From assembly GCA_948469375.1 (NCBI GenBank), contig CAOKLO010000014.1:1-61110 (forward strand): DNA of 61,110 nucleotides, in the 5' to 3' direction. Below the pieces are notes generated by a model that had not been told where the DNA came from, made no database searches, and saw only the letters and a program-made list of their open reading frames with translations. The stretch comes from an uncultured bacterium. GTDB taxonomy: Bacteria; Bacillota; Clostridia; Oscillospirales; Oscillospiraceae. The position numbers and the translations under genes are program-made. This document shows positions 1-61,110 of the stretch, piece after piece; the first letter of the stretch is position 1; the number at the start of each line of letters is the position of its first letter.

Positions 1-62
1 CTGTTTTTCCTTATTATCTACAGGCGGCACGTTCTTGTCATAAGTTTTTAAACAGTCTCTAA
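1..62 (+). mobile_element. IS end with transposase C-terminal tail (partial)
   Basis: The first 51 bases read in frame as a short hydrophobic-then-basic tail (LFFLIIYRRHVLVISF) ending at TAA 49-51. The following AAGTTTTTAAACAG-TCTCT stretch (42-61) matches, in inverted orientation, the sequence at the right edge of the window with about three mismatches in 21. A transposase whose stop lies inside the terminal repeat is typical of IS5-type elements; the family name is an inference. The element itself lies outside the window. Bases 63-176 hold no recognisable gene, only a 12-nt palindrome (119-130). Confidence 0.45.
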
Positions 63-176
63 CGGGCAGCGTTTTCTCGTTTACAATAAGTAGCAGTATA
101 GTCGACGCACTTGAAAAGCGCCAATTGGCGATTCAGTCCCTAAAGTACAGGTTTCAGCGTAAATTTAAGAAACAGC

Positions 177-212
177 GAGGGACCGCTGGGGCTGACGCCC
201 CAGCGGTCCCTC
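177..212 (-). terminator. Rho-independent terminator after pgmB
   Basis: A perfect 16-bp stem (177-192 with 197-212) with a TGAC loop lies 8 nt past the pgmB stop. It is followed on the minus strand by a T-rich stretch. It ends the sugar-utilisation gene block. Confidence 0.85.
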
Positions 213-219
213 ATCAGAT

Positions 220-870
220 TCAGAAAATGTTCAGCAAATCGGAGAAGGATTTGAGACTGTAATCCTCCAGCCCGCAGCCCTTGGCGTCGCCGAATAATGC
301 CAAAGCCATCATTCCAGCCGCTTTGGCCGCCTCAATGCCCGCCTTGGCGTCCTCCACCACCGCACAGTTCGTGGGATCGACGCCAATCCTTTTCGCGGCA
401 ACCAAGAACACCTCTGGGTCCGGCTTAGACCGGGTGATATCGGCGCCATCAGCAACGGAATCGAAGAAGCCATCTAAGCCAATCTGCCTAAGAATGAATT
501 TGGTATTTTTACTGGACGAAGCGGCAGACAACTTATAGCCGCGGCTACGCAATTCAGCCAAGGTGTCTTTTACCTCGTCGGTCAAGTCCGCAGGACCCAT
601 GCTTTTCAGCAGTTCCCGATAGACGCCGTTCTTCTCAGCAGTGAAGATCTCTTTCTCCTTTTGAGTATACTGTTTGTCCGACCGCTCCAGGATGATATTC
701 AGACTATCCATGCGGCTGACGCCGCGCAGGCGGTTATTAATCTCCTCGTCAAAATAGATACCCAGCCGGTCTGCCAAAGTTTTCCACGCCTGATAGTGAA
801 ATTTGTCCGTAGAACAGATGACCCCATCCAGGTCAAACAAAATCGCTTTACACAGCACAGATGCAATCAA
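220..870 (-). CDS. pgmB: Beta-phosphoglucomutase (HAD superfamily)
   Basis: HAD phosphatase-fold protein of 216 aa, the usual length for beta-phosphoglucomutase, which converts beta-D-glucose 1-phosphate to glucose 6-phosphate in the cytoplasm. The N-terminal FDLDGVI carries the nucleophile and acid/base aspartates (D13, D15). The SSSKN loop, KPDPEVF and VEDAKAG supply the other HAD motifs. The first codon appears to be TTG, overlapping the stop of the upstream ROK gene (TTGA); a GTG four codons later is also possible. Its place in a saccharide operon with a GH3 enzyme suggests that the operon releases beta-glucosyl phosphate. A generic HAD phosphatase is the alternative. Confidence 0.85.
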   Translation of the reverse strand: MIASVLCKAILFDLDGVICSTDKFHYQAWKTLADRLGIYFDEEINNRLRGVSRMDSLNIILERSDKQYTQKEKEIFTAEKNGVYRELLKSMGPADLTDEVKDTLAELRSRGYKLSAASSSKNTKFILRQIGLDGFFDSVADGADITRSKPDPEVFLVAAKRIGVDPTNCAVVEDAKAGIEAAKAAGMMALALFGDAKGCGLEDYSLKSFSDLLNIF

Positions 871-2057
871 CTTCCAATCATTTGTTGTCCTTCCTCCTTT
901 GATTCTGTCGAGTCTAAGGAGATTTTTCCTTCTAAAAACTTCCGTACAAAGATGAGCGCCGCTCCAACAGCCAGTCCGTTTTCCTCAATATTGTCCAATC
1001 GAATGCTAAATTGTTCATTGCGCAATACCGGGTGTTCCCTGACCTTTTCCTCCAGCATTTCCAGCTCACCCCGCATATAACGCGCCAGCTTTCCACCAAT
1101 AATGACATCCAGGTCCATACTCAAAATGATGATGCTCAGCGCCCGGGCAAAACTGGTCAAATAATTCTCCCAGGCTGTTTGGAGTTTATGATCCTGGCCC
1201 TTTTTCGCAAAAAAAGCATCCAAATCTCCATCTGCGTATGAGGACAGGTTGGACAAAGCGCAATAGGCGGTCCAGCATCCCTTTGCCCCGCAAAAGCATT
1301 GTTTGCCGTTTGGGTCCAAGGTCATGTGGCCAAATGCCCCCGCCTTGCCGCTTCCCCGGTAAATATGACCTTCTAAAATAATAGCTCCTGCCACGCCGTC
1401 GTCAGTCACCACAATATAAACAGCATCCGCATTGGCCTGATCGCGCCAGATGGCGCCAAAGCCGGCGGTATTCGCTCCGTTTTCGATATAAACATCATAG
1501 TCAAAATGCCGCTTGATGTTGTCCAAAGGCTCATTATAAAGCCCCAATACAGTGGCCCGCTCGATCACATTTCCGTTGAAAGACACCTCGCCGGGGAAAG
1601 CGATGCCCACCCCCAGCAGGTTCTGTACCTTCGGCTCATGACAGATGATGTCCTTAATATGGGTGTTGATAGCCGTCCAGTAGGCTGGCGTATTCTCATA
1701 GTTCAGCCGGTGCGTCTCGCTGAACACCACCCGTCCTTTCATGTCGATAATCACAATTTCAACATGATGGGGGCGGATTTCTACCCCTGCGGCGTGGAGG
1801 GCCTGGTATGAAAAAGCAATTTTTCTGGGCTTGCGTCCGCCGGAGGATTTCAGGGCTTCACCGTCCGTCAAGATACCATGCCGCCGAAACATCTGCACGC
1901 CCTGAGTGATGGTGGGAGAACTGAGATCAAGCATCTGCTTTAGCTCCGTCTGTGTTAGTTCTCCCTCCCGGTAGAGCAGCTGGAGGATGCGGATCTCATT
2001 TATGCGTTTGACAGCCATTGTGTTCAGCCGTTTCCCCGTCAAAAAGTCCTTCTCCAT
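867..2057 (-). CDS. ROK family transcriptional regulator
   Basis: 396 aa. An N-terminal winged helix-turn-helix (about residues 15-65, LTQTELKQMLDLSSPTIT) is followed by a sugar-kinase-like ROK domain. The ROK zinc motif is present (CFCGAKGC, about 256-263). The catalytic aspartate of ROK kinases is missing: the usual NDAN is ENGAN here. The protein is therefore expected to bind sugar but not phosphorylate it, like NagC/XylR repressors. ATG 2057 has a GAGAGG site 9 nt upstream. It is translationally coupled to pgmB. It probably controls the ABC transporter-GH3 operon through the repeated TTTTGCAAAAG-type sites near 7812-7883. Target and sugar are inferred. Confidence 0.88.
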   Translation of the reverse strand: MEKDFLTGKRLNTMAVKRINEIRILQLLYREGELTQTELKQMLDLSSPTITQGVQMFRRHGILTDGEALKSSGGRKPRKIAFSYQALHAAGVEIRPHHVEIVIIDMKGRVVFSETHRLNYENTPAYWTAINTHIKDIICHEPKVQNLLGVGIAFPGEVSFNGNVIERATVLGLYNEPLDNIKRHFDYDVYIENGANTAGFGAIWRDQANADAVYIVVTDDGVAGAIILEGHIYRGSGKAGAFGHMTLDPNGKQCFCGAKGCWTAYCALSNLSSYADGDLDAFFAKKGQDHKLQTAWENYLTSFARALSIIILSMDLDVIIGGKLARYMRGELEMLEEKVREHPVLRNEQFSIRLDNIEENGLAVGAALIFVRKFLEGKISLDSTESKEEGQQMIGS

Positions 2058-2098
2058 TGTCCTGAACCTCTCCCTTCTACACCTGCGGAGTTCTTTTT

Positions 2099-2127
2099 AT
2101 TATATCAAACGAATCCCCCCATTACAA
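2099..2127 (-). promoter_or_regulatory. Sigma-A promoter for ROK-pgmB
   Basis: The minus strand shows TTGTAA (2122-2127), a 17-bp spacer and a perfect TATAAT (2099-2104), about 45 nt before the ROK start. A GTTTTGCA stretch just upstream (2128-2135) resembles half of the operator motif at 7812-7883, which would fit autoregulation. Confidence 0.7.
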
Positions 2128-2151
2128 GTTTTGCATCTTGGAACTTTCAGT

Positions 2152-2448
2152 TCAACTGATCGCCTGCGTATAGTTTCTGGCCTGTCCCCGCTTGATTTCG
2201 CGGTGACGATTGACAAAATACAGGACTAAATCAGCCACCACCATACAGGTGTTCAGCAAATAGAACCAGACTGCCAGGTCCCGGGCAAAAAACAGCTTGT
2301 GAATCATGCCAAAGAAGTACGCCAGCACGATCATTCCTTGAAACAATAGGTTTTTCCCCTGGGTGGAGCGGGTACGAACGCTGTTGTAAAGGTTGATGGG
2401 CCAGGCAAAACCGAAGCAAACAATCATCAGGATCTCAAAAACCGGCAC
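2152..2448 (-). CDS. PQ-loop / SemiSWEET-like small membrane protein
   Basis: 98 aa with three predicted hydrophobic helices (about 3-20, 34-52, 60-80). The first helix leads into WPINLYNSVRTRSTQGKN, which resembles the PQ-loop signature (proline in the helix, then basic residues and K/R-S-x-x-G) of SemiSWEET sugar channels and related uncharacterised Firmicute proteins. The start is GTG 2448 with AAAGGAG 6 nt upstream, 15 nt after the GH3 gene, so it should be co-transcribed. SemiSWEETs work as dimers of three-helix units. A sugar-transport role is inferred from the fold motif and the operon, not shown. Confidence 0.6.
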   Translation of the reverse strand: MPVFEILMIVCFGFAWPINLYNSVRTRSTQGKNLLFQGMIVLAYFFGMIHKLFFARDLAVWFYLLNTCMVVADLVLYFVNRHREIKRGQARNYTQAIS

Positions 2449-2463
2449 AGTACGCTCCTTTCC

Positions 2464-4161
2464 CTATAACGGAGTGTCCCAGAGCCCTGCGAAGGGGTCT
2501 ACCGGGCTGACACCCTTAAACGGACTGCGGCCCAGCAGCTTCTCCACCACAGCGTCCACCGTAAAATCGTTGCAGGTATAGGCATTGATATAAGTACGCA
2601 CCATGGGCACATCCACCAGATGATACGGATTGGAAAAAGAGAGGAACAGCGTAGGCACATCCAGAACATATTTGGGGGAATCCTCTCCCAGAAAATCGTC
2701 CCACACCAGGCGGATGGTGGTCTGATTGCTTCCAACCTTCATGTTGGCAAAATAGATCACGAGATCTGTCTCCGCCTTGAATTTCTCCAGCGTGGTCCCG
2801 CCGCCGGGATAGGGGCAGTCGTCAAACCAGCGAACGTCAAATCCTTCCTGCTCCAACAGCGCTTTGAACCGCTCCGCCTCTGGAAGGTACGTCCCTTTTT
2901 CCAGCCGTTCGTTGGTACACTGAATGAGCTTAACATGGCGGTACTTCTCTGGCTTCAGGGGCAGCAGATTTTCCTTATCCTTGACCAAGGTAACGCTCCT
3001 GTCCGCTACCTCACGACCCCATGCCAGGTGCTCCCCGCACCGCAGCACTTTTTCCAGTTCCTCTACCGGGGCAATGGCCTGCTTTTTGTGCAGGCCCAGG
3101 CTGGCTTTCAGTGCCAGGATGCGCGTCACTGCCTCGTCCAGCCGCTCATGGGTGAGGATGCCGCCTTTGAGGCCGTCCAGCATATAGCCAATGTCCTCTT
3201 TCTGGTCAATGGTAAACAGGAATATGTCTACGCCATTGGCAATGGCCGTGGGCACGGCTTTGGCCCGGGGCATGGAGCAGGTGAAGCCCACCATTTGGGT
3301 GGCGTCGCTGACGATCACACCGTTAAAGCCGAATTTTTCCCGCAGGACACCCATATTCAGCTCCCGGCTCAGGCTGCCTGGAAGGATATCCTCATCCCGG
3401 ATGCCTGGGTTGATGTCACGGGTTACCGCCGGCTGGCGGATGTGGGCGGACATAACGGTCTGAGCCCCATGGTCGATCAGCTCTTTGTACACCCGTCCAT
3501 AAGTGGCATACCACTCCCGCGCCGACAGACTGTTAACCGTACTCATCAGGTGCTGGTCCCGGTAATCCACACCGTCTCCGGGAAAGTGCTTGATGGTGGT
3601 GGCCACATGATGCTCCCGGCAGGCGTCCATATACCGTTTGGCCATGGCGATGATGCGGTCCGGATCGGAGCCAAAGGTGCGTACATTGGTGATGGGGTTT
3701 TCCGGGTTCCGGTCAATGTCGATGATGGGCTCAAAGGTCCAGTTAATACCGCAGGCCACGCCCTCCCGGGCCGCCACCTGTCCCAGCTTGTACTCCATCT
3801 CCGGGTCATTTGTAGCCGCCGCACCCATCGGGCTGGCAATATAGGTGCCGTCAGTAAGACCGCCGTTTCCGCCGCTCCCACCCCGCTCCAGGTTACAAGC
3901 AATCAGCAGCGGTACCTTTGCACGCTCCTGTAGGAGCCGGGACACCTCGTTCATCCGCCGTCCTGTAAAGGGCCGATACATCACGCCGCCGGGAGTCACT
4001 GTTTCAAACAGCTTCAAAGGGTCCGCCCCAGGGCGATCCCAGAGGATGTCGCAAAAAAGCTGACCCACCTTTTCTTCAATTGTCAGATCCGCCAGGGTCT
4101 CTTGCACCCAACGGCAGCCCTCATCATCCAGGTAAAAAGGCTTTGCTCTCAAATCGATCAT
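2464..4161 (-). CDS. Glycoside hydrolase family 3 (NagZ-like; possible phosphorylase)
   Basis: 565 aa, cytoplasmic (no signal peptide). The N-terminal GH3 barrel (about 20-360) has the signature KHFPGDG at 191-197 followed by D202-Q-H204. This is the His-Asp acid/base dyad of the beta-N-acetylglucosaminidase/NagZ subfamily, usually KHFPGxG...D(S/T)H. The nucleophile aspartate is in SDATQM (D286). A C-terminal GH3_C-like domain spans about 395-565. The subfamily includes enzymes shown to act as retaining glycoside phosphorylases, with His replacing Glu as acid/base. It sits between the transporter genes and a PQ-loop protein, and pgmB follows. The substrate, and whether it hydrolyses or phosphorolyses, is not decided by sequence. 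Confidence 0.85.
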   Translation of the reverse strand: MIDLRAKPFYLDDEGCRWVQETLADLTIEEKVGQLFCDILWDRPGADPLKLFETVTPGGVMYRPFTGRRMNEVSRLLQERAKVPLLIACNLERGGSGGNGGLTDGTYIASPMGAAATNDPEMEYKLGQVAAREGVACGINWTFEPIIDIDRNPENPITNVRTFGSDPDRIIAMAKRYMDACREHHVATTIKHFPGDGVDYRDQHLMSTVNSLSAREWYATYGRVYKELIDHGAQTVMSAHIRQPAVTRDINPGIRDEDILPGSLSRELNMGVLREKFGFNGVIVSDATQMVGFTCSMPRAKAVPTAIANGVDIFLFTIDQKEDIGYMLDGLKGGILTHERLDEAVTRILALKASLGLHKKQAIAPVEELEKVLRCGEHLAWGREVADRSVTLVKDKENLLPLKPEKYRHVKLIQCTNERLEKGTYLPEAERFKALLEQEGFDVRWFDDCPYPGGGTTLEKFKAETDLVIYFANMKVGSNQTTIRLVWDDFLGEDSPKYVLDVPTLFLSFSNPYHLVDVPMVRTYINAYTCNDFTVDAVVEKLLGRSPFKGVSPVDPFAGLWDTPL

Positions 4162-4185
4162 ATTCTATCACCTGCTGCCCATTTC

Positions 4186-5178
4186 TTAGTCTTTGTTACG
4201 CATACGGTCGTAGATCCGCTCGCTGTAGACGTCCAGGATCACCGCCACCAGAATGATAACGCCCTTGGACACCATCTGCCAGTAGCTGTTGACGCCCATC
4301 AGATTTAGGCCGTTGCTGATCAGGCCGATGACCAGGCATCCGAACAGGGTGCCCACTACAGTGCCGCTGCCTCCGCCCATGGGTGTGCCGCCGATGACCA
4401 CCGCGGCAATGATGTCCATGACGGTGTCCCCGCCCAGGCTGGTCTGCGCGCTTCCCACACGGCCGCAGCTGACCAGCGCGGTGATGGAAATCGTAAATCC
4501 CAGCACCATCCCCACCTTCAGGCGGGTCTTGGCCACGTCGATACCCGATACTCGAGCGGCCTCGCTGTTGCCGCCCACGGCGATGACATCCCGGCCGAAT
4601 TGTGTACGTTTGAGGATCACTGCGCCTACACAGATAAACACCAGCATGAGGATAACGCAAAATGGAATCGGTCCCACATACCCCTGGCCCATAAAGATAA
4701 TCGTGCTGTTCAGGTTCCCGATGGGGGTGCCATTGCACAGCAGCATCATGGCGCCGCGGTAGATCTGCTGCATGGCCAAGGTCACCAGGAAGGGAGCCAG
4801 TCCGAATTTTGTGATAATCGTGCTGTTCCACATGCCGCAGCCCACACCCACCAGGATGCAAACCAGAAGGATCACGATAAACGGCATTCCGGCTTGGCTC
4901 AGCAGCCCGCTGACAATGCCCACCAGGCACATGGTATAGCCGGCGGACAAGTCTACACTGTCGCTGGCCAGCAGCAAAGTATATCCCACGCCGATGATGC
5001 AGTTAGCGCTGATTTGCCGGGCCAGGCTCACCATATTACCTGCCGTCAGGAAGGTCTCCTCCATCACGGCCAGCACCACTGCGAACACCAATACTAGCGT
5101 AAGGGCGCGGTTTCTCAGGAAAAAGATCAGGATATCATCCTTTGACCAAGATTTTTTCGCCGTTTCTTGCTTTCCCAT
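4186..5178 (-). CDS. Sugar ABC transporter permease (RbsC/BPD_transp_2 family)
   Basis: 330 aa polytopic membrane protein with about eight to ten hydrophobic segments. It includes the family's ...GMWNSTIITKFGLAPFLVTLA and GGTPMGGGSGTVVGTLFGC regions, typical of RbsC-type permeases that pair with a tandem ATPase. ATG 5178 follows GAGGAGG, 12 nt after the ATPase stop, so the two are co-translated. It forms the membrane channel of the importer with 5191-6699 and 6732-7733. The specific sugar is unknown; ribose, galactose, glucosides and amino sugars all occur in this family. Confidence 0.92.
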   Translation of the reverse strand: MGKQETAKKSWSKDDILIFFLRNRALTLVLVFAVVLAVMEETFLTAGNMVSLARQISANCIIGVGYTLLLASDSVDLSAGYTMCLVGIVSGLLSQAGMPFIVILLVCILVGVGCGMWNSTIITKFGLAPFLVTLAMQQIYRGAMMLLCNGTPIGNLNSTIIFMGQGYVGPIPFCVILMLVFICVGAVILKRTQFGRDVIAVGGNSEAARVSGIDVAKTRLKVGMVLGFTISITALVSCGRVGSAQTSLGGDTVMDIIAAVVIGGTPMGGGSGTVVGTLFGCLVIGLISNGLNLMGVNSYWQMVSKGVIILVAVILDVYSERIYDRMRNKD

Positions 5179-5190
5179 CGTTTTTCCTCC

Positions 5191-6699
5191 TCAACGGCCG
5201 GCGGCAACGCCAAACATTTCGCTCATAACTTCATCGGACGTGGTCCCGTCGCAGCGGGTGTGCTCTCCCACAATCCGGCCCTCCCGCAGCACCAGCATAC
5301 GGTCGCTCATGCCCATGACCTCCGGCAGGTCGCTGGAGATCAGCAGGATGGCAAGGCCCTGGGCCGCCAGAGTGTTGCAATATTCGTATATCTCCTGCTT
5401 GGCACCCACATCTACGCCGCGGGTCGGCTCGTCCATAATCAAGACCTTGGGCTTGGTCAGCAGAGCGCGTCCTACCATGACCTTTTGCTGGTTTCCGCCG
5501 GACAGGGACCAAATTGGCATCTCCGGTCCGGCTGTTTTTACGTGCAGTGTTCCGATCATCTCCTGAGCGTCTCTGTTTTCCTGCCTCAGGTCAATAAAAC
5601 CGCCTTTGCAGATACGGTACAGGTAGGCCAGGGTCATGTTCATCTTAACGTTCATTTTCCGATTGACGCCTCGGCGGAGACGGTCCTCCGTCACCATGGC
5701 AATCCCGTTGTCCAGAGCATGGCGGGGCGTCTTATTCGCAACCGTCGCCCCGTCCAGCAGGATCTCGCCGCTGTCTACCGGCTCGATGCCATAGATGCCA
5801 TCCATGATTTCTGTCCGGCCGGCGCCCACCAGACCCGCGAACCCCAGGACTTCTCCGGCCCGCACCTCAAAGCTGATATCTTTGTACTTGCCGGCCTTGG
5901 TCAGGTTTTTCACCTGGAGGACTACTTTCCCCACCGACGCATCCAGCTTTGGATAGATATTGCCCACCTTGCGGCCCGCGATGTCGTTGATGAGCGTGTC
6001 CATGGTCAGGTCCCTCACGTCCCGGGTGCTAATGGAGTGCCCATCCCGGAAAATGGTGACCCGGTCGGCCACCTCAAAGACCTCCTCCAGCTTGTGGCTG
6101 ATGAAGATGATGCTGGTTTTCCGGGCCGTCATATTCCGCATGACCTTATAGAGGACCTCCACCTCGCTCTCACTCAGGGCGCTGGTGGGTTCATCCAAAA
6201 TAATGATCTTGGGGTCGTAGCTGATTGCCCGTCCAATTTCCACCATCTGCATCTGAGCGGTGCTGAGGGTCTTTACCTGAGCTCTGGGGTCCACTTTGAT
6301 GCCGTAATCATCGAAGAGTTTCTGTGTGGCCTTCACCGCCAGCTCCGGCTGGTACAGACCCCGCGGGGCAAAACGCTTGACCCTGCCAATCCATACGTTG
6401 TCGGCCACAGTCATGCTGGGCACCAGGCATAGCTCCTGATGCACCATGCTGATGCCCTGCATCAGCGCGTCATAGGGGGACCGGGGCGTATAGGGTTTCC
6501 CAAACAGGGTCATTTCCCCGCTGGTGGGCGTATGAATTCCCAGAAGGCACTTCATGAGGGTGCTCTTGCCGGCGCCGTTCTCGCCGGCAAGAGCCATGAC
6601 CTCTCCTTCCTCCAGGTCAAAATGTACGTCCGTCAGCGCGTGGGTCGAATAGAAATTTTTGCAGATGTTATTTGCCTCAAATACTTTCATGCCGCTCAC
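5191..6699 (-). CDS. Sugar ABC transporter ATP-binding protein (RbsA/MglA type)
   Basis: 502 aa with two fused ABC ATPase domains. The first has Walker A GENGAGKST (about 39-47) and Walker B IIILDEPTSA. The second has a degenerate Walker A (GLVGAGRTE) typical of this family, signature LSGGNQQKV and Walker B VLIMDEPTRG. The first reading-frame start is GTG 6699; ATG 6690 (MKVFEANNIC) is equally plausible because neither has a strong ribosome binding site. It powers uptake through the adjacent permease, using the lipoprotein encoded just upstream. Confidence 0.93.
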   Translation of the reverse strand: MSGMKVFEANNICKNFYSTHALTDVHFDLEEGEVMALAGENGAGKSTLMKCLLGIHTPTSGEMTLFGKPYTPRSPYDALMQGISMVHQELCLVPSMTVADNVWIGRVKRFAPRGLYQPELAVKATQKLFDDYGIKVDPRAQVKTLSTAQMQMVEIGRAISYDPKIIILDEPTSALSESEVEVLYKVMRNMTARKTSIIFISHKLEEVFEVADRVTIFRDGHSISTRDVRDLTMDTLINDIAGRKVGNIYPKLDASVGKVVLQVKNLTKAGKYKDISFEVRAGEVLGFAGLVGAGRTEIMDGIYGIEPVDSGEILLDGATVANKTPRHALDNGIAMVTEDRLRRGVNRKMNVKMNMTLAYLYRICKGGFIDLRQENRDAQEMIGTLHVKTAGPEMPIWSLSGGNQQKVMVGRALLTKPKVLIMDEPTRGVDVGAKQEIYEYCNTLAAQGLAILLISSDLPEVMGMSDRMLVLREGRIVGEHTRCDGTTSDEVMSEMFGVAAGR

Positions 6700-6731
6700 T
6701 CACATTCCCGCTTGATTTTGCACGCTGCCAG

Positions 6732-7733
6732 TTACGCCATGCCGGCATCCTCCAGCATCTGCTTATAGGTATCGGCCAGAGCCATCTGGTAGTAGCCCTC
6801 GACAGTCTCGTTCTTGCTGGCGCTGGCCTCGCCCTTCACTGCGGAGCCCACACGTTCAATGGCCTTGTCCGCCATAGCTTTCATGTTCATCATCACCGTG
6901 CCAGTGAGTGTGCCGTCCTCCAGCAGGCCCTGTCCCACGTTGCTCAGGTCCACGGAAAGGATGATAAAGTCAGCAGGGTCCTTGCCTGCGGCCTGGATGG
7001 CGCTGATGATGCCGCCTGCCATATCGTCGCTCATCGTGACAAAGCAATTCAGGTTCGGGTTGGCAGTCAGCGCATCGGAGGCGATGCTATTGGCTTTCGT
7101 GGCATCGTACTCGCCGTACAGATCCACCAGCACATGGATGCGGTCAGCATTGGCGCCCTTCAAAGCGCTGTCATACAAGCCCTGATAACGGCTCTCCACC
7201 GCAGCGTTGCCGCTGGTACCACGAACGATGCACATATTCAGCTCAGCATCGGCATTCTTGTCAAGGTAATTGTTGAGATATTCGCCCTGAGCTTTCCCGG
7301 CTTCCTCGTGATTGCCGGCCAGGTAGACATAGTAGTCGGACTCATTGGCGGCGATTGCGCGTCCACAGATGATGACGGGGATGTTGGCGTTGGAGGCATA
7401 GCTGACAGCCGCCGCGCTGCCCTCGCCGTCGCAGCCCATAATGACCACAGCGTCCACCTTTTGATTCACCAGGCTCTCCATGTTGCTCATCTCAGCGCTG
7501 ACGTCGCTGTTGCTGTTTAGGGTGACGTACTCATAACCAGCTTTATCACAGGCGGTTTCGAACAGGGTCTTCATCGTAGCCATTGTGCTGTCAAAGCTGT
7601 TGAGCACAAAGCCCACTTTTATGGTCTCTTTGCCGGGACTGTTGGAGCTGTTGGCGCCGCCGGTCTCGTTGCTGCACGCGGCAAGGCTCAACGCCAGAGC
7701 CAATGCCAGAACAAGCGCGAATACTTTTTTCAT
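6732..7733 (-). CDS. Sugar ABC transporter substrate-binding lipoprotein (RbsB-like)
   Basis: 333 aa from ATG 7733, chosen because GAGGAG lies 8 nt upstream and the residues from there form a lipoprotein signal peptide (MKKVFALVLALALALSLAAC, lipobox LAAC). A Ser/Asn-rich linker and a periplasmic-binding-protein type I fold follow (ETIKVGFVLNSF..., DAVVIMGCDGEG, NIPVIICGR). It should capture the sugar outside the membrane and deliver it to the permease. As first gene of the operon it lies directly behind the operator-rich promoter. Ligand unknown. Confidence 0.92.
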   Translation of the reverse strand: MKKVFALVLALALALSLAACSNETGGANSSNSPGKETIKVGFVLNSFDSTMATMKTLFETACDKAGYEYVTLNSNSDVSAEMSNMESLVNQKVDAVVIMGCDGEGSAAAVSYASNANIPVIICGRAIAANESDYYVYLAGNHEEAGKAQGEYLNNYLDKNADAELNMCIVRGTSGNAAVESRYQGLYDSALKGANADRIHVLVDLYGEYDATKANSIASDALTANPNLNCFVTMSDDMAGGIISAIQAAGKDPADFIILSVDLSNVGQGLLEDGTLTGTVMMNMKAMADKAIERVGSAVKGEASASKNETVEGYYQMALADTYKQMLEDAGMA

Positions 7734-7811
7734 TTTCAGAATCTCCTCACATATTTTTTTAGGCAGATGTCGGCTGCCCGTCCCCGTCAAAAGCGGCTAT
7801 ATTGCAAACAT

Positions 7812-7883
7812 CTTTTGCAAAAGTCGCTTTCTTTATGTTCAGTATACTGCTTGCAAAAGTTTTGTCAATATGTTTTGTAAAAG
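7812..7883 (-). promoter_or_regulatory. Operon promoter with three TTTTGCAAAAG-like operators
   Basis: The minus strand has TTGACA (7863-7868), a 16-bp spacer and TATACT (7841-7846). Three copies of one motif surround it: the perfect palindrome CTTTTGCAAAAG downstream (7812-7823), CTTGCAAAAG within the spacer (7850-7859), and GTTTTGTAAAAG just upstream of -35 (7872-7883). This is a typical repressor layout, and the linked ROK protein is the likely binder (inference). The rest of 7734-8008 holds no gene. Confidence 0.75.
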
Positions 7884-8008
7884 TCTGTAACAAAGCACAA
7901 AACTACATGATTTATTTTGTGAATTGTGTCAAAACATATTCTGCTCACACACAACCGCCGCCTTGGCCACATCTATGGACAGGGCCGGTACCAGCTTCCA
8001 GCCATAGA

Positions 8009-8045
8009 AAAAGATGTACGGTTTCGCCGAAACCGTACATCTTTT
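8009..8045 (-). terminator. Terminator after the 8049-8471 gene
   Basis: A perfect 18-bp inverted repeat (8009-8026 with 8028-8045; effectively 16 bp with a 5-nt loop) lies 4 nt past the stop. T residues end the stem on the minus strand. Confidence 0.85.
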
Positions 8046-8048
8046 CTG

Positions 8049-8471
8049 TTATTTTAACTGCTTCGCCAGCATCTCGGCATGTTTCTGAAGAATATCCGGA
8101 GATGGATAATCGAGCCCTTCCTCTACTGCCTCATCCGCTATGATTAGCGCAAGATAACGGGGTAAAAGCTGCCGTTTTTTTCCGTACAGCTGTTTTTTCA
8201 ATGCGTTCCGGCCACCCAGAAGTTTGGCTGCCTCCGTGCGCTGGGCCAGTTCCTCCGGGGCCTCTGTATAACGGCCCAGATAGCCTTCCCGACCAATGAG
8301 ATAGACTGCCATAGCGGTAGTTGGTGCCTCCTCCGGCAGCAATTGCTCCAGCAGCTCCGCTATCCTGCGCTTCTGAGCCTCTCCATAGGGGAATGCCCAA
8401 CGGTCATAGCGGTGGGCATCTGCCTTCTGCTGCTCAGGCGACCTAAATGCAAACAAACTCATAATGCTCAT
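8049..8471 (-). CDS. Hypothetical protein, charged helical
   Basis: 140 aa, no recognised domain. It is rich in Glu, Leu, Ala and Lys and appears alpha-helical (EAQKRRIAELLEQLLPEE, then ALKKQLYGKKRQLLPRYLAL). There is no signal peptide or membrane segment. Support for it being real: an AGGGGGG site upstream of ATG 8471, coding-like G/C third positions, and its own strong terminator. It stands alone between the sugar operon and yebC. ATG 8462 (MSLFAF) is an alternative start. Function unknown. Confidence 0.6.
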   Translation of the reverse strand: MSIMSLFAFRSPEQQKADAHRYDRWAFPYGEAQKRRIAELLEQLLPEEAPTTAMAVYLIGREGYLGRYTEAPEELAQRTEAAKLLGGRNALKKQLYGKKRQLLPRYLALIIADEAVEEGLDYPSPDILQKHAEMLAKQLK

Positions 8472-8674
8472 AAATAACTGTTCCCCCCTTTTATTTTGAC
8501 CTCAATAACATAAATAACATAAAAACTCTAAATAAGCAAATCCAAAAACTGAACAAATTTTTCCCACACTAGATGCAGTATACAACATCCCGTTAAACAT
8601 TTGACCACAATATATCCGCTGAGCTTTGTGCAAAATACAATATTTGCTCATTTTTAGATTAAAAGTCATAATGT

Positions 8675-8737
8675 GTTGATTTACTGTTGAAGTGCGTCGA
8701 GACCTTTCGACCTTTCGCGCTTCAACAGTAAATCAAC
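8675..8737. repeat. Long intergenic inverted repeat
   Basis: An 18-bp perfect inverted repeat, GTTGATTTACTGTTGAAG (8675-8692) with its complement (8720-8737), extends by 3 bp past a G-T wobble and encloses a CTTTCG-rich apex. It lacks a T-tract, so it is not an ordinary terminator. It lies just upstream of the yebC promoter. The rest of 8472-8674 is AT-rich and shows no gene. Confidence 0.7.
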
Positions 8738-8747
8738 AATCGCACAC

Positions 8748-8776
8748 TTGCAATATTCTAAGAAATGTGTTATTAT
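8748..8776 (+). promoter_or_regulatory. Sigma-A promoter for the YebC gene
   Basis: TTGCAA (8748-8753), a 17-bp spacer and TATTAT (8771-8776), about 50 nt before the start codon. It starts 10 nt after the long inverted repeat. Confidence 0.65.
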
Positions 8777-8829
8777 TAAACGAATTTTTGCCCACTGGGC
8801 TTACACCTCACAAGAAGGGAACGATTTCC

Positions 8830-9555
8830 ATGTCAGGACATTCCAAGTGGCATAACATCCAAAAGACCAAGGGCGCGGCCGATGCCAAGCGCTCCCAAGC
8901 CTTCACCAAGATTGCCCGCGAGATCATCGTGGCCGTCAAAACCGGCGGCTCCGGCGACCCTAACAACAACTCCCGCCTTGCCACCGTCATCGCTAAGGCC
9001 CGGGCTGCCAACATGCCCAACGACAACATCAAGCGCACCATCGACAAGGCCGTGGGCTCCGGCAACGCCAACGATTACGAGGCCATCACCTATGAGGGCT
9101 ACGGCCCCGGCGGCGTGGCCGTCATTGTGGAGACCCTTACCGACAACCGCAACCGCACTGCCTCCGACGTGCGCCACTACTTCGACAAGTTCGGCGGCAA
9201 CCTGGGGGCCACCGGCTGCGTGTCCTGGTCCTTTGACCAGAAGGGCGTGCTGGTCATCGAGCGTGAGGATTTGGACGAGGAAGTGGCCATGATGGACGCT
9301 CTAGACTGCGGCGCGGCGGATTTTGAGGCCGACGAGGACTGCTTTACCGTCTACACCGACCCGGACGCCTTCGCCGCCGTGGTGGCCGCCATGGAGGAAA
9401 AGAGCTATGTGTTCGCCTCCGCCAAGGTGGAGATGGTGCCCCAGAACTACGTCACCCTGTCCGACGAGAAGGACGTTAAAAATATGGAAAAGCTCATCGA
9501 CACCATGGAGGACAACGACGACGTCCAGAACATCTGGCACAACTGGGATGAGTAA
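8830..9555 (+). CDS. YebC/PmpR (TACO1) family protein
   Basis: 241 aa, the family's normal length. The start is ATG 8830 (MSGHSKWHNIQ), the canonical YebC N-terminus, although the frame is open further upstream. It contains the family's DAKRSQAFTKIAREI, NMPNDNIKRTIDKA and YEGYGPGGVA motifs. Members are annotated as transcriptional regulators, and recent work on the family ties some of them to relief of ribosome stalling at proline-rich stretches. Monocistronic, with its own promoter and a shared terminator after it. Confidence 0.95.
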   Translation: MSGHSKWHNIQKTKGAADAKRSQAFTKIAREIIVAVKTGGSGDPNNNSRLATVIAKARAANMPNDNIKRTIDKAVGSGNANDYEAITYEGYGPGGVAVIVETLTDNRNRTASDVRHYFDKFGGNLGATGCVSWSFDQKGVLVIEREDLDEEVAMMDALDCGAADFEADEDCFTVYTDPDAFAAVVAAMEEKSYVFASAKVEMVPQNYVTLSDEKDVKNMEKLIDTMEDNDDVQNIWHNWDE

Positions 9556-9593
9556 AATAATTCCCCTGCCGCACAGCGGCAGGGGAATTATTT
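9555..9593. terminator. Bidirectional terminator between the YebC gene and proC
   Basis: An 18-bp stem (9555-9572 with 9576-9593, loop ACA) with AAATAA/TTATTT flanks serves both convergent genes. Its right arm overlaps the proC stop codon. Confidence 0.9.
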
Positions 9594-10413
9594 ATTTACC
9601 CAGCTCGGCGCCCCGCTTGTAGGCGGCCAACACCGCGTTGATGGCCGCAGAGCGCAGACCGCCCCGCTCCAGCTCCGCCACACCGGCGATAGTGGCCCCC
9701 CCTGGGGAGCACACCTCGTCCTTGAGCTGGCCTGGATGTCTGCCCGACTCCAGCACCATGGCGGCGGCTCCCAGCACCATCTGGGCGGCGTACTCCATCG
9801 CCTGCTTTCGGGGCAGGCCCGCCATCACCCCGCCGTCCGCCAGCGCCTCAATATAGGGATAGACAAAGGCCGGACCACACCCCGCTACTGCGGCAAACTG
9901 GTCGATCAGGCTTTCAGGCAGGCGTTCCACCCGGCCCGTGGCGGATAAAATTTCTTCCACCCCCTGAATATAGCCCTCCGCCGCCTCTCCGGCACACAGG
10001 GCGGTCATGCCCTTGCCAACCGCCACACAGGTATTGGGCATAATTCGGATGACCGGAACATAGTACCCAGCCCCGGCCAGATGGGGCCGCATGTCTTTGA
10101 TGAGCAGCCCTGCCGCCATGGACACCACTACCTTGTCCTCGCCTACCCGGTTCCGGTCCCGGAGCTGAGGCGCCAGCTCCTCCAGCAGAGGCCGCATCCC
10201 GTCGGGCTTCACCCCCAAAAACAGATACTCCGCCGCCCAGGCCGCGTCGATGGCACTGTCCACCACGGCGCAGCCCAGCTCTTCTGCCAAAACCCTGGCC
10301 TTTTCCGGCGTACGGTTGAACAGCACCACCTGCTCCGGGCCCACCGCCCGGCAGGCCGCCCGGGCCAGGGCGCCGCCCATATTGCCCACGCCAATAAATG
10401 CCACTTTTTTCAT
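9592..10413 (-). CDS. proC: Pyrroline-5-carboxylate reductase
   Basis: 273 aa. It catalyses the last step of proline synthesis, NAD(P)H-dependent reduction of 1-pyrroline-5-carboxylate. An N-terminal Rossmann nucleotide-binding motif (VAFIGVGNMGGALAR, residues 4-18) and a C-terminal dimerisation domain with the family signature (VCSPGGATIAG, usually PGGTT) are visible. The start ATG 10413 fits the conserved N-terminus. It is monocistronic and convergent with yebC. No proA/proB is nearby in the window. Confidence 0.95.
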   Translation of the reverse strand: MKKVAFIGVGNMGGALARAACRAVGPEQVVLFNRTPEKARVLAEELGCAVVDSAIDAAWAAEYLFLGVKPDGMRPLLEELAPQLRDRNRVGEDKVVVSMAAGLLIKDMRPHLAGAGYYVPVIRIMPNTCVAVGKGMTALCAGEAAEGYIQGVEEILSATGRVERLPESLIDQFAAVAGCGPAFVYPYIEALADGGVMAGLPRKQAMEYAAQMVLGAAAMVLESGRHPGQLKDEVCSPGGATIAGVAELERGGLRSAAINAVLAAYKRGAELGK

Positions 10414-10481
10414 ACATATCCCTGCTTTCCGAATATTTACCCGTAATTATAACGCTTTCCCTGCAAACCCGCAAGATGAAA

Positions 10482-10510
10482 TTGACAAGTCCGGAAAATT
10501 CCTGTAGAAT
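10482..10510 (+). promoter_or_regulatory. Sigma-A promoter for the small leader-like protein
   Basis: TTGACA (10482-10487), a 17-bp spacer and TAGAAT (10505-10510), giving a 5' leader of only about 20 nt before ATG 10539. The near-consensus elements suggest strong expression. Confidence 0.75.
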
Positions 10511-10538
10511 GGACAAAATTCAGAGGGAGGGAACTTTC

Positions 10539-10763
10539 ATGGACATCAAAAAGACCATTGAGGACATCGTGGCCAAGCTCAAAAGCGACGAAGCTCTGCA
10601 ACAACAGTTCCTCAGCGACCCTGCGGGCGCGCTGAAGAAACTCACCGGCATCGACATCCCCAGCGACCAGCTGGACAGCATTGTAGCCGGAGTCAGGACC
10701 AAGCTCACCGCCGACAATGTGGGGGGCGCTGTCAAGAATCTGGGCAATCTCTTCAAGAAGTAA
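10539..10763 (+). CDS. Small leader-peptide-like protein
   Basis: 74 aa from ATG 10539, chosen because GAGGGAGG lies 8 nt upstream; the frame is open earlier but lacks a site. The sequence has an amphipathic first helix, then FLSDPAGALKKLTGIDIP, which resembles the leader region of nitrile-hydratase-like or Nif11-like RiPP precursors. A basic, glycine-containing tail follows (GGAVKNLGNLFKK). There is no cysteine, so no obvious modified core. It has a strong promoter and strong terminator of its own. No modification enzyme lies adjacent. It may be an orphan precursor or simply a small conserved clostridial protein; function unknown. Confidence 0.75.
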   Translation: MDIKKTIEDIVAKLKSDEALQQQFLSDPAGALKKLTGIDIPSDQLDSIVAGVRTKLTADNVGGAVKNLGNLFKK

Positions 10764-10765
10764 AG

Positions 10766-10797
10766 GAAAGTCCCCGCTGAAATCAGCGGGGACTTTC
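10766..10797. terminator. Terminator between small ORF and leuA
   Basis: A perfect 15-bp stem (10766-10780 with 10783-10797) is followed by TTT on the plus strand. It sits 1 nt before the leuA stop, so it can serve both convergent genes. Confidence 0.88.
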
Positions 10798-10798
10798 T

Positions 10799-12502
10799 TT
10801 ACTCCTCGTTATGGATGGAGCGGTTGATTGCGCACAGGATTGCCCGGAGAGACGCCCGGTTGATGTTGTGGCTCTTGCCGACGCCGAACACGTCCCTACC
10901 CCGGGGATTTTTCAGGTGGATATAGCAGACCGCCTGGGTGTCCGATCCGGAGGAGATGGCGTGCTCCTTGTAATCCACAAACTGGTAGCCCTCGATGTGC
11001 CCCTCGGGCAGGTCGTGGAGGGCGTTGAAAAAGGCGTCGATGGGGCCGTTGCCCTCGCCGTGCGCGGCCATCGCCCTGCCCTTGTACCCCACCTCGCCGT
11101 CAAAGGCCACCCAGCTGGCGTCGCCATGGCGGGCGTCCTCCTGGAAGGAGTGCCGCTCCAGCTGATAGGTCTTGGGGACGGACAGGTATTCCTGGTCGAA
11201 CAGCGCAAAAATCTGGTCGGGCTTCAGCTCCTTGCCCACCCGGTCGGTCTCCTTCTGCACCACCGCGCCGAATTCGGCGTGCATGGCCTTGGGCAGGTCG
11301 TAGCCAAAGCTCTGCATCATCACAAAGGCCGCGCCCCCCTTGCCCGACTGGGAATTAATACGGATGATAGGCTCATACTGCCGCCCCACGTCGGCGGGAT
11401 CAATGGGCAGATAGGGCACCTCCCACATGTCGGTGCCGCTCTCATTCATGTAGTGCATTCCTTTATTGATGGCATCCTGATGGCTGCCGGAAAAGGCGGT
11501 GAACACCAGCTGGCCCGCATAGGGCTGGCGCTCCCCCACCTTCATCTTGGTGCACCGCTCGTACATGTCACGAATTTTGTTGATGTTGTGGAAGTCCAGC
11601 TTGGGGTCCACGCCCTGGGTGTACATGTTCATACCCAGGGTCACCATATCCACGTTGCCGGTGCGCTCGCCGTTGCCGAAGAGGGTGGCCTCCACCCGCT
11701 CCGCGCCTGCCAGCAGGCCCATTTCCGTGGTGGCCACCCCGGTGCCCCGGTCATTGTGGGGATGCAGGGAGATGACGGCCCGCTCCCGGCCGGGGAGGCT
11801 GCGGATGAAATACTCCATCATATCCGCAAACTGGTTGGGCAGACAGTTCTCCACCGTGGTGGGCAGGTTGAGGATGACGGGCTGCTCCGCCGTGGCGTGG
11901 AGATGGTCCAGCACCGCCGCGCAGATCTCCACGGCATAGTCCATCTCGGTGCCCATAAATGACTCCGGAGAGTATTCATATCGCAGATTCATACCATTTG
12001 CAATCACCGGCTGGGCCATCTCATAGATCAGGTCCGCCGCGTCGGTGGCGATTTTGGTAATCCCTGCGCAGTCCATGTTGAACACCACCTTGCGCTGAAG
12101 GGTGGAGGTGGAGTTATAGAAGTGCAGAATGACGTTCTTTGCCCCCTGGATGGCCTCAAAGGTCTTTTTGATCAGGTGCTCCCGGGCCTGAACCAGCACC
12201 TGAATGGTCACGTCGTCGGGGATATGGCCGCCCTCGATGAGCTCCCGGCAGATCTCGTACTCCGTCTCGGACGCGGAAGGGAAGCCGATCTCGATCTCCT
12301 TCACGCCGATGTCCACCAGGGTGTGGAAGTACTCCAGCTTCTCCTCCAGGTTCATGGGGTCGATGAGGGCCTGGTTGCCGTCCCGCAGGTCCACAGAGCA
12401 CCACACCGGGGCCTTGGTGATGACCTTATCCGGCCAGGTGCGGCCCTCAATAGGCTGGGGTGTAAAGGGAATGTACTTCTCAAATCCGGGCTTCAAATTC
12501 AT
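10799..12502 (-). CDS. leuA: 2-isopropylmalate synthase
   Basis: 567 aa. It condenses acetyl-CoA and 2-ketoisovalerate in the first committed step of leucine synthesis. An N-terminal HMGL-like TIM barrel (about 30-330) carries DLRDGNQAL and the metal-binding HPHNDRGTGVA. A C-terminal LeuA regulatory (allosteric leucine) domain spans about 440-567. The length and barrel resemble the LeuA type 2 seen in actinobacteria and some Clostridia. ATG 12502 follows AAAGGAGG; the frame further upstream is the T-box leader. Regulation by a leucine T-box is visible directly upstream. Confidence 0.95.
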   Translation of the reverse strand: MNLKPGFEKYIPFTPQPIEGRTWPDKVITKAPVWCSVDLRDGNQALIDPMNLEEKLEYFHTLVDIGVKEIEIGFPSASETEYEICRELIEGGHIPDDVTIQVLVQAREHLIKKTFEAIQGAKNVILHFYNSTSTLQRKVVFNMDCAGITKIATDAADLIYEMAQPVIANGMNLRYEYSPESFMGTEMDYAVEICAAVLDHLHATAEQPVILNLPTTVENCLPNQFADMMEYFIRSLPGRERAVISLHPHNDRGTGVATTEMGLLAGAERVEATLFGNGERTGNVDMVTLGMNMYTQGVDPKLDFHNINKIRDMYERCTKMKVGERQPYAGQLVFTAFSGSHQDAINKGMHYMNESGTDMWEVPYLPIDPADVGRQYEPIIRINSQSGKGGAAFVMMQSFGYDLPKAMHAEFGAVVQKETDRVGKELKPDQIFALFDQEYLSVPKTYQLERHSFQEDARHGDASWVAFDGEVGYKGRAMAAHGEGNGPIDAFFNALHDLPEGHIEGYQFVDYKEHAISSGSDTQAVCYIHLKNPRGRDVFGVGKSHNINRASLRAILCAINRSIHNEE

Positions 12503-12537
12503 GGTCTTTTCCTCCTTTGGATTTCCGGGGGAATACG

Positions 12538-12800
12538 AAAACGCCCCCGACGTCTCGTCAGGGGCGTAATAAAATACTACGCGGTACCACCCTAATTCCA
12601 CGCACGGTCACCCAATGCGCGCTCCCGGCCTCCAACAAGGCCACGACCTGTAACGGGGTCTCCCGTCCGGCCCTACTAGCAGTTCAGACCGGCGGCTCCG
12701 GGGCCAGTATCCACACGGGCTCTCGCGCCGGTTCGCACCAACCACCGGCTCTCTGAGCGAGGGGAACCCGCGTCTTCTTCCCATCAACGCCTTTTGCTGT
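12538..12800 (-). promoter_or_regulatory. T-box riboswitch (leucine) ahead of leuA
   Basis: Reading the minus strand, a stem I region with the GATGGGAAGAAG start and AGAGAGCCGGTGG distal motif is followed by the T-box GGTGGTACCGCG (12580-12592) and a GC-rich terminator hairpin ending GGGGCGTTTT (12538-12567). The likely specifier triplet is CTG (Leu; plus-strand CAG at 12705-12707), followed by GCCCCGGAG at the usual position. Uncharged tRNA-Leu would favour the antiterminator and leuA expression. Confidence 0.92.
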
Positions 12801-12805
12801 GAAGT

Positions 12806-12834
12806 ATTATATCCAAGAGCCGGCCGCTTGTCAA
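12806..12834 (-). promoter_or_regulatory. Sigma-A promoter of the T-box-leuA transcript
   Basis: Perfect TTGACA (12829-12834), 17-bp spacer and TATAAT (12806-12811) on the minus strand, directly before the T-box stem I. Confidence 0.88.
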
Positions 12835-12877
12835 GTACCTATTTGTGAGCTTTGCCGGGCCTTCCTTCATCCGCCCC

Positions 12878-12929
12878 TTGACAGGCGGCAGATTTCACGC
12901 TATAATTCAGATTGTTCAAAAAAGAACAA
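12878..12929 (+). promoter_or_regulatory. marR promoter and inverted-repeat operator
   Basis: TTGACA (12878-12883), 17-bp spacer and TATAAT (12901-12906). The inverted repeat TTGTTC-N6-GAACAA (12912-12929) covers the transcription start. This is typical of MarR-family autoregulation; binding is inferred. Confidence 0.8.
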
Positions 12930-12943
12930 AAGGAGGCCGTGCC

Positions 12944-13375
12944 GTGACCGAAGCATTCTGGGACAATGTTCTGCTGTTCAAGGGGCTGTACGATCAGACC
13001 CTTGACCCTGTGGCCCAGCGGTGGAAGCTCACCCGGATGGAGCTGGACCTGCTGCTGTTTCTCACTAATAATCCTATCCACAATACGGCGGCGGAGGCTG
13101 TCCGGCTGCGCCGGTGGACCAAATCCCATGTGTCGGCGGCAGTGCATTCCCTCCAAGACAAGGGTCTGCTGTTCGCCCAGCACCCTGAGGACAACCGAAA
13201 AACTTTGTTGCTCACCCCTCTGCCCTCCGCCCGGGACATGATTCAGGACGGTCTGGCCGCTCAAAAGTCCTTTTACCAAATCATGTGCCGAGGCTTCACC
13301 CCAGAGGATGAGCAAGCTCTGGAATCCATTTCCGAAAAAATTTCCCAAAACATCCGAACTGCCATGAAAAAGTGA
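12944..13375 (+). CDS. MarR family transcriptional regulator
   Basis: 143 aa from GTG 12944, chosen for the AGGAGG just upstream; the frame is open earlier but runs through the promoter. A winged helix-turn-helix is visible (LTRMELDLLLFLTNN, TAAEAVRLRRWTKSHVSAAVHSL, then a wing ending EDNRKTLLLT). It lies 10 nt upstream of a TauE/SafE-type exporter with which it should be co-transcribed, so it probably controls export of a small anion or organic acid. The effector is unknown. Confidence 0.88.
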   Translation: MTEAFWDNVLLFKGLYDQTLDPVAQRWKLTRMELDLLLFLTNNPIHNTAAEAVRLRRWTKSHVSAAVHSLQDKGLLFAQHPEDNRKTLLLTPLPSARDMIQDGLAAQKSFYQIMCRGFTPEDEQALESISEKISQNIRTAMKK

Positions 13376-13385
13376 GGTTTTCCCC

Positions 13386-14225
13386 ATGTTCACATTTATT
13401 ATCTGCTTTGTCGCCGGCATCGGCGCAGGCCTGGGCACCGGCTTTGCGGGCATGAGCGCCGCCGCCGTCATCAGCCCCATGCTCATCACCTTCCTCCACA
13501 TGGAGCCTTACGAGGCGGTGGGCATCGCCTTAGCCAGCGACGTGCTGGCCAGCGCCGTATCCGCCTATACCTATGGCAAAAACAAGAACCTGGACGTGAA
13601 AAACGGCCTGGTGATGATGGTCACCGTGCTGTGCTTCACCCTGGTGGGAAGCTGGGTGTCCAGTCTGGTACCCTCCACCGCCATGGGCGGCTTCTCCACC
13701 TTCATGACCCTGCTGCTGGGCATCAAGTTCATCGTCAAGCCGGTCATGACCACCAAGGAAACCATGTCTGCCGTGGACCCCAAAAAGCGAATCATTCAAT
13801 CCATCGTCTGCGGCATGATGATCGGCTTTATCTGCGGCTTCATCGGCGCGGGCGGCGGCATGATGATGCTGCTCATCCTCACCACTGTGCTGGGGTACGA
13901 GCTCAAAACCGCCGTAGGCACCAGCGTATTCATCATGGCCTTCACTGCCTTTACCGGGTCTGTCAGCCACTTTGCCATCGGCGGTATGCCCGATTTGTGG
14001 GTACTGCTGTTCTGCGTGGCCTCCACTCTGCTGTGGGCCCGCATCGCGGCCCGGTTTGCCAACAAGGCCAGCCCCATCGTACTCAACCGGGCCACCGGGG
14101 TGGTGCTTGCGGTGGGGGGCGCGCCCAACCGGGGGGTTAAATTTTTGACCTTAAACCTGAACAGAATGCCGGGCGGGCGGAAACATAATTTGCTCTTGCC
14201 GCCCGCCCCTTATCTGTCTATATAG
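13386..14225 (+). CDS. TSUP (TauE/SafE) family permease, altered C-terminus
   Basis: 279 aa membrane protein with two repeated halves, each with GxGxGxG-type turns (GIGAGLGTGFAGMS near the N-terminus and GFICGFIGAGGGMMML in the middle), as in sulfite/organosulfonate exporters. About seven hydrophobic segments are visible. The end is odd: after ...ATGVVLAV the expected last hydrophobic segment is replaced by a polar tail of some 35 residues. That tail is read through a hairpin and ends at a TAG inside the repeat at 14216-14232. A frameshift in the G-run near 14112 or a rearranged 3' end is likely. Confidence 0.75.
   Translation: MFTFIICFVAGIGAGLGTGFAGMSAAAVISPMLITFLHMEPYEAVGIALASDVLASAVSAYTYGKNKNLDVKNGLVMMVTVLCFTLVGSWVSSLVPSTAMGGFSTFMTLLLGIKFIVKPVMTTKETMSAVDPKKRIIQSIVCGMMIGFICGFIGAGGGMMMLLILTTVLGYELKTAVGTSVFIMAFTAFTGSVSHFAIGGMPDLWVLLFCVASTLLWARIAARFANKASPIVLNRATGVVLAVGGAPNRGVKFLTLNLNRMPGGRKHNLLLPPAPYLSI
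14171..14208 (+). terminator. Hairpin within the 3' end of the TSUP frame
   Basis: GGGCGGGCGG (14171-14180) pairs with CCGCCCGCCC (14199-14208) across an 18-nt loop, with CTTATCTGT after it. A terminator inside a reading frame supports the view that the original stop lay upstream. Confidence 0.5.
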
Positions 14226-14232
14226 TCGAAAG
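14216..14232. repeat. Direct repeat copy 1 (GTCTATATAGTCGAAAG)
   Basis: It nearly matches GTCTATCTAGTCGAAAAG at 16001-16018, about 1.8 kb away. The first 16 bases differ at one position. It supplies the stop codon of the TSUP frame. Confidence 0.5.
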
Positions 14233-14236
14233 CCTG

Positions 14237-14776
14237 TCAGCCCTCGTCCTCGATGAGGCCATAACCGCCGTCGTTGCGGCGGTAGACCACGGCAAACGCG
14301 CCGCCGTCCTCCGCCTTGAAGGCGTAAAAGCTGTGGCCCAGCAAATTCATCTGAAGGATGGCCTCGTCCACCGTCATGGGCTTGATGGGGAACTTTTTGC
14401 TGCGCACAATCTGGAACTCCCCCTCTTCCACATCGGGCACAAAGGAGGTCTCCTCCGCGGTGTCGGCCGGAGCAAAGGCGCCCTGGCGCAGGCGCTTCTC
14501 CAGGCGGGTCTTGTGCTTGCGCAGCTGGCGCTCCATGGAGGTGACCGCCGCATCCACGGAAGCAAACATGTCGGACGTGCTCTCCGCCACCCGCAGGATG
14601 GTGCTGCCGGAACGGATGGTAAGCTCCACCTTATTCCGGTCCTTCTCCACAGAGAAGACCAGATTGGCCTCCGCCTCATTTTTGAAGTAACGGTCCAGCT
14701 TGCCTACCTTCTTCTCGGCGTAGTTATGGAGCGATTTGGGCAGGTTGACCTTTTTGTCTGTGAACGTGAACTTCAT
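14237..14776 (-). CDS. hpf: Ribosome hibernation promoting factor, long form
   Basis: 179 aa. An N-terminal RaiA/HPF ribosome-binding domain (about 1-95) is joined by a linker to the C-terminal dimerisation domain of long HPF (about 118-177, with SKKFPIKPMTVDEAILQMNLLGHSFYAF). Long HPF drives 100S ribosome dimers in stationary phase. ATG 14776 follows AAAGGAG at good spacing. It is monocistronic with its own promoter. Only about 10 nt separate its stop from the convergent TSUP frame. Confidence 0.96.
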   Translation of the reverse strand: MKFTFTDKKVNLPKSLHNYAEKKVGKLDRYFKNEAEANLVFSVEKDRNKVELTIRSGSTILRVAESTSDMFASVDAAVTSMERQLRKHKTRLEKRLRQGAFAPADTAEETSFVPDVEEGEFQIVRSKKFPIKPMTVDEAILQMNLLGHSFYAFKAEDGGAFAVVYRRNDGGYGLIEDEG

Positions 14777-14820
14777 GTGCTCAGCTCCTTTCGCTTGGGG
14801 AGTTCCTCCCCGGTGCTTGT

Positions 14821-14850
14821 ATTATAGCACAATTGCACACAAATAGGCAA
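14821..14850 (-). promoter_or_regulatory. Promoter of hpf
   Basis: TTGCCT (14845-14850), 18-bp spacer and TATAAT (14821-14826) with an extended -10 TG on the minus strand. Between here and 15007 lies a hairpin (about 14920-14945) but no further gene. Confidence 0.65.
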
Positions 14851-15007
14851 TTCTTTTTTTGTATCTTTTTACCCTGCGGGGCGGGATTTTTGACAACGGG
14901 CGGAAATTGGACAGACACCACGGCTATGGCCCGCGCATAGCTGTGGTTGAGGCCCCTTCGCTTCCGAAGGAGCCCGCCCCAAAACAGGAAAAAGAGAGGA
15001 GAATTGA

Positions 15008-15211
15008 ATGAGAGAGGTATTGGCCAACCGGCTGTCCCGGCTGCTGTGCGTCAAATCGCTGGTGACGCTGATTTTGACGGTGGTGTTTGCCGTCATGGCG
15101 CTCCAGGGCCAGATCAGCCAGGAATTTATGACGGTGTACACCGTCATCATCGCCTTTTACTTCGGCACCCAGCTGGAGCGGACGGCACAGAAAGGAAGCG
15201 GCGCGGCATGA
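15008..15211 (+). CDS. Small holin-like membrane protein
   Basis: 67 aa. Two hydrophobic segments (about 16-34 and 42-56) flank a short polar turn, with charged ends (RTAQKGSG at the C-terminus); this is the size and layout of phage holins. AGAGGAG lies 8 nt upstream of ATG 15008. Its TGA overlaps the start of the amidase (ATGA), so the two are translationally coupled like a holin-endolysin cassette. No other phage genes are adjacent. Assignment as holin rests on topology and neighbour, not on a clear family match. Confidence 0.6.
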   Translation: MREVLANRLSRLLCVKSLVTLILTVVFAVMALQGQISQEFMTVYTVIIAFYFGTQLERTAQKGSGAA

Positions 15212-15999
15212 AACTGCTCCAATGCATCCTCACGGAAAACGACTGCTATAAAACCAACCGGACCATCCGGCCAAAGGGCGTCATGGTCCATTCCACCGGG
15301 GCCAACAACCCCAATCTGCGGCGGTATGTGCAGCCCGTGGCCTCCACCCCTGGCAGGGATGAGCTGCTGGCCACGCTGGGCGTCAACTCCAACGCCAACC
15401 ACTGGAACCGTCCGGGCCTGGACGTGTGCGTTCACGGCTTCGTGGGCAGGCTGGCGGACGGCACGACGGCGGCGGTGCAGACCCTTCCCTGGGACCACCG
15501 GGGCTGGCACGCCGGAACGGGCGCCAGCGGCAAAAGCGCCAACAACACCCACATCTCCTTTGAGATGTGCGAGGACGGCCTCACCGACCCGGCGTATTTC
15601 CGGCAGGCCTACCGGACCGCCGCGGAGCTGACCGCCATGCTGTGTGCGCAGTACGGCCTGGACCCGGCGGAGGACGGGGTGGTCATCTGTCACCAGGACG
15701 GCTACCGCCGGGGGGTGGCGTCCAACCATGGGGACATCTACAACTGGTTCCCCCGGTTTGGGCTGGATATGAACGACTTCCGGGCCGAGGTGGTCCGGAT
15801 CATGAGCGGTGAGAGCGAGGAGGAGGACGAGATGGTCTATTACAAGAATTTGACCGACGTGCCGGAGTATTACCGTGACGCAGTGGAGAAAGCGGTGGAC
15901 AAGGGCGCGCTGAACGGCACCGGGGCCGGTGAGTTGAACCTATCCGAGGACCTGTGCCGGACCCTGACGGTGCTGGACCGGCTGGGCAAGCTGGACTGA
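15208..15999 (+). CDS. N-acetylmuramoyl-L-alanine amidase (Amidase_2, endolysin-like)
   Basis: 263 aa from ATG 15208; the frame is open earlier but overlaps the holin-like gene. The Amidase_2/PGRP fold is shown by GVMVHSTGA (zinc His), NHWNRPG, HAGTGASG, HISFEMCED and VICHQDGYRRGVASNHGD, a pattern common in clostridial phage endolysins. It cleaves the MurNAc-L-Ala bond of peptidoglycan. The last 55 residues (YYKNLTDVPEYYRDAVEKAV...) look like one surface-layer-homology-like repeat for cell-wall binding. No signal peptide, consistent with release through the holin-like protein. Confidence 0.88.
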   Translation: MKLLQCILTENDCYKTNRTIRPKGVMVHSTGANNPNLRRYVQPVASTPGRDELLATLGVNSNANHWNRPGLDVCVHGFVGRLADGTTAAVQTLPWDHRGWHAGTGASGKSANNTHISFEMCEDGLTDPAYFRQAYRTAAELTAMLCAQYGLDPAEDGVVICHQDGYRRGVASNHGDIYNWFPRFGLDMNDFRAEVVRIMSGESEEEDEMVYYKNLTDVPEYYRDAVEKAVDKGALNGTGAGELNLSEDLCRTLTVLDRLGKLD

Positions 16000-16000
16000 G

Positions 16001-16018
16001 GTCTATCTAGTCGAAAAG
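16001..16018. repeat. Direct repeat copy 2 (GTCTATCTAGTCGAAAAG)
   Basis: Second copy of the repeat at 14216-14232, immediately after the amidase stop. The pair flanks the hpf-holin-amidase stretch. Confidence 0.5.
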
Positions 16019-16051
16019 GGGGGCGCCTGCTTGCTCAGGCGTCCCCTTTTT
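16014..16051. terminator. Terminator after the amidase
   Basis: AAAAGGGG..GGCGCCTG pairs with CAGGCG..CCCCTTTT around a CTTGCT loop, followed by TTCC. It overlaps the 3' end of the convergent ribbon-helix-helix gene and can serve both. Confidence 0.8.
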
Positions 16052-16226
16052 CCTTCATCGCTCTGTCGATTGCTTGATTGATAAATTTGTTGGTACTCAA
16101 TCCCTGTTTTTGTGCAAATTCCCTGATTACCTGTTTCCTGCCCTTGCGTACAAAAATTTCAATTCGGTCATAGGCTTTTTTATTATATCTGGCGGTTGCC
16201 TGCCTCTGAGCCTCGGTATATCCCAA
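16035..16226 (-). CDS. Ribbon-helix-helix (Arc-like) DNA-binding protein
   Basis: 63 aa starting at TTG 16226, supported by GGAGG 8 nt upstream. A basic N-terminus and a beta-strand DRIEIFVRKG are followed by two helices (KQVIREFAQKQG and STNKFINQAIDRAMKE), the Arc/MetJ ribbon-helix-helix pattern. Such proteins are common on phages and integrative elements. It probably regulates its own divergent upstream region, which contains the inverted repeat CCCGATAGT...ACTATCGGG (about 16288-16358). No partner toxin is visible. Confidence 0.75.
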   Translation of the reverse strand: MGYTEAQRQATARYNKKAYDRIEIFVRKGRKQVIREFAQKQGLSTNKFINQAIDRAMKEKGDA

Positions 16227-16341
16227 TTACAGCACCTCCAGTGAATTCATCAAAATTATATCTATACTTCCGTAAGTATTGTATAATCCCGATAGTATAT
16301 TTTTGTCGAATTTGTCAATTTATATACAGATAGAAGTGTGT

Positions 16342-16530
16342 TATACTATAACTATCGGGCAAGTAGCACAGTCTTGTCCGATTCATCCTATCGGACTGGG
16401 AAACCGTCTGCCGCGCAGCTGACCCTCTGCGGCAGACATAATACCTGCTCAGTTTTCGGTCTGTGCGGGCATTTTCTCTCCCGTCCATTTCCCCTCTTCC
16501 CGTTTTCCCCCGGTCCCCCGGGGGAAAACA
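16342..16530 (+). ncRNA. Candidate structured transcript upstream of the aro operon
   Basis: A TG-extended TATACT (16342-16347) is followed by hairpins GTCCGAT/ATCGGAC (about 16375-16395) and GTCTGCCGC/GCGGCAGAC (about 16406-16440), then a GC-rich 11-bp stem (16503-16513 with 16518-16528). No convincing reading frame or known RNA family was recognised in 16227-16545. It could be a small RNA or a decayed leader. Confidence 0.3.
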
Positions 16531-16545
16531 TTTTCATTTCCCCTC

Positions 16546-16574
16546 TTGACTTTTATACTTAAAAGTGTTAGAGT
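16546..16574 (+). promoter_or_regulatory. Promoter of the tyrosine leader-aroF-tyrA transcript
   Basis: TTGACT (16546-16551), 17-bp spacer and TAGAGT (16569-16574), about 30 nt before the leader peptide start. Confidence 0.65.
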
Positions 16575-16604
16575 ATCGAAGGCAAGAAAAAAGGAGGAGT
16601 GCGC

Positions 16605-16673
16605 ATGGACCGCCGGAGCTATGGGTATGGCTATTACCGCTATTGCGATAGCGGCCTTTTGTCATGCCCTTGA
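16605..16673 (+). CDS. Tyrosine-rich leader peptide
   Basis: A 22-codon frame with an excellent AAGGAGGAG site 5 nt upstream of ATG 16605 and TGA at 16671-16673. Five of codons 6-13 encode tyrosine (SYGYGYYRY). It lies directly ahead of a terminator and of DAHP synthase and prephenate dehydrogenase genes. This is the layout of an amino-acid attenuation leader: ribosomes stalling at Tyr codons would sense charged tRNA-Tyr. The product itself needs no function. Confidence 0.85.
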   Translation: MDRRSYGYGYYRYCDSGLLSCP

Positions 16674-16722
16674 GGGTCCCGCCGTTCTGCTTGGACGCGG
16701 CCGCCGAGGGCGGCCGCTTTTT
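16637..16722 (+). promoter_or_regulatory. Transcription attenuator (tyrosine)
   Basis: Segment 1 CCGCTAT (16637-16643, covering the last Tyr codon) pairs with segment 2 ATAGCGG (16648-16654). A strong terminator, GCGGCCGCC (16697-16705) with GGCGGCCGC (16709-16717) and five Ts, follows. Segment 2 continues as GCGGCC (16651-16656), which can instead pair with GGCCGC (16699-16704) inside the terminator's left arm. These are mutually exclusive pairings of the trp/phe attenuator kind. Confidence 0.8.
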
Positions 16723-16765
16723 GTATGTCTGAACCAAACCTATTACAAAAAGGAGCGAATACAAA

Positions 16766-17782
16766 ATGGTAGTCATTATGAAGCGGGAGTTCACCCCCGA
16801 ACAGCTGGAAACCGCCATCCACGCCATGGAGGCCGGCGGCGTGCGGGTCATGGTGTCCAAGGGCGCTGAAACCACCATTCTGGGCGCGGAGGGCGATGCG
16901 GGCGCGCTGAATCAGGAGCAGCTGTCCCAGCTGGACGGCGTGGAGCGGGTTATGCGGGTCAGCGAGCCCTATAAGAAGGCCAACCGCAAATACCACCCAG
17001 ACGACTCCGTCATCAATCTGGGCGGCGGCGTCACCATCGGCGGGAAAAAGCTGGCGGTCATCGCCGGGCCCTGCTCCGTGGAGAGCGAGGAGCAGATCCT
17101 TGAGGTGGCCAAATCGGTCCAGAAGTCCGGCGCAAACGCCCTGCGCGGGGGCGCCTACAAGCCCCGCACCTCCCCCTACGCCTTCCAAGGCAAGGGCGTG
17201 GAGGGGGTGCTGCTGTTGGACGAGGCCCGCAAGGCCACCGGCCTGCCCATCGTCTCCGAGCTGATGAGCGCCGACCAGCTCCCCCTGTTCGAGGAGGCGG
17301 TGGACGTCATCCAGATCGGCGCCCGAAATATGCAGAACTTCGACCTGCTGAAAAAGGTGGGCCGCGTCAACAAGCCCATCCTGCTCAAGCGCGGCCTGTC
17401 CTCCACCATTGAGGAGTGGCTGATGAGCGCCGAGTATATCATGGCCGGCGGCAATCCCAACGTTATCCTGTGCGAGCGCGGCATCCGCACCTTCGAGACC
17501 TACACCCGCAACACCCTGGACCTGTCCGCCGTGCTGGCGGTGAAACAGCAGAGCCACCTGCCTGTGGTGGTGGACCCCTCCCACGCCTGCGGCAAGGCCT
17601 GGATGGTGGAGCGCATGGCCATGGCGGCAGTGGCCGCCGGGGCGGACGGCCTCATCATCGAGGTGCATAACGATCCCGCCCACGCCCTGTGCGACGGGGC
17701 CCAGTCCGTCACCCCGGAGCAGTTCGGCGGTATCATGGGCAAGCTGAAGGCCGTGGCCGCCTGTGTGGGCCGGGAGCTGTAA
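16766..17782 (+). CDS. aroF: DAHP synthase, type I beta with N-terminal regulatory domain
   Basis: 338 aa. It condenses phosphoenolpyruvate and erythrose 4-phosphate in the first step of the shikimate pathway. An N-terminal ferredoxin-like domain (about 1-70), which carries Tyr/Phe feedback inhibition in Thermotoga-type enzymes, precedes the barrel. Catalytic barrel motifs include IAGPCSVES (about 95-103), GGAYKPRTSPYAFQG, ILLKRGLSSTIEEW, RGIRTFE and VVVDPSHACG. ATG 16766 follows AAGGAG. It is 21 nt upstream of tyrA. Expression should depend on the tyrosine attenuator just upstream. Confidence 0.95.
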   Translation: MVVIMKREFTPEQLETAIHAMEAGGVRVMVSKGAETTILGAEGDAGALNQEQLSQLDGVERVMRVSEPYKKANRKYHPDDSVINLGGGVTIGGKKLAVIAGPCSVESEEQILEVAKSVQKSGANALRGGAYKPRTSPYAFQGKGVEGVLLLDEARKATGLPIVSELMSADQLPLFEEAVDVIQIGARNMQNFDLLKKVGRVNKPILLKRGLSSTIEEWLMSAEYIMAGGNPNVILCERGIRTFETYTRNTLDLSAVLAVKQQSHLPVVVDPSHACGKAWMVERMAMAAVAAGADGLIIEVHNDPAHALCDGAQSVTPEQFGGIMGKLKAVAACVGREL

Positions 17783-17803
17783 CAAAAGAGAGGAGCGCTT
17801 TTC

Positions 17804-18682
17804 ATGGAGCAAAAGCGTATTTTAGTGGTGGGCCTGGGGCTCATCGGCGCGTCCCTGTCCATGGCCCTCCAGGGCTTCGAGGATTACGAGGTGGTGGGGG
17901 CGGTGCGCTCCCAGTCCACCTATGATAAGGCCGTGGCCAAGCACGCGGCGGACCGGGTCACCTTTGACCACGCCGCCGAGCTGCCGGGAGCGGATGTGGT
18001 CATCCTGTGCCAGGACCCTGCGGGCATCATCGGCTTCCTCCAGGAGCACAGGGACCGCTTCAAGCCCGGGTGCCTTATCTGGGACGTGTGCGGCGTGAAA
18101 ACCGCCGTCATGGAGGCGGCAAGGTGTCTGCCCGAAGGAGTGGACTTCATCGGCTGCCACCCCATGGCGGGCAAGGAGGTGTCCGGCATCGACAATGCCG
18201 AGGGCACGCTGTTCCGCAACACCCACTTTATCGTCACCCCCGGCCCCAAGGCCACAAAGGAACATCTGGACCTGCTCCACCGTATGGCGGATTACTGCCA
18301 GTTCGGCGACGTGATTGAGACCACTCCCCAGCGCCACGACGAAATGATCGCCTACACCAGCCAGATGATGCACGTCATCGCCGTGTCGGTGTGCGATAAC
18401 GAGGAGCTGTTCTCCTGCACGGGCTTTGAGGGCGGCTCCTTCCGGGACTGCACCCGGGTGGCCGCCCTTGACCCGGCCATGTGGACCCAGCTGTTCACCC
18501 TCAACGCCCCGGCCCTGACCAAGATGGTGGCCGAGCTGGAGGAGCGGATTCACCAGTACCGGGTGGCCATCGAGAACAACGACCGGGAGACGCTGAACGC
18601 CATGCTGGCCCACGCGTCGGACCGGAAAAGGCAGATTAATCTGGAGCGGGCCCGGGGCGACGACGTCCACTCCAAATTCTGA
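17804..18682 (+). CDS. tyrA: Prephenate dehydrogenase
   Basis: 292 aa. It oxidatively decarboxylates prephenate to 4-hydroxyphenylpyruvate, the committed step to tyrosine. An N-terminal Rossmann fold (ILVVGLGLIGASLSMAL, 6-22) and the prephenate-binding region with FIGCHPMAGKEVSG and YTSQMMHVIAVSV are seen. No ACT domain, so feedback control is likely carried by the DAHP synthase and the attenuator. AGAGGAG precedes ATG 17804. It is the second gene of a two-gene tyrosine operon. Confidence 0.95.
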   Translation: MEQKRILVVGLGLIGASLSMALQGFEDYEVVGAVRSQSTYDKAVAKHAADRVTFDHAAELPGADVVILCQDPAGIIGFLQEHRDRFKPGCLIWDVCGVKTAVMEAARCLPEGVDFIGCHPMAGKEVSGIDNAEGTLFRNTHFIVTPGPKATKEHLDLLHRMADYCQFGDVIETTPQRHDEMIAYTSQMMHVIAVSVCDNEELFSCTGFEGGSFRDCTRVAALDPAMWTQLFTLNAPALTKMVAELEERIHQYRVAIENNDRETLNAMLAHASDRKRQINLERARGDDVHSKF

Positions 18683-18756
18683 GTCCCTTGTCGCTTTAAG
18701 TGTTGTTGGGCAGAACAGTGAATAATCAGCAAATCCCCTGTATAAATATACCGCAT

Positions 18757-18784
18757 GTCAGCCCTTGCAGTTGCAAGGGCTGAC
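18757..18784 (+). terminator. Terminator after tyrA
   Basis: A 13-bp inverted repeat (18757-18769 with 18772-18784) followed by ACTCACATTTTATT. It ends the aroF-tyrA unit. Confidence 0.75.
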
Positions 18785-18853
18785 ACTCACATTTTATTAA
18801 AATAGGCAACAAAATATTGTATGATGAAAATGATGTTGAAGGGAGAGCGTATT

Positions 18854-19055
18854 ATGAACTCCCAAAATAGGTTGATAAGCATCGTTTATATTATTATTAT
18901 GGGTATCTTAACTATCTTGCTGTGCCTTGTTGTTGCAGATGGCCAGTTTGGGCTAAATCCACCTCCAGCAGGAAGGCCATATGGGGATTATTGTGTATTG
19001 GACCACTCAAAGTACGGTATATCTGATTGCAAATATCATTTTTTATGTCATTTGA
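18854..19055 (+). pseudogene. Small AT-rich membrane protein, probably frameshifted
   Basis: A frame starting at 18854 (GGGAGAG upstream) encodes a strong transmembrane segment (ISIVYIIIMGILTILLCLVV) and then turns polar. A second hydrophobic stretch (MGIIVYWTTQSTVYLIANII) continues in another frame from 18981 to TGA 19053-19055. Together they look like one two-helix protein split by a frameshift near 18960-18980. Base composition is far more AT-rich than its neighbours, suggesting acquired DNA. Identity unknown. Confidence 0.35.
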
Positions 19056-19212
19056 AAGCGAAAAGAACATAATAATTAAAATTATTATAGGAATGACAGC
19101 AGCCTTCCGTCATCCCTATATATAATACTTGGGCTGTCACAGTATGGATATACACTATTTTGAATAAGAAGGCAGTAGCAATACGAAGTTGATAAGGGAT
19201 ACTTCTGAAAAA

Positions 19213-19250
19213 TTGACACGGGCCGCCTCCAGTGCTACACTGGAGGCGGC
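19213..19250 (+). promoter_or_regulatory. NUDIX promoter overlapping a palindrome
   Basis: TTGACA (19213-19218), 17-bp spacer and TACACT (19236-19241). A perfect 13-bp inverted repeat, GCCGCCTCCAGTG-CTA-CACTGGAGGCGGC (19222-19250), is centred on the -10 element. It could be a repressor operator or a 5'-UTR hairpin. Confidence 0.55.
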
Positions 19251-19291
19251 GCAGCTTGCGAGGCAAAATTTTCAGCTGCGGGGAGGCTGTT

Positions 19292-19762
19292 ATGGGCTAT
19301 ATCATGGACCTGCGGGCCTACGTGGGCCATCGCCCGCTCATTCAGGTAGGGGCCAGCGTCATCCTGGAAGACAAACAGGGGCGCATCCTTTTGCAATTGC
19401 GCACTGACAACCGCCAATGGAGCTTTTCCGCAGCGGGCTCCATGGAACCTGGAGAAGCGCCGGAGGCAACCGCCCGCCGGGAGCTGCTGGAGGAGACCGG
19501 CCTTACCGCCCTCACCCTGGAGCTGTACGGCGTATACGCCGGACCGGAGGAGCACCACATCTACCCCAATGGCGACGAGGTGTACAACGTGGAGTTCGCC
19601 TACACCAGCCGGGATTGGTCTGGCGAGATGAAGTGCCAGGAGGGCGAGGTAGAGGGCCTGCGCTTCTTCGCCTTGGATCAGCTTCCCGAGACCTTGTCCG
19701 GTCAGACCAGGCGGCGGCTGGCGGAATGGCGCCGGTACAAGGAGACCTTAGAGAAATCTTAA
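19292..19762 (+). CDS. NUDIX hydrolase
   Basis: 156 aa from ATG 19292 (GGGGAGG upstream). The Nudix box is clear: GSMEPGEAPEATARRELLEETGL, about residues 50-72 (GX5EX7REUXEEXGU with E/R/EE conserved), so it should be a Mg-dependent hydrolase of a nucleoside-diphosphate-linked compound. The aromatic N-terminal part and the GDEVYNVEFAY loop match the general NUDIX/ADP-ribose-pyrophosphatase-like group, but the substrate cannot be told. Single gene with its own promoter. Confidence 0.9.
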   Translation: MGYIMDLRAYVGHRPLIQVGASVILEDKQGRILLQLRTDNRQWSFSAAGSMEPGEAPEATARRELLEETGLTALTLELYGVYAGPEEHHIYPNGDEVYNVEFAYTSRDWSGEMKCQEGEVEGLRFFALDQLPETLSGQTRRRLAEWRRYKETLEKS

Positions 19763-19823
19763 ATTGACGACGGACCTCTCTAATGGTAAACTGAGGAAAA
19801 CTACAGTGGAGAGGTCTGTTTTT

Positions 19824-20987
19824 ATGGACAAAAAAATGTTCCGCAGTCTCATTCTACTCATCACCTACGCCATCGTTCTGGTGGCCGTCATCGTCAAGCT
19901 GGACGCGGTCACCGGCTGGCTGGGCGGGGTCTTAGGCGCCTTCCAGCCCCTCATCATCGGCGGAGTCATCGCCTTTATCCTCAACCGGCCCTGCAATTTC
20001 TTCGCCCGGCTGTATGACAAGGCCCTGCCGGAAAAGGGGAGGGGCGCGGCCCGGCCTCTGGCGGTGGTGACGGTATATCTCATCGTCGTGGCCTTGATTA
20101 CCGTGCTCGTCTCCATGGTGGTGCCCGAGCTGACCCATAGCCTGGAGATGTTTATCGGCAACCTGAGCATCTATGCCGCCAACTTCCAGGAGCTGTTCGA
20201 CTGGCTGGCAGCCAAGCTGGACCTGGAACAGCTGGCAAACCTGGACCTGTCCACCGGCATCAGCGACTCGCTGAAGACCCTGCTCACCGGAGCGCTGGAC
20301 ACCCTGACCAACACCCTGCCCCACCTCATCACCATGACCGGCGTGGTGGTGTCCGGAGTGGTCACCGGAGTGATCTCCCTGGTGTTCTCCATCTATATGC
20401 TGTCCGGTGCGCCCCGGCTTCTGGAGCAGTGCCGCCGTCTGGTGCGGGCCTACCTGCCGGAAACGGCCGCCCGCCATGTGCTCACCGTGGCCCGGCTCAC
20501 CGCGGATACCTTCTCCAAATATGTCAGCGGCCAGATGGTGGAGGCCTGCATCCTGGGAAGCCTGTGCTTCCTTGGCATGTGTGTGTTCCGGTTCGACTAC
20601 GCCCCCCTGATCTCGGTGGCGGTGGGCGTGTTCGCCCTGATCCCCATCGCGGGGGCCTACCTGGGAGCGGTGCTGGCCGTGCTGCTGCTGGTGATGATCG
20701 ACCCGTGGGAGGCGGTGTGGTTCCTGGTGTTCCTGGTTGCCCTCCAGCAGTTTGAGGGCAACATCATTTACCCCAGAGTGGTGGGCACCTCCATGGGTCT
20801 GCCCGGCATCTGGGTGCTGGCGGCGGTGACCGTGGGCGGCTCCCTGTTCCAGCTGGTGGGCATGGTGGTCAGTGTGCCGCTGGCCGCCGTGGCATACACC
20901 CTGCTTAAGCAGGACCTGCGCGCCCGCACTTCCGCGCAAGCCCCACCGCCGGAGGAGGCTTCGGAGGAAACGCCGCCTCAAGCCTGA
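19824..20987 (+). CDS. AI-2E family transporter (PerM-like)
   Basis: 387 aa from ATG 19824 with GGAGAGG upstream. About eight hydrophobic segments in the family pattern: N-terminal pair (LILLITYAIVLVAVIV, LIIGGVIAFILNRP), a soluble stretch (about 110-190), and a C-terminal helical bundle with LISVAVGVFALIPIAGAYLGA and QQFEGNIIYPRVVG. The family includes the AI-2 exporter TqsA and Na/H antiporters, so the substrate is uncertain. The tail (residues about 370-387) is Pro/Glu/Ala rich. An inverted repeat GACCTCTC/GAGAGGTC (19773-19816) covers its promoter and ribosome binding site. Confidence 0.9.
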   Translation: MDKKMFRSLILLITYAIVLVAVIVKLDAVTGWLGGVLGAFQPLIIGGVIAFILNRPCNFFARLYDKALPEKGRGAARPLAVVTVYLIVVALITVLVSMVVPELTHSLEMFIGNLSIYAANFQELFDWLAAKLDLEQLANLDLSTGISDSLKTLLTGALDTLTNTLPHLITMTGVVVSGVVTGVISLVFSIYMLSGAPRLLEQCRRLVRAYLPETAARHVLTVARLTADTFSKYVSGQMVEACILGSLCFLGMCVFRFDYAPLISVAVGVFALIPIAGAYLGAVLAVLLLVMIDPWEAVWFLVFLVALQQFEGNIIYPRVVGTSMGLPGIWVLAAVTVGGSLFQLVGMVVSVPLAAVAYTLLKQDLRARTSAQAPPPEEASEETPPQA

Positions 20988-21023
20988 TTTTCACTCATAT
21001 TCCTGGGACAAACCCCATATGAT

Positions 21024-21051
21024 GGACCATCTAAGGTAAGGGAGATGGTCC
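21024..21051 (+). promoter_or_regulatory. Hairpin at the yabP ribosome binding site
   Basis: GGACCATCT (21024-21032) pairs with AGATGGTCC (21043-21051), leaving the AAGGGAG Shine-Dalgarno mainly in the loop and ending 1 nt before the start codon. It may modulate yabP translation. Confidence 0.4.
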
Positions 21052-21052
21052 T

Positions 21053-21334
21053 ATGACATACGAAGGCGGGCTGTCCGCCCCCCACCACGTGGTGATCGAG
21101 GAGCGGAAAAGCCTCACCGTGTCCGGCGTGGAGGACGTGGAGCGTTTTGACGAGAATACCATTGTGCTGTCCACCTCCAAGGGCGTCATGGTGGTAACCG
21201 GGGAGAACCTGCACATTGAAAAGCTGTCCCTGGACGGCGGAGATCTGAAGGTGGAGGGGGACGTGGACGCCGTCACCTATGAAGACAATGGCGGCGGAAG
21301 CCGGGGCGGCTTCCTCTCCCGGCTGCTGCGCTGA
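21053..21334 (+). CDS. yabP: Sporulation protein YabP
   Basis: 93 aa YabP/YqfC-family protein: HHVVIEERKSLTVSGVEDVERFDENTIVLST is the conserved core, followed by GVMVVTGENLHIEKLSLDGGDLKVEG. In Bacillus yabP is a mother-cell sporulation gene next to yabQ, divIC and yabR, the same order as here. It marks the organism as an endospore former. ATG 21053 has GGGAG upstream. Confidence 0.93.
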   Translation: MTYEGGLSAPHHVVIEERKSLTVSGVEDVERFDENTIVLSTSKGVMVVTGENLHIEKLSLDGGDLKVEGDVDAVTYEDNGGGSRGGFLSRLLR

Positions 21335-21337
21335 TCC

Positions 21338-22009
21338 ATGTCCCCCGACGTTCTGAACCAGGCGGCCATCTTCGCCCAGGCGTTCCTGATGGGCGCGCTG
21401 CTGGGCCTGGTCTACGATGGAATGCGCACCCTGCGCCGGAGCTTACAACTGCCCGGCCTGGCCTTCCTGCTGGACCTGCTGTTCTGGCTTGCGGCCACGG
21501 CGGGGCTGTTTGCCCTCACCCTGCTGCGGGACGACGGCCAGGTGCGTATCTACCACATGGCCGCCGTGACTCTGGGGGGCGGCGCCTATTTTCTCACCCT
21601 CAGCGGCCTGATTCTGCCCGTGCTGCTGTGGATTGCCGGTAAAATTCGAGCTCTTTTCCGTCTGCTCACCGCTCCGGCCCGGCGGGCCGGGAGGGCCGGG
21701 AAAAATTTTTTGAAAAATCAAAAAAAACACTTCCAAAATTGGCTGTCCTGGTATAAAATAAATATACTATACCGTTTCGCCCGAAACGGGGAGGAAGGAG
21801 CGGTGAACAATGAAGCTGAAGCGGGCCGGCATGGCTACAAAGCTGCTGGTGCTGGTACTGCTGGCCGCCGTGTCCGTCGCTCTGCTGTCCACCCAGGCAA
21901 AACTGAGCGACGCTCAGGCCGACCGGGAGGCGCTGAGCCGTCAGGTCCAGGAGCAGCAAGAGGCAAACGCCGCGCTCCAGGACGGCATCGACCACGGCGC
22001 AGACCCTGA
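21338..22009 (+). CDS. yabQ: Spore cortex protein YabQ
   Basis: 223 aa as read. The first about 115 residues have the YabQ layout, with four hydrophobic segments and LVYDGMRTLRR after the first helix; in Bacillus, YabQ is a membrane protein needed for cortex formation. The frame does not stop where expected. After a basic stretch encoded by an A/T-rich run (about 21700-21745) it continues 200 nt into divIC, giving an Arg/Gly/Ala-rich tail that looks like out-of-frame translation. Either a frameshift at the A-run or genuine overprinting explains this. It starts 3 nt after yabP. Confidence 0.82.
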   Translation: MSPDVLNQAAIFAQAFLMGALLGLVYDGMRTLRRSLQLPGLAFLLDLLFWLAATAGLFALTLLRDDGQVRIYHMAAVTLGGGAYFLTLSGLILPVLLWIAGKIRALFRLLTAPARRAGRAGKNFLKNQKKHFQNWLSWYKINILYRFARNGEEGAVNNEAEAGRHGYKAAGAGTAGRRVRRSAVHPGKTERRSGRPGGAEPSGPGAARGKRRAPGRHRPRRRP

Positions 22010-22088
22010 GTACCTGGCCGACATCGCGCGCAGCCGTTTGGGGCTGGTGGAGCCGGGGGAGATCGAGTTCGTGGACTCCTCCAAATAG
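21810..22088 (+). CDS. divIC: Septum formation initiator (FtsB/DivIC family)
   Basis: 92 aa with a short cytoplasmic start, one transmembrane helix (about 12-27), a coiled coil (about 29-58, LSDAQADREALSRQVQEQQE) and the conserved end PEYLADIARSRLGLVEPGEIEF. It is part of the FtsL-DivIC-DivIB division complex. Order yabP-yabQ-divIC-S1 protein matches Bacillus. GAAGGAGCGG precedes ATG 21810. The upstream yabQ frame overlaps its first two-thirds. Confidence 0.93.
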   Translation: MKLKRAGMATKLLVLVLLAAVSVALLSTQAKLSDAQADREALSRQVQEQQEANAALQDGIDHGADPEYLADIARSRLGLVEPGEIEFVDSSK

Positions 22089-22213
22089 AAGCGCGAGGAT
22101 AGGCGCATTGGGGAGCTTGGACTGGAGCGAAAGCGGCTGAGCGCTTTGGCCGCTTCGGAGCGTGACAGGTTCTGCAAAAATCCAATACACATTGAGAGGG
22201 AAAAAAGAGATTT

Positions 22214-22708
22214 ATGGGCATTGAAGTTGGTTCTATTTTGGACGGTAAGGTGACGGGGATCACCAAATTCGGCGCGTTTGTATCGCTGCCCGGCAACCGT
22301 TCCGGGCTGGTACATATCTCAGAGATCGCGTATTCCTATGTCAACGACGTCCACGACCTGCTGGCAGAGGGCCAGGAGGTCAAGGTAAAGGTCATCGGCA
22401 TCGACGTGAACAACCGCATCAACCTGTCCATCAAGCAGGCGCTGCCCCCCCCGCCCCGGCCCGAACGCCGGTCCGGCCCCCGCCCCGGCGGGTCCGGCGA
22501 CCGTCCCCGGCCCGAGGGTGACCGCAGGCCCCAGGGAGGCGGCCGCCGCCCCAGCCCCGGCCGTACCTTTACACCTGAGCCCGCTCAGCCCAGAGGTCCC
22601 GCCAGCTTTGAGGATCAGCTCAAGCAGTTCATGGCCAGCTCCGACAGCAAGCTGTCCGAGCTCCACATGAACGAAAAGCGGGGCAGCCGCAGAGGCGGGA
22701 GAAAATAG
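22214..22708 (+). CDS. S1 RNA-binding domain protein (YabR-like)
   Basis: 164 aa. One S1 domain fills residues 1-75 (GSILDGKVTGITKFGAFVSL, GLVHISEIAYSYVNDVHDLL, VKVKVIGIDVNNRINLSIKQ). A Pro/Arg/Gly-rich, probably disordered middle (75-130) and a charged C-terminus (SKLSELHMNEKRGSRRGGRK) follow. This is the YabR/GSP13 type found next to divIC in Firmicutes. It probably binds RNA or ribosomes. GAGAGGG precedes ATG 22214. Confidence 0.92.
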   Translation: MGIEVGSILDGKVTGITKFGAFVSLPGNRSGLVHISEIAYSYVNDVHDLLAEGQEVKVKVIGIDVNNRINLSIKQALPPPPRPERRSGPRPGGSGDRPRPEGDRRPQGGGRRPSPGRTFTPEPAQPRGPASFEDQLKQFMASSDSKLSELHMNEKRGSRRGGRK

Positions 22709-22716
22709 GCCCAATC

Positions 22717-22746
22717 AAAGGGGGACGCCACCGCGTCCCCCTTTTT
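22717..22746 (+). terminator. Terminator after the S1-domain gene
   Basis: AAAGGGGGACGC (22717-22728) pairs with its complement (22733-22744) around CACC, followed by TT. It closes the yabP-S1 operon. Confidence 0.9.
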
Positions 22747-22757
22747 GCAGGCGTTGT

Positions 22758-22880
22758 CACGCTGCGAAGCGGTCAGGCGCTTGGTCGCTTCCCTTTCGTC
22801 TCAGGCAAAGCTCCCTCGCTGACCGCTTCTCCGCGCTTCCGCATAAAAAGCGGCTCTTTTCCGCAAACGGGAAAAGAGCC
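22758..22880. other. Structured intergenic stretch without a gene
   Basis: An inverted repeat GAAGCGGTCAG/CTGACCGCTTC (near 22761 and 22819) and a second 11-bp hairpin GGCTCTTTTCC/GGAAAAGAGCC (22852-22862 with 22870-22880) fill most of the gap before the amidohydrolase. No reading frame is convincing. Confidence 0.4.
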
Positions 22881-23010
22881 CAATGGTCTATTTGCGCGGG
22901 AGAATGGAATGACCGCATGGGACAGCCCCATGCCGCGGCTTGTGCCGCATTCACAGCATACCACACCGGCAGTCAAAAGCCTGTCGAACCCTGACACAGG
23001 AGGAACCGCC

Positions 23011-24159
23011 ATGCTTATCGTCAACGGCATCATCCACACCATGGAGACCAAAACGATCCCAAACGGCTTTGTCCTCATGGAGGGCAGCCGTATCACTCAG
23101 GTGGGCCCCATGTTCAGCCTCCCGGAGGACGTGGAGCTGGACAGCCTGGTGGACGCCCAGGGCGGTCACGTCCTCCCGGGCTTCATCGACGCCCATTGCC
23201 ATGTGGGACTCTACGGCGCCGTCTCCCAGGAGGACGACCTTAACGAGTCTTCCGCCTCCTGCACCCCCCATCTCCGGGCGCTGGACGGCGTGGACCCGCT
23301 CAGCCAATACTTTGAGGAGGCCCGCCGGGCGGGCGTCACCTGCATCCACACGGGTCCCGGCTCCGCCAACCCCATCGCCGGGCAGTCCATTCTGCTGAAA
23401 ACCACCGGCGGCATCGTTGACCAGATGACGGTACGCGCCCCCGCCGCCATGAAATTCGCCCTGGGGGAGAACCCCAAACGGGTTCACAAGGACCACGGCC
23501 CCGCCACCCGCATGGCCACCGCCGCCCTCATCCGGGACAAGCTGACCCAGGCGCTGAATTATGATTTAAAGTGGGTCCGGGCCAAGGCCGATGACGAAAT
23601 GGATGACCCGGAGTTTGACGCCCAGCTGGACGCCCTGCGCCCGGTGGTCACGGGCCGCCTCCCCGCTCACTTCCACGCCCACCGGGCGGACGACATCGCC
23701 ACCGCCGTCCGGCTCAGCCGTGAGTTTGGGCTGGACTGCGTCATCGTCCACGGTACCGAGGGCCATCTTATCGCCGGCTACCTGGCCAAGGAAGGCATTC
23801 CCGTCATCACCGGCCCCTTCCTGATGGACCGGGGCAAGCCGGAGCTGGGCCGCCTCACCATGGAAAACACCGCTATTCTGGCCCGGGCGGGGGTACAGGT
23901 TGCCATCTGCACCGACCACCCGGAGACGCCCATCTCCCTGCTCCCCTTCTGCGCCGCCATGGCCGCCCGGGCGGGGATGGACGAGGAGGAAGCTCTCGCC
24001 GCCATCACCATCAACGCCGCCTGCATCGTCGGCATGGGCGACCGGCTGGGCTCCCTTTCCCCAGGCAAGGACGCGGACGTGGTGATCATGGACGGCCACC
24101 CCTTCCACTGGCGCACCCGCGCCACCCATGTATTCATCGACGGACAGGAGGTTATCTGA
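23011..24159 (+). CDS. Metal-dependent amidohydrolase (imidazolonepropionase-like)
   Basis: 382 aa from ATG 23011 (AGGAGG 6 nt upstream; open frame earlier). Amidohydrolase superfamily: beta-sandwich start (VNGIIHTMETK), first metal motif GFIDAHCHVG (about 65-74), HFHAHRADD and HGTEGH histidines, catalytic aspartate in CTDHPETP, and the C-terminal ITINAACIVGMGDRLGSLSPGKDADVVI. It hydrolyses C-N bonds in a cyclic or amide substrate that cannot be named. Its TGA is followed immediately by the fumarase-like gene. Confidence 0.9.
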   Translation: MLIVNGIIHTMETKTIPNGFVLMEGSRITQVGPMFSLPEDVELDSLVDAQGGHVLPGFIDAHCHVGLYGAVSQEDDLNESSASCTPHLRALDGVDPLSQYFEEARRAGVTCIHTGPGSANPIAGQSILLKTTGGIVDQMTVRAPAAMKFALGENPKRVHKDHGPATRMATAALIRDKLTQALNYDLKWVRAKADDEMDDPEFDAQLDALRPVVTGRLPAHFHAHRADDIATAVRLSREFGLDCVIVHGTEGHLIAGYLAKEGIPVITGPFLMDRGKPELGRLTMENTAILARAGVQVAICTDHPETPISLLPFCAAMAARAGMDEEEALAAITINAACIVGMGDRLGSLSPGKDADVVIMDGHPFHWRTRATHVFIDGQEVI

Positions 24160-25005
24160 ATGATACGGGAAATTGAAGCAAAAGCCCTGTCCGACACGAT
24201 TCGGGCGCTGTGCATTGAGGCCAACACCATTCTCCCCCAGGATTTGCGAGACGCGATTTGTTCCGCGCGGGAAAACGAGCTTTCCCCAGTGGGACAAGCC
24301 ATTCTGGGCGATTTAGTGGAGAATTATGAGTTTGCCCAGGCCAAGGGTCTGCCCATCTGCCAGGACACGGGGATGGCTGTTGTGTTCCTGGACTGGGGGC
24401 AGGACTGCCACCTCACCGGCGGCTCCTTGGAGGATGCCGTCAACGACGGCGTGCGCCGGGGCTATTTGGACGGCCATCTGCGGCTGTCGGTGGTGGGGGA
24501 CCCCCTCCGCCGGGTGAACACCAACGACAACACCCCCGCCATCCTCCACCTGCGGATGGCGCCGGGGGACAAGGTGGATATCACCATCGCCCCCAAGGGC
24601 TTCGGAAGCGAGAATATGACAAAGCTTAACATGTTCAACCCCTCCGTCAGCCAGGAGCAGGTGGAGGACTTTATCGTGGACTGCGTGTCCCAGGCCGGGT
24701 CCAACCCCTGCCCGCCGGTGGTCATCGGCGTGGGGCTGGGAGGCACATCCGAGGCAGCGGCGGAGCTGGCCAAACGGGCCCTTCTCCGCCCCGCCGGGGA
24801 ACGCCACCCAGACCCCTTCTACACAGCCATGGAGGAGCGCATTCTGGAGCGGGTCAACCGTCTGGGCATCGGCCCCCAGGGGCTGGGCGGGCGGACCACC
24901 GCCCTGTCCGCCGCCATCCTCACCCAGGGCACCCATATCGCCGGACTGCCCTGCGCGGTGAATTTGGGGTGCCATGTGACACGGCACGCCCATGTGACGC
25001 TGTAG
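24160..25005 (+). CDS. Fumarate hydratase / L(+)-tartrate dehydratase alpha subunit, orphan
   Basis: 281 aa class I (Fe-S) hydro-lyase alpha subunit, full length. The three cysteines that hold the 4Fe-4S cluster are visible: C67 in LPICQDTG, C184 in NPCPP and C271 in NLGCHVTRHA. Two-subunit clostridial enzymes normally have the beta subunit (TtdB/FumA-C) directly downstream. Here the next gene is an unrelated AT-rich DUF3788 gene, then prfC; no beta subunit is in the window. It starts directly at the amidohydrolase stop. Without a partner it may be inactive or use a beta subunit from elsewhere. Confidence 0.9.
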   Translation: MIREIEAKALSDTIRALCIEANTILPQDLRDAICSARENELSPVGQAILGDLVENYEFAQAKGLPICQDTGMAVVFLDWGQDCHLTGGSLEDAVNDGVRRGYLDGHLRLSVVGDPLRRVNTNDNTPAILHLRMAPGDKVDITIAPKGFGSENMTKLNMFNPSVSQEQVEDFIVDCVSQAGSNPCPPVVIGVGLGGTSEAAAELAKRALLRPAGERHPDPFYTAMEERILERVNRLGIGPQGLGGRTTALSAAILTQGTHIAGLPCAVNLGCHVTRHAHVTL

Positions 25006-25071
25006 GGCATTTCAACAGATCGGGGCTTGCCGGGAGGTTCGGCCAATCGAAAAATTTACGGAGGGGATATC

Positions 25072-25485
25072 ATGCTTGAAAATATACCATCTCAATCAGC
25101 TATGGCTGAATTGCTCGGACAATCTCTGTTTGAAGTTTGGCAAGCATTATGTTTAGCCATTGATGAAAAATACGATATGGAACGAGTGTGGAATACTGGT
25201 GGCAAAAATTGGGCTTACGAGTACAAATATCGCAGAGGCGGTAAAACACTTTGCTGCCTATACGCTAAGAGCAATTGCATTGGATTCATGATAATCTTTG
25301 GAAAAGAGGAAAGAGCAAAATTTGAAGATATAAGGGGTACTCTTTCTAACGCCGTTTGCAAACAATTTGATGAGGCTAAAACCTATCACGATGGAAAATG
25401 GGTCATGTTTGAACCGGCCAGCACGGCTGATTTTGATGATTACATGAAAATGTTGGCTATTAAGAGAAAACCGAATCGGAAATAA
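25072..25485 (+). CDS. DUF3788 family protein
   Basis: 137 aa from ATG 25072, after GGAGGGG. It matches the DUF3788 pattern in the centre: MERVWNTGGKNWAYEYKYRR, GGKTLCCLYAKSN, FGKEERAKFE and the AKTYHDGKWVMFEP region. Function of the family is unknown. Codon use and base composition are markedly AT-rich against G/C-rich neighbours, suggesting recent acquisition, and it sits where a fumarase beta subunit would be expected. Confidence 0.85.
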   Translation: MLENIPSQSAMAELLGQSLFEVWQALCLAIDEKYDMERVWNTGGKNWAYEYKYRRGGKTLCCLYAKSNCIGFMIIFGKEERAKFEDIRGTLSNAVCKQFDEAKTYHDGKWVMFEPASTADFDDYMKMLAIKRKPNRK

Positions 25486-25536
25486 CAATTTTCACTTTGT
25501 TGTGGCGTGTCTCTTTTCTTCTCCGGATGATCGTGG

Positions 25537-25583
25537 TATACTAATTAGGTTACGATTTTATTTAGGGGGTTCTTCCCATGTAA
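25537..25583 (+). promoter_or_regulatory. prfC promoter and AUG-UAA start-stop leader element
   Basis: A TG-extended TATACT (25537-25542) lacks a good -35. About 25-30 nt downstream of the expected start site, AGGGGG (25564-25569) is followed after 8 nt by ATG immediately followed by TAA (25578-25583). This forms a minimal initiation-termination unit 45 nt before the prfC start. Confidence 0.5.
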
Positions 25584-25628
25584 AGGACCGTTTTCTTCTA
25601 AAAACCAAATCAAACAGGAGGAGCTCTC

Positions 25629-27230
25629 ATGTCTCAATATGAATCTGAAATCAAGCGGCGGAGGACCTTCGCCATCATCTCCCACCCCGACGCGGGCAAA
25701 ACCACCCTGACGGAAAAATTCCTGCTGTACGGAGGCGCCATCGCCCAGGCGGGGGTGGTCAAGGGCAAGAAAAACGCCCGGGCCGCCACCTCCGACTGGA
25801 TGGAAATCGAAAAGCAGCGGGGCATCTCCGTCACCTCCTCCGTTATGCAGTTCCAGTACGAGGGCTTCTGCATCAACATCCTGGACACCCCCGGCCACCA
25901 GGATTTCTCCGAGGACACCTACCGCACCCTGATGGCGGCGGATTCCGCCGTCATGGTCATCGACGCCGCCAAGGGCGTGGAGGCCCAGACCCGGAAGCTG
26001 TTCAAGGTGTGCGCCATGCGGGATATCCCCATCTTCACATTTATCAACAAGATGGACCGGGAGGCCCGGGACCCCTTTGAGCTGTGCCAGGAGCTGGAGC
26101 ACGAGCTGGGCATCGACACCTACGCCGTCAACTGGCCCATCGGCTGCGGCAAGGCGTTCCAGGGCGTGTACGACCGGGAGCGCAAGCGCATCGTCCACTT
26201 CACCTCCAACGGCGGCTCCAAGGCCGCCACCGCCACCGAGGTGTCGCTGGACGACCCGGCGCTGGCGGACCTCATCGGCCAGTCCTACCGGGACCAGCTG
26301 GCGGATGAAATCGAGCTGCTGGACGGCGCCTCCTGCGAGTTCGACATGGACCGGGTGCGCCACGGCCAGCTGTCCCCGGTGTTCTTCGGCTCGGCGCTGA
26401 CCAACTTCGGCGTGGAGCCCTTCCTGGAGGACTTTCTGCGCATGACCACCGCCCCCCTGCCCCGCACCGCCGGGGAGGAGCTGATCGACTCCTTCGACGA
26501 CGGCTTCTCTGCCTTCGTATTCAAGATCCAGGCCAATATGAACAAGGCCCACCGGGACCGGATCGCCTTTATGCGGGTGGTGTCCGGCCGGTTCGACGCG
26601 GACAAGGAGGTCTACCACGTTCAGGGCGGCAAAAAGATCAAGCTCTCCCGGCCTCAGCAGCTCATGGCCGCCGAGCGGGAGATCATCGAGGAGGCCTACG
26701 CCGGGGACATCATCGGCGTATTTGACCCGGGCATCTTCTCCATCGGCGATACCCTGTGCACCGCGGCCCACAAGTTCCAGTTCGACCCCATCCCCACCTT
26801 CGCCCCGGAGCATTTCCGCCGGGTACGGCCGCTGGACACCATGAAGCGCAAGCAGTTCCTCAAGGGCATGGAGCAGATCGCCCAGGAGGGCGCGATTCAG
26901 ATCTTCAAGACCCCTTATTCCGGCATGGAGGAGGTCATCGTGGGCGTGGTGGGCACGCTCCAATTCGACGTGCTGGAGTACCGCCTGAAAAACGAGTACG
27001 GCGTGGACCTGTACGCCGAGGGCCTGCCTTATGAGTATCTGCGCTGGATGCACCACGAGGGCGACGAGCCCCTCCGGGCGGACGACCTGACCCTCCCCGG
27101 CGACGCCATGCTGGTGGAGGACTACCGGCAGAACCAGCTGCTGCTGTTCGCCTCCCAGTGGTCCATTAACTGGACGTCGGAGCGGAACAAAAACATCACC
27201 CTGTCCGAGTTCGGCGGGGCCAAGTTTTAA
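25629..27230 (+). CDS. prfC: Peptide chain release factor 3
   Basis: 533 aa, full length. Translational GTPase that recycles RF1/RF2 from the ribosome after termination. P-loop HPDAGKTT (about 19-26), switch II DTPGHQDFSEDT, NKMD, and the RF3-specific C-terminal domain are present. ATG 25629 follows ACAGGAGGAG. It is monocistronic with a strong terminator after it. The leader contains an AUG-UAA start-stop with its own Shine-Dalgarno. Confidence 0.96.
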   Translation: MSQYESEIKRRRTFAIISHPDAGKTTLTEKFLLYGGAIAQAGVVKGKKNARAATSDWMEIEKQRGISVTSSVMQFQYEGFCINILDTPGHQDFSEDTYRTLMAADSAVMVIDAAKGVEAQTRKLFKVCAMRDIPIFTFINKMDREARDPFELCQELEHELGIDTYAVNWPIGCGKAFQGVYDRERKRIVHFTSNGGSKAATATEVSLDDPALADLIGQSYRDQLADEIELLDGASCEFDMDRVRHGQLSPVFFGSALTNFGVEPFLEDFLRMTTAPLPRTAGEELIDSFDDGFSAFVFKIQANMNKAHRDRIAFMRVVSGRFDADKEVYHVQGGKKIKLSRPQQLMAAEREIIEEAYAGDIIGVFDPGIFSIGDTLCTAAHKFQFDPIPTFAPEHFRRVRPLDTMKRKQFLKGMEQIAQEGAIQIFKTPYSGMEEVIVGVVGTLQFDVLEYRLKNEYGVDLYAEGLPYEYLRWMHHEGDEPLRADDLTLPGDAMLVEDYRQNQLLLFASQWSINWTSERNKNITLSEFGGAKF

Positions 27231-27238
27231 CAGAAAAC

Positions 27239-27277
27239 GCGAAACCCGCCGGAACACCACCCCGGCGGGTCTCGTTT
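27239..27277 (+). terminator. Terminator after prfC
   Basis: GAAACCCGCCGG (27241-27252) pairs with CCGGCGGGTCTCG with one mismatch, followed by TTT. Confidence 0.85.
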
Positions 27278-27301
27278 ATCATGATTGCAAGGAGGAGCAG
27301 C

Positions 27302-27841
27302 ATGAACGCGTTGGTGATGAATTGCAGTCCTGTCAGAAATGGTGCAACCGCAGAAATTGTGCGTATCGTTTCCCATTGCCTGGAAAAAAGATATGACACC
27401 AGAAGTATCTGCATAGATGATTTTCAGATCGCTTTTTGCAGGGGGTGCAGAACCTGTCATGATACCGCCAAATGCGTCCAGCAGGACGATGCAGACAAAG
27501 TCATCGAACAATATGAGTGGGCGGACATCATCGTGTCGGTGTCTCCCTCCTACTGGGCGGATATCCCGGGACAGTTCAAAGCGTTTATCGACAGATGCAC
27601 TCCCTGGTGTAATACGCATGAACCGCACGCAGCGATCAGCGGCGGAAAAAAGGGATATTCCATCGCCTTACGGACGGGGCCAGGCATGAGGGAATGCGAC
27701 CGTATCATGGAGAGTATCGAGCATTTCTACGGGCATATGGAGATCCAGTGCTGCGGCAGGCTGGGGTTATGCTCCATAGAGAACAGACCGGCAGTAGAGC
27801 CGAGAAAAAACGAGATCATCGCGTTTTGCCAGAAGATATAA
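27302..27841 (+). CDS. Flavodoxin-like NADPH-dependent FMN reductase
   Basis: 179 aa from ATG 27302 (AAGGAGGAG 6 nt upstream). Flavodoxin fold: FMN phosphate-binding VMNCSPVRNGATAEIV (about 5-20), a cysteine pair CRGCRTC (clostridial iron-sulfur flavoprotein style but shorter), SVSPSYWADIPGQFKAFIDR and a GKKGYSIALRTG segment. It is a likely cytosolic quinone or flavin reductase. Codon use is less GC-rich than prfC. Its end overlaps the convergent gene 27816-28529 by 26 nt. Confidence 0.82.
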   Translation: MNALVMNCSPVRNGATAEIVRIVSHCLEKRYDTRSICIDDFQIAFCRGCRTCHDTAKCVQQDDADKVIEQYEWADIIVSVSPSYWADIPGQFKAFIDRCTPWCNTHEPHAAISGGKKGYSIALRTGPGMRECDRIMESIEHFYGHMEIQCCGRLGLCSIENRPAVEPRKNEIIAFCQKI

Positions 27842-28529
27842 ACGAATCCCTGCCCACGCTCAGCTCCTCCCGCCGCACCTCCCCCCGCTCCCACAACAGG
27901 GCCAGTACCTGCTCCGCGCAGTCCTCCGGCAGGTCCAGCCCCTCCGCCCCCAAGGCCAGCCCGTTCAGCGTCCCGCCCTCATACAGCTCCACACTCCGCC
28001 CCCAGCGGCCCCCGCCCGGACCGAAAGCCGCCGTCACATCCGCCCCCGCCACGGGCGGCGTCACCGGCAGGCCGAATTTCGCCTGCAAATACCGGGCGTA
28101 CTCCTCCCCGCCGGGGGTATCGATGAGCAGCCCCCGCACCTGGGGGCACAGCCGCTCCGCCGCCCGCTCCAGCTCCGGGCACAGCCTGGGCGCGGACAGT
28201 GCCACCCGGCCCCGCCGGGGAGAAATCCCCGCCTCTGCCAGCGCCCCCAGCGCCAGCACGTCCGCGCAGCCCCGCCGCAGAGGGAGCGTATCCACCGTAT
28301 CCAGCATGGCAAGCCTGTCTGCATAGGGGAAACCGCTCCCCAGCACTACCCGGCCCACTCCGGCACGGACCAGCGCCCGCTCCCCCCGGCTCAGCCGCCG
28401 CCGAAGCCGCCAAGAGGCCAGTCCCTCCGGCTCGAACACCGTGGCCCGCAGCACCTCCAGCGGGCCCAGTCGTCCCTCCTCCAGCCGGAAACGCCCTCTT
28501 TCCCGCACCAGAACCAGCTGACCCACCAT
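27816..28529 (-). CDS. Hypothetical protein, conserved-looking
   Basis: 237 aa from ATG 28529 (GAGG 8 nt upstream; GTG 28538 possible). No domain recognised. It has many Arg, Leu and Ala residues, a GVGRVVLGSGFPYADRLAML region and a GLLIDTPGGEEYARYLQAKFG region, which could be a small alpha/beta domain. No signal peptide or membrane segment. Strong third-position G/C bias supports coding. It is divergent from degV across a region with a repeated TGTCAA(G/A)TATGCG (28564 and 28591). Function unknown. Confidence 0.6.
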   Translation of the reverse strand: MVGQLVLVRERGRFRLEEGRLGPLEVLRATVFEPEGLASWRLRRRLSRGERALVRAGVGRVVLGSGFPYADRLAMLDTVDTLPLRRGCADVLALGALAEAGISPRRGRVALSAPRLCPELERAAERLCPQVRGLLIDTPGGEEYARYLQAKFGLPVTPPVAGADVTAAFGPGGGRWGRSVELYEGGTLNGLALGAEGLDLPEDCAEQVLALLWERGEVRREELSVGRDSFISSGKTR

Positions 28530-28615
28530 GTCCATCACCTCACCGACAGATATGCCCCCGGCGTGTCAAGTATGCGCTCTATTCCAGCCTGTCAAATATG
28601 CGGACAAATCTTCCC

Positions 28616-28644
28616 TTGCAATCCGCCATATGAAATGATATAAT
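28616..28644 (+). promoter_or_regulatory. Promoter of the DegV gene
   Basis: TTGCAA (28616-28621), 17-bp spacer and TATAAT (28639-28644), about 58 nt before the start codon. Confidence 0.78.
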
Positions 28645-28702
28645 TCTTACAATTTGGACCCTGACGCGCCGGGTTCTCCATATACAAACGGAGGTCATCT
28701 CA

Positions 28703-29539
28703 ATGTCCATCAAAATCACCGCCACCAGCACCTGCGACCTGCCCCCCGAGCTGCTGGAGCGCTATCAGATCACCATGGTTCCCCTCTACGTGTCCTTTGG
28801 CGGAGGCACCTATAAGGACGGCTTAGAGGCCACCCCCGAGGACATCTTCCGCCATGTGGAGGGAGGCGGCCAGCTGCCCTCCACCTCCGCCGTCAACATC
28901 GCGGACTATCAGGAGCTGTTCGCGGAGCTCTCCCCCAAGTACGACTCCGTGCTCCACATCACCATCGGCAGCGAATTCTCCTGCTGCTACCAGAACGCCC
29001 TGGTGGCGGCGGAGGACTACTCCAACGTGTACGTGGTGGACTCCCGGAATCTGACCGTGGGGCAGGGCATCCTGGCCCTGGAGGCCGCCATCGCCGCTGA
29101 GCGGGGGGACAGCATTGAGGACATTCTCAACATGCTGAACGGTATGATCGACCGGGTGGACACCACCTTCGTAGTGGACAAGCTGGACTATCTGGCCAAG
29201 GGCGGGCGGTGCTCCTCCGTGGTGGCCCTGGGGGCCAACCTGCTGCGGCTGAAGCCCTGCATCGTACTGGCCGACGGCAAAATGACCGTGGGCAAAAAAT
29301 ATCGGGGCGCCTTTGAGAAGGTGCTCCCCGACTACGTGCGGGACCAGCTGGCGGGCAAGAACGTCAGTCTGGACCGGATCTTCGTCGTCCACACCCGCTG
29401 TGACCCGGCCATTCCCGCCGCCGTGCGCGGCATTGTGAAGGAGTTCGGCTTCCGGGAGGTCGTCACCGCTGTGGCGGGCTGTACCATCTCCTGCCACTGC
29501 GGGCCCAATACTTTGGGTATTATCTTCCTGCGGAAATAA
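28703..29539 (+). CDS. DegV family fatty-acid-binding protein
   Basis: 278 aa, full length. DegV/FakB fold: N-terminal ITATSTCDLPPELLERY with STCDL, the GTYKDG turn, TSAVNIADYQELF, the middle ITIGSEFSCCYQNA with the conserved serine, and ...DKLDYLAKGGRCSS. FakB-type members deliver fatty acids to FakA for phosphorylation; others have unknown ligands. No fakA is nearby. ACGGAGG precedes ATG 28703. Monocistronic. Confidence 0.92.
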   Translation: MSIKITATSTCDLPPELLERYQITMVPLYVSFGGGTYKDGLEATPEDIFRHVEGGGQLPSTSAVNIADYQELFAELSPKYDSVLHITIGSEFSCCYQNALVAAEDYSNVYVVDSRNLTVGQGILALEAAIAAERGDSIEDILNMLNGMIDRVDTTFVVDKLDYLAKGGRCSSVVALGANLLRLKPCIVLADGKMTVGKKYRGAFEKVLPDYVRDQLAGKNVSLDRIFVVHTRCDPAIPAAVRGIVKEFGFREVVTAVAGCTISCHCGPNTLGIIFLRK

Positions 29540-29556
29540 CAAATGGTTTTAAGCAA

Positions 29557-29590
29557 ATGCTCCACCCCCGGTCTGTCTGGGGTGGAGCAT
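29557..29590. terminator. Terminator between the DegV gene and the S41 gene
   Basis: ATGCTCCACCCC (29557-29568) pairs with GGGGTGGAGCAT (29579-29590), followed by GTTTTATTT. It serves both convergent units. Confidence 0.85.
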
Positions 29591-29593
29591 GTT

Positions 29594-30760
29594 TTATTTG
29601 GTCAGCAGTTCGATGGCCGCCTGGAGCTGGTTGTCGTTCTCCTCACCCATCACTGCGCCCTCATTCAGGGACAGCTCCACGTCAGGCGTAATCCCCTCTC
29701 CAATGAGGGAGTGGCCGCTGCCGGTGCAGTAGGTGGCGGTGGACAAGCCCACTCCGCCGCCGTTGAACAGTGGAAAGGTCACCTGGGAATACCCCTTGCC
29801 TGAGGTGAGCTCGCCCACGATGGGTGCGCCCACGCTCTCCCGGAGCTGAGCGGCCAGCAGCTCCGCCGCCGAGTAGCTGTCCTTGTTTACCAGCACCGCT
29901 ATGGGCAGGTCGATGCACTCCGTGTCCGACCGGTACACCGACTGGAACCACCACCGGGCCTTCTGGGTGAACACCGGGCCCTCGGGCAGCAGGTAGTCTA
30001 AAATCTTTTCCAGCTCCGCCACATACCCACCGGGGTCGCTGCGCACGTCCACGATGAGGGCCTGGGCTCCCTGTTCCACCAGGGTGTCCACCTCCTGCTT
30101 AAAGCTGTCGGAGGAGCCGGAATAGAAGTTGCTCAGCCTCACATAGCCAATGTTTCCCTCCAGCATTTTTCCGCTGGCGGAGGAACTGCGCAGGGTGGCC
30201 CGGGTGCAGGTCGCCTCCCTGATGGAGCCATCCTCCCCCAGCAGGGTGAGCACCACCTGAGTCCCCTCTTCCCCTTTAATATAATCGGCCCCGTCTGCCT
30301 GATTCTCTCCCGCCAAGGACACACCGTCGGCGGCGGTGATGACGTCTCCCACCAGCACGCCCGCCTTGTCCGCCGGGCCGCCCTCGGTGACGCTCCGCAC
30401 CAGCAGGCCCTCCTCCCGGGTATAGTCGATGGTAATCCCAATGCCTACATAGTTGTTGGCCCGGGTAGCCCTCAGCTGCTCATACTGCTCCTCGCTCCGA
30501 TAGTAGGACCAGCGGTCCCCCAGCCCCTTCACAAAGGCGTCCAGCCCCAGGTCCACCGCCTTGTCCAGATCTGCGTCCGCCTCCACAAAGGCAAACCGGG
30601 CCAGCAGATAGGTCTGTAGCATGGCCATGCCGCTTTTCCCCAGCAGCAGGCACCATACCCCAGTGGACACCGCCAGCGTCAGCACCACCGCAATCAATAC
30701 CTTGAGCCATCCGGCCAGTCCCCGCCGCTTTTTTGATTCGTGTATCGTCCGCTCCTCCAT
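29594..30760 (-). CDS. S41 family C-terminal processing peptidase
   Basis: 388 aa from ATG 30760 (GAGGAGG upstream). One N-terminal membrane anchor (about 17-38), then a PDZ domain (about 95-185, VGIGITIDYTREEGLLVRSV, AGVLVGDVITAADG) and the S41 protease domain with IDVRSDPGGY, catalytic serine in NKDSYSAAELLA and lysine in TSGKGYSQ. It is extracytoplasmic, and related CtpA/B enzymes act on cell-wall or sporulation proteins. It follows two M23 hydrolase genes and ftsEX on the same strand, suggesting a role in envelope remodelling. Confidence 0.93.
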   Translation of the reverse strand: MEERTIHESKKRRGLAGWLKVLIAVVLTLAVSTGVWCLLLGKSGMAMLQTYLLARFAFVEADADLDKAVDLGLDAFVKGLGDRWSYYRSEEQYEQLRATRANNYVGIGITIDYTREEGLLVRSVTEGGPADKAGVLVGDVITAADGVSLAGENQADGADYIKGEEGTQVVLTLLGEDGSIREATCTRATLRSSSASGKMLEGNIGYVRLSNFYSGSSDSFKQEVDTLVEQGAQALIVDVRSDPGGYVAELEKILDYLLPEGPVFTQKARWWFQSVYRSDTECIDLPIAVLVNKDSYSAAELLAAQLRESVGAPIVGELTSGKGYSQVTFPLFNGGGVGLSTATYCTGSGHSLIGEGITPDVELSLNEGAVMGEENDNQLQAAIELLTK

Positions 30761-30789
30761 ATTCCAGACCTCCTCGCTGAACATTGAAC

Positions 30790-30816
30790 AGGGGCGCGGG
30801 TTTTTCCCGCGCCCCT
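30790..30816 (-). terminator. Hairpin between M23 and S41 genes
   Basis: A perfect 11-bp stem AGGGGCGCGGG / CCCGCGCCCCT (30790-30800 with 30806-30816) with an AAAAA loop on the minus strand. The T-tract is weak, so it may give only partial termination before the S41 gene. Confidence 0.55.
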
Positions 30817-30840
30817 GGGTTTTATTCCTTTGCGCCGTCC

Positions 30841-32115
30841 TTAGCCTCCATTGATGGTCCCGCCGCCGGGGGAGGTAAAGGTCATGCCGGGATAGAGCCT
30901 GAGCACATCGTTGCGCACCCCATTGACGCGCAGCTCAAAGTGGAGGTGATTGCCGGTGGACCGGCCCGTTGTGCCCACGTAGCCGATGACCTGGCCCTTC
31001 TCCACCGTCTGGCCCTCGCTGACGGGGGGCACCTGGCACTGGTGGGCATACAGGGTGGCGTAGCCGTTGCCGTGGGTGATGATGCAGTAATAGCCGTAGG
31101 ACGACGAGTTTTTATTGGCGTTCACCGTGGTCACCACCCCGCCCTGAGCGGCGTAGATGGGCGTGCCGGAGGGCGCGGGGATGTCTGTGCCGGTGTGGTT
31201 GTCACGGCGGCCGTTGATGGGGTCCACGCGGCTGCCAAACAGGGAGGAGATCTTATACCGCCCGGGCAGGGGCCAGTGCCAGTCGCCGCTGGTGGCGTTG
31301 ATGGTGATGCCGTTTGCCTGCTGCTGCGCCGCCAGCGCGGCCAGCTGAGCGGCGTACTTGGTCTGGGCGTCCTTCAGCTGCTTGTTGACCTGGGCCTCGG
31401 TCTCCGCCAGCTCCTTGGCCTCTGCGGCGTACTCGCTCTCGGAGGCCGCAATCTGCTTGAGCAGGGTCTGCGCCTCCGCCCGCTTATCCTCCAGCTCCTG
31501 CTTGCGGGTCTCCAGCTCCTGCTGGACCAGAGCCTGGTCCGCCCGGTCGGACTCCAGGGCCTGCCGTGCCAGGTCCAGCTCTCTTTGGGTGGCCTCCAGG
31601 TCCTCAATGATACGGTTGGAGTAGTCCATGATGTCGCCGATGAGTATAGCATAGTCCAGCATATCCGCGAAGCTGTTGGCCTCAAAGAGGATGGATATGT
31701 AGTTTACCCCTCCGGTCTCCTCCATCCAGCGCACCTGCCGGTAAAACTCCTGATACTGGGCCTCCTCCTGCTCCTCCAGGCCTTGGATCTCCAGCTCCTT
31801 GCCGGCGATCTGCCGGTCGTACTCGTCCAGCATGGCCTGACTGGCATTGATCTCCTGCTCACACAGCAGAACCTGATTTTGAATCAGCTCCACCTGCGCC
31901 TCGGCCTGGGAGAGGTCGTTGCGGATGGAGGCCAGCTTTTCCTCCGCCGCTTTCTTCTGGGCCTGGATGTCGGACAGCTCGTTTTTGATGCTCTGAATGT
32001 CGCCCTGGGTCACGCTGGCCTGGGCAAATACGCTAAGTACAGGGATCATCACCGACAGCAGCAGCGCCGCCGCCACCACGATGACAATGATCCGCTGCGT
32101 TTTTTTCTTCATCAT
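30841..32115 (-). CDS. M23 family metallopeptidase with coiled coil (EnvC/PcsB-like), copy 2
   Basis: 424 aa, exported by an N-terminal signal or anchor (IIVIVVAAALLLSVMIPVLSVFAQA, about 9-33). A long coiled coil (about 40-265) precedes an intact LytM/M23 domain: HTGTD, TLYAHQ and HLHFELRVNG carry the zinc ligands. It is paralogous to the next gene over its whole length and shares QIRWMEETGG-type segments with it. Such proteins are activated by FtsEX at the septum in other bacteria. It is third in the ftsE-ftsX-M23-M23 series. Intact metal ligands suggest a catalytic hydrolase, unlike degenerate EnvC. Confidence 0.92.
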   Translation of the reverse strand: MMKKKTQRIIVIVVAAALLLSVMIPVLSVFAQASVTQGDIQSIKNELSDIQAQKKAAEEKLASIRNDLSQAEAQVELIQNQVLLCEQEINASQAMLDEYDRQIAGKELEIQGLEEQEEAQYQEFYRQVRWMEETGGVNYISILFEANSFADMLDYAILIGDIMDYSNRIIEDLEATQRELDLARQALESDRADQALVQQELETRKQELEDKRAEAQTLLKQIAASESEYAAEAKELAETEAQVNKQLKDAQTKYAAQLAALAAQQQANGITINATSGDWHWPLPGRYKISSLFGSRVDPINGRRDNHTGTDIPAPSGTPIYAAQGGVVTTVNANKNSSSYGYYCIITHGNGYATLYAHQCQVPPVSEGQTVEKGQVIGYVGTTGRSTGNHLHFELRVNGVRNDVLRLYPGMTFTSPGGGTINGG

Positions 32116-32137
32116 AGGTATCCCTCCTCGCGCCGTC

Positions 32138-33322
32138 TCAGCTTCTGTCGATGAAGTTCAAATTGGGATACAGCTTGAGCACGTCGTCCCGTACGCCGTT
32201 CACCCGCAGCTCAAAGTGCAGGTGGGCTCCGTAGCTGTTCCCCGTATTGCCCACGTAGCCGATGACCTGGCCCTTGCTCACCGTGTCCCCCACCTTCACC
32301 AGGGGAAGCTGCTTCTGGTGGGCGTACAGGGTGGCGCAGCCGTTGCCGTGGTTGATGATGCAGTAATTTCCGTAAGAGGAATTGTACCGGGAGAGGGTGA
32401 CCACCCCGTCCTGGGCCGCGTGAATCTCCACGCCTTGGGGCACGCTGACGTCGGTGCCGGTGTGGTTGTCCGCACTGCCATAGAGGTCCCGCCAGCCAAA
32501 AAATGATGTAATGGTGTAGTAGCCGGGGACGGGCCAATACCAGTCGCCGGACGCGCCCGCTCCCGCCGCCGCGATCTGAGCGGCCCACCTGTCCTCCGCT
32601 TCCTTCAAGGAACGCTCCATCTCCGCCTCCTCGGCGGCCAGCTGGGCGGCCTTTTGCGCATACTCGCTCTCAGAATCGGCGATCTCCGCCAGCAGGGCCC
32701 GGGCCTGGGCCCGCTGGTCCTCCAGCTCCGCCAGGTTCGCCTCCAGCTCGCTCTGGACCTGGGCCTGCTGCTCCCGGTCGGCCTGGAGGGCTTTGCGTAC
32801 CTCTCCCAGCTCTGCCTGGGTGTCTTGCAGCTCCGTCACAATGCGGTCGCTGTAGTCCATGATATCAACGACCAGCATGGCATAGTCCAGCAGGTCGGAA
32901 AAGCTCCTGGCATCGAACAAAACGGATAGATAGGACGTGCCTCCCGTCTCCTCCATCCAGCGCACCTGCTGATAAAATTGCTCCAGCTGCCTGGCCTCCT
33001 TGGCCTCCAGCTCGGCAATCTCCTGCTGGTTGTCCCCAATCTGCCGGTCGTACTGGGCCAGCAGCTCCCGACCAGCGCTCACCTGCTGCTCGGTCAGCAG
33101 CACCTGCTCCTGAACCAGCTCCACCTGCTCCTGGGCGCGGCTTAAATCCCCCCGGATGGCGGCAAGCTGAGCCTCCGCCTCCTCTTTCCGGGCGGTTACG
33201 CTGCCGAGCTGGTTCTTGATGGCCTGGATATCGCTCTGGGTCACCGCCCCGGCGGGCAGCGCCGCCGTAAACAGCAACGCGACCGCCAAGCAGACGGACA
33301 GCATTCTCTTTCGCCGTTTCAT
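32138..33322 (-). CDS. M23 family metallopeptidase with coiled coil (EnvC/PcsB-like), copy 1
   Basis: 394 aa from ATG 33322, the second of two adjacent ATGs, better spaced from GAGG. A signal peptide (MLSVCLAVALLFTAALPAGA region) is followed by a coiled coil (about 25-255, EAQLAAIRGDLSRAQEQVEL...) and a C-terminal M23 domain with all zinc ligands (HTGTD, TLYAHQ, HLHFELRVNG). It begins 20 nt after ftsX. It is probably the peptidoglycan hydrolase gated by FtsEX, as PcsB and CwlO/EnvC are elsewhere. The tandem copy downstream looks like a gene duplication. Confidence 0.93.
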   Translation of the reverse strand: MKRRKRMLSVCLAVALLFTAALPAGAVTQSDIQAIKNQLGSVTARKEEAEAQLAAIRGDLSRAQEQVELVQEQVLLTEQQVSAGRELLAQYDRQIGDNQQEIAELEAKEARQLEQFYQQVRWMEETGGTSYLSVLFDARSFSDLLDYAMLVVDIMDYSDRIVTELQDTQAELGEVRKALQADREQQAQVQSELEANLAELEDQRAQARALLAEIADSESEYAQKAAQLAAEEAEMERSLKEAEDRWAAQIAAAGAGASGDWYWPVPGYYTITSFFGWRDLYGSADNHTGTDVSVPQGVEIHAAQDGVVTLSRYNSSYGNYCIINHGNGCATLYAHQKQLPLVKVGDTVSKGQVIGYVGNTGNSYGAHLHFELRVNGVRDDVLKLYPNLNFIDRS

Positions 33323-33341
33323 CATTGACCTCGGTTTTCCG

Positions 33342-34229
33342 TTACACCTGAAGGAACTTTCGGATGGCAAAGCTGGACCCCAGCGCGCCAATCACAGAGC
33401 CGGACAACGCGAAAACCAACAGCACCCGCCTCCAAAGCAAGCTGAAATCCATCAATCCGAACAAATCGGCGGCGCCGTTCTTCACCAGGGCTCCGCTCAC
33501 CGCCGCGTACACCGCCCACTGGAGGAAAAAGGCCAGCAGCGCACCCATCACGCCCAGAATCAAGCCCTCCACAATAAAGGGCCAGCGGACAAAGCCGTCG
33601 GTGGCGCCGCACATCTTCATGATGGCGATTTCCTCCCGGCGGGAAAAGGCGGCCAGCCGGGTGGTGTTGGAGATGATGAACAGCGACACCAGCGCCAGAA
33701 TGCCCACCAGCACCATGGCCAGGGCGGTAACGGCGTTTCGCACCGCCACAAAGCCCGCCGCCACCTCGCCTGCCGCCCGGTGGTTGGCCACGCCGGGCAG
33801 GTCACACACTATGTCCACGGTCTCCTGGAACCGCTCCAGGTCCACCACATGGATGGACAGCCGGTCCCGCAGCACCTCGTCCGGCAGGTTGACATACAGG
33901 CCCTCCGTCTCGTGGCCCCTCAGGTAATCGGCCTTGGCCTGTTCCTTGGTGATAAACTTCACCTCACCCACATTGTCCAGCTGCCTCACCTGCTCCATCA
34001 GGGCCCGGATTTGCTCGTCCGTATAATCCTCGTCAATAAAGGCCAGAAATTCGTTCTCCTCCTCCAGCTGGCTGAGCATGTTGTCCACGTTCACCGCCAG
34101 CAGGGAAAAGGAGCCCATAATGATGAGGCACGCCACAATCATACATACGGCCGCAAAGGACATCAAGCCGTGGGAAAAGATACTGGAAAATCCCTCTTTG
34201 ATAAAATAGCCTAAGTTTAATCGTCTCAT
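33342..34229 (-). CDS. ftsX: Cell division ABC permease FtsX
   Basis: 295 aa. One N-terminal transmembrane helix, a large extracytoplasmic loop (about 45-165, which binds the hydrolase or its regulator), then three helices near the C-terminus (LAMVLVGILALVSLFIIS, LILGVMGALLAFFLQW, VLLVFALSGSVIGALGS). The cytoplasmic loop RREEIAIMKMCGATDGFVRWPF is the FtsX signature. Its start overlaps the ftsE stop (ATGA). It transmits ATP-driven movement of FtsE to the M23 hydrolases encoded next. Confidence 0.96.
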   Translation of the reverse strand: MRRLNLGYFIKEGFSSIFSHGLMSFAAVCMIVACLIIMGSFSLLAVNVDNMLSQLEEENEFLAFIDEDYTDEQIRALMEQVRQLDNVGEVKFITKEQAKADYLRGHETEGLYVNLPDEVLRDRLSIHVVDLERFQETVDIVCDLPGVANHRAAGEVAAGFVAVRNAVTALAMVLVGILALVSLFIISNTTRLAAFSRREEIAIMKMCGATDGFVRWPFIVEGLILGVMGALLAFFLQWAVYAAVSGALVKNGAADLFGLMDFSLLWRRVLLVFALSGSVIGALGSSFAIRKFLQV

Positions 34230-34906
34230 GCTCTGTAGTAGCCTCCCTGACCGTCCCGTATCATCTCTCCGTCCTTGATGGCCACCACCCGCTTGGAGAA
34301 ACGGTTGACCAGGTCCCGCTCATGGGTGACCACCAGCATGGTGGTGCCCATGGCGTTGATGCGCTCCAAAAGCGTCATGATTTCCAGCGACCGCCTGGGG
34401 TCCAGGTTTCCGGTGGGCTCGTCGGCAATAATCATCCGGGGGTTGTTCACCAGCGCCCGGGCGATGGCCACACGCTGCTGCTCGCCGCCGCTCATCTCGT
34501 TGGGATAGGCGTCCGCCTTGTCGTCCAGCCCCACCAGGTCCAGCACGTAGGGGATGCGCTTGCGCATTTCCCGCCCGCTGGCCCCCACGGTGCGCATGGC
34601 AAACTCCAGATTGCCCTGCACCGTCTTTTTCTCAATGAGCCGGAAGTCCTGGAAGATAATGCCCAGCGTGCGGCGCATATGGGGGATCTGCCATCGGCGG
34701 ATGTTGTTCAAATTATAGCCGTTGACGATGACCCGCCCTGAGCTGGAGGTGATCTCCCCCGTCAGCAGCTTGATGATGGTGGACTTGCCCGAGCCGGACG
34801 GGCCCACCAGGAACACAAACTCCCCGTCCTCAATGCGCAGGTTGATCCCCTTCAGGGCCTTGGTGCCGTTGTCGTATTCTTTATGTACGTCGATCAATCG
34901 TATCAT
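34226..34906 (-). CDS. ftsE: Cell division ATP-binding protein FtsE
   Basis: 226 aa from ATG 34906 (MIRLIDVHKEYDNGTKAL, the canonical FtsE start; the open frame upstream runs through the leader). Walker A GPSGSGKST (about 35-43), Q-loop FQDFRL, signature MSGGEQQRVAIARAL and Walker B MIIADEPTGNLD. It is a cytoplasmic ATPase of the FtsEX complex. First gene of the ftsE-ftsX-M23-M23 unit. Upstream lie a consensus promoter and a WalR-like box. Confidence 0.96.
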   Translation of the reverse strand: MIRLIDVHKEYDNGTKALKGINLRIEDGEFVFLVGPSGSGKSTIIKLLTGEITSSSGRVIVNGYNLNNIRRWQIPHMRRTLGIIFQDFRLIEKKTVQGNLEFAMRTVGASGREMRKRIPYVLDLVGLDDKADAYPNEMSGGEQQRVAIARALVNNPRMIIADEPTGNLDPRRSLEIMTLLERINAMGTTMLVVTHERDLVNRFSKRVVAIKDGEMIRDGQGGYYRA

Positions 34907-34953
34907 TGGCCCGCATCTCCAAAGTCGTTGAGTCTTTATTGCTGTTACCAAAT

Positions 34954-34970
34954 TGTAACCATTTTGTAAT
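34954..34970 (+). promoter_or_regulatory. WalR (YycF)-like box in the ftsE leader
   Basis: TGTAAC-N5-TGTAAT on the plus strand fits the WalR consensus TGT(A/T)A(A/T/C)-N5-TGT(A/T)A(A/T/C) at every position. It lies about 20-35 nt downstream of the predicted transcription start of the ftsE operon, a position suited to repression. Confidence 0.5.
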
Positions 34971-34996
34971 CTTTTGAGCAGACTGAGTCGACTACC

Positions 34997-35025
34997 ATTA
35001 TAGCCGCTGAACCGCCCTCTGTCAA
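34997..35025 (-). promoter_or_regulatory. Sigma-A promoter of the ftsE operon
   Basis: Perfect TTGACA (35020-35025), 17-bp spacer and perfect TATAAT (34997-35002) on the minus strand, giving a leader of about 85 nt. Confidence 0.88.
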
Positions 35026-35102
35026 CCGCTCCAGCCCAATTCCCAGCAATCTCCTGCCCAAATTTATGTAAACTTTCTGGAAACAAAGGTTACAATCGCA
35101 AA

Positions 35103-35128
35103 GAAAGCCGCCCTGTCGGGCGGCTTTC
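35103..35128 (-). terminator. Terminator after the PucR/CdaR gene
   Basis: An 11-bp perfect stem GAAAGCCGCCC / GGGCGGCTTTC with a 4-nt loop, followed by TT on the minus strand. Confidence 0.85.
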
Positions 35129-35133
35129 ACGAA

Positions 35134-36225
35134 TCAGGATTCGATGCCCCGGGACACCAGGTATTTCTTCACCATCAGCGCCACCTTAAAGGTGATGGCG
35201 TCGTCGAACTCCCGCAGGTCCAGGCCGGTGAGCTTCTTGATTTTTTCCAGCCGGTACACCAGGGTGTTGCGGTGAACGAACAGCTTTCGGGCCGTCTCGG
35301 ACACGTTCAGGTTGTTCTCAAAGAACTTGTTAATGGTGAATAGGGTCTCCTGGTCCAGCGCGTCGATGGGGTTCTTCTTGAACACCTCGCGCAGGAACAT
35401 CTCGCACAGGGTGGTGGGCAACTGGTAGATCAGCCGTCCAATGCCCAGGTTCTCGTAGTTGATGATGGACCGCTCCGTCTCGAACACCCGGCCCACGTCG
35501 ATGGCCACCTGGGCCTCCTTGTAGGTGCGGGCCAGATCCCGGATATGTCCCACGATGGTGCCGATGCCCACCACCGTTTTAATTCCCAGGTCCCGGGTCA
35601 GGGCCTCCTGGACGGTCTGGGCGATCTTATGCAGGTCCCGGGCGTCGGCGTTCTCCCCCAGGTGCTTCACCAGGGCCACGTCCGTCTCGCTGACGGACAG
35701 CACAAAGTCGGTCTGCTTGTCGGGGTACAACCCGGTAATCACGTCCACGGCGGACACGTCGGGGGCGCTCAGTTGGCGCACCAGGATCACCGCCCGGGGC
35801 GCTTCCGACACAAAATGCAGCTCCTTGGCCCGGACGTAGATGTCCCCCAGCAGAATATTATCACACAGAATATTCTTCACAAAGGCGGCCTTGTCGTTCT
35901 TCTCCTCATAGTAGGTCTTGGCTCCGTTCAGGGCAATCACCGCCATGGAGCAGATGAGGGCGGCACGCTCGTCCTCACCCTTGACAAAGGCGGCGTAGTC
36001 GTACTGGCCGCTCCAGCCGGACAGCGCTTTGAAGGTATAGCCGCCGCTGACCACCTGGGCGTCCTGCTCCGCCGCCAGCAGCGCCGCCGCGCTGGCCCAT
36101 TTCTCCCCGATACAGGCCAGTTCGTTACAAGCCACCACCGTACCCTGCTCGTCGATCACCCCTACGGCCCGGTCGGAACAGTCCTTCATCTGAAGAACGA
36201 CGCTTTGGAAAATCCTGCTGGACAT
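35134..36225 (-). CDS. PucR/CdaR family transcriptional regulator
   Basis: 363 aa. The C-terminal PucR helix-turn-helix (about 300-355) is clear: FFENNLNVSETARKLFVHRNTLVYRLEKIKKLTG. The middle resembles a GGDEF-like/CdaR_GGDEF domain (AVILVRQLSAPDVSAVDVI..., TVVGIGTIVGHIRDLARTYKEAQVA). The N-terminal part looks like a PAS/GAF-like sensor (VGVIDEQGTVVACNE). The family responds to sugar acids, purines or amino acids. No obvious target gene is adjacent, and it is transcribed alone between a promoter and a terminator. Confidence 0.88.
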   Translation of the reverse strand: MSSRIFQSVVLQMKDCSDRAVGVIDEQGTVVACNELACIGEKWASAAALLAAEQDAQVVSGGYTFKALSGWSGQYDYAAFVKGEDERAALICSMAVIALNGAKTYYEEKNDKAAFVKNILCDNILLGDIYVRAKELHFVSEAPRAVILVRQLSAPDVSAVDVITGLYPDKQTDFVLSVSETDVALVKHLGENADARDLHKIAQTVQEALTRDLGIKTVVGIGTIVGHIRDLARTYKEAQVAIDVGRVFETERSIINYENLGIGRLIYQLPTTLCEMFLREVFKKNPIDALDQETLFTINKFFENNLNVSETARKLFVHRNTLVYRLEKIKKLTGLDLREFDDAITFKVALMVKKYLVSRGIES

Positions 36226-36302
36226 TGCGTTTTCTCCTTTCTACGCGGCCAGGAAATCGAGCGCTCCGCCACTTTGTTGATTTTTCATATATGTGCTTTT
36301 TT

Positions 36303-36331
36303 ATTATACCGGGTTTCTTAGAGAATTTCAA
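36303..36331 (-). promoter_or_regulatory. Promoter of the PucR/CdaR gene
   Basis: TTGAAA (36326-36331), 17-bp spacer and TATAAT (36303-36308) on the minus strand. Confidence 0.78.
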
Positions 36332-36375
36332 TAGTTTTCTGAAATTTTTTTGTTGAATGTGCCAAAAATTTTGTA

Positions 36376-37077
36376 TCATTGACTGAAAATACCTTTCAGC
36401 TCTCCGTCATTTAGCGCCCTCCAGCCGCCTTTGGGCAGGCTTTCGTCCAGTTCCAGCGGCCCGAAGCGAATCCGCTTGAGATAGGTCACCGGCTTCCCCC
36501 GGGCGGCCAGCATCCGCTTGACCTGATGGTACTTTCCCTCGTGGAGGGTGATGTGGGCGCTGTGCTCCGACAAAAGCTCCAGCGCTCCGGGCAGGCATTC
36601 ATAGCCGTCCCCCAGAACTACTCCCCGGCGCACCGCTTCCACGTCCGTCTCGTCCAGAACACCGTCCACCTCCACGTAATACACCTTGTCCACATGGCTT
36701 TTCGGAGCCAGCAGACAGTGAGCCAGCGGCCCGTCGTTGGTGAGCAGCAACAGGCCCTCGGTATCCTTGTCCAGCCGTCCGGCGGGAAACAGGCCGATGT
36801 TTCGATACTCCTCCCCTAATAGGTCCAATACCGTGCGCTCCCCGGGCTCATCGGTGGAGGACACCACCCCCGCCGGCTTGTGGAGCATGAGGTACACCGG
36901 CCTGTCCGCGCCGATGGGTACGCCGTCCACGGCAACAGGGGCGTCCTCCGCCGCTTTTGTCTCCGGAGCGCGGCACACCGTGCCGTCCAGCCTCACCCGG
37001 CCCGACCGGATCAGCTCCCGGGCCTCCTTCCGACTCCACCTTCCTGTGGCGGCAAGCCGCTTGTCCAGACGCTCCAA
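36376..37077 (-). CDS. Pseudouridine synthase, RsuA/RluB family
   Basis: 233 aa starting at TTG 37077 (MERLDKRLAATG...), preferred because AAGGAG lies 8 nt upstream and homologues begin at this point; the frame is open 10 codons further. An N-terminal S4 RNA-binding domain (RLDKRLAATGRWSRKEARELIRSGRVRLDG) is followed by the synthase core with catalytic aspartate in FPAGRLDKDTEGLLLLTNDG. It modifies a uridine in 16S or 23S rRNA. Monocistronic and divergent from the DUF4830 gene. Confidence 0.92.
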   Translation of the reverse strand: MERLDKRLAATGRWSRKEARELIRSGRVRLDGTVCRAPETKAAEDAPVAVDGVPIGADRPVYLMLHKPAGVVSSTDEPGERTVLDLLGEEYRNIGLFPAGRLDKDTEGLLLLTNDGPLAHCLLAPKSHVDKVYYVEVDGVLDETDVEAVRRGVVLGDGYECLPGALELLSEHSAHITLHEGKYHQVKRMLAARGKPVTYLKRIRFGPLELDESLPKGGWRALNDGELKGIFSQ

Positions 37078-37176
37078 ACCGTCCACTCCTTCTCTTTTGT
37101 GTCCCATATACTATATCATATTGCGGCTCTCAGGTACATATTCTTTCTTTGAAAAATGAAGAAAGGTTGTGCTGCT

Positions 37177-37722
37177 ATGATTATCTACACGGCGCGCCTA
37201 CCAAAGAAGCGGCTGCTGGCGGCGGGGGCGGCCGCCCTGTGCTGCCTGTTCGCGGTCCTCACCTTCACGCTCACCCTCAGCGGCCGGGCTGTGGCCGTCT
37301 CGGCGGAGGTAAAGAACGTCAAAACCAACGACGACCGCCTGGCCTATCTCAACGGCCTGGGCTGGCAGGTGTCCTCCCAGCCCATCGCCACCGAGGAGCT
37401 GCTCATTCCGGAGGAATTCGACGACAGCTATCAGGGCTATCTGGCCCTCCAGGCCGGCCAGGGCTTTGACCTGACCCAATACAAGGGCAAGCGGGTGAAG
37501 CGGTACACCTATCAGCTCACCAACTACCCCACCCAGGCCGAGCCGGTGCAGATTGCCCTGCTCATCTACAAAAACAAGGTAATCGGAGGACAGATCCAGT
37601 CCTCCTCCGGCAGCTTTCTCCATGGATTGACGCTGCCCGCTCCGGCGGAATCCGAACCTCTTCAGCCATCCCAGGAGGCCCAGCCCACATCTTCTTCAGC
37701 CGCCTCCGGTCTGACCCTTTGA
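37177..37722 (+). CDS. DUF4830 domain protein, membrane-anchored
   Basis: 181 aa from ATG 37177 (GAAAGG 10 nt upstream). One N-terminal membrane segment (about 13-33) precedes an extracytoplasmic DUF4830 domain (about 45-155): NDDRLAYLNGLGWQVSSQPI, IPEEFDDSYQGYLALQAGQGF, YKGKRVKRYTYQLTNYP and NKVIGGQIQSSS. A Ser/Pro/Gln-rich tail follows. The domain is widespread in clostridial gut bacteria and uncharacterised. Monocistronic with a perfect terminator after it. Confidence 0.88.
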   Translation: MIIYTARLPKKRLLAAGAAALCCLFAVLTFTLTLSGRAVAVSAEVKNVKTNDDRLAYLNGLGWQVSSQPIATEELLIPEEFDDSYQGYLALQAGQGFDLTQYKGKRVKRYTYQLTNYPTQAEPVQIALLIYKNKVIGGQIQSSSGSFLHGLTLPAPAESEPLQPSQEAQPTSSSAASGLTL

Positions 37723-37730
37723 CTCAAAAA

Positions 37731-37758
37731 CAGGGGAGACGCTTAAGCGTCTCCCCTG
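37731..37758. terminator. Terminator between the DUF4830 gene and nagA
   Basis: A perfect 28-nt palindrome centred on CTTAAG, with Ts after it on the plus strand and As before it; works for both convergent genes. Confidence 0.88.
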
Positions 37759-37763
37759 CCGTT

Positions 37764-38882
37764 TTATCCGACCCGCTCTCCCTTGAAGAACACGGCCTCC
37801 ACAACCAGGTCCTGGTCCAAGACTACCACATTGGCCCGTTTACCCGGCTCCAAACTGCCCACCCGGTCAAAGATTCCGATGACCTGGGCGGGGTTCACCG
37901 CTGCGGCCCGCACCGCGTCCGCCAAGGGGATTCCAAAGGAGACGGCGGTCTTCATGCACGCCATCAAATCAGTGACCGACCCGGCGATGGTGCCGTCCGC
38001 CAGGGTGGCCAGAGGCCCTTTTACGGTGACCTCCTGCCCGCCCAGGTCATATTTTCCGTCGGTCATACCGGCGGCCCGCATAGTGTCCGAGATCAGCACC
38101 ACCCGGTCCGCGCCGAACAGCTTGAAGGCCGCCCGCACCATGGAGGGGTGGATATGAATGCCGTCGCAGATCAGCTCCACCCTTGTCCAGGGGCTGTCCA
38201 GAGCCGCCCCCACCACACCAGGGGCCCGGTGCGTAAATCCAGGCATGGCGTTGAACAGGTGGGTGACCTCCCTGGCGCCGGAGCGAAACGCCTCCAGGGC
38301 CGTGTCATACTCGGCGGTGGTGTGGGCCACCGCCACGTTCACATCCTCGCAGACCGCGCGGATAAATTCCATGGCCCCCGGCTCCTCCGGGGCCACGGAC
38401 ACCAGCTTTACCAGCCCTTCAGCCGCGCCCATCAGCCGGCGGAGCATGGCCGCGTCCGGTCTGTGGAGCCAATCGCCGTTCTGAGCGCCCCGTTTGGCGT
38501 AGGACAGAAAGGGGCCCTCCAAATTGATTCCCACCAGGTCCGCGCCGGAGCGGCCCTCCCTCTTGTGGGCGGCGGCGGTCCGACACACCTTCAGCAGCCG
38601 CTCCTCCAACAGGGTCATTCCCGCCGGGCAAATCTGAGTCACGCCCCGGGACAGCTCATACTCCGCTATGGACTGAAGTCCCTCCGGGTCTCCGTCGGAC
38701 AGGTCCGCCCCCCGGCAGCCGTGGAAGTGCACGTCGGTGAGGCCGGGGATAATCCAGCATCCGGAAGCGTCATAGGTCTCCCTGTCCCGGCTGTCGGGTG
38801 TGAGCAGCGCTCCGTCAAAGCACACGTCCCGCTCCACAAACCCATGCTCCAGGTCGAACACCCTGCCGCCGGTGATTTTCAT
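37764..38882 (-). CDS. nagA: N-acetylglucosamine-6-phosphate deacetylase
   Basis: 372 aa. It removes acetate from GlcNAc-6-P to give glucosamine-6-P in the cytoplasm. Motifs: HFHGCRGADLSDG (about 58-70), NLEGPFLS with the metal-binding Glu, VAHTTAEY, HLFNAMPGFTHRAPG and the catalytic aspartate in LISDTM. Its ATG overlaps the nagB stop (ATGA). It joins amino-sugar catabolism with nagB and, formerly, sialic acid breakdown genes upstream. Confidence 0.96.
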   Translation of the reverse strand: MKITGGRVFDLEHGFVERDVCFDGALLTPDSRDRETYDASGCWIIPGLTDVHFHGCRGADLSDGDPEGLQSIAEYELSRGVTQICPAGMTLLEERLLKVCRTAAAHKREGRSGADLVGINLEGPFLSYAKRGAQNGDWLHRPDAAMLRRLMGAAEGLVKLVSVAPEEPGAMEFIRAVCEDVNVAVAHTTAEYDTALEAFRSGAREVTHLFNAMPGFTHRAPGVVGAALDSPWTRVELICDGIHIHPSMVRAAFKLFGADRVVLISDTMRAAGMTDGKYDLGGQEVTVKGPLATLADGTIAGSVTDLMACMKTAVSFGIPLADAVRAAAVNPAQVIGIFDRVGSLEPGKRANVVVLDQDLVVEAVFFKGERVG

Positions 38883-39619
38883 ACGCCGGCCTCCGTCAGC
38901 CTGCTCAGCGCGCTCTCGTCCCCCACCAGAGTGACGTCCGGGTGGAGCTGGAGAATGGAGGCGGGCACTTCCGGGGTGACGGGGCCGCAGACGGCCTTAT
39001 ACACCGCCTCCGCCTTGTCCTCGCCGCTGACCACCACCAGAATCCTCCTGGCCCGCATGATGGTGCCGACGCCCATGCTCAAGGCCTGCTTGGGCACATC
39101 GTCCGCGCTGGCAAAAAACCGGGAATTGGCCTCAATAGTGCTCTGGGCCAGATCCACCAGGTGGGTAATAACAGGGAAATGGTCGCCGGGCTCGTTGAAG
39201 CCGATGTGGCCGTTGCGGCCCATGCCCAGCAGCTGCAAATCGGCGTAGCCAAGCTCCGCCACCAGCTTCTCATACCGCTCGCCCTCCGCCGCCGGGTCCT
39301 TGGCCAGACCGTCGGGCACGTTGGTGTTCTCAGGCTTGATGTCCACATGGTCAAACAGGCTGGCCTGCATAAAATAGCGGTAGCTCTGGTCGTGGTCCGG
39401 GGCCAGCCCATAGTACTCGTCCAGGTTCACCGAGCGCACCCCGGCAAAGCTCAAATCCCCCTGCTTGTACCACTGGACCAGCTGCTTATAGGTTCCCACA
39501 GGAGAGGACCCTGTGGCAAGGCCCAGCACACAATCCGGCTTGGACACCACCTGGGCGGCGATCACCGCCGCCGCCCGGCGGCTCATGGCGTCATAATCCT
39601 TTTCACGATAAATTCTCAT
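38879..39619 (-). CDS. nagB: Glucosamine-6-phosphate deaminase
   Basis: 246 aa. It converts glucosamine-6-P to fructose-6-P and ammonia. Motifs: LGLATGSSPVGTY (phosphate loop), VNLDEYYGL with the catalytic aspartate, GRNGHIGFNEPG and the hexosamine-binding VGTIMRARRILVVVSG. First gene of nagB-nagA with its own promoter that begins immediately after the nanA remnant stop. AAGAGGTGA precedes ATG 39619. Confidence 0.96.
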   Translation of the reverse strand: MRIYREKDYDAMSRRAAAVIAAQVVSKPDCVLGLATGSSPVGTYKQLVQWYKQGDLSFAGVRSVNLDEYYGLAPDHDQSYRYFMQASLFDHVDIKPENTNVPDGLAKDPAAEGERYEKLVAELGYADLQLLGMGRNGHIGFNEPGDHFPVITHLVDLAQSTIEANSRFFASADDVPKQALSMGVGTIMRARRILVVVSGEDKAEAVYKAVCGPVTPEVPASILQLHPDVTLVGDESALSRLTEAGV

Positions 39620-39639
39620 GGCAAATCACCTCTTAGACA

Positions 39640-39667
39640 TATTATATCCAACCGGGCAATCCCGTCA
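39640..39667 (-). promoter_or_regulatory. Promoter of nagBA
   Basis: TTGACG (39662-39667), 16-bp spacer and TATAAT (39640-39645) on the minus strand. Confidence 0.75.
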
Positions 39668-39669
39668 AC

Positions 39670-39893
39670 ATCATTTTTTCAATTTCCCCACTGCCGCCGC
39701 GATCATATCCGCGGCCTCCTTCACAGTGGGGGCGTCCCCGGGCTCCAGACTCGCCGGGGGGCGCGGACGCCGCCGACGGCTCCGGCGGCCAGACCAGACA
39801 GCAGCCGCTCATCCGGCCCGTCGAACACGATGGCCCCCTCGTCCCGCCACATCTGGATGTCCTGGACGGGCATGGAGGAATTTTTCACCCCGA
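39670..39893 (-). pseudogene. nanA: N-acetylneuraminate lyase remnant
   Basis: A piece of the lyase barrel starts at GVKNSS (Schiff-base lysine motif of the DapA/NanA family) and continues MPVQDIQMWRDEGAIVFDG, PDERLLSGLAAGAVGG. The frame is then lost. The C-terminal tail APTVKEAADMIAAAVGKLKK ends in another frame at TGA 39670-39672. Roughly 80 residues between the two pieces and the whole N-terminal half are missing. It lies right before nagBA in a decayed sialic acid locus. Confidence 0.78.
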
Positions 39894-39928
39894 CGACCCG
39901 GGGATTTTATCGTCACATGTGCGCTCCG

Positions 39929-40048
39929 CCGGAGGGTGGAGATACCCAAGGAGATCGTCAGATTCGCCCGGGATCGGAGCATAATCAATTGCAGGAAGTG
40001 GTCGTTCCAGGCATTGATGAAGGTGAACATGGCCAGCGCGCCATACCC
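39929..40048 (-). pseudogene. Sugar ABC permease remnant (MalG type)
   Basis: A 40-residue fragment, GYGALAMFTFINAWNDHF followed by LQLIMLRSRANLTISLGIST, matches the conserved C-terminal part of MalG-type permeases, including the region after the EAA loop. It is fused in frame to the substrate-binding protein fragment upstream and runs out of frame into the nanA remnant. No full permease remains. Confidence 0.75.
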
Positions 40049-40262
40049 GCGTTGGAGCTCTCCGCCGCCGCTGGTGATCTTCTGGAGCATATCGAACCAC
40101 TCAGCGCTCATACTGGCGAAGCCGTCCATGGTGTTGTAGTAAGGGCCGTTGCCCTGGCAGGAGGTGAGCAGGTTGTCGTCGTCCACAGCCTTTTTGAAAA
40201 CGTGGGGGCCCGCCACAGCAGCTCCACCTCAGCGGCGGGCTCGCCGCCCTGGCTGCCGCTCC
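40049..40262 (-). pseudogene. Sugar ABC substrate-binding protein remnant
   Basis: Directly after the RpiR stop, GSGSQGGEPAAEVELLWR looks like the mature N-terminus of a lipoprotein. A deletion and frameshift join it to a C-terminal piece (VDDDNLLTSCQGNGPYYNT, MDGFASMSAEWFDMLQKITS). The signal peptide and about 300 central residues are gone. It fits an extracellular solute-binding protein of the decayed transporter; family assignment is by pattern and neighbourhood. Confidence 0.6.
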
Positions 40263-41117
40263 CTACATATGCTTATCCGCCAAGGCGTCCGCCACCATCC
40301 TGCGCCGCTGGCGGCAGGTCTCTATATCCCGGCGGCACACCTCGTTGAACAGCACGTCGGTGAGGAACAGCTGCCCCATGCGGGCGGCCACGGAACCCAT
40401 TTGGAGCGGACTCTCCCTGGCCCCGCACTCCAGCACCAGGTCCGCGCAGGCCGCGCCGGGAGACTTGGGGAAATGGGTAATCAGGATGGTCTTGGCCCCC
40501 CGTTCCTGGGCAATTTTCAGCACGTCCACCAAATCCTTGGTGGAACCGGAGTAGGAATAATACAGCACCACGTCCCGGGGCGTGAGCATGACGCACCGGA
40601 TGGTCTGAAGATGGGCGTCCTCAATGGCATAGAAGTTGGGCATGGCGGTGGAAAACAGATGGGCAGCCTCCCGGGCCGGCACCATAGAGCCTCCCAGCCC
40701 CATACACAGCACCCGCTCCGCCGCAATCAGCAGGTCCGCCGCCCTGGAGACGTCGGCGGGGTCGAGCATCTCCATGGTCTGGGTGATGGCCTCCACGTTG
40801 GCGGCACACAGCTTGCGGCACATCTCGCCCACATCGTCCTCCTCGGCGATTTCGCCGTACAGCGGATTGATGGGCTTGGTCCCGGCGGCGGCCCCCGCCA
40901 CCGTCAGCTTGAAGGCGCTGTAGCCCTTATAGCCCAGCCGGCGGCAGAAGCGGGATATGGTGGCCTCCGCCACATCCGCTACCTCCGCCAACTCGGAGAT
41001 GGACATATACTGGCAGTCCTGACGGTGGAGCATAATATAATCGGCGATCTTCCGCTCCGCCCCGGTGAGCTGGTAATACTCCCGGTTAATTCTGGTAAAT
41101 ACGTCGCCGTAGGGCAT
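40263..41117 (-). CDS. RpiR family transcriptional regulator
   Basis: 284 aa from ATG 41117, with GAGGGGG 5 nt upstream. An N-terminal HTH_6 domain (about 1-77; LTGAERKIADYIMLH, SISELAEVADVAEATISRFCRRLGYKGYSAFKL) precedes a C-terminal SIS sugar-phosphate isomerase domain (about 120-250; VLCMGLGGSMVPAREAAHLF, VVLYYSYSGSTKDLVDVLKIA). These regulators bind phosphosugars and often control sialic acid or amino-sugar genes (NanR/MurR type). It is 10 nt downstream of the AGE epimerase gene. Confidence 0.92.
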   Translation of the reverse strand: MPYGDVFTRINREYYQLTGAERKIADYIMLHRQDCQYMSISELAEVADVAEATISRFCRRLGYKGYSAFKLTVAGAAAGTKPINPLYGEIAEEDDVGEMCRKLCAANVEAITQTMEMLDPADVSRAADLLIAAERVLCMGLGGSMVPAREAAHLFSTAMPNFYAIEDAHLQTIRCVMLTPRDVVLYYSYSGSTKDLVDVLKIAQERGAKTILITHFPKSPGAACADLVLECGARESPLQMGSVAARMGQLFLTDVLFNEVCRRDIETCRQRRRMVADALADKHM

Positions 41118-41127
41118 GTCCGCCCCC

Positions 41128-42333
41128 TCACTGCCCGTCCAGGAGTCCATTCAGCATCCGCTCGCACATGCTCAGCATCCGGGGCAGATGGAAGGGACCC
41201 TTGAACGTGCTCCCCTTACACGGGGGTTGGGTGGGCATTCCGTCCCGGCGCAGATATCCGTACCACTCGCCGCAATCCGGGTCGGAGAAGTGCTCCTTGC
41301 AGTAATCCAGTGTCGTTTCAAACCAATCCAGGTATTTTTCCTCCCCGGTGTCCCGGTAGAGCATGAGGCTGGCGATGAGGATCTCGTCGTGGGACCACCA
41401 CAGCTTCATGTCGTGCTCACAGGCCTCGGGGGGGCGGCCCAGGCAGTCGATGACGTGCAGCAGCCCGCCGTACTCCTGGTCCCAGCCCGCCTCAATGGCC
41501 CAGTTGAAGATTTGGGCCGCCTTCCGCACCAGCTCCTTGTCGCCGGTGCGCTGGGCGTGCTCCAGCAGGAACCACACGCCCTTGATGTCGTGGCCCGGGT
41601 TGACCACCCGGCCCTCGGTGCAGTCAAGCCGCGCCGTACCGTCCTCGGCCACGTTCTCCAGCACGCATTTCAGCTCGGGGTGTACGTGGTACTTGAAAAT
41701 TTCCTCCACGCACTGGGCGGCGCACTGTTCATAGAGCTCCTTCCGCTCCGGGTCCACCCGCAGCATCACCCCGGTGACGTTGAGAAGAATCATGGGGATA
41801 CCGAAAGCCCGGCCCGTGCGGGTCTCGGGGATGGTCTTGGGACCCAGTCCGGTGGGATCCTTCATGCCGTGGTTCAAGTTCCAGTACAGGTCGTACCCCC
41901 GGCGGGCACGGACCAAATGCTCCTCGCCTCCGACCACGCCGTAATACTCCGCGTTGGCCAGGGCGTAAAACGCCTCGGAGAAGCAATAGCGCCGCTGGCG
42001 CAGGGGCTTGCCGTCCTCAGTGACGGTAAAGTACAGGCGGCCTCCCGCCTCGTGGTTAATGCAGTGGTCCTCCAGGAAGTCCAGGCAGCTCTTGCTGGCG
42101 GCCAGCCACTTCTCCCGGGGACCGTAGAGATGGCACAGCCAGGCAAAAATCCATCCGCAGCGCCCCTGCATCCACACGCTTTTGTCCGTGGAAAAGACCT
42201 TGCCCTCCCGGTCCAGGCAGGTGTACACGCCGCCGTGCACCGGGTCCATGCCGTTTTTCAGCCAGAAGTCCACGCAGCGGTCCAGCTCCTCCCTGAGCCA
42301 CTGCTGATGACTCCGAAGTCGGGTCGCATCCAT
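41128..42333 (-). CDS. AGE family epimerase (N-acylglucosamine 2-epimerase)
   Basis: 401 aa from ATG 42333 (AAGGTGG 8 nt upstream). An (alpha/alpha)6-barrel enzyme: WMQGRCGWIFAWLCHLYG, conserved GHDIKGVWFLLEHA and WWSHDEILIASLMLYRDTG with the catalytic histidines, and REWYGYLRRDG-like EWYGYLRRDG. Renin-binding-protein-type members interconvert GlcNAc and ManNAc, and others act on mannose or cellobiose. With nagAB, RpiR and a nanA remnant nearby, ManNAc-to-GlcNAc conversion in sialic acid breakdown is likely. Confidence 0.9.
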   Translation of the reverse strand: MDATRLRSHQQWLREELDRCVDFWLKNGMDPVHGGVYTCLDREGKVFSTDKSVWMQGRCGWIFAWLCHLYGPREKWLAASKSCLDFLEDHCINHEAGGRLYFTVTEDGKPLRQRRYCFSEAFYALANAEYYGVVGGEEHLVRARRGYDLYWNLNHGMKDPTGLGPKTIPETRTGRAFGIPMILLNVTGVMLRVDPERKELYEQCAAQCVEEIFKYHVHPELKCVLENVAEDGTARLDCTEGRVVNPGHDIKGVWFLLEHAQRTGDKELVRKAAQIFNWAIEAGWDQEYGGLLHVIDCLGRPPEACEHDMKLWWSHDEILIASLMLYRDTGEEKYLDWFETTLDYCKEHFSDPDCGEWYGYLRRDGMPTQPPCKGSTFKGPFHLPRMLSMCERMLNGLLDGQ

Positions 42334-42408
42334 TGAGCATTCCACCTTTCTATTTGATCTGGCCGATTTCGCTTTGCGCTATTGATATCCGTTTCCTTGA
42401 ATGCTTTT

Positions 42409-42438
42409 ATCATACCTTGCCCTTAGCCCATGCGTCAA
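42409..42438 (-). promoter_or_regulatory. Promoter of the AGE-rpiR unit
   Basis: TTGACG (42433-42438), 18-bp spacer and TATGAT (42409-42414) on the minus strand. Confidence 0.6.
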
Positions 42439-42478
42439 GAGAGCAAAGAGAATTGTTTTCATTTTTTGTAGAAAATGC

Positions 42479-42510
42479 TTGACAAAATCCAAAAAACTGG
42501 TAATTTTGTC
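42479..42510. promoter_or_regulatory. Inverted repeat and plus-strand promoter in the divergent region
   Basis: GACAAAAT (42481-42488) and ATTTTGTC (42503-42510) form an 8-bp inverted repeat spaced by 14 nt. A plus-strand TTGACA (42479-42484)-16 nt-TAATTT overlaps it. It could be an RpiR operator between the AGE unit and the esterase remnant. Confidence 0.45.
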
Positions 42511-42604
42511 TTCTAAAAATTTGGTATTGTTGTCAATTTCACCCAAAATTCCAGAAATAATTTCCACCCCCGCGCTGGGGACGCCTCAAAGAGAGGGACC
42601 AGCC

Positions 42605-42841
42605 ATGAAAAGCGCATTCTCTGCCTGGGCGACTCCAATACCCACGGCTTCTGCGCCGACGGCGGCTCCCGCTTCAACGAGGAGGAACGGTGGACCTGCC
42701 GCCTACAAGCAGCTGGGTTGCCACTACCTGGACGCGGCGGACTGCGAGTTCAACCCGGTGGACGGAATGCACCTGACCCGCAGGAGCCACGCTCTCTTGG
42801 CGGAAAAGCCGGCGGAGCTGGTTCCCGCCCTGATCCCCTGA
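42605..42841 (+). pseudogene. SGNH/GDSL esterase remnant
   Basis: After ATG 42605 (GAGAGGG upstream), shifting by one base reads RILCLGDSNTHGFCADGG, the block I of SGNH hydrolases. Much of the middle is missing, and the C-terminal block with DGMHLTRRSH (the Asp-His pair) is in the ATG frame. A one-base loss near the start plus an internal deletion destroyed the gene. SGNH esterases often remove O-acetyl groups from sialic acids, which would suit this locus; that role is inferred. Confidence 0.75.
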
Positions 42842-42849
42842 ACCCGGCA

Positions 42850-42876
42850 AAGGCCGCGCCCATAGGGCGCGGCCTT
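42850..42876. terminator. Terminator between esterase remnant and GTPase-NYN gene
   Basis: A 12-bp perfect stem AAGGCCGCGCCC / GGGCGCGGCCTT with a 3-nt loop, followed by CCTT. It serves the convergent genes. Confidence 0.8.
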
Positions 42877-42879
42877 CCT

Positions 42880-45471
42880 TCAGCCTTCAATGATCCGGCG
42901 AATCTCCGCCTCCACCTGCCTGACCTCAAATTCCAGCTCGGCGGCGGGCAGCCGCACCGCACCGTGACCCAGAATGATCATCTGCTCCAGGCCGTCGGAG
43001 GTGGCCACCCGCACCCGGTGCTCCCGGCGCTCCTTGGCCAGGGCGTAGGTGGTCTTTTCAATATACATGTCCGCCGTCTCCGCCTCTTTGGTGTAGACCA
43101 CATAGACATCCCCCGCCCGCTCGACGGAGCCGGGGTTTCCCTTCACCTTGTAGGCGTCGAACACCACGATAACCCTGCATTTTTTCCACCCCTGATAGTT
43201 GCGCAGCCGGTCGATGAGCCGGACCCGGGCTCCGTCCAGGTCCTCCCTGGCAATGGCGCGCAGCTCGTCCCAGGCGTGGATGATGTTGTAGCCGTCCACC
43301 AGCAGGTAATCCTCCCCGTTCCGGACCTTGAGACCCTTCCAGGGCTTGGGCTTCGGGGGTGAGGACCTGGGCGCGGACCGGAAGGCATGCGGCTTGACGG
43401 GACCGTAGGCCCGCTCAAAAATGGCCTCCAGTTCCTTGTCCAGCGCCGCCCGGGATTCGTAGCTCGTGGCCTGCCGGCGGACCGGAGCGGTCTCCTGCCG
43501 GGCCTGACGCTCCCCTTGGGGCCGCCAGCCGCTGTCCAGGTGCATATGCTCCCGCACCTCATCCCAGGGCACGTTGAACCCCGCCCCGTGGGCGCAGAAC
43601 ACCGACCCGGCCGGATTGGCCGCGTCCCGGTCCGGGTCGTAGCCCACCGCCTCGATCACCGCTTCGGCGTTGTGGCAGGACCGGTAGCCCTCCACCGCGC
43701 AGGAGAACCGTCCCCGGCCCCCGGTGTAGGCCGCCACCTCCGTCCAATAGCCCCCCACCTCGGATACGGGCACGCTGCCCGTAAGGACAGACGCCTCCCC
43801 CGCCCCCTCCGGGGCCTGGAACTCCGCGCCCATGCGCTGGAGGTCGGTCATGGCCCGGCCCACATTGGCGGTAGGCGTCTCCAGCCGGAAGGAATACCAG
43901 GGCTCCAGCAGCACGCTTTCAGCGCACATCAAGCCCTGCCGCACCGCCCGATAGGTGGCCTGGCGGAAATCGCCCCCCTCGGTGTGCTTCAAATGGGCCC
44001 GGCCTGTCAGCAGGGTGATCTTCATATCGGTAACGGGCGCTCCGGTTAGCACCCCTACATGGGTCTTTTCCATCAGGTGGGTGAGCACCAGCCGCTGCCA
44101 GTTTCGGTCCAGCACGTTTTCCGGACAGGTGGTGTCCAGCACCAGCCCCGCCCCCCGCTCCAGCGGCTCCAGCAGAAGATGTACCTCGGCGTAATGCCGC
44201 AGGGGCTCGAAATGCCCCACCCCCTCCGCCGGGGCGGCGATGGTCTCTAAATACACGATCCGTCCGGGGCCGAAGGACACCGACGCCCCAAAGCGCCGCT
44301 CCATCAGCCGGGACAAAACCTCCAGCTGCACCTCCCCCATGAGATGCACCCGGAGCTCACCCAAAAGCTCGTTCCACTCCACCCGGAGCTGGGGGTCCTC
44401 CTCCTCCAATATGCGAAGCTGATTCAGCAGGGTGTGCACGTCCCCGCCCGCCGGGGGCAGCACCTGGTAGGCCAGCACCGGCTCCAGCTCCGGGCCCGCC
44501 CAGTCCTCCTCCGCTCCCAGACCCTGGCCCGCCCGGGTTTGGCTCAACCCGGTGACGGCGCATACCGTCCCCGCCGGGGCCTCCTCCGCCGGAACAAATT
44601 TTGCCCCCGAATACAGCCTCATCTGGGTGGTCTTTTCCTCCCAGTCCGGGCCCTTCAACGCGTCCCGCACCTTCAAAACGCCGCCCGTCACCTTCAGCCA
44701 GGTGAGCCGCTCTCCCCGGTCGTCCCGGGAGATCTTGAACACCCGGGCGGCGAAATTTCCCGACCAGTCCGGCTCCAGGGTATAGCGCGCCAGTCCGTCC
44801 AGCAGCTCCTCCACGCCCTCCGCCCTCAGGGCCGAGCCGAAGAAGCAGGGGAACAGCTTCCGTTCCACGATAAGGGCGGACAGGTCGTCCGTCTCCAGCG
44901 TTCCCGTCTCCAGATAGTGCTCCATCAGCTCCTCGCCGCACAGGGCGGCCTGCTCCAGCACGTCCTCCCAGGGGCCGGAAAAATCGGCGCAGCCGTCGCT
45001 CAGCCGCTCCCGCAACTGGGCCAGCAGCTTGTCCCGGTCCGTGCCGGGCTGGTCCATTTTGTTGACAAACAGAAAGGTGGGCACCTGGTGGCGCTCCAGC
45101 AGCCGCCACAGGGTTTCCGTGTGCCCCTGCACCCCGTCCGCCCCGCTGACCAGCAGCACGGCGTAGTCCAGCACCTGCACCGCCCGCTCCATCTCGGCGG
45201 AAAAGTCCACATGTCCGGGGGTGTCCAGCAGGGTGAACTCACAGTCCTTCCAGCTCAGCCGCGCCTGCTTGGAGAAAATGGTGATGCCCCGCTCCCGCTC
45301 CTGCTGGTCGGTGTCCAGAAATGCGTCGCCGTGGTCCACCCGCCCCAGCCTGCGCACAGCGCCGGACAGATACAGCATGGCCTCGGACAACGTGGTTTTG
45401 CCCGAGTCCACATGGGCCAGCAGACCCGTACAAAGGCGTTTGACCTGCTTTTTCCCCGGGTTTGCGCCCAT
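42880..45471 (-). CDS. TetM/EF-G-like ribosomal GTPase fused to a YacP/Rae1-type NYN endonuclease
   Basis: 863 aa. Residues 10-650 are a TetM/EF-G-family translational GTPase: AHVDSGKT (19-26), RGITI, DTPGH (83-87), NKMD (137-140), then domains II-V. Residues about 718-863 are a NYN (PIN-like) domain close to Bacillus YacP/Rae1, with LLVDGYN (D726), VIVVFDAYKVKG (D772), TKEAETAD (D801) and VATSDGLEQ (D826), so all four acidic catalytic residues are present. A Pro/Ser/Lys-rich linker (about 660-715) joins them. Rae1 is known to cut mRNA in the ribosomal A site. TetM-type GTPases bind that same site. Annotation as tetracycline resistance is possible but not supported by context. Confidence 0.88.
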   Translation of the reverse strand: MGANPGKKQVKRLCTGLLAHVDSGKTTLSEAMLYLSGAVRRLGRVDHGDAFLDTDQQERERGITIFSKQARLSWKDCEFTLLDTPGHVDFSAEMERAVQVLDYAVLLVSGADGVQGHTETLWRLLERHQVPTFLFVNKMDQPGTDRDKLLAQLRERLSDGCADFSGPWEDVLEQAALCGEELMEHYLETGTLETDDLSALIVERKLFPCFFGSALRAEGVEELLDGLARYTLEPDWSGNFAARVFKISRDDRGERLTWLKVTGGVLKVRDALKGPDWEEKTTQMRLYSGAKFVPAEEAPAGTVCAVTGLSQTRAGQGLGAEEDWAGPELEPVLAYQVLPPAGGDVHTLLNQLRILEEEDPQLRVEWNELLGELRVHLMGEVQLEVLSRLMERRFGASVSFGPGRIVYLETIAAPAEGVGHFEPLRHYAEVHLLLEPLERGAGLVLDTTCPENVLDRNWQRLVLTHLMEKTHVGVLTGAPVTDMKITLLTGRAHLKHTEGGDFRQATYRAVRQGLMCAESVLLEPWYSFRLETPTANVGRAMTDLQRMGAEFQAPEGAGEASVLTGSVPVSEVGGYWTEVAAYTGGRGRFSCAVEGYRSCHNAEAVIEAVGYDPDRDAANPAGSVFCAHGAGFNVPWDEVREHMHLDSGWRPQGERQARQETAPVRRQATSYESRAALDKELEAIFERAYGPVKPHAFRSAPRSSPPKPKPWKGLKVRNGEDYLLVDGYNIIHAWDELRAIAREDLDGARVRLIDRLRNYQGWKKCRVIVVFDAYKVKGNPGSVERAGDVYVVYTKEAETADMYIEKTTYALAKERREHRVRVATSDGLEQMIILGHGAVRLPAAELEFEVRQVEAEIRRIIEG

Positions 45472-45500
45472 TTTTTCACCTCCGGCAGCTTTTGTCGATT

Positions 45501-45506
45501 ATTATA
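45501..45506 (-). promoter_or_regulatory. Extended -10 promoter of the GTPase-NYN gene
   Basis: TGC-TATAAT on the minus strand about 30 nt before the start codon; no clear -35. The GTPase-NYN gene may be expressed apart from the ABC genes upstream. Confidence 0.5.
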
Positions 45507-45562
45507 GCACAAGGATAATCCGTTCTTGGCGCGTTTGATTTTGAGGGATCAGAAAGGATTTT

Positions 45563-46144
45563 TTATACGCGTCTCAGCGGCGGGCCGTCCAGGGCTATGA
45601 CCGCGTCACAGACGGCCAGCACCTGGGCCTGGTGACTGGCCAGCACCACGGGGACGTTCAGCTCCCGCAGGTACCCCAATATGCGCTCTGTCCGCATCCG
45701 GTCCACTCCGGCGAAGGGCTCGTCCAGCAGGAGCAAGTCTCCCCCCAGCGCCGCGCAGCGGGCCAAGGCCAGCCGCCGCGCCATACCGCCGGACAGGGCG
45801 GAGGGGTAAGCGTTTTCCTCCCCCTCCAGCCCGGCAAAGGCCAGCCAGCGGCCCAGCTCTCCCCGGCGGTCCTTGGAAAGCACGTCGGTGATATGCCGGC
45901 CCACCGTCCGCCAGGGCAGCAGGCGGTCCTCCTGGAACAGGAACGCCGTCCGGGCCGGGTCCGCGCCGGACACCGTGCCGCTCTCCGGCGCTTCCAGTCC
46001 GGCGATGACCCGCAGGAGGGTGGTCTTGCCGCAGCCGGAAGGACCAGACAAGGCCGTGAGCCCCTGTCCGGGTATTTCCAGGGAAAAGCGGTCCAGCACC
46101 AGCTTATCTCCATAACGGAGCGTTAAATTCTCCAGGCATATCAC
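45563..46144 (-). CDS. ABC transporter ATP-binding protein (SsuB/TauB-like)
   Basis: 193 aa from GTG 46144, overlapping the permease stop (GTGA). Walker [10 protein letters not shown] (about 34-42), Q-loop [14 protein letters not shown] typical of the nitrate/taurine/sulfonate family, signature [15 protein letters not shown] and Walker [11 protein letters not shown]. Slightly short for the family (usually 230-260 aa), lacking the C-terminal extension. The frame is open far upstream, but that part is the permease gene read out of frame. Confidence 0.92.
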
Positions 46145-46875
46145 CCTCTGTTCCCCCTCTCCAGCACTCGGCGGAGCAGTCCCTCCAAAATCAGGGACAG
46201 CGCCACAATGGTGAGGGTCCAGGCAAACAGCTCCGCCGTCTCCAGCCCCAGCTTGGCCTGTTGGATGCGGGAGCCGATGGCCCGGGTGGGCGGGCAGATA
46301 ACCTCCGCCGCCACTCCGGACTTCCACGCCAGCCCAAAGGCGGTAAGCAGTCCGGCGGACAGGTGGGGCCGCAGGGCAGGCAGGTAAATCAGCCGCAGCG
46401 TTTTTGCCCGAGAAAAGCGGTACGCCCGGGCAAGCTCCAGCAGCTTCCCGTCCAGGTTTTCCAGCCCCGCAGACAGCGCTCCCCATACCACCGGCAGCAC
46501 CATCAACCCCGCAATGACCCACGGAATGGCGGCCCGCGCCACCCACAGGTACACCAGCAGGATGAAAGACACCACCGGCGTGGCCCGAACCACCCGGATG
46601 GCCGGGGACGCCAGCCGGTCCGCCCAGGGGAAAAAATGGGTGAGGAAGGCCAAAGCCGCCCCCGCCGGCACCCCCCACAGCAAACCCAGGAATACCCGCC
46701 CCAGCGTGGACCCCACCGACAGCCAGAAGTCGGCCGTCCGGGCCAGGGCCAGCAGGCCCTCCCCCACCCGCGCCGGGCCGGGGAGCAGCAGCTCCCGCCC
46801 CACGGCTAGAGACGCCAGCTGCCATACCGCCAGCCAGAACGCCACAGGTATGATGATTTTTGGAAGCTTTTTCAT
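46141..46875 (-). CDS. ABC transporter permease (SsuC/TauC-like)
   Basis: 244 aa from ATG 46875 ([14 protein letters not shown]). Six predicted membrane helices and the EAA-like loop [45 protein letters not shown], here split over about residues 150-190, mark it as a nitrate/sulfonate/taurine-type permease. It overlaps the ATPase start and follows the binding protein by 67 nt, forming a three-gene importer. The substrate could be a sulfonate, thiamine precursor or similar. No riboswitch is seen upstream. Confidence 0.92.
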
Positions 46876-46942
46876 ACTCTTACCATCACCGTGCCGACGC
46901 CTTGCAATTTTGACCACGTTGAAAATGAGCTAAAAGTTCTTT

Positions 46943-48025
46943 TCAATTCCTCGTCCAGTAGATGCCGCCGCCGGGCAGGGCGCCGCCCACGGAGGCGGGG
47001 TCCACAGCATACAGCAGGGAGTAGTAGCCGGACATGTTTTTTTCCATATCCGCCCCGGAGATAAAGGCCAGATGGCACTGGGGAATGGCCAGCCTGGCAA
47101 TCGCTGCGCTGGGCGTGATCCCGTAATTCGCCACCCATTCCGCCGCCTCGTCCACATTGCTGTTCACATAGTTGATGGACGCCTCATAATCGGCGAGAAA
47201 ATGCTCCACGTAATCCGGATAGGTCTCCAGCAGCTCGCTCCGGGCCACCACGGCGGTCATGATGAGCCGGCTGCCGTTTTCCAGCGCGTCCCAGGCCTCG
47301 GTCATGTCCACAGCCTGACGCACCTGCCCCCCGCCCTTGGCAATGGCGGCGGTGGCGGCGGGGACGGGCAGCATGGCGCACTCGATCTCGCCGCTGAGCA
47401 GCTTGGCGCTGATCTCTGCGGCGTCCGCGAACACCACCTCAACATCCTTCCCGATCTCCAAGCCGTTTTCCTCAAGCAGATAGCGCAGCACATACTCCGG
47501 ATTGGCCCCCTGCCCTGCAGCGTAAAGGGTTTTGCCCACCAGGTCGGCCATGGAGTTGATGTTGGAGGTCCCATTGCCCTCCAGGATGTGCAGGACGCCC
47601 AGCGTGCCCACGGCGATGATTCTCACACCGCCGTCCGTCTTGTTGTAGAGGTTCACCGCCACATTGGAGGCCACAGTGGCAATGTCGATCTTCCCGTTGG
47701 AAAGCCCCGCCACCAGCTCGCTGTTGTCGGCGGCGATGGTGTACTCATAGGAGGTTTGCAGGCTGGCGGGGTCGTTGTCGACGGCGTTCAGCAGCTGGGC
47801 CGCTCCCACCCCGGTGGGACCAGACAGCACCGCCAAATGCACCGGGCCATAGGGTGTCACGTGAACGTCTTCGGAGACTTCAGCGGAGGGCTCCTGGCTG
47901 GGAAGCGCCTGGGAGGCCCCTCCAGAGGGAGCGCCGGAGGGATCGTCTCCGGACGACCGGCAGGCGGTCAGGGTAAACAGCAGGGCAAAGGCCAGCAGCA
48001 GCGCCGGCAATTTCATTTTTTTCAT
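46943..48025 (-). CDS. ABC transporter substrate-binding lipoprotein (SsuA/NMT1-like)
   Basis: 360 aa. Lipoprotein signal MKKMKLPALLLAFALLFTLTAC with lipobox LTAC, then a Ser/Gly/Pro-rich linker (about 24-52). The binding domain has PVHLAVLSGPTGVGAAQLL, ELVAGLSNGKIDIATVASNVAVNLYNKT, NINSMADLVGKTLYAAGQGANPEYVLRYLL and EVVFADAAEISAKLLSGEIECAMLP, the SsuA/ThiY-type pattern. AAGGATC precedes ATG 48025. First gene of the three-gene importer. Confidence 0.9.
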   Translation of the reverse strand: MKKMKLPALLLAFALLFTLTACRSSGDDPSGAPSGGASQALPSQEPSAEVSEDVHVTPYGPVHLAVLSGPTGVGAAQLLNAVDNDPASLQTSYEYTIAADNSELVAGLSNGKIDIATVASNVAVNLYNKTDGGVRIIAVGTLGVLHILEGNGTSNINSMADLVGKTLYAAGQGANPEYVLRYLLEENGLEIGKDVEVVFADAAEISAKLLSGEIECAMLPVPAATAAIAKGGGQVRQAVDMTEAWDALENGSRLIMTAVVARSELLETYPDYVEHFLADYEASINYVNSNVDEAAEWVANYGITPSAAIARLAIPQCHLAFISGADMEKNMSGYYSLLYAVDPASVGGALPGGGIYWTRN

Positions 48026-48094
48026 AAAGCAGCGATCCTTTCTTGCGGCTGCGGGCTATTTCCCACCCGCACGGTATGAAATCCTACAGCACTG

Positions 48095-48123
48095 ATTGTA
48101 ACGGGCGGAGCGTACAATGTCAA
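48095..48123 (-). promoter_or_regulatory. Promoter of the SsuABC-like operon
   Basis: TTGACA (48118-48123), 17-bp spacer and TACAAT (48095-48100) on the minus strand. From 48124 to 48309 no gene was recognised. Confidence 0.78.
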
Positions 48124-48309
48124 GAACGGATTGAGATGAAGCCCAGGTCCAGCCCGCCGACGAGGCAGCGCCCGCACGTCCTCCAGCACCACGCCGCCGG
48201 CAGGCGCGCCCCGGTAGCCCATTTTTTCTCGTGACCGCCGCAGGACACCCCGGGCAGGGACATGTTCACCTAAAGCAGCCGATGCCCTTGGCGCTCTTTT
48301 CTCGGCAGC

Positions 48310-49281
48310 CTACGAAAAGCCCAGCGCATGGCGTTGAGTCCTCACGGCTAGGCTCCGTTCCGCTGAATTACCGGCCGACAGCTCGTGTGTCAGGTAATCC
48401 GGCCGTATGCGTTCTATGATAGATCTTGCCTCTGGGATCGTCCACGGCTGGTGCCGGTCAATTTGCAGGACATGTCCATAATTGGCGCTGAATTGCTCTA
48501 CACAGTCCTTTGGCAGGTCTGGCGGCACTTCGCCGGTATGCTCCCGCACATATGCGCCGCTGAGGGATTGGTGCAGGTGAATCCCTCGGATATACTCACA
48601 CAGGCTTCCATGAGCGTCCAGCATCCGGTGAATATATGCCGCGCCATCCAGCTCGGTCAGGAGCTCTGTACTGGTGTTCATCAGGTGCCCCGTGTCCAGC
48701 ATGATGCCCTTTCTGGAGTACTGGACCCCATCCAGCATCCTCCCTGTCAGCGCCGGGTCCGTCATGGTGAAGCCAGGCCACCACAAATTCTCCAATAAAA
48801 AGTCAAAATCGGCAGGCTGACCCAGCAGAAGAGCGTTAACCGTCTCTACTGCGGCGTCAATCACTTCCTCGGAGGTGTGCCGCCAGCGGTAAGTATAGCC
48901 CTCCTCAATCGACACGTCTGATACATGAAACACGATGTACTTCGCTTTCAGAGCCTTTGCCCGCTCCAAATCGTTCCGATAAAACTGCATCAAATAGCCC
49001 GGACCCAGTCCGCCGTAAAAGCTTCTGGCTGCATCCAGGCTTCCAAATTTCTCTGCCAAGGCCTTGTTGTCTTCCCGGTAGAGATCCAGCCAATCAGAGA
49101 AAAAGGTCAGATGATACCCAATCACCAGGTCTTGCAGGAGCTCTATGGGAACAGGCTCCATCGCCCAGACTCCTTCGATGCCATGGAGACCCAGAGACTC
49201 CAGCTCGGTGCAGAGTCCCGGCCTGCCGCCATACTCCGACAAAACATCCGCGCACATTGGCAGAGACATCATCTGGTTCAT
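48310..49281 (-). CDS. Sugar phosphate isomerase/epimerase-like TIM-barrel protein
   Basis: 323 aa of the AP endonuclease 2/xylose-isomerase-like TIM-barrel family. Metal-ligand positions are visible: E in FDFLLENLWWPG (about 160), D and H in IMLDTGHLMN, and histidines in GIHLHQSLSG. An AKYIVFHVSDVS strand is typical. The substrate is unknown; members act on sugars, inositols or corrinoid-pathway compounds. GGGAGG precedes ATG 49281. Its composition is less GC-rich than its neighbours. Single gene. Confidence 0.85.
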   Translation of the reverse strand: MNQMMSLPMCADVLSEYGGRPGLCTELESLGLHGIEGVWAMEPVPIELLQDLVIGYHLTFFSDWLDLYREDNKALAEKFGSLDAARSFYGGLGPGYLMQFYRNDLERAKALKAKYIVFHVSDVSIEEGYTYRWRHTSEEVIDAAVETVNALLLGQPADFDFLLENLWWPGFTMTDPALTGRMLDGVQYSRKGIMLDTGHLMNTSTELLTELDGAAYIHRMLDAHGSLCEYIRGIHLHQSLSGAYVREHTGEVPPDLPKDCVEQFSANYGHVLQIDRHQPWTIPEARSIIERIRPDYLTHELSAGNSAERSLAVRTQRHALGFS

Positions 49282-49580
49282 AACTTCAGCCTCCCGACCT
49301 TCAACATTATTACCCCGTTTCCCCTTTGCGCTGCCGCTATGTATTCTATCGAGTTTTTTAATAAAATGTACAAACTGATTTCAGCTGGCTCAAAAGGGTT
49401 ACCGCCGCAGTAAATACTACTGCCTTCGACCAAAAATCCTTATCCGGATTTTATCCGCTATGATAAACTCGATTTATCTTTTTTGCCTTTGTCCGCTTAG
49501 CTCTCATTGCAGATGCCCCTATGTAAACGCGGCCTAGAAAAAAAATCTTGCCCTTGGCTATTTACTTGATTCATATTATC

Positions 49581-49609
49581 TTGTCGTTGTATCTTCTTTG
49601 TGATAGAAT
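49581..49609 (+). promoter_or_regulatory. Promoter of glgA
   Basis: TTGTCG (49581-49586), 17-bp spacer and TAGAAT (49604-49609), about 44 nt before ATG 49653. The rest of 49282-49580 is AT-rich and contains only a weak hairpin with a T-run (49463-49485). Confidence 0.6.
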
Positions 49610-49652
49610 AGTATAAACCACAACAGCAATAATTTATTTTGGAGGTACCACA

Positions 49653-51602
49653 ATGGCAATGGCAAAAAAGAACGATGGAAAAGCCGGCGGCAGAAAAAAG
49701 ACTCCGGCTAGGGCAGCCGTCGCGGAACGCAAAGCCGGCGCTGCTAAAAAGAGCACGGCAAAAGAGCCGGTCGGGAACATTGAGGCAGATGTGCCAAAAG
49801 TAAGCGCCGAGGAGGCGGTCAAGACGGAAGCCCCGAACGCAGAGGCGGTGGAAGCGGTCAAAGAGGAAGCGCGAAAGGCCGAGACCCCAAAGGCGGTCAA
49901 GGAGGAGACGTTGAAGGCTGAGGCCGCGAAACCAATGGAACCGGCAAAGGCAGAGACGGTGGATGCAGTCAAGGCGGAACCGACAAAGGCCAAGGCTGCG
50001 AAAGCGGCGAAAGAGGGTGCCTCAGCAAAGGCGGCCACGGCAAAAGCAGGTAAAGCAGAGCCGCCAAAGGCAGAGACAGCAGAGGCGGGTCATAAAGAGC
50101 CGTCAGAGGAAACGAATCTGAAAGACGCCGCGCCGGAGGAAGCCTATATGTCCCCCAGAAGAAGCGTTGTGTTTATCGGGTCGGAGTGCTACCCCTTTGT
50201 CAAAACCGGCGGCTTGGGCGACGTCATGTATGCGCTCCCCAAGGCGCTGGTAAAGCAGAACTGCGATGTGAAGGTCATTCTCCCGCGATACAAATGTATC
50301 CCGTGGGAATATCAGGAGAAAATGATATACCGCGGTTCCTTTGAAATGGATCTCTGCGCGGACGGCCGGTCCTTTTATGTGGGCATCATGGAATATGTCT
50401 GGGACGGCGTAGTGTATGATTTCATCGACAATGAAGAATTCTTCAGCAACGGAAATCCGTATACCAATCTTATTGATGATATCCCGAAATACTGCTATTT
50501 TGCCAAGGCGGCCCTGGCGGCGCTAAACTATATGGATTGGGTCCCCAATATCATTCATTGCCATGATTGGCAGGCAGCTCTGGTCCCCGTATATCTGAGG
50601 ACTCAGTTTGTCAACACGAAGCTGACCGCCGCAAAAACCATATTGACCATTCACAATCTGCGGTTCCAGGGAATTTATGATATTCCCACCATCCGCTACT
50701 GGTCTGGGCTGCCGGATTATGTCTTTAATAAGGACGCCCTAAAGACCGGCTACAGAGACGCGAACATGCTGAAGGGCGGCTTGACGTATTCCAATATCAT
50801 CACAACGGTAAGCCAGACCTACGCAGGCGAAATTCAGAGCCCCTATTATGGCGAGACCCTGGACGCCCATCTGCGGTATCATTCCGGTAAGCTGCGCGGC
50901 ATCGTAAACGGCATTGACTGCGACATCTGGAATCCCGGTACAGACGCCAGACTGAGTGCAAATTACGATATCACCAATGTTCTGGACAAGAAAAAGGAAA
51001 ACAAGCGCAGGCTGCAGGAGGAATTAGGACTGGTTCAGGATGACCATAAATTTGTGATCGGCCTGATCTCCCGGCTGACGGACCAGAAGGGACTGGACCT
51101 GCTCAACGCCATTATCCCGCAGATCATGGACGATCACACGCAGATCGTGGTACTGGGCACCGGGGACCGGGTATATGAGGATTCCTTCCGGTATTATGAG
51201 AACGCGTACCGCGGAAACGTATGCTCCAATATCATGTATGATGAAACGCGCGCCCATAGAATCTACGCGGGCGCGGACGCTCTGCTGGTTCCCTCCCAGT
51301 TTGAGCCGTGCGGATTGACGCAATTGATCGCGATGCACTACGGCACGATACCGGTCGTTCGGGAAACCGGCGGGCTGAAGGACACGGTGGAGCCGTATAA
51401 TATGTATTCCAATACGGGAAACGGCTTTACGTTTGACCGTTATGATGCCGGCCTGCTGCTGGATGCCATTAACCGGGCAAAGACGCTCTATTTCGAGAAT
51501 CGCTGGTGCTGGGATGAAATGGTACAGCGGGATATGGATAAAAACCTGTCCTGGGAGAATTCCGCAAAGCAGTATAAGGATCTGTATTTAGAATTAACCT
51601 GA
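49653..51602 (+). CDS. glgA: Glycogen synthase with long Ala/Lys/Glu-rich N-terminal extension
   Basis: 649 aa. Residues 166-649 are a complete GT5 ADP-glucose glycogen synthase: FVKTGGLGDVMYALPKAL (the KxGG site), RLTDQKGL and FEPCGLTQLIAMHYGT. Residues 1-165 are low-complexity, dominated by Ala, Lys, Glu and Pro (for example KAEPTKAKAAKAAKEG), reminiscent of histone-H1-like or linker tails; no family was recognised. GGAGG precedes ATG 49653. A second GGAGG lies 8 nt before an internal ATG at 50148 (residue 166), so a normal-length enzyme could also be made. No other glg genes are adjacent. Codon use differs from neighbours. Confidence 0.92.
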   Translation: MAMAKKNDGKAGGRKKTPARAAVAERKAGAAKKSTAKEPVGNIEADVPKVSAEEAVKTEAPNAEAVEAVKEEARKAETPKAVKEETLKAEAAKPMEPAKAETVDAVKAEPTKAKAAKAAKEGASAKAATAKAGKAEPPKAETAEAGHKEPSEETNLKDAAPEEAYMSPRRSVVFIGSECYPFVKTGGLGDVMYALPKALVKQNCDVKVILPRYKCIPWEYQEKMIYRGSFEMDLCADGRSFYVGIMEYVWDGVVYDFIDNEEFFSNGNPYTNLIDDIPKYCYFAKAALAALNYMDWVPNIIHCHDWQAALVPVYLRTQFVNTKLTAAKTILTIHNLRFQGIYDIPTIRYWSGLPDYVFNKDALKTGYRDANMLKGGLTYSNIITTVSQTYAGEIQSPYYGETLDAHLRYHSGKLRGIVNGIDCDIWNPGTDARLSANYDITNVLDKKKENKRRLQEELGLVQDDHKFVIGLISRLTDQKGLDLLNAIIPQIMDDHTQIVVLGTGDRVYEDSFRYYENAYRGNVCSNIMYDETRAHRIYAGADALLVPSQFEPCGLTQLIAMHYGTIPVVRETGGLKDTVEPYNMYSNTGNGFTFDRYDAGLLLDAINRAKTLYFENRWCWDEMVQRDMDKNLSWENSAKQYKDLYLELT

Positions 51603-51614
51603 TAAAAGGAATAT

Positions 51615-51649
51615 GGCGCCTCTGCCCAGTCGTAACGGGCAGAGGCGCC
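51615..51649 (+). terminator. Hairpin after glgA
   Basis: A perfect 13-bp stem (51615-51627 with 51637-51649) 12 nt past the stop; no T-tract follows, so termination efficiency is uncertain. Confidence 0.6.
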
Positions 51650-51749
51650 GCCGCGCTTAGGCCAAGCTCCGGCGGCGGGCGGGTCCTCCCTTGAAGGCGT
51701 CGCGATCTGCCTGGCGGCTCCCCCCTGCCGGCGGACGGTCCCTGTTCAA

Positions 51750-53510
51750 TCAATGCGGCTGCGCCGGGTCCAAGGCATACTTCCTGCTATACTGATGGAA
51801 CCTCGTCAAAAACGCTTCCCCTCCGCTGCGGGCCTCCCGCAGGGACCTGTGCAGGTTCATATTGCCGCGGGCCGTGTCGATGACGCACCCGGCGATGTTG
51901 GAGCAGTGGTCGGCTGTCCGCTCCAGATCGGTCAGCAAATCGGACCAGGCAAAACCCACATCGATGGTACACTCGCCCCGCTGCAGGCGGAGAATGTGCC
52001 GGGTGCGGAGCTGCTCCTTGAGCTGGTCGATGACCTGCTCAAGGGGCTCCACCATGGATGCGGCATTCAAATCGTCCTCCAGAAATGCCGTGAGGGACAG
52101 CTCCAGAATTTCCGTGACCGCGCGGGACAGCACGTCCAGCTCGGCGGCAGCAACGTCGGTGAAGCGCAGCTTTTTGTCCCGCATTTCCTCCGCAGACTCC
52201 AGAAGGTTCACCGCGTGGTCGGCAACGCGCTCATAGTCGCCGATGATCTTCAGCAGCTTTGCCGCCTCCGCGCTGTCCGCTTCGCCGATCTGCCGGGCGC
52301 TCAGCCTCACCAGGTAGGTGCCCAAAATATCCTCGTAATGGTCGGTTTTCTCTTCCTGCTCCCGGATGGACGCGGCCAACTCCGGCGTGCAGCCCCGCAG
52401 GGCGGCCAGCGCCCCGTTCAAAGCGGAGGCAGCGGTCCGCGCCATATCAAAGGCCACCTCGCGGCACCGCTCCAAGGCGATGGGCGCCGATGCCAGCAGG
52501 CGCTCGTCCAGCTCCGGGCGCACCTCGGGCCGCTGTGCGTCGGGAACCAGCCGGTTGACCAGCCGTTCCAGAAAGCCGGCCAAGGGCAGCATGAGCACCG
52601 TGCACAGCACATTGAACACCGTGTGGGCGGCGGCAATGCCCACGCGGGACGCCGGGGCATTTAAAAGAGCGGGGATGAACGCCTCCCGAAGCAGGCAGAA
52701 CACTGCCAGCCACACCGCGCTGCCGATCACGTTGAAGGACAGGTGAACCAAGGCGGCCCGCTTCGCGTTTTTGTTTGCCCCCACAGAGGAAAGCATCGCC
52801 GTAGCGCAGGTACCGATGTTCTGCCCCATAATGATGGGGATGGCCGCGCCATAGGAGACCTGCCCGGTGACGGCCAGCGCCTGCAAAATGCCCACCGAGG
52901 CGGAGCTGGACTGAATGATTGCCGTGAGCACCGCCCCGGCCAAAACCCCCAGAACCGGGTTTTTGAACAGGAGGAAAAGCTGCTGGAAGGCCGGGACCTC
53001 CCGCAGTCCCGTCACCGCGCCGGACATGGTTTCCATGCCGAACATCAGCGTAGCAAAGCCCAGCAGGATTGTGCCCATGTCTTTTTTCTTCGCAGACCTG
53101 CAAAACATATAGAGGACAATTCCGATCAGGGCCAAAACCGGCGTAAAGGAGGCAGGCTTCAAAAGCTGTACGAACACATTGCCGCTGTCAATCCCGGTCA
53201 GGCTCAGAAGCCACGCCGTGACCGTGGTTCCAATGTTGGCGCCCATGATGACGTTGATGGCCTGCCTCAAGGTCATCAGGCCGGAGTTGACAAAGCCCAC
53301 CACCATAACGGTGGTAGCCGATGAGCTCTGGATCACCGCAGTAACCGCCAGGCCTGTCAAAAGCCCGGCGATCCGGCCGGAGGTGAGCTTTCCCAGGAGG
53401 GAACGGAGCTGATCCCCAGCCCTCCGCTCCAGGGCCTGGCCCATGACGCTCATCCCGAACAGGAAAAGGCTTAACCCGCCGGTCAAAGTCAGCGCATCAA
53501 ATAAATCCAT
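51750..53510 (-). CDS. Na/Pi cotransporter family protein with PhoU-like domain
   Basis: 586 aa from ATG 53510 (AGGAGG 9 nt upstream). Two inverted Na_Pi_cotrans repeats each carry the QSSSA motif (AVIQSSSATTVMVVGF about 58-73 and AIIQSSSASVGILQAL about 200-215). About eight to nine helices follow this pattern. A C-terminal PhoU-like helical domain (about 335-560; EKTDHYEDILGTYLVRLS, GDYERVADHAVNLLE, DLERTADHCSNIA) completes it. It imports or exports phosphate with sodium. Monocistronic. Confidence 0.94.
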   Translation of the reverse strand: MDLFDALTLTGGLSLFLFGMSVMGQALERRAGDQLRSLLGKLTSGRIAGLLTGLAVTAVIQSSSATTVMVVGFVNSGLMTLRQAINVIMGANIGTTVTAWLLSLTGIDSGNVFVQLLKPASFTPVLALIGIVLYMFCRSAKKKDMGTILLGFATLMFGMETMSGAVTGLREVPAFQQLFLLFKNPVLGVLAGAVLTAIIQSSSASVGILQALAVTGQVSYGAAIPIIMGQNIGTCATAMLSSVGANKNAKRAALVHLSFNVIGSAVWLAVFCLLREAFIPALLNAPASRVGIAAAHTVFNVLCTVLMLPLAGFLERLVNRLVPDAQRPEVRPELDERLLASAPIALERCREVAFDMARTAASALNGALAALRGCTPELAASIREQEEKTDHYEDILGTYLVRLSARQIGEADSAEAAKLLKIIGDYERVADHAVNLLESAEEMRDKKLRFTDVAAAELDVLSRAVTEILELSLTAFLEDDLNAASMVEPLEQVIDQLKEQLRTRHILRLQRGECTIDVGFAWSDLLTDLERTADHCSNIAGCVIDTARGNMNLHRSLREARSGGEAFLTRFHQYSRKYALDPAQPH

Positions 53511-53676
53511 GGCATGGTTCCTCCTAGACTCAATATCTATGGTCATATTTTGCCGTTTCTATATAAAATTCATGTAAACGAACCGGAAACCTTAGCCAGT
53601 CTCCGCAAAAGTCCGGTCTTGTAAGAAGTATGCCCCAAAAGCGCCAAAAAGCCTCTGAGATGCCGGGTCAATCCGC

Positions 53677-54039
53677 TCAGGCCAGCGCCTTCTTCAGCGC
53701 GCCCAACAGCCCTTCCCGGGTGAGCGGCTTGAAAAGCACCGCCTGAGCGCCGATGCCATAGAGCTCCTGGATCACGTCATCACAGCCCAGGGAGGTGACC
53801 ATGACGATCCGGGCCTCGTCGTGCTCATACAGGAGGACCTGGGCCGCCTCCATCCCATCGATCCCCGGCATAATGATGTCCATAGTCACCACGTCCGGCC
53901 GGACCTCCTCATATCGCGCGATGGCCTCCTCGCCGTTTTCGCAGTAGGCGGCCACCTCAAACTCAGTGCCCTCCAGCAGCTTGCGGATTTGAAGGTCCAT
54001 CATCCTGGAGTCATCCACCACCATGACTTTTTTCTTCAT
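53677..54039 (-). CDS. CheY-like single-domain response regulator
   Basis: 120 aa from ATG 54039 (AAGGAA 8 nt upstream). A complete receiver domain: acidic pair in MVVDDS, phospho-acceptor D54 in VVTMDIIMPG, threonine/serine in MVTS and lysine in VLFKPL. No output domain. It follows the FapA-like gene by 40 nt and is probably co-transcribed with it. Two chemoreceptor genes lie further upstream on the same strand. No histidine kinase is in the window. Confidence 0.92.
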   Translation of the reverse strand: MKKKVMVVDDSRMMDLQIRKLLEGTEFEVAAYCENGEEAIARYEEVRPDVVTMDIIMPGIDGMEAAQVLLYEHDEARIVMVTSLGCDDVIQELYGIGAQAVLFKPLTREGLLGALKKALA

Positions 54040-54079
54040 ACCATCAGTTCCTTCTTTCCAATCCACTTCTGAACAAGAC

Positions 54080-55813
54080 TTACATCACAACAATTTCGCC
54101 GCAGATCATTTTGGCGATGCACTGCCGCTCCTCCCGCTGAAGGCGGAGCATTTCTTCCCCAAACCGAAGCTCTGTCCCGGCGTAAGCCACGCTGCACTCC
54201 AGCCGGCCCTCATTATCCTTGCTGCCCAGCGTCGGCTTGACATCCTGAAGCTCCTCCTCCAGCTGCTGGAGCCGGAGCTCCGTGGTGGACAGCTTCATCC
54301 GGACCTTGCTGAGCAAGCTGGCCTTGGTCGGGCCATCCGGCTGGCACTCCAGCCGCTCCTGCTCGATCTCCAGCTCCTTCAGCTCCCGCCGCACCTGCTC
54401 CCGCTCGAAGCTGGTACAGGGCAGCCCCCCCAGGACAATGGATGTCCGGCGCTCCGATTTGGAGCCTACGGTGGAGGCGCTTATTTTCTTTGCCGCCCAT
54501 ATCCGGCCGCCCATAATAACGCCCCGTCCGGAGCGAACCAGCACCTCCCCGTCACAATAAATGCCGCCGTTGATGATGGCGTCGGTCTGGAGGTTTTCCC
54601 GCACGTAAATGGTGGCGTTCTCAATATATTTGGAAAATACGCACCGCTGGGCCCGGACGGTGGTGGTGCCATCCCCCAGGATGCCCTTGACCACGGTGAG
54701 GTCGCCCCCGGCCTCCACCGTGCTACCCGCCTCAATGACGCCGCCCACCCAGATGCTGCCCATGGCCCGAACGGTAAAGCCGGTGAGCACGTCGCCCTTG
54801 ATGTTCACATCCCCCAGGAATTTGATGTTTCCAGTGGAAAAATCCACATTCCCCGGCACATCCAGCACCGGCTTGACCTGGAAGCTGCGCCCGGTGAACT
54901 CCACATGCCCGGCGGACAGGGCTACCAGCGCGTCCCCGTCCTCGCTGATCTCGGTGTTGCGCCCCTTGGGCAGGGAGACGGACTTGCCGCTCTTGGCCGG
55001 GATCTCTTGGTCCAGCACCGTTCGGCCCGGCTCGCCCTCGGTGGGCCGGATCAAGCGGCAGATTTCCTGACCCTCCTTCACATTGTGGATCAGGTTCAGC
55101 GCGGTGTAGTCCACCTGGTCGTACTCGTCCACCGCCAGAACCCGCTCCACCACCCGGGGAAAGTAATCCACAATGTTGCCGTTCTTCCCGTCGAAGGCGG
55201 GCTTGCCCTTGGCGATCAAAAACAGGTTGAAATACCGGTGGTCGTCATGGGCCAGCCGGTCCGCCAAGCGCTCGTTCACGCCGTAGGTAATGCCCTGCTC
55301 CTTTATGGCCTGGTAGAGCATCTCCCTGGTCAGCTCCTGGCCCGCCCCCATGGGCGGGAACACCATCACCCAGGCATAGAGCTTGTTGGAGGAGATGAAA
55401 AACCAGGGCAGCGCGTCCAGCCCCTCCGGTTCCCCCTGGGCCTCCTCATCCTTTGCGCGCCGGTTTGCATTGCCCTTCATGGATTTCAGCCGGAAATTGC
55501 TCACGTTTTTCAGCGCACTCTGCAGGCGGTTCTTCTCCCGGCGGATCAGGTCCTCCGGCAGCACGCCGTCTTCATCCATGCACAGGCGCGGCGCGGGCAG
55601 GGACCCCGCCTCCCTCCGCCGCAGGCCGTAAAGCTGGTGCAGCGGATGCTCTCCTGAAAGCTTAATCAACGCCGGGTCCTCTGCGGCAGCCAACGGCTCC
55701 TCCTGAGTCTGCTCCTTCATCTGCTCCCGCTCCGCGTCAAGCTCTTCCTCAGCAGCTTCATTTTTTCCCTTGACGCCGAACAAGATGGATGCGAGTTTGT
55801 CTTTGATTGACAT
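54080..55813 (-). CDS. FapA family protein (DUF342)
   Basis: 577 aa. FapA/DUF342 architecture: an N-terminal region, the conserved RPTEGEPGRTVLDQEIPAKSGK segment (about 245-265), then a right-handed beta-helix of repeats (about 300-450; GNVDFSTGNIKFLGDVNIKG, TVEAGGDLTVVKGILGDG). A C-terminal coiled coil (REQVRRELKELEIEQERLEC) follows. Family members occur with flagellar, chemotaxis and cell-surface genes; exact role unknown. The first 55 residues are acidic and Glu-rich. Operon with the CheY-like gene. Confidence 0.9.
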   Translation of the reverse strand: MSIKDKLASILFGVKGKNEAAEEELDAEREQMKEQTQEEPLAAAEDPALIKLSGEHPLHQLYGLRRREAGSLPAPRLCMDEDGVLPEDLIRREKNRLQSALKNVSNFRLKSMKGNANRRAKDEEAQGEPEGLDALPWFFISSNKLYAWVMVFPPMGAGQELTREMLYQAIKEQGITYGVNERLADRLAHDDHRYFNLFLIAKGKPAFDGKNGNIVDYFPRVVERVLAVDEYDQVDYTALNLIHNVKEGQEICRLIRPTEGEPGRTVLDQEIPAKSGKSVSLPKGRNTEISEDGDALVALSAGHVEFTGRSFQVKPVLDVPGNVDFSTGNIKFLGDVNIKGDVLTGFTVRAMGSIWVGGVIEAGSTVEAGGDLTVVKGILGDGTTTVRAQRCVFSKYIENATIYVRENLQTDAIINGGIYCDGEVLVRSGRGVIMGGRIWAAKKISASTVGSKSERRTSIVLGGLPCTSFEREQVRRELKELEIEQERLECQPDGPTKASLLSKVRMKLSTTELRLQQLEEELQDVKPTLGSKDNEGRLECSVAYAGTELRFGEEMLRLQREERQCIAKMICGEIVVM

Positions 55814-55854
55814 GACCGAACGCCTCCTCCCAACATAGTAGCACAGCTGAGATT

Positions 55855-55883
55855 ATTATAGCAAGGCTTTGGCCCATTGGCAA
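55855..55883 (-). promoter_or_regulatory. Promoter of the FapA-CheY unit
   Basis: TTGCCA (55878-55883), 17-bp spacer and TATAAT (55855-55860) on the minus strand. Confidence 0.75.
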
Positions 55884-55986
55884 GAAGCAGATGGGCCAAT
55901 CCCCTTCCGCCCGCCTCCCCCACGACGGCCTCCCCCCAAGATTCGGCCTTTGAGCGGAACCAATCAAGCGGACCTTATCCCAGGAA

Positions 55987-56025
55987 ATACCGCCGCCATC
56001 GCGTCAAGCGCGATGGCGGCGGTAT
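55987..56025 (-). terminator. Terminator after the chemoreceptor operon
   Basis: A perfect 17-bp stem with a 5-nt loop about 37 nt past the chemoreceptor stop. The minus strand continues with TTTCCTG. Confidence 0.8.
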
Positions 56026-56061
56026 GGCTGCTCAAGAAAATTTTTATGCGCCGGCGCACAA

Positions 56062-57732
56062 TCACATCCGGCGAAGGCGGAAGGTTTTCACCAGCTGCTT
56101 CAGCACATTGGCCTGGGCGCTGAGCTCCTGACTGGTGGCCGCGCTCTCCTCAGCCGTAGAAGAATTGGTCTGTACCACGCTGGTGATCTGTCCAATCTGA
56201 TCCTGAATTTGTTCCACCGCCCCTGCCTGCGTCTGCGCGTCGGCGGCAATCCCGTTGATGGTTTCCTCAATTCCATGGGCGCCCGCCACCACGCTTTCCA
56301 ATTGCCTTGCGGTGGCGTCCGCAATCTGCGTACCCTGATTTACCGCGGCGATGGAGCGCCCGATCAGCGCCGAGGTGGACTGGGACGCCTCCGCGCTCTT
56401 GGCCGCCAGGTTGCGGACTTCATCGGCGACCACAGCAAATCCTTTGCCCGCCGCGCCGGCACGGGCGGCCTCAACCGCGGCATTCAGGGCAAGGATATTG
56501 GTCTGAAACGCGATATCCTCAATGGTCTTGATAATTTTCTCGATCTCGTTGGAGCTGTCGGTGATCTCCTCCATGGCGGCGATCATTTCCTGCATCTTTT
56601 GGTTGCCCTCGGCAAGCTGACGGCTCATTCCGCCAACCTGCTCCCGTGCCCGCTGGGCGTTTTCCGCAGTTTGCTTGACGTTCTCCGTGACGCTGTGAAT
56701 CGTCCCCTCCAGCTCTTCCACCGCGCCGGTCTGCTCCATAGAACCCTGGCTGAGCGCCTGAGAGGCGGTGGACATTTGCTCCGCGCCGCCGGAGACATAC
56801 TCGGCACTGGTGACGATTTGTCCCATGGTGCTGTTGAGCTTTTCGAGAATATCATTCAAAGAAGTACGGATAGAGGCAAAATCACCCACATATTCCTGGG
56901 TGATCTGTGCCGTCAAATCACCAGCGGCAACGGCCTCCAGCATATTGGATATTTCCCCGATGTAGTTCCTCAAACGGCTGATGGTGCTGTCAAAGCTTTG
57001 GGACAGCATCCCGATTTCATCGTTGGAGGTGATCCCTACCATCATTGTCTGGTGCTGATTCAGCCCCAGATCCCCCTGCTCCAGAGTTTGTGCCAGTATG
57101 GTCAGGCGGAAAAGAGGGGTGGAGACCGTTCTTTTTATATAGGCCCCAACAACCATAATTCCAACCATAATCAGCGCGATGCCGGCCAGGCAGGACAGCA
57201 CAACCGTCAGCCCGATCTGCCCCGCCGCAGACGACATGGAGATCCCGGCGAAAATCAGGCCGTCGATCTGTCCGTCGGCGCCATAGGTGGGGACATAGGA
57301 GCAAAGATGCTCTTCTCCCAGAATTGTGGCCCGCCCCACATAGCTTTTGCCCTGCTCCAGCACCACCTTGGCAAGCTCGCTGGAAAGGCGGGTGCCGACG
57401 GCTCTCTGCCCATTCTGCTGGATCGTGGTATAGGCCCGTTCGTCCCCATAGAAAATGGTAAACTCACACCCCATTTCCTGCTTCAGTTCGTCTAAAAGCG
57501 CCGTTTTATCGTCATCGCCGGAATAAGTAGACAGCTCATAGGCCAGTACATTGGTGCCGCTTACACATTCCTTCTGCATCAAGGACATGGTGAGCCGATA
57601 AAACATCAGCACGCACAGCACCACAACCAGAGTGATGCTTACGCCCAGCATCGCCGCAACCAGATTTCCAACCTTGCGGCCAATACGTTTGATTTTCTGC
57701 TTGTCGTTTCCACTGTGTGCAATAGGCGTCAT
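56062..57732 (-). CDS. Methyl-accepting chemotaxis protein, single Cache type
   Basis: 556 aa. A first transmembrane helix (about 26-47) is followed by an extracellular single-Cache-like sensor (about 50-175; [40 protein letters not shown]), a second helix (about 180-203), a HAMP domain and a cytoplasmic signalling hairpin with the universal tip [45 protein letters not shown], here at about 395-440. It should signal to CheA/CheW. It is last in an operon of MCP, FMN-binding lipoprotein and MCP. Confidence 0.94.
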
Positions 57733-57802
57733 TATAGTTCACTCCCAATTTATTTTTATGATTACTCCTTTGGATTCCCGCCGGAGGCACCCCTCAAAGG
57801 CT

Positions 57803-58246
57803 TTAGTGGGCCGTATCCACGAACACAATGCTGGAATCTCCCCGCCTGGCCTGCTCCAGCACGGCCTGAGCCAGCACCTGAAACGTCCCGTGGGAGGAGG
57901 AGGCCCCGCTGATCGCGTCAATTCCGCCCTCCCCCTGTCCCTCCAGGAGCTGTCCGGCATAATAGCGGGTATACTCGTTGGGATAGGTCCCGTTCGTATG
58001 GAGCATGGTCTGCATATAGGCGTTATCCCAGCTCTTGATAAAGCCGCTGGCATTCTCCGCGTTGTACTCCACGGAGATGATGCTCCCGCCCTTCACCAAA
58101 ATCGTAACATATTCCTTCCAGCCGAAGTTGAACTCGGAGGCCTGGGCGGTGTAATAGCCGTCCTGGAGGCCGGTCCGCCCGCCGCAACCCGTCAGCAGCG
58201 ACGCCATCAGCAGCAGGCTCAAAAGAATGGTAAAAATCCGTTTCAT
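57803..58246 (-). CDS. FMN-binding domain lipoprotein
   Basis: 147 aa. Lipoprotein signal with lipobox LLTGC (Cys21), then one FMN_bind domain: [36 protein letters not shown] and the flavinylation-type motif D110-A-I-S-G-A-S (usually ...SGAT, Thr carrying FMN; Ser here). Such proteins carry covalently bound FMN outside the membrane and take part in extracellular electron transfer. Its ATG overlaps the stop of the upstream chemoreceptor (ATGA), and another chemoreceptor follows 70 nt later, so a link between redox sensing and taxis is likely. Confidence 0.85.
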
Positions 58247-60282
58247 CCGCCGCGTGTCTCCTTCAAAATAAATTTTTGTACCTGGGACTGGAGCGACTCA
58301 GCCTCCCTCGCCAGGGACCCGCTGGATTGCTCCGTCTCCCCCGCGTTTTGCAGATTGCGGTCCGCAATGGCGGAAATGGTATTGATTCGCTCCTCCATGA
58401 CGGACAACGCGCTCTTCTGCCCCTGTACCGCCGCCGCCAGCTCATCCGAGATGACATTGATCTGCGTGGAGACGTCGGATATGGCGCGAAGGGAGCCGGC
58501 GGTATCGGCGGTCAGCACCACGCCGGTCTGAATGATCGCCTTGGTGTTGTTGACCATGTCCGTGGCGCTCTGCGCGGCCTGCGCGCTTTTAGCGGCCAGC
58601 TGCTTGACCTCGTCGGCCACCACCGCGAAGCCCTTTCCGGCGGCTCCGGCCCGGGCCGCCTCCACAGAGGCGTTGAGGGCCAATATATTCGTTTGGAAGG
58701 CGATATCCTCAATATCCTTTGAGATCTTTGTGATCTGCTGCGCGTTGGCGCTGATATCATCCATAGCGGAGGACAGAGCGGCCATCTGCTCGTTGGCGCC
58801 CTGGATGCGCCGGGTGATCTCTTCCGTCTGGGAGCGTGTCCGGCCGCTGCTGCGCGCGACGTCGGCCAGCCGCTCCTTCACATGCGTCACCTCGCGGACC
58901 AGCTCTTCGGCCGACTGGTTCTGCTCCACCGACGCCTGATGCAGCTGCGCGGACTGCCCATTCAGCTGCGCCGCCATGTCTGTAAGCCGGTCCGCGGCGG
59001 CGTGGAATCCAAGGAGCGTCTCGTTCATCGACTCGGTGATCGTGCGCAGGCTGCTGCGGATCAGCACAAAGTCGCCCTTGTAATCCACCTGGGGCTGGGT
59101 GCGCAGGTCGCCGTCCGCAACCCTTGTCAACACCTGCTGGATATCCGATATGTAACGGTTCACGCTTCCCAGCGTGGCCTCCAGCGTCTGCGTCATCACC
59201 TCCAGCTCGTCTCCGCTGTGAACGGGGGTCACAGCCGTGTGCAGGTCGCCGTTGGAGAGGGCCACCATCCGGCCGGTCACACACTTCACCGGGTGGGAGA
59301 TGGAGCGAGCCAGACGCAGGACCAACAGCATGGAGACAACCAGAACCACCAGCGTGGCCAGGACCGCCGCCGCCATCGCCCCGTTGATCAGACTGCCGTA
59401 ATCCGACTTGGGGATCTGGATGACCAGCGACCATTGGGTCCCCCGAATGGGCGAGAAAGCCACCAGCATCTGGGCTCCGTTAATGGGGAACTCCGTGGCT
59501 CCCGTCTCGCCGGTGGTGACACGGTCCACCGCGTCACCACCGGCGCCGCCGCTGAGCTGAGCCAACGAGCTTTTGCTGAGGGCCAGGGATTGATTCGGGT
59601 GACCGGTAACAATGCCCTCCCGGTTGACCATATAGGCCATTCCGCTTTTCCCCAAATTGATGCTGCTGATGACATCGTTGAGGGTGTCGTATTTATACAC
59701 GCCCACCACATATAAAACCGTCTCCCCGTTCTCCTTCACCGGCATACCCATCGTAATGCCCAGCTTACCCTGATAGACGGTGGAGGAATCGGTGGTCAGG
59801 TTATCCGTCTCCTTCAAAAGTGCAAAAAAGCTGTCGTCCAGACGCTCCGGCGCGCCGTCGATTCCCAGCCCCAGCCGCCCATCCAGGCCATACAGGGCGA
59901 TCGTGTAAAGCTCATAAATCTCCGCCGCTTCTTCCAGCACCGCCATGCGGTTTTCCCTGGTTGCCGCGGCGTCCGGACGGGAAGCCGCCGTGTCCGTACC
60001 GCCGGCCATCACCGTATCCATACGAGGGTCGCCGGCAATGGTCATCATGCGGTCCGCCAGCATATGGATGTTGGCCTCCACCGTTTTAGCGGACTGCCGG
60101 GCCATGGGCTGTAGGCTGTCCAGCAAAATGCTGTTGGCAAGTGACTGCATGGACAGGGCCATAATCACACAGCATATGACCACCAGTATCAGGATATTCA
60201 GCGTCGTGTTTTTCAATATCCTTCCATTCAGACTCCGTCTTGTCTCCCGGCCGGCGCGGGAGTCGGCTTGCTTTCCCGTCAC
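58243..60282 (-). CDS. Methyl-accepting chemotaxis protein, double Cache type
   Basis: 679 aa. A first helix (about 29-50) precedes a long extracellular double-Cache domain (about 55-310; [56 protein letters not shown]). A second helix (about 315-338), HAMP, and the signalling domain with [20 protein letters not shown] follow. dCache_1 sensors often bind amino acids or other small ligands; this ligand is unknown. First gene of the three-gene chemoreceptor operon. Confidence 0.94.
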
Positions 60283-60398
60283 GATCTTGTCGCTCCTTTT
60301 TCAAATATTCTTGTCAATAGGCAGAATAAAAGCCGCTCGTTCCTCCGCCCGAGAACGCCGTGACGCACGGCTGAGCAATGAACGATAGACTTTGAAAC

Positions 60399-60419
60399 AT
60401 TATACCACAGGCTGCCTGT
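60399..60419 (-). promoter_or_regulatory. Promoter and palindrome of the chemoreceptor operon
   Basis: TGG-TATAAT (extended -10; TATAAT at 60399-60404) preceded by the perfect palindrome ACAGGC-A-GCCTGT (60407-60419), which takes up most of the spacer. The palindrome could be an operator. 60420-60593 holds no gene. Confidence 0.5.
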
Positions 60420-60593
60420 AAAGGGAAGCTCTTTTTTACATTTCCGCCGCCGGCCCTGCCTTACTGGCAAACGCAAAAAAGCCCAGCTTTCGCTGGACCT
60501 TTCCGCAACCCAGCCGAGAAGTTTATAGCCAGACGCAATGTCCGGCCGCCTGACCGCTTTCACGCTCTTCTCCGCCGGACCGGACTGAATCAT

Positions 60594-61052
60594 TTATGAC
60601 AACTTAAGCCGGGCCTGCGCCAGCCGGGCCAGGTCGGCGGGCCGCACCTTTCCGGTGACGGTCTTGGGGAGCTCATCCAGGAACACGATATATTTCGGCA
60701 CTTTGTAGTCCGACAGCCTCTGGGTCAGGATGGCGCGGAGCTCAGATTCACCCAGCCCGCTCCCCGCTTGGAGCACCACGCAGAGGCACGCCTCCTCGCC
60801 ATAGTGGCGGTCTGGGACCCCCATGGCCTTGCACTCCCGGACCTCGCCGCAATTACCCAGGATGTTCTCGATCTCAGCGGGGCTGATGTTCTCGCCCCCT
60901 CGGATGATGAGCTCCTTGAGCCGTCCGGTGAGGTGAACGTTTCCGTCCTCATCCAGATAGCCCATATCCCCGGTGTGGAGCCAGCCATCGGCGTCGATGG
61001 CCTTAGCGGTCTCTTCAGGCTGGCCGTAGTAGCCGGCCATCGGCCATCACCT
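60594..61052 (-). pseudogene. Acyl-CoA synthetase (AMP-binding) C-terminal fragment
   Basis: About 148 codons encode the C-terminal third of an AMP-forming acyl-CoA synthetase: [32 protein letters not shown] (A7/A8 core), [20 protein letters not shown] (hinge) and the catalytic lysine in [10 protein letters not shown]. The N-terminal two-thirds are missing. Just upstream a 7-nt tandem duplication (GGCCATC at 61035-61041 and 61042-61048) breaks the frame, and an IS end begins within about 10 nt. The gene is therefore truncated and non-functional as read. Confidence 0.85.
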
Positions 61053-61054
61053 CT

Positions 61055-61110
61055 AAGAGCCTGTTTAAAATCTTCTAATGAGGATGGCAATGAGGGCAAA
61101 CGTGAGAATT
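61055..61110 (-). mobile_element. IS end with transposase C-terminal tail (partial)
   Basis: On the minus strand the last bases of the window read in frame as ILTFALIAILIRRF followed by TAA (61065-61067), within a terminal-repeat-like sequence AAGATTTTAAACAGGCTCTT. This nearly matches, inverted, the end at 42-61. It resembles the end of an IS5-type element whose body lies beyond the window. Confidence 0.5.

Follow-up and report, generated by a model that had tools for sequence, protein, structure and literature searches.

An EF-G-type GTPase of Clostridia fused to a Rae1/YacP nuclease domain, and its apparent replacement of stand-alone rae1

Rae1 (YacP) is described as an A-site endoribonuclease that is encoded in Bacillus subtilis beside yacO/rlmB and belongs to the same pathway as the RlmB homologue (PMC6613710). 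The first role put forward for NYN domains was the maturation of rRNA and tRNA (cited in PMC4342817). Atkinson 2015 reports in one sentence the acquisition of a YacP-like NYN domain by Tet proteins in ten species of Clostridiales, with the guess that the RNase activity may serve resistance (PMC4342817). These fused proteins have the same architecture as the protein described below and very probably belong to the same family; they were filed under Tet, whereas we find the family outside the clade of tetracycline-protection proteins and tied to loss of stand-alone yacP. Word searches, mostly outside the subscription literature, found no other paper on the GTPase–NYN pairing among those listed, our literature search found no functional study of the fusion, and the main text of PMC8547433 mentions no YacP, NYN or GTPase. 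The architecture is thus already published, whereas these searches turned up no earlier account of the apparent rae1 replacement, of a GTPase lineage of its own or of the lost tail.

The window, the whole 61,110-nucleotide stretch analyzed here, encodes on its minus strand (42880..45471) an 863-aa protein that joins a complete EF-G-type translational GTPase to a Rae1/YacP NYN nuclease domain. As claimed in the earlier note, the EF-G domains are complete and the acidic residues of the NYN domain are intact. The GTP-binding domain (aa 15–230, 44782..45429, minus strand like all parts that follow; motifs AHVDSGKT, DTPGH and NKMD; Pfam PF00009, E 2.3e-51) precedes EF-G domains II (aa 240–316, 44524..44754), III (aa 330–401, 44269..44484), IV (aa 404–517, 43921..44262) and V (aa 520–601, 43669..43914), all recognized by profile search. 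Behind domain V lie a family-specific C-terminal extension (aa 602–650, 43522..43668), delimited by alignment and a structure model; a flexible linker (aa 651–720, 43312..43521) with a predicted helix at 672–689 and mostly low model confidence; and the NYN domain (aa 721–863, 42883..43311), supported by profile and structure model, which lacks the C-terminal tail of stand-alone Rae1. A ribosome-binding site, GGAGGTG (45477..45483), and a possible −10 element, TATAAT (45501..45506), were read directly, the latter in the 91-base gap behind the upstream ABC ATPase gene.

Judged by their conserved sites, both modules look intact. In an alignment of 102 fused proteins, the window protein included, the GTPase motif residues K25 (101/102, with one gap), H87 (101/102) and D140 (102/102) are nearly or fully constant; the NYN acidic residues D726, D772, D801, D826 and E805 are invariant, and E796 differs in three proteins. 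The tip of domain IV ranks with the best-conserved regions, with H496, T497, G499, G500, D501, F502 and R503 of loop III kept in all 102, as are C599, just ahead of the C-terminal extension, C626 and W636. The named loci were retrieved with patterns in the P-loop (a pattern that also fits other GTPases) and loop I, so the constancy of these two sites partly reflects how the loci were chosen; loop III was not used. Searching named genomes in this way, with the family alignment, yielded at least 590 relatives of any degree, and the fused frame is open in 80 of 80 among the best 80 of these at least 590, a set biased to the fused form.

The GTPase itself is sister to, and distinct from, the tested tetracycline-protection clade, to the extent that alignment and phylogeny define it. 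This bears on the possibility, raised as a guess by Atkinson 2015, that the protein protects ribosomes from tetracycline or another antibiotic and that the RNase contributes an additional step. The best-scoring NCBIfam model is indeed tet_protect, and its 406.9 bits fall far below the cut-off of 775; the NCBIfam EF-G model scores 305.8 bits, below its cut-off of 659.4. A 42-row GTPase tree, in which the tetracycline-protection proteins were TetM, TetO, TetS, TetB(P) and Tet36 (TetQ, TetW, TetT and OtrA were left out) and from which the genome's own EF-G2 was dropped, places EF-G outside and the window family beside the protection proteins, yet the five form one clade (100/99) and the window family with the divergent locus L209 a separate sister group (99/94). 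The protein shares the domain order I–V with these five at 28–31% identity, close to the 28–32% found with the two EF-Gs compared; in contrast to it, they have no such C-terminal extension. They also differ in both domain IV tip loops. Loop I (aa 420–431, HFEPLRHYAEVH, 44179..44214, minus strand) is unlike that of TetM/O/S/B(P)/36 and of EF-G: the protection proteins have NPFWA or NPYWA, the window family EPLRHYAEV or a near variant. Loop III (aa 490–511, HTEGGDFR core, 43939..44004, minus strand), compared with the five proteins, reads LKHTEGGDFR where they have SPxSTPADFR, and HTxGGDFR recurs in the seven family members compared. With its scores, its phylogeny and a loop III that is constant across the fused proteins all pointing away from it, we regard antibiotic protection as improbable, in line with the earlier note, which had seen no support for tetracycline resistance. 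That note also expected such proteins to be annotated usually as tetracycline resistance. This fits an unfused relative, called TetM/TetW/TetO/TetS family, and the filing of fusions under Tet by Atkinson 2015, but the sole annotated fused record that we saw is named 'translation factor GTPase family protein'. Three further EFG_IV genes score above cut-off in the same genome. L209 (347–2272, genome G487) is a divergent tetracycline-protection-like GTPase placed between the window family and the protection proteins; it has the GGDFR tip, lacks the full C-terminal extension and, at 34% identity, is a more distant outlier. An assignment of L209 to TetB(P) was rejected, as the two are only 35–36% identical, and L209 also lies outside the family core.

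No gene next to the fusion hints at a pathway. Across 68 loci examined over 12 kb (67 named loci and Monoglobus, in addition to the window) there is no conserved operon partner; the most recurrent neighbor families occur in 16 of 68 loci (ABC-type ATPases, assigned by eye) and then in 11, and that no family recurs in more than 16 loci also speaks against antibiotic protection. PADLOC gave no defense-system hit, and no RNA regulator lies beside the fusion: the only Rfam match in the window, a T-box leader (RF00230, 112.6 bits, 12557–12796, minus strand), is far away. In the window, an NMT1-type ABC transporter (ATPase, permease and binding protein; 45563–48025, minus strand), encoded on the strand of the fusion, ends 91 bases upstream of it. 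Amino-sugar genes for a NagA-like amidohydrolase, glucosamine-6-phosphate isomerase, an RpiR regulator and GlcNAc 2-epimerase occupy 37764–42345 (minus strand), and a glycogen/starch synthase at 49653–51602 (plus strand) carries an Ala/Lys/Glu-rich N-terminal extension of about 170 residues, its catalytic match beginning at aa 172. A phage origin was considered because two phage-labeled records (MT835563 and MT835514) carry the whole or nearly whole fusion. It was rejected for MT835563, in which five of the eight frames scanned around the fusion match cellular-type families (prolyl-tRNA synthetase, Sir2, NAD(P)H-hydrate dehydratase, a solute-binding protein and peptidoglycan binding); this record (MT835563.1, L301), labeled Bacteriophage sp., looks like bacterial DNA. 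Among the matches listed, none of 49 IMG/VR relatives matches past query residue 657. The Monoglobus fusion (L216, NZ_OY725736.1) lies on a 518-kb record that is labeled a plasmid and also carries secA and spore-coat genes; it is perhaps a piece of chromosome.

The nuclease module is a Rae1 domain by profile, fold and closest match. It scores 157 bits with the NYN_YacP profile (curated cut-off 24.6), and modeled alone it adopts the Rae1 fold with its acidic active site; it was modeled alone because EF-G-type chains filled the fold-search results for the whole model, with no Rae1 among the matches listed. The nearest structure and sequence are those of Rae1 (5mq8 and 5mq9 from B. subtilis), described as an A-site mRNA endonuclease (PMC6613710). 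This argues against a role in ribosome rescue or assembly in which the NYN domain would trim rRNA or release stalled subunits instead of cleaving A-site mRNA, a reading that could draw on the maturation role first proposed for NYN domains (cited in PMC4342817) and on the position of stand-alone yacP next to the rRNA methyltransferase gene rlmB, and that we hold to be very unlikely.

Unlike B. subtilis Rae1, a separate protein with a C-terminal tail, the window protein ends ahead of the conserved LEKxRR motif in which stand-alone Rae1 proteins terminate (strict pattern in 26 of 28, the other two reading LENIRR by eye); we therefore describe it as carrying a Rae1 domain and do not file it as a Rae1 of the stand-alone type. 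Among 101 fused proteins, counted without the window protein and without correction for kinship, 14 match the strict pattern; 39 have their last residue no later than position 150, numbered from the DGYN motif region, and so stop before the place of the motif. In B. subtilis Rae1 the motif extends, by alignment, to residue 166, and R166P is a suppressor interpreted as loss of Rae1 function (PMC6613710). Taken together, these observations suggest that fusion made dispensable a part which separate Rae1 seems to require. Most simply, the GTPase would have taken over the job of the lost tail, perhaps in ribosome binding or affinity; the loss could equally be that of a dimer or stability element.

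The fusion recurs across genomes and nearly excludes a separate yacP, an outcome of the search for the domain pair across genomes that agrees with what the earlier note had anticipated. NYN_YacP was found in 250 of 393 genomes of the class, 245 of them with a single match. Of 150 listed places, 80 lie in frames of at least 734 aa, 65 in frames of at most 220 aa and five in frames of 295–501 aa, these classes covering the 150 listed places only and not all 250 matching genomes. Five genomes have several matches (G395, G481, G235, G286 and G320). G395, with the fusion and an intact 171-aa YacP, is the one genome seen with both forms; G481 has the fusion and two out-of-frame YacP fragments, a decayed relic; and in G235, G286 and G320 the second NYN match is weak and under the cut-off. 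In answer to the check proposed in the earlier note, a second, stand-alone yacP was seen alongside the fusion in G395 only, and the window's own genome has no second NYN_YacP match in an assembly that is 91.6% complete. The weak second matches belong to a weakly NYN-like protein in frames of 163–165 aa, these three genomes being of one genus (G235:C1:2323953-2324090, G286:C1:2636501-2636638 and G320:C20:134518-134655). Of 149 genomes sampled evenly from the phylum, 11 carry the family GTPase and the same 11 the fused NYN domain; the 85 matching genomes in this sample comprise these 11, 72 with frames of 163–208 aa, one with a frame of 308 aa and one weak match below the cut-off. The fused form occurs in several families, also beyond its own class. 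Its distribution is patchy even within a genus: 56 of 119 genomes, own genome included in the set, lack any NYN_YacP, among them four of 41 congeners, which indicates that the fusion is dispensable. Of the 63 matching genomes, 61 have frames of at least 852 aa; in G024 a contig end truncates the frame, of which the GTPase tail is visible, and in G067 it begins 40 bases from a contig end.

Gene order around rlmB points the same way. In 40 genomes with stand-alone yacP and 40 with the fusion, all hand-picked from match lists, yacP lies at most 200 bases from rlmB in 35 of the former (exceptions G165, G189, G232, G321 and G337), and 39 of the latter showed no intact separate yacP. The order was read in eight of the 40 fusion genomes. 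G410 and G235 keep the order RNase III-domain gene, rlmB, sigH with yacP missing; G481 has the yacP relic between rlmB and sigH, and G395 its intact yacP there. The sigH and RNase III-domain genes were confirmed by profile in these four genomes. The rlmB surroundings differ in G011, G125, G249 and the window's own genome, whose rlmB frame, hidden by the overlap filter, is on contig C48 and the fusion on C14, so that the fusion does not lie beside rlmB. These patterns of gene presence suggest that the fusion stands in for stand-alone rae1, and a protein that stands where a widespread nuclease gene was lost is a further argument against antibiotic protection.

The origin of the fusion can be traced to unfused GTPases of about 650 aa. 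A tree of 64 rows unites the 40 fused ones, without exception, in one clade (100/100) nested among unfused proteins, which come mostly from genomes with a separate Rae1. The window protein shares with these relatives the loops EPLRHYAEV and HTxGGDFR, the C-terminal Cys extension and membership in one clade. Over the GTPase part it is 40–49% identical to the unfused GTPases L197–L208 and L210–L214 and those of Paenibacillus cellulosilyticus and Ligilactobacillus salivarius pHN3, with tip loops and C-terminal extension shared where compared; unlike the window protein, they end after the extension, without linker or NYN domain. As the unfused relatives shown mostly stop right after the extension (the divergent L209 is the exception), linker and NYN domain appear to have been added behind a natural C-terminus. 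The GTPase–NYN fusion most likely arose once. The nearest relative of the fused clade is the unfused GTPase of G290, a genome without an NYN_YacP match. The unfused protein of L. salivarius plasmid pHN3 falls weakly inside the fused clade (86/63 in the 42-row tree) and is perhaps a secondary loss of the NYN domain; its gene (L215, 5536–7926), annotated as TetM family, which could be read in favor of antibiotic protection, lies beside an rpsN (S14) gene. The NYN tree is less clean. Two of 29 stand-alone domains (G321 and G337) fall on the fused side, and a single clade of fused NYN domains is neither shown nor rejected (p-AU 0.079); the second NYN tree was built without rows L145 and L151. The G321 protein (L247, 4787–5308), with rlmB on another contig, may be a domain released from a fusion. 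The G337 protein (L249, 3666–4181), which also groups with fused NYN domains, is still beside sigH.

A further alternative is that the two activities are tethered for convenience. The NYN domain would then reach its substrate by itself, as an ordinary Rae1 or as a nuclease that processes rRNA or tRNA, and the GTPase would have a separate function and merely be co-expressed. The linker of about 70 residues, with its mostly low model confidence, would permit this, G395 also keeps a separate Rae1, and 20 of the 65 class genomes examined for stand-alone Rae1 (19 if L209 is dropped) have it and the unfused GTPase as separate proteins. The recurrence of the fused form across several families and beyond its class, the loss of most Rae1 tails once fused and the phylum sample, in which the GTPase never occurs without the fused NYN domain, lead us to consider tethering for convenience unlikely, although less so than antibiotic protection. 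The unfused GTPase occurs in one of 15 genomes without NYN_YacP, the sole carrier being G290 (Fisher p 0.10 against the 20 of 65); the 65 and the 15 were hand-picked from match lists, the 15 from 20 listed of 143 match-less genomes, and the E cut of 1e-50 was set after seeing a gap between 1.2e-53 and 1.9e-34. This co-occurrence of the unfused GTPase with stand-alone Rae1 is weak.

We posit, with somewhat more confidence than doubt, that the fusion is a covalently ribosome-targeted Rae1. A ribosome-directed nuclease is plausible, and better founded on the Rae1 side than on that of the GTPase. EF-G and TetM-like factors place domain IV in the A site. Rae1 is placed there too, so simultaneous binding would clash, which makes the simple dock-then-cut order of the earlier note sterically doubtful and requires sequential action. 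In our proposal, an EF-G-type GTPase of Bacillota would have gained the Rae1 nuclease on a long flexible linker behind its own C-terminus; the GTPase tip and C-terminal extension would select and bind ribosomes with an accessible A site; the linker would hold the nuclease nearby until domain IV leaves and it can enter; and the tethered nuclease would cut mRNA at or beside the A site, either between engagements of the GTPase or once it has disengaged. The fusion would thereby do the work of separate Rae1, the GTPase supplying what the lost tail gave, perhaps ribosome affinity. In this proposal GTPase activity, ribosome binding, nuclease activity, the order of steps and the substrate are inferred, and GTP-driven docking, A-site cutting and the rescue role suggested in the earlier note are likewise presumptive. 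Against this ribosome-targeted Rae1 stand the patchy distribution of the fusion, G395 with both forms, the G290 relative without NYN_YacP, the pHN3 copy, the unclean NYN tree, the clash expected in the A site, the weak co-occurrence of unfused GTPase and stand-alone Rae1 and the want of a telling neighbor gene. More tentatively, as an idea that we doubt somewhat more than we believe, the protein may be a single-polypeptide, GTP-gated, ribosome-directed mRNA endonuclease that detects ribosomes which are stalled or have an open A site, cleaves their message and has taken the place of stand-alone Rae1 in much of Clostridia; its unfused relatives would then form an unrecognized subfamily of translational GTPases acting in trans as partners of Rae1.

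A naturally fused protein that took the place of Rae1 would bear on the way in which Rae1 reaches and selects ribosomes: it would point to a specific GTPase as a likely Rae1 partner or delivery device. It would also move a family so far listed under antibiotic resistance to mRNA decay coupled to translation, and could correct the counts of resistance genes in metagenomes, which loci such as that of pHN3 may inflate.
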